DNA of 5,587 nt, taken from contig JAGUYV010000426.1 in the NCBI GenBank assembly GCA_020061125.1, positions 1 to 5,587 on the forward strand. The letters are read 5' to 3'. The notes beneath the pieces are model-generated. The model was not told where the DNA came from and did no database searches. It saw only the letters and a program-made list of their open reading frames with translations. The position numbers and the translations under genes are program-made. Numbering within the stretch: the stretch's first letter is position 1; the number at the start of each line of letters is the position of its first letter. Positions 1-5,587 of this stretch are shown piece after piece. The DNA comes from a bacterium (GTDB lineage Bacteria > UBP15 > UBA6099 > DSWB01).

Positions 1-423
1 CAGGAGCGCGGCCGCGGCGTCGAGGCTGCGGTGCGCGAGGCTCACGGCGTCTAGAAACTCGTCAAGCCCGGGACCGGGAAATCCGGCGAGGTTGTACACC
101 GTTTCCGGGTCCAGGTCCGGCGGTTCGGCCTCGGCCTGTTCGCCGTAGGGATTGACCGCGGCCAGGGGATAACCGCCCAGCCCGGACAGCACCGCGTCCA
201 TCTTGAGCTGCTCGATGTCCTGGCGCAGGCCTTTTATCTGGAATTTATAGAGTTCGATCTGGGAATAGGCCTGCGCCAGTTCCTTTTTGAGCAGGAGCGA
301 CTCGTGGCTGTGCGGGTTTTCCGCTGCGCCCGAGGCCACGCGGTCGAGGGGCACGGCGCGTTCCCGCCCCTGATCGAGAAGCCTGTCGCGCGATGCGTTT
401 TCCTGTTTTCTGAATATCGCCAT
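1..423 (-). CDS. Hypothetical coiled-coil protein, C-terminus outside window (partial)
   Basis: The frame is open from an ATG at 423 to the left edge, giving the first 141 residues. The protein starts MAIFRKQENASRDRLL. It is soluble-looking, with no signal peptide or membrane segment. Residues about 42-80 (LLLKKELAQAYSQIELYKF and following) form a charged heptad-like helix, probably a coiled coil. After it comes a Gly/Pro/acidic stretch (about 81-120) and then a second helical stretch (DEFLDAVSLAHRSLDAAAALL). I do not recognise a family. The start lies 25 nt after the stop of the CBS/SpoIIE phosphatase gene on the same strand, so the two are probably co-transcribed. No Shine-Dalgarno site precedes the ATG: the upstream bases read CCTCCTCCCGCA, the complement of one. 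Translation may therefore depend on coupling to the upstream gene, or the true start may differ. A role in the phosphatase pathway is only suggested by position. Confidence 0.7.
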   Translation of the reverse strand, partial: MAIFRKQENASRDRLLDQGRERAVPLDRVASGAAENPHSHESLLLKKELAQAYSQIELYKFQIKGLRQDIEQLKMDAVLSGLGGYPLAAVNPYGEQAEAEPPDLDPETVYNLAGFPGPGLDEFLDAVSLAHRSLDAAAALL

Positions 424-448
424 TGCGGGAGGAGGCGCGGCGCCGGAG

Positions 449-1654
449 CTATTGCGCGCCGTTCCTGGACAGTTCCACGAGCAGGATGGCCAGGTCATCG
501 GTGAGCTTGTCGGCCGAGGAGTAGTCCTTGACGAAATTGTACAGTTCGCGCACCGTGCGCTTGTCGTCGCGGGCCGCGAGCTTCTTGAACTGGGCCAGGA
601 ACCGGCGGTCTCCGAGCAGCCTGCCCTTTGCGTCCTTCTGCTCCACGCACCCGTCGGTGAAGAACAGCAGCTTGTCGCCGGGGTTCAAAAAGGTGTCTTT
701 TTCGGGATACACGGCGTCGGGCTTGATGCCGAGCGGCACCTGGCACGGCGGCAGGAAGTCGTACTTGTGCGTTTTTCTGCGCCACACGCCCGGCTTGGGC
801 AGCCCGAAGTGCGTGTACCGCAGATGCAGGGTCTTGAGGTTCAGCACCCCGTAGCACCCGGCCACGAAAAACCCCGGCGGCATAAGATTGCTGATGATTT
901 TGTTCATCTCCGTGACCAGCACGCCCGGGAACAGGATGCGGCTGGACAGCATGTCGTAGTACATTTTGATTTCGATGGCGATCATGGCGCTGGTAATGCC
1001 GTGTCCCATGACATCCACCACCAGGATGCCCGCGTGCTCGGGGTCAATGCGCGTGACGCCGAAATAATCTCCGCCCAGGGATGCGGCCTGCTTGTAGATG
1101 TGCGAGATGCGCAGGTTCTTGAACGCGGGCGGGCGGCTCTCGATGAGCTGTTTCTGGAAGTTGCCCGCGAACACCATTTCCTTTTCCATGAAGGCCAGGG
1201 ATTCGCTCAACTGGTTCTTGACTTCGGTGATCTCGCGGGTCTTGTTCGCGACCTCGATTTCGAGAATCTGCTCCCTGATCTGGGCCAGGTCCTTGATGGA
1301 AATGATGCCCATGATGCGGTTGTCGCCGTTGACCACGAGCAGGTGGCGGAAATCGCCGCGCGTCATTTTCTGGTAGGCGGCGTTTACGGACCGGTCCGGG
1401 GTGATGGTCACGAGTTCCGAGGTCATGACATGCTTGACGAGCGTTTCGGCGGGATCAATTTTCTTGATGGCCACCTTGCGCAGCAGGTCGCGCTCGGTGA
1501 AGATGCCCACGGGGCGGTCGCCCTCGGCCACCACAATGGCGCCCACGCGTCGCTGCGCCATGAGCTTCAGCACCTCGTAGGTGAGCGTGTCGGGCGGCAC
1601 GCACAGCACATCCGTGCGCATGAACTGGCCGATGTTGAGTTTCCTGTCAGGCAT
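449..1654 (-). CDS. CBS-domain pair fused to SpoIIE/PP2C-type serine phosphatase
   Basis: Cytoplasmic signalling phosphatase of 401 aa if started at ATG 1654. Two CBS repeats (about residues 10-60 and 75-125) carry the usual GIFTERDLL (50-58) and GIISIKDLA (116-124) signatures. Such pairs generally bind adenine nucleotides and act as sensors. A helical linker (about 125-170) leads to a SpoIIE/RsbU-like PP2C domain (about 175-395). The metal-ligand motifs are present: GGD (D196), DVMGHG (D214), FFTDG (D334) and TDD (D386), so an active Mn/Mg-dependent phosphatase is expected. Relatives dephosphorylate anti-sigma-factor antagonists; no such partner gene is visible here. The frame extends upstream to GTG 1747 (432 aa), with another ATG at 1708. 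I prefer 1654 because AGGGAAG lies 8 nt before it, it sits just before the first CBS domain, and the extra codons (including TTA, TTG) look less typical. Family confidence is high, start confidence moderate. Confidence 0.92.
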   Translation of the reverse strand: MPDRKLNIGQFMRTDVLCVPPDTLTYEVLKLMAQRRVGAIVVAEGDRPVGIFTERDLLRKVAIKKIDPAETLVKHVMTSELVTITPDRSVNAAYQKMTRGDFRHLLVVNGDNRIMGIISIKDLAQIREQILEIEVANKTREITEVKNQLSESLAFMEKEMVFAGNFQKQLIESRPPAFKNLRISHIYKQAASLGGDYFGVTRIDPEHAGILVVDVMGHGITSAMIAIEIKMYYDMLSSRILFPGVLVTEMNKIISNLMPPGFFVAGCYGVLNLKTLHLRYTHFGLPKPGVWRRKTHKYDFLPPCQVPLGIKPDAVYPEKDTFLNPGDKLLFFTDGCVEQKDAKGRLLGDRRFLAQFKKLAARDDKRTVRELYNFVKDYSSADKLTDDLAILLVELSRNGAQ

Positions 1655-1737
1655 GGGACCCGCTTCCCTGGCAAATGCCGCGGCCTTCAATAACCCGGGT
1701 TTCTTCATGAGATATGAATAACCCGGATCGGATTCAA

Positions 1738-1766
1738 AGTCTACCACAAAAATACAATATTGTGCA
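1738..1766 (-). promoter_or_regulatory. Candidate sigma-70-type promoter for the CBS/SpoIIE gene
   Basis: On the minus strand TGCACA (1761-1766) and TAGACT (1738-1743) are separated by 17 nt, each matching the consensus at 4 of 6 positions. Transcription would begin near 1731, downstream of the GTG at 1747, which favours one of the internal ATG starts. The match is weak and not unique. Confidence 0.25.
1754..1763. repeat. 10-bp perfect palindrome between divergent genes
   Basis: ACAATATTGT is a perfect palindrome within the AT-rich part of the divergent intergenic region. It overlaps the candidate -35 element of the leftward gene, so it could be a repressor site. A 10-bp palindrome in AT-rich DNA is also easily due to chance. 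Confidence 0.2.
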
Positions 1767-1795
1767 GTGATGCAACGGCATTCCCGCGCCGCGTA

Positions 1796-1824
1796 TTGAT
1801 TTCAGAGGCGAAAACCGTTAAAAA
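1796..1824 (+). promoter_or_regulatory. Candidate promoter for the GH84 operon
   Basis: TTGATT (1796-1801) and TAAAAA (1819-1824) are separated by 17 nt, each with 4 of 6 consensus bases, about 57 nt upstream of the GH84 start codon. It is the best sigma-70-like pair I find in this short region, but it is weak and unproven. Confidence 0.3.
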
Positions 1825-1880
1825 ATACAGTCAATGCGCCCCGGTCCCTGGCCACAAATCCGGCGCGGAAAGATATTGCC

Positions 1881-3596
1881 ATGAAAACACAGATTGTGAA
1901 AACACTGCTTGCGGCGGCGGTCCTGTTGTTGCTGGCAAGCCCGGCCGCGGCCTCGTGCTCGGCGGATGCAACGCGCATTATCTACCCGGCGCCCCAGAAA
2001 GCATGCCTCGGCAAACCCGCGCCCCTGGCCGGCGTGCCGGACTTGCGTTCCGGCTCCTCCGCTTTCACGGACAAGGCCGCCTCGCACCTGCGCGCCGCAT
2101 TCGAGTCCATGGGCTTGAGCCAGAAATCCGCGCGCGGAGATCTCATCGAGGTGCATCTTCTGCCCAACCCCGAGACGCACACCGGCGCGTTCCGCGACGA
2201 GGGCTACAGCATCGAAGTAGCGCCCGGCGGCAGAAAAATTATCCTGCGGGCGAATTCCGAAACCGGTTTCATCTACGCGGCCCTCACCCTCGGGCAGCTC
2301 ATGCACAGCACAGATACCGGCGCGTCGGCCATATACACCGGCACGGTCAACGACTACCCGGCGTTCGCGTTCCGAGGCGTGCTCGAGGGCGGCTACGATA
2401 TCTGGCAACACGCCAACCGCGCGGACATGCTCCGCTGGATGGGGCCGCTCAAGATGAATTATTTCATCTACGCGCCCAAGGAAGACCCCTACTTCCGCCG
2501 CCAGTGGCGCAAACCCTTCCCGCAATCCGAACTCGACATGTACCGCGAGTATCTGGCCATCTGCGATGAATTCAATGCGATCTTCGCCTTCTCCCTGTCC
2601 CCGGCCCTGAACATGGAATATTCCAGCGAACAGGAATTCCAGACCCTGGTGGCCAAATACCGGCAGATACAGGACCTGGGCGTGGCGCATTTCGGCATCT
2701 TCTTCGACGATGTGCTGCCCTTCCTGTCCACACCGGCGGATCAGGCGCGCTTCGAGCACATCGCCGAGGCCGAGGCCCTGGTCACCAACCGGCTCCTTGT
2801 CGCCCTGCGCGAAAAAGACCCCAAAGCAAGACTGTTTTTCGTTCCCAACCAGTACTGGGGCTGGACTCCCACCAAGTACTGGGAGATCATCCGCCGGGAC
2901 CTCAACCCCGAGATCGAAATTGGTTGGACCGGAATTGACATCGTGTCCGATGTGATCACTATCGAGCACGCGGAGAAATTTAAACACACGGTGGGCAAGT
3001 ACCCGGCCATCGGGGACAACTATTCGCCCCTGTACGCGCTGGCGCGGCGCGAGGCCGGGCTGGAAACCGTGGCGTCCAGCTTTGTAAACAATCCCTACGC
3101 ATTCGCCGCGGACAGCAAGGCGCAACTCTCGAAATTCGTGGACGCAACAGTTGGGGACTACGCCTGGAACACGCGCGCATACGACCCGGACCGGTCCCTG
3201 TTCGAGGCCGCGCGGCGCCTGGCCGGAGGCCGTGAAAAGCACGCGCGCGCCCTGCTCCTGGCCCTGCGCCTGGCCGACGGACACCGCTCCAAACAAATCC
3301 AGAGCCAGTGGCGCGCGGACATCGCGACGGTCATTGACAAAATCGCGAACGCGCCCGGCGGCAAGTCCGCCCCGAAGGCCAGGGCGCTGGACAAACGCCT
3401 CGAATCCATGCTCAACAGCATGCGCGAACTGCACACAAGCGGCGTCAACCCGCTGCTGCTCGGCGAACTCAAGCCTATCCTCGAAAAAGCGGACGCCATG
3501 CTCACACAGGCCAGAAAACTGCTCGAACCCCAATCCGCGGCAAAACACAAACCCGCGGACCTGGCCGCGGAACTCAAGAAAACCCTGGGCCTGTAA
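1881..3596 (+). CDS. Exported GH84-family beta-N-acetylglucosaminidase (O-GlcNAcase/NagJ-like)
   Basis: 571 aa. Predicted to remove terminal beta-linked GlcNAc from glycans or glycoproteins outside the cytoplasm. Residues 1-25 are a signal peptide (MKTQIVK, then a Leu/Ala core, then ASPAAAS). C26 follows AAS, so a lipoprotein is possible, but the lipobox is poor. Residues about 30-155 resemble the GH20b-like N-domain (EGYSIEV, then GFIYAALTLGQLM). The catalytic barrel spans about 160-435: RGVLEGGYD (165-173), YAPKEDPY (197-204, with the conserved Lys200), FSLSPALN (237-244), FFDDV (274-278) with catalytic D276/D277 for substrate-assisted hydrolysis, NQYWGW (323-328), WTG (349-351), NNP (403-405) and DYAWN (426-430). 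A helical C-terminal region follows (about 440-571), as in bacterial GH84 enzymes. Part of the pocket is atypical: the family motif WDNYPVND aligns with GDNYSPLY (378-385). ATG 1881 is preceded by GGAAAG 8 nt upstream. The next gene lies 35 nt downstream in the same direction. Confidence 0.9.
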   Translation: MKTQIVKTLLAAAVLLLLASPAAASCSADATRIIYPAPQKACLGKPAPLAGVPDLRSGSSAFTDKAASHLRAAFESMGLSQKSARGDLIEVHLLPNPETHTGAFRDEGYSIEVAPGGRKIILRANSETGFIYAALTLGQLMHSTDTGASAIYTGTVNDYPAFAFRGVLEGGYDIWQHANRADMLRWMGPLKMNYFIYAPKEDPYFRRQWRKPFPQSELDMYREYLAICDEFNAIFAFSLSPALNMEYSSEQEFQTLVAKYRQIQDLGVAHFGIFFDDVLPFLSTPADQARFEHIAEAEALVTNRLLVALREKDPKARLFFVPNQYWGWTPTKYWEIIRRDLNPEIEIGWTGIDIVSDVITIEHAEKFKHTVGKYPAIGDNYSPLYALARREAGLETVASSFVNNPYAFAADSKAQLSKFVDATVGDYAWNTRAYDPDRSLFEAARRLAGGREKHARALLLALRLADGHRSKQIQSQWRADIATVIDKIANAPGGKSAPKARALDKRLESMLNSMRELHTSGVNPLLLGELKPILEKADAMLTQARKLLEPQSAAKHKPADLAAELKKTLGL

Positions 3597-3631
3597 AACG
3601 GCCCGTTGCGGAAACCATTCTGGAGACAGAG

Positions 3632-4600
3632 ATGAAAAACAGATCAATTCTCAATATCGCCGCAATTCTTTTCGCCGCGGCCCTGCTCGCCACGACGGCC
3701 AGCGCCCAGCGCCTGCCCGACAGCGTGTTCGACCAGCAATCCCAGGCCTTTGGCAACACTTTGCAGGATGTGCCCCCTGACATCCTTTCCGTGGAGCTTT
3801 CGCCCGCGGCGCCCGCCGCCGGAGAGCCGGTGCTGGTGCGCGCCGTCATCCGCGTGGACCCGGACATGAGCGCGTTCCGCGTGTCCCGCGCCGTGCTGCG
3901 CTATTCCACGGACGGCGTGTCATATCAGGCCGTGGACATGGCGCTCTCGCCCGGAGAGCAGGATCTTTGGGAAGCGCGCATCCCCGGCCAGCCCGCGGGA
4001 ACCACCGTGCGCGCAGCCGTGGCCGGATGGGACCAGGTGGGCAACGCCGCCTTCCAGATCCCGGTGCAGAGCGCCGTGTCCCGCGAAGCCCTGTTCCCGG
4101 TCCTGTCCGACCCCAGGGACCAGGGTATTCCCGATGGGCTGGACATACTGGAAATGGCCTACGGCGCGGACGCCGAGACCCTGTACTACTGCCAGACGCT
4201 TGCCGGGCCGTTCCAGTCCTTCACCATGCTGGGCGCGTCCGCCAACGCCATGGCCGTGAACAACGACGACCTGCGGCGCAAGCCGCACCTTAGCCACAAC
4301 GAAAACGAAGGCCCCTACATCGCCCTGGCCCCGCAGTTCGGCATCGCCACCCTGGTTAGTATCGAGGATGTGCTCAAGGGCCGCGCCATCAAGGATGTGC
4401 CGGGCATCACCGTATCCGCCAGAGGCAACCGCGTGTGCGCCCGCGCCCCGCTCGCCACGGTCATCAAAGACCCTGCGCTCGGCGTCAAGGTCTTCTCCGC
4501 TACCGTGTCCCTGAACCCCGGGACCGAAGAACTCGTGCTCGCCGACTGCTCGCCCTACGCCATCCTCTACCCCGGCGGCGCGCAGTACACGGTCAAGTGA
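3632..4600 (+). CDS. Exported protein of unknown function, two probable beta-sandwich domains
   Basis: 322 aa. A clear signal peptide (1-25: MKNR, hydrophobic core, cleavage after ASA) directs it to the periplasm or exterior. Residues about 48-145 read like an Ig/Fn3-type beta-sandwich: alternating hydrophobic strands, ILSVELSPAAPAAGEPVLVR (51-70), AVLRYSTDG (87-95), and AAVAGWDQVGN (128-138), as in domains appended to secreted carbohydrate enzymes. Residues about 160-322 contain DGLDILEMAYGADAETLYY (168-186) and a strand-rich tail, faintly like CBM9/DOMON-type folds; that is only an impression. Cysteines are at 187, 269 and 306. No catalytic motif is recognised. GGAG at 3622-3625, 6 nt before the ATG, is a good ribosome site. 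The gene starts 35 nt after the GH84 stop, so the two are likely one operon. It may bind the glycan or surface the enzyme acts on (inference). Confidence 0.8.
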   Translation: MKNRSILNIAAILFAAALLATTASAQRLPDSVFDQQSQAFGNTLQDVPPDILSVELSPAAPAAGEPVLVRAVIRVDPDMSAFRVSRAVLRYSTDGVSYQAVDMALSPGEQDLWEARIPGQPAGTTVRAAVAGWDQVGNAAFQIPVQSAVSREALFPVLSDPRDQGIPDGLDILEMAYGADAETLYYCQTLAGPFQSFTMLGASANAMAVNNDDLRRKPHLSHNENEGPYIALAPQFGIATLVSIEDVLKGRAIKDVPGITVSARGNRVCARAPLATVIKDPALGVKVFSATVSLNPGTEELVLADCSPYAILYPGGAQYTVK

Positions 4601-4624
4601 AGGCATCTGGCAAACGAACCGGCA

Positions 4625-4640
4625 TTTTATGTTCATAAAA
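4625..4640. repeat. AT-rich inverted repeat after the GH84 operon
   Basis: TTTTATG (4625-4631) and CATAAAA (4634-4640) form a perfect 7-bp inverted repeat with a 2-nt centre, 24 nt after the stop of the secreted protein gene. It has only one G-C pair and no following T-run, so it is a poor intrinsic terminator. It might be a weak termination or protein-binding site. Confidence 0.25.
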
Positions 4641-4677
4641 GCGTGCGGATTTGTTGCGCTGTCTCCAAAACCAAACA

Positions 4678-4746
4678 ATTCGAGGCTTGATGGAAATAGC
4701 ATTTTCACGGGGTTTGCATTATAATCGAAGCAGGACAGATTCGAGG
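4678..4746 (+). promoter_or_regulatory. hicBA promoter region with repeated half-sites
   Basis: A perfect -10 hexamer TATAAT lies at 4720-4725, about 28 nt before hicB. No good -35 is found at the normal spacing, so the promoter may need an activator or be weak. The octamer ATTCGAGG occurs at 4678-4685 and again at 4739-4746, on either side of the -10. TCGAA at 4725-4729 forms an inverted pair with TTCGA at 4740-4744 over the likely start site. Toxin-antitoxin operons are usually autoregulated, so these are candidate operator half-sites; binding is inferred only. Confidence 0.45.
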
Positions 4747-4753
4747 TGTATAT

Positions 4754-4984
4754 ATGGCGACTCGTAATTATCAGGTAGTCATTGAACAGGACGAAGATGG
4801 ATATTTTGTGGCGGAAGTGCCCGGCATCAAAGCCTGCTATACGCAAGGGAGAACTTTTGAGGAAGTCATTGAGAATATCAAGGATGTTCTCCAGATGTGT
4901 CTTGAAGAAATGAAAAGCCGTGGCGAGGAGCCGCCGGAGCAGAGTGAAATCATCGGAATCAAACGCTTAGAGGTTGCGGTTTGA
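4754..4984 (+). CDS. hicB: HicB-family antitoxin
   Basis: 76 aa, typical of the short HicB class. It neutralises the HicA mRNA interferase by binding it in the cytoplasm. The N-terminus NYQVVIEQDEDGYFVAEVPG (5-24) matches the HicB pattern (beta strand, E-x-D-E-D-G-Y, beta strand, P-G), followed by C28, TQGRTFEEVIENIKDVL (30-46, the conserved Q-G-x-T-x-E-E-A/V-x-x-N-I helix) and a charged helix. The protein ends in RLEVAV, with no recognisable HTH or ribbon-helix-helix DNA-binding domain. ATG 4754 is preceded by AGGTG at 4744-4748 with 5 nt spacing. The gene overlaps the start of hicA by 4 nt (TTGA), so translation is coupled, with the antitoxin first. The locus is more AT-rich than its left-hand neighbours, consistent with a mobile gene pair. 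Confidence 0.9.
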   Translation: MATRNYQVVIEQDEDGYFVAEVPGIKACYTQGRTFEEVIENIKDVLQMCLEEMKSRGEEPPEQSEIIGIKRLEVAV

Positions 4985-5210
4985 CTCCTAAACTCCCTAT
5001 CCTCAAAGGCCGGCAGATTATCGCGGCTCTCAAACGCATGGGATTTGCAGTAACGAGACGGTCCCCCGGCAGTCATGTTCAACTGGCCCATCCCGACGGC
5101 AGAAGAACGACCGTCCCGGACCACGGAGACAATGACATAGGAATCGGCCTGTTCAAAAAATCCTGCGGGATGTCGAAGTTTCCCCGGAAGAGTTTTCGCG
5201 GCATTTGTGA
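4981..5210 (+). pseudogene. hicA: HicA-family mRNA interferase toxin, frame broken at A6 run
   Basis: HicA toxins are small double-stranded-RNA-binding-like ribonucleases that cleave mRNA. The start is TTG 4981, overlapping the hicB stop and preceded by GAGG (4970-4973) 7 nt upstream. It gives the typical N-terminus TPKLPILKGRQIIAALKRMG, then the hallmark GSHVQL with the expected catalytic His (H32), and RRTTVPDHG (41-49). After FKK (residue 60) the literal frame turns into an unrelated tail (SCGMSKFPRK...) ending at 5238. The family-like C-terminus ILRDVEVSPEEFSRHL lies in the -1 frame and stops with TGA at 5208-5210. The break is exactly at AAAAAA (5155-5160): one extra A, or a -1 slip, restores a normal 76-aa HicA. 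It may be a real inactivating deletion, slippage-controlled expression or a sequencing error. The catalytic part is intact, but the truncated fold may be inactive. Confidence 0.85.
5155..5160 (+). other. A6 homopolymer at the hicA frame break
   Basis: A run of six adenines in the context TTC AAA AAA TCC sits exactly where the hicA reading frame departs from the family pattern. Seven adenines, or a ribosomal -1 shift or RNA polymerase slippage here, would join the two hicA segments. Confidence 0.8.
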
Positions 5211-5219
5211 TATCTCTGC

Positions 5220-5250
5220 TTTTACCCTTTTACCGTAAAAATCAATTTTT
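5220..5250 (+). terminator. Weak candidate terminator after hicBA
   Basis: TTTTAC (5220-5225) and GTAAAA (5235-5240) can pair as a 6-bp stem with a 9-nt loop, and TTTTT follows at 5246-5250. The stem has a single G-C pair and the T-run is not adjacent, so termination would be inefficient at best. Confidence 0.2.
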
Positions 5251-5362
5251 GATGAATTCAGAGTTCATGAATATGCGCGGCGAGGGAGTGGGCGCTGAAT
5301 CTCTGATATGCAGGATATGCCGGGACCAAGATAATTTGCCATCTGAAACAAATAAAACACTG

Positions 5363-5384
5363 TATAATATCTATATAATATCTA
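5363..5384. repeat. 11-bp perfect tandem repeat (two copies)
   Basis: TATAATATCTA at 5363-5373 is repeated immediately and exactly at 5374-5384, followed by another T. Each copy contains TATAAT, so the element duplicates a potential -10 hexamer or an AT-rich binding site. No convincing -35 is found at normal spacing for either copy. Confidence 0.6.
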
Positions 5385-5385
5385 T

Positions 5386-5403
5386 GAGATTGGTATCAGT
5401 CTC
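5386..5403. repeat. 18-bp near-palindrome, possible operator or RNA hairpin
   Basis: GAGATTGGTATCAGTCTC starts one base after the tandem repeat. As RNA it folds into a 7-bp stem (one G-U pair) with the loop GUAU; as DNA it is an imperfect dyad. No U-run follows, so it is not a standard terminator. An operator next to the duplicated TATAAT elements is possible. Confidence 0.35.
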
Positions 5404-5498
5404 TGCAATAGTAAAACCAGATTACGGCCATAGTTTCAACAATAATTCCGCAATGCGAATTACCTCGAGATCTCTGAAAAAGTCGCATCTGCCGCAGG

Positions 5499-5507
5499 TG
5501 GTATAAT
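5499..5507 (+). promoter_or_regulatory. Extended -10 promoter for the right-edge gene
   Basis: TGGTATAAT is a perfect extended -10 element (TGn followed by TATAAT at 5502-5507). No strong -35 is seen upstream, which extended -10 promoters tolerate. Transcription would start near 5514, giving a leader of about 20 nt before the ATG at 5535. Confidence 0.55.
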
Positions 5508-5534
5508 AGAAGAAAAACGGCAGGAGATAAGAGA

Positions 5535-5587
5535 ATGCTATGTTCCCCGAGCAAGCAGATGAGCATCGAAGAGCAGTGGCAGGCGCC
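5535..5587 (+). CDS. Start of an unidentified gene (partial, runs off right edge)
   Basis: ATG 5535 opens a frame to the window end, giving MLCSPSKQMSIEEQWQA. AGGAGA at 5522-5527, 7 nt before the ATG, is the best ribosome binding site in the window, and the extended -10 promoter lies just upstream. A second in-frame ATG at 5559 (MSIEEQ) has a weaker upstream context. The 17 visible codons are too few to assign a family. The return to GC-rich sequence at the edge agrees with a coding region. Confidence 0.6.
   Translation, partial: MLCSPSKQMSIEEQWQA

Follow-up and report, generated by a model that had tools for sequence, protein, structure and literature searches.

The window analysed here is the entire 5,587-base contig C463 of a draft genome that consists of 513 contigs and is 78.8% complete. 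According to Pfam it encodes a SpoIIE-type phosphatase with two CBS domains on the reverse strand (positions 449-1669) and a beta-N-acetylglucosaminidase (NAGidase, PF07555) on the forward strand (1881-3596). Both lie beside a hicBA pair, and a protein without a Pfam match (3632-4600) comes next. The G+C content falls from 0.62 at positions 1-4600 to 0.51 in hicBA and 0.42 downstream, the segment 4601-5587 being low in G+C. The GC3 values of 0.51-0.62 in hicBA are also far lower than the 0.80 of the adjoining hydrolase gene. These drops in G+C and GC3 suggest that hicBA lies within an acquired stretch.

The antitoxin gene hicB (4754-4984, forward strand) is intact, as a preliminary description of this DNA had stated. 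Its 76-residue product matches PF15919 over residues 6-67 (E=7e-10) and is a small HicB without a DNA-binding domain; a relative (G064) is 52% identical. The hicB stop codon TGA (4982-4984) overlaps the hicA start via the sequence TTGA. In the 14-class scheme of HicBA systems, Class 2 is defined by hicB located upstream of hicA and by a HicB of 63-103 codons without a DNA-binding domain (PMC10865869). The locus shares with this class the gene order, the gene overlap, a HicB that falls within this size range and has no DNA-binding domain match, and a HicA of family PF07927, but it differs in that the HicA frame is broken in the last helix. The arrangement fits a putative Class 2 hicBA module with a disrupted toxin gene.

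The hicA open reading frame runs from TTG at 4981 to TGA at 5236-5238 and encodes 85 residues. PF07927 was detected in this frame-0 product with 56.5 bits (cut-off 27), covering residues 10-60 only and model positions 1-51 of 58. The intact N-terminal part (4981-5160, forward strand) carries the GSH and VPDHG motifs, extends up to FKK and spans α1-β1-β2-β3 and the first turns of α2. From 5161 to 5238 the list of open reading frames shows an out-of-frame extension, SCGMSKFPRKSFRGICDISAFTLLP, on the same strand in place of the family C-terminus, and the residues that follow FKK (SCGMSKFPRKSFRG...) are unlike all HicA sequences seen in the analysis. In an alignment of the frame-0 product with 47 relatives, the nearly invariant residues G30, S31, H32, P46 and H48 were all retained, and the nearly invariant I61 and everything beyond it were lost in frame 0. 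Residues G30, S31 and H32 provide the conserved glycine and catalytic histidine (GSH) expected of a HicA, residues that are required for the toxicity of gonococcal HicA (PMC12297915). Both motifs had been pointed out in the preliminary description; VPDHG proved not to be invariant, as relatives from the same order have VPARS.

A complete α-β-β-β-α dsRBD-like fold was not found in one reading frame, the last helix being encoded in the -1 frame. In the AlphaFold2 model of the frame-0 product the pLDDT drops to 60, 57 and 37 in the blocks past the junction, whereas the intact paralogue encoded on contig C464 of the same genome gave a mean pLDDT of 95.7, with both C-terminal helices at 92-97. Chain A of PDB entry 1whz matches residues 11-59 of the frame-0 product (E=1.7e-4). 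The entry is titled hypothetical protein, and we take it to be the HicA protein TTHA1913 of Thermus thermophilus. Its 70-residue chain continues in frame past the matched part, whereas the frame-0 product does not.

The C-terminal half of α2 and the last helix of HicA, ILRDVEVSPEEFSRHL, are encoded in the -1 frame of the forward strand at 5160-5210, with a TGA stop at 5208-5210. The frame changes at an AAAAAA run at 5155-5160, where the junction was placed by a profile scan. The frame-0 domain and the -1 tail were scored as two separate pieces. On a profile built from 23 HicA C-termini the tail reached 29.2 bits, with intact tails scoring 23.0-36.4; the best of 10,789 other 16-mers in the window reached 4.5 bits, and none of 300,000 random peptides attained 29.2. 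The earlier claim of a HicA frame broken at this run, with the remainder in the -1 frame, therefore holds, and its coordinates were right. The tail is homologous to the in-frame tails of L039-L045. This part is read in frame both in the order relatives L039-L042, as ...GLMQKIIQSAGVTKEQFIEAL or something very close to it, and in the C464 paralogue, as ...LIREILREIEISPEQFKDILDKI; compared with these relatives the window is thus shifted by one base. There is no further lesion in the tail or in HicB and neither shows decay, which agrees with the earlier statement that the part past the break carries no other disabling change. As a separate observation, the HicA proteins of L039-L042, from four genomes of one family, have VPARSS (or VPARSG) and not the usual VPxHxG, so that the second conserved histidine is lost.

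Three more hicA genes occur in the same genome, on contigs C204, C464 and C293, and all are intact; the copy on C464 is of the classical GSH version and has hicB directly upstream. For comparison with other organisms, the frame of the tail was determined for each of 128 HicA matches, which were collected from the window and some 190 genomes. The tail was in frame by profile in 90 of them, and most of the others had shorter or divergent C-termini. In three cases, namely the window, L019 and L034, it was clearly in another frame. In L016 and L029 the break lies in mid-gene, and the frame of L022 is interrupted by a stop codon. A break at this junction was found in none of the other 127 matches. 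Disrupted hicA genes are thus not unusual; the junction in the window is a singleton. A-runs of at least five bases near the junction position were present in only seven scored tails, the window included, and are seldom seen there in intact HicA genes. At least five other hicA genes, from unrelated genomes, are disrupted at varied positions (L016, L019, L022, L029 and L034), and no A-run is located at their breaks. A slip mechanism conserved among HicA genes was considered, as the tails of L034 and L019 share the relative frame, and was rejected for the 128 matches because these junctions are not A-runs. No sibling strains were found: among genome contigs the one match was distant (an uncultured Acidimicrobiaceae MAG, 51%), viral contigs and phages gave no match, and the plasmid search returned two distant HicA sequences (48-51%). 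Order-level relatives of the HicA protein are at best 52-56% identical.

The locus probably reflects an ordinary recent loss of the toxin, caused by deletion of a single base from a short A-run. The deletion would be the usual product of replication slippage, and we infer that it is present in the cells and not just in the consensus. Translation in frame 0 would then yield 85 residues that include the catalytic GSH segment, with the second helix of the dsRBD-like fold swapped for an unrelated tail. We expect such a protein to fold badly and to be either inactive or degraded, and toxicity would be lost. HicB would remain intact and be left without a partner. A HicBA pair would be harmless once its toxin is dead, and therefore such lesions may be tolerated or even favoured; after a recent lesion the tail would have yet to decay. 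The case resembles the singleton frame-shifted genes and pseudogenes described with GeneTack (PMC3711429), in which one gene carries one indel that is validated by homologues and no junction motif is conserved across relatives, and we see no difference of substance between these and the broken hicA. In the same work, frameshifts near the 3' end of singletons are treated as likelier to be indel mutations than sequencing errors, relative to other positions (PMC3711429).

It is possible, though rather unlikely, that the organism has an intact hicA and that one adenine of the run went missing in a metagenome contig with low coverage or mixed strains. The window is just one short contig (5.6 kb) in a draft of 513 contigs that is 79% complete, the undecayed tail and HicB would also fit an intact gene that was misread once, and the GeneTack authors expected BLASTp-confirmed singleton frameshifts to be mostly sequencing errors (PMC3711429). 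However, in the 335 kb of this assembly that were checked, 153 homopolymers of at least six bases lie within intact long ORFs, and a frame-switch test, which caught 76 of 112 simulated one-base deletions (about 68%), found no convincing homopolymer frame break in these 335 kb. Homopolymers are thus not a general weakness of the assembly, and this tips the balance towards a real lesion without being proof for this contig; the intact state of the three other hicA copies also argues against an error. Two homopolymer runs flagged by the test look, from the stop and start positions, like an ordinary gene end followed by the start of the next gene. Switch candidates with longer overlaps mostly coincide with stronger coding on the opposite strand, and none was confirmed as a break. 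A protein that is functional as it stands is very improbable: the 85-residue product would have to be a HicA variant with a new C-terminus. It does keep every nearly invariant residue of the first 50 positions, the catalytic GSH included, but the nearly invariant I61 and the following helix are lost, the model confidence past the junction is far lower than that of the paralogue's C-terminal helices, and the new tail has no relatives among the sequences seen here.

We consider it quite improbable that -1 slippage of the ribosome or the polymerase on the A-run supplies a low level of functional full-length HicA and so keeps the toxin dose low. The related idea that A6 is a tolerated -1 slip site, from which very little full-length HicA would arise while HicB is amply supplied, making the toxin dose-limited, has an equally small chance of being correct; it retains this chance because the -1 frame restores the exact family C-terminus and the tail is undecayed. 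A single lysine tRNA could re-pair on AAA one base back and would thereby lead to that C-terminus; there is an AGGA 12 nt upstream, and a predicted stem begins about 5 nt downstream. However, the in-frame site reads UUC AAA AAA UCC, which corresponds to the heptamer C_AAA_AAA, and a slippery heptamer X_XXY_YYZ such as A_AAA_AAG is absent at the junction. The site is not a two-tRNA heptamer because the upstream lysine codon would re-pair on CAA. In E. coli, A_AAA_AAG is far more shift-prone than other runs (PMC5009743), and C_AAA_AAA does not let both tRNAs re-pair. The downstream stem is ordinary when compared with shuffled sequences (z -1.1 and -1.0), and as a candidate stimulator it did not stand out against the shuffles. 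Among 153 other A6 sites in the genome, such an upstream motif occurs at 17 and a downstream fold as strong at 48, and at 6 of the 153 both are equally good. For the polymerase, insertion rates climb exponentially with run length (PMC5574713) and in many genomes selection against slippage becomes visible in runs of about nine A or T (PMC1088944); the A6 run is shorter than that, and its junction is used by no other HicA in the survey. Some trace of full-length toxin may be made, but nothing marks it as selected, and a slippage switch has weak support. A phase-variable switch would mean that the toxin is turned on or off as the length of the A-run changes from cell to cell. The run does lie inside the coding sequence and such changes are reversible in principle, but six bases is short, 99 A-runs of at least six bases occur inside intact long ORFs in the 335 kb alone, and the homologous position in the relatives is not a homopolymer. 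This makes a switch extremely improbable. The preliminary description had offered the lesion as recent, erroneous or functional; a recent or erroneous origin is supported by these results and a functional one received no positive support. Against its proposals, that slippage could give a low level of full toxin or act as a phase-variable switch, stand the length and heptamer of the run, its ordinary context and the lack of a break at this junction in any other HicA examined.

Most likely, hicA is an ordinary toxin gene that was broken recently, or the break is a base-calling error of the draft metagenome genome; good evidence for a deliberate switch of frame was not seen. For annotation, the locus is best listed as hicB with a disrupted hicA and not as an active toxin-antitoxin system, with the remark that the break may be an error of the draft genome. 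If slippage were demonstrated, the locus would be an uncommon example of a toxin whose dose is set by frameshifting; nothing here favours it.

The right end of the contig (5467-5587), which lies 256 bases beyond the broken hicA, is the beginning of a multicopy element. It resembles the left end of an insertion sequence and includes the start of a short ORF (MLCSPSKQMSIEEQWQA). Over 97-98 bases it recurs at 99% identity on at least four further contigs (C424, C202, C31 and C23). These four likewise terminate inside the element, which is probably why contig C463 stops where it does.
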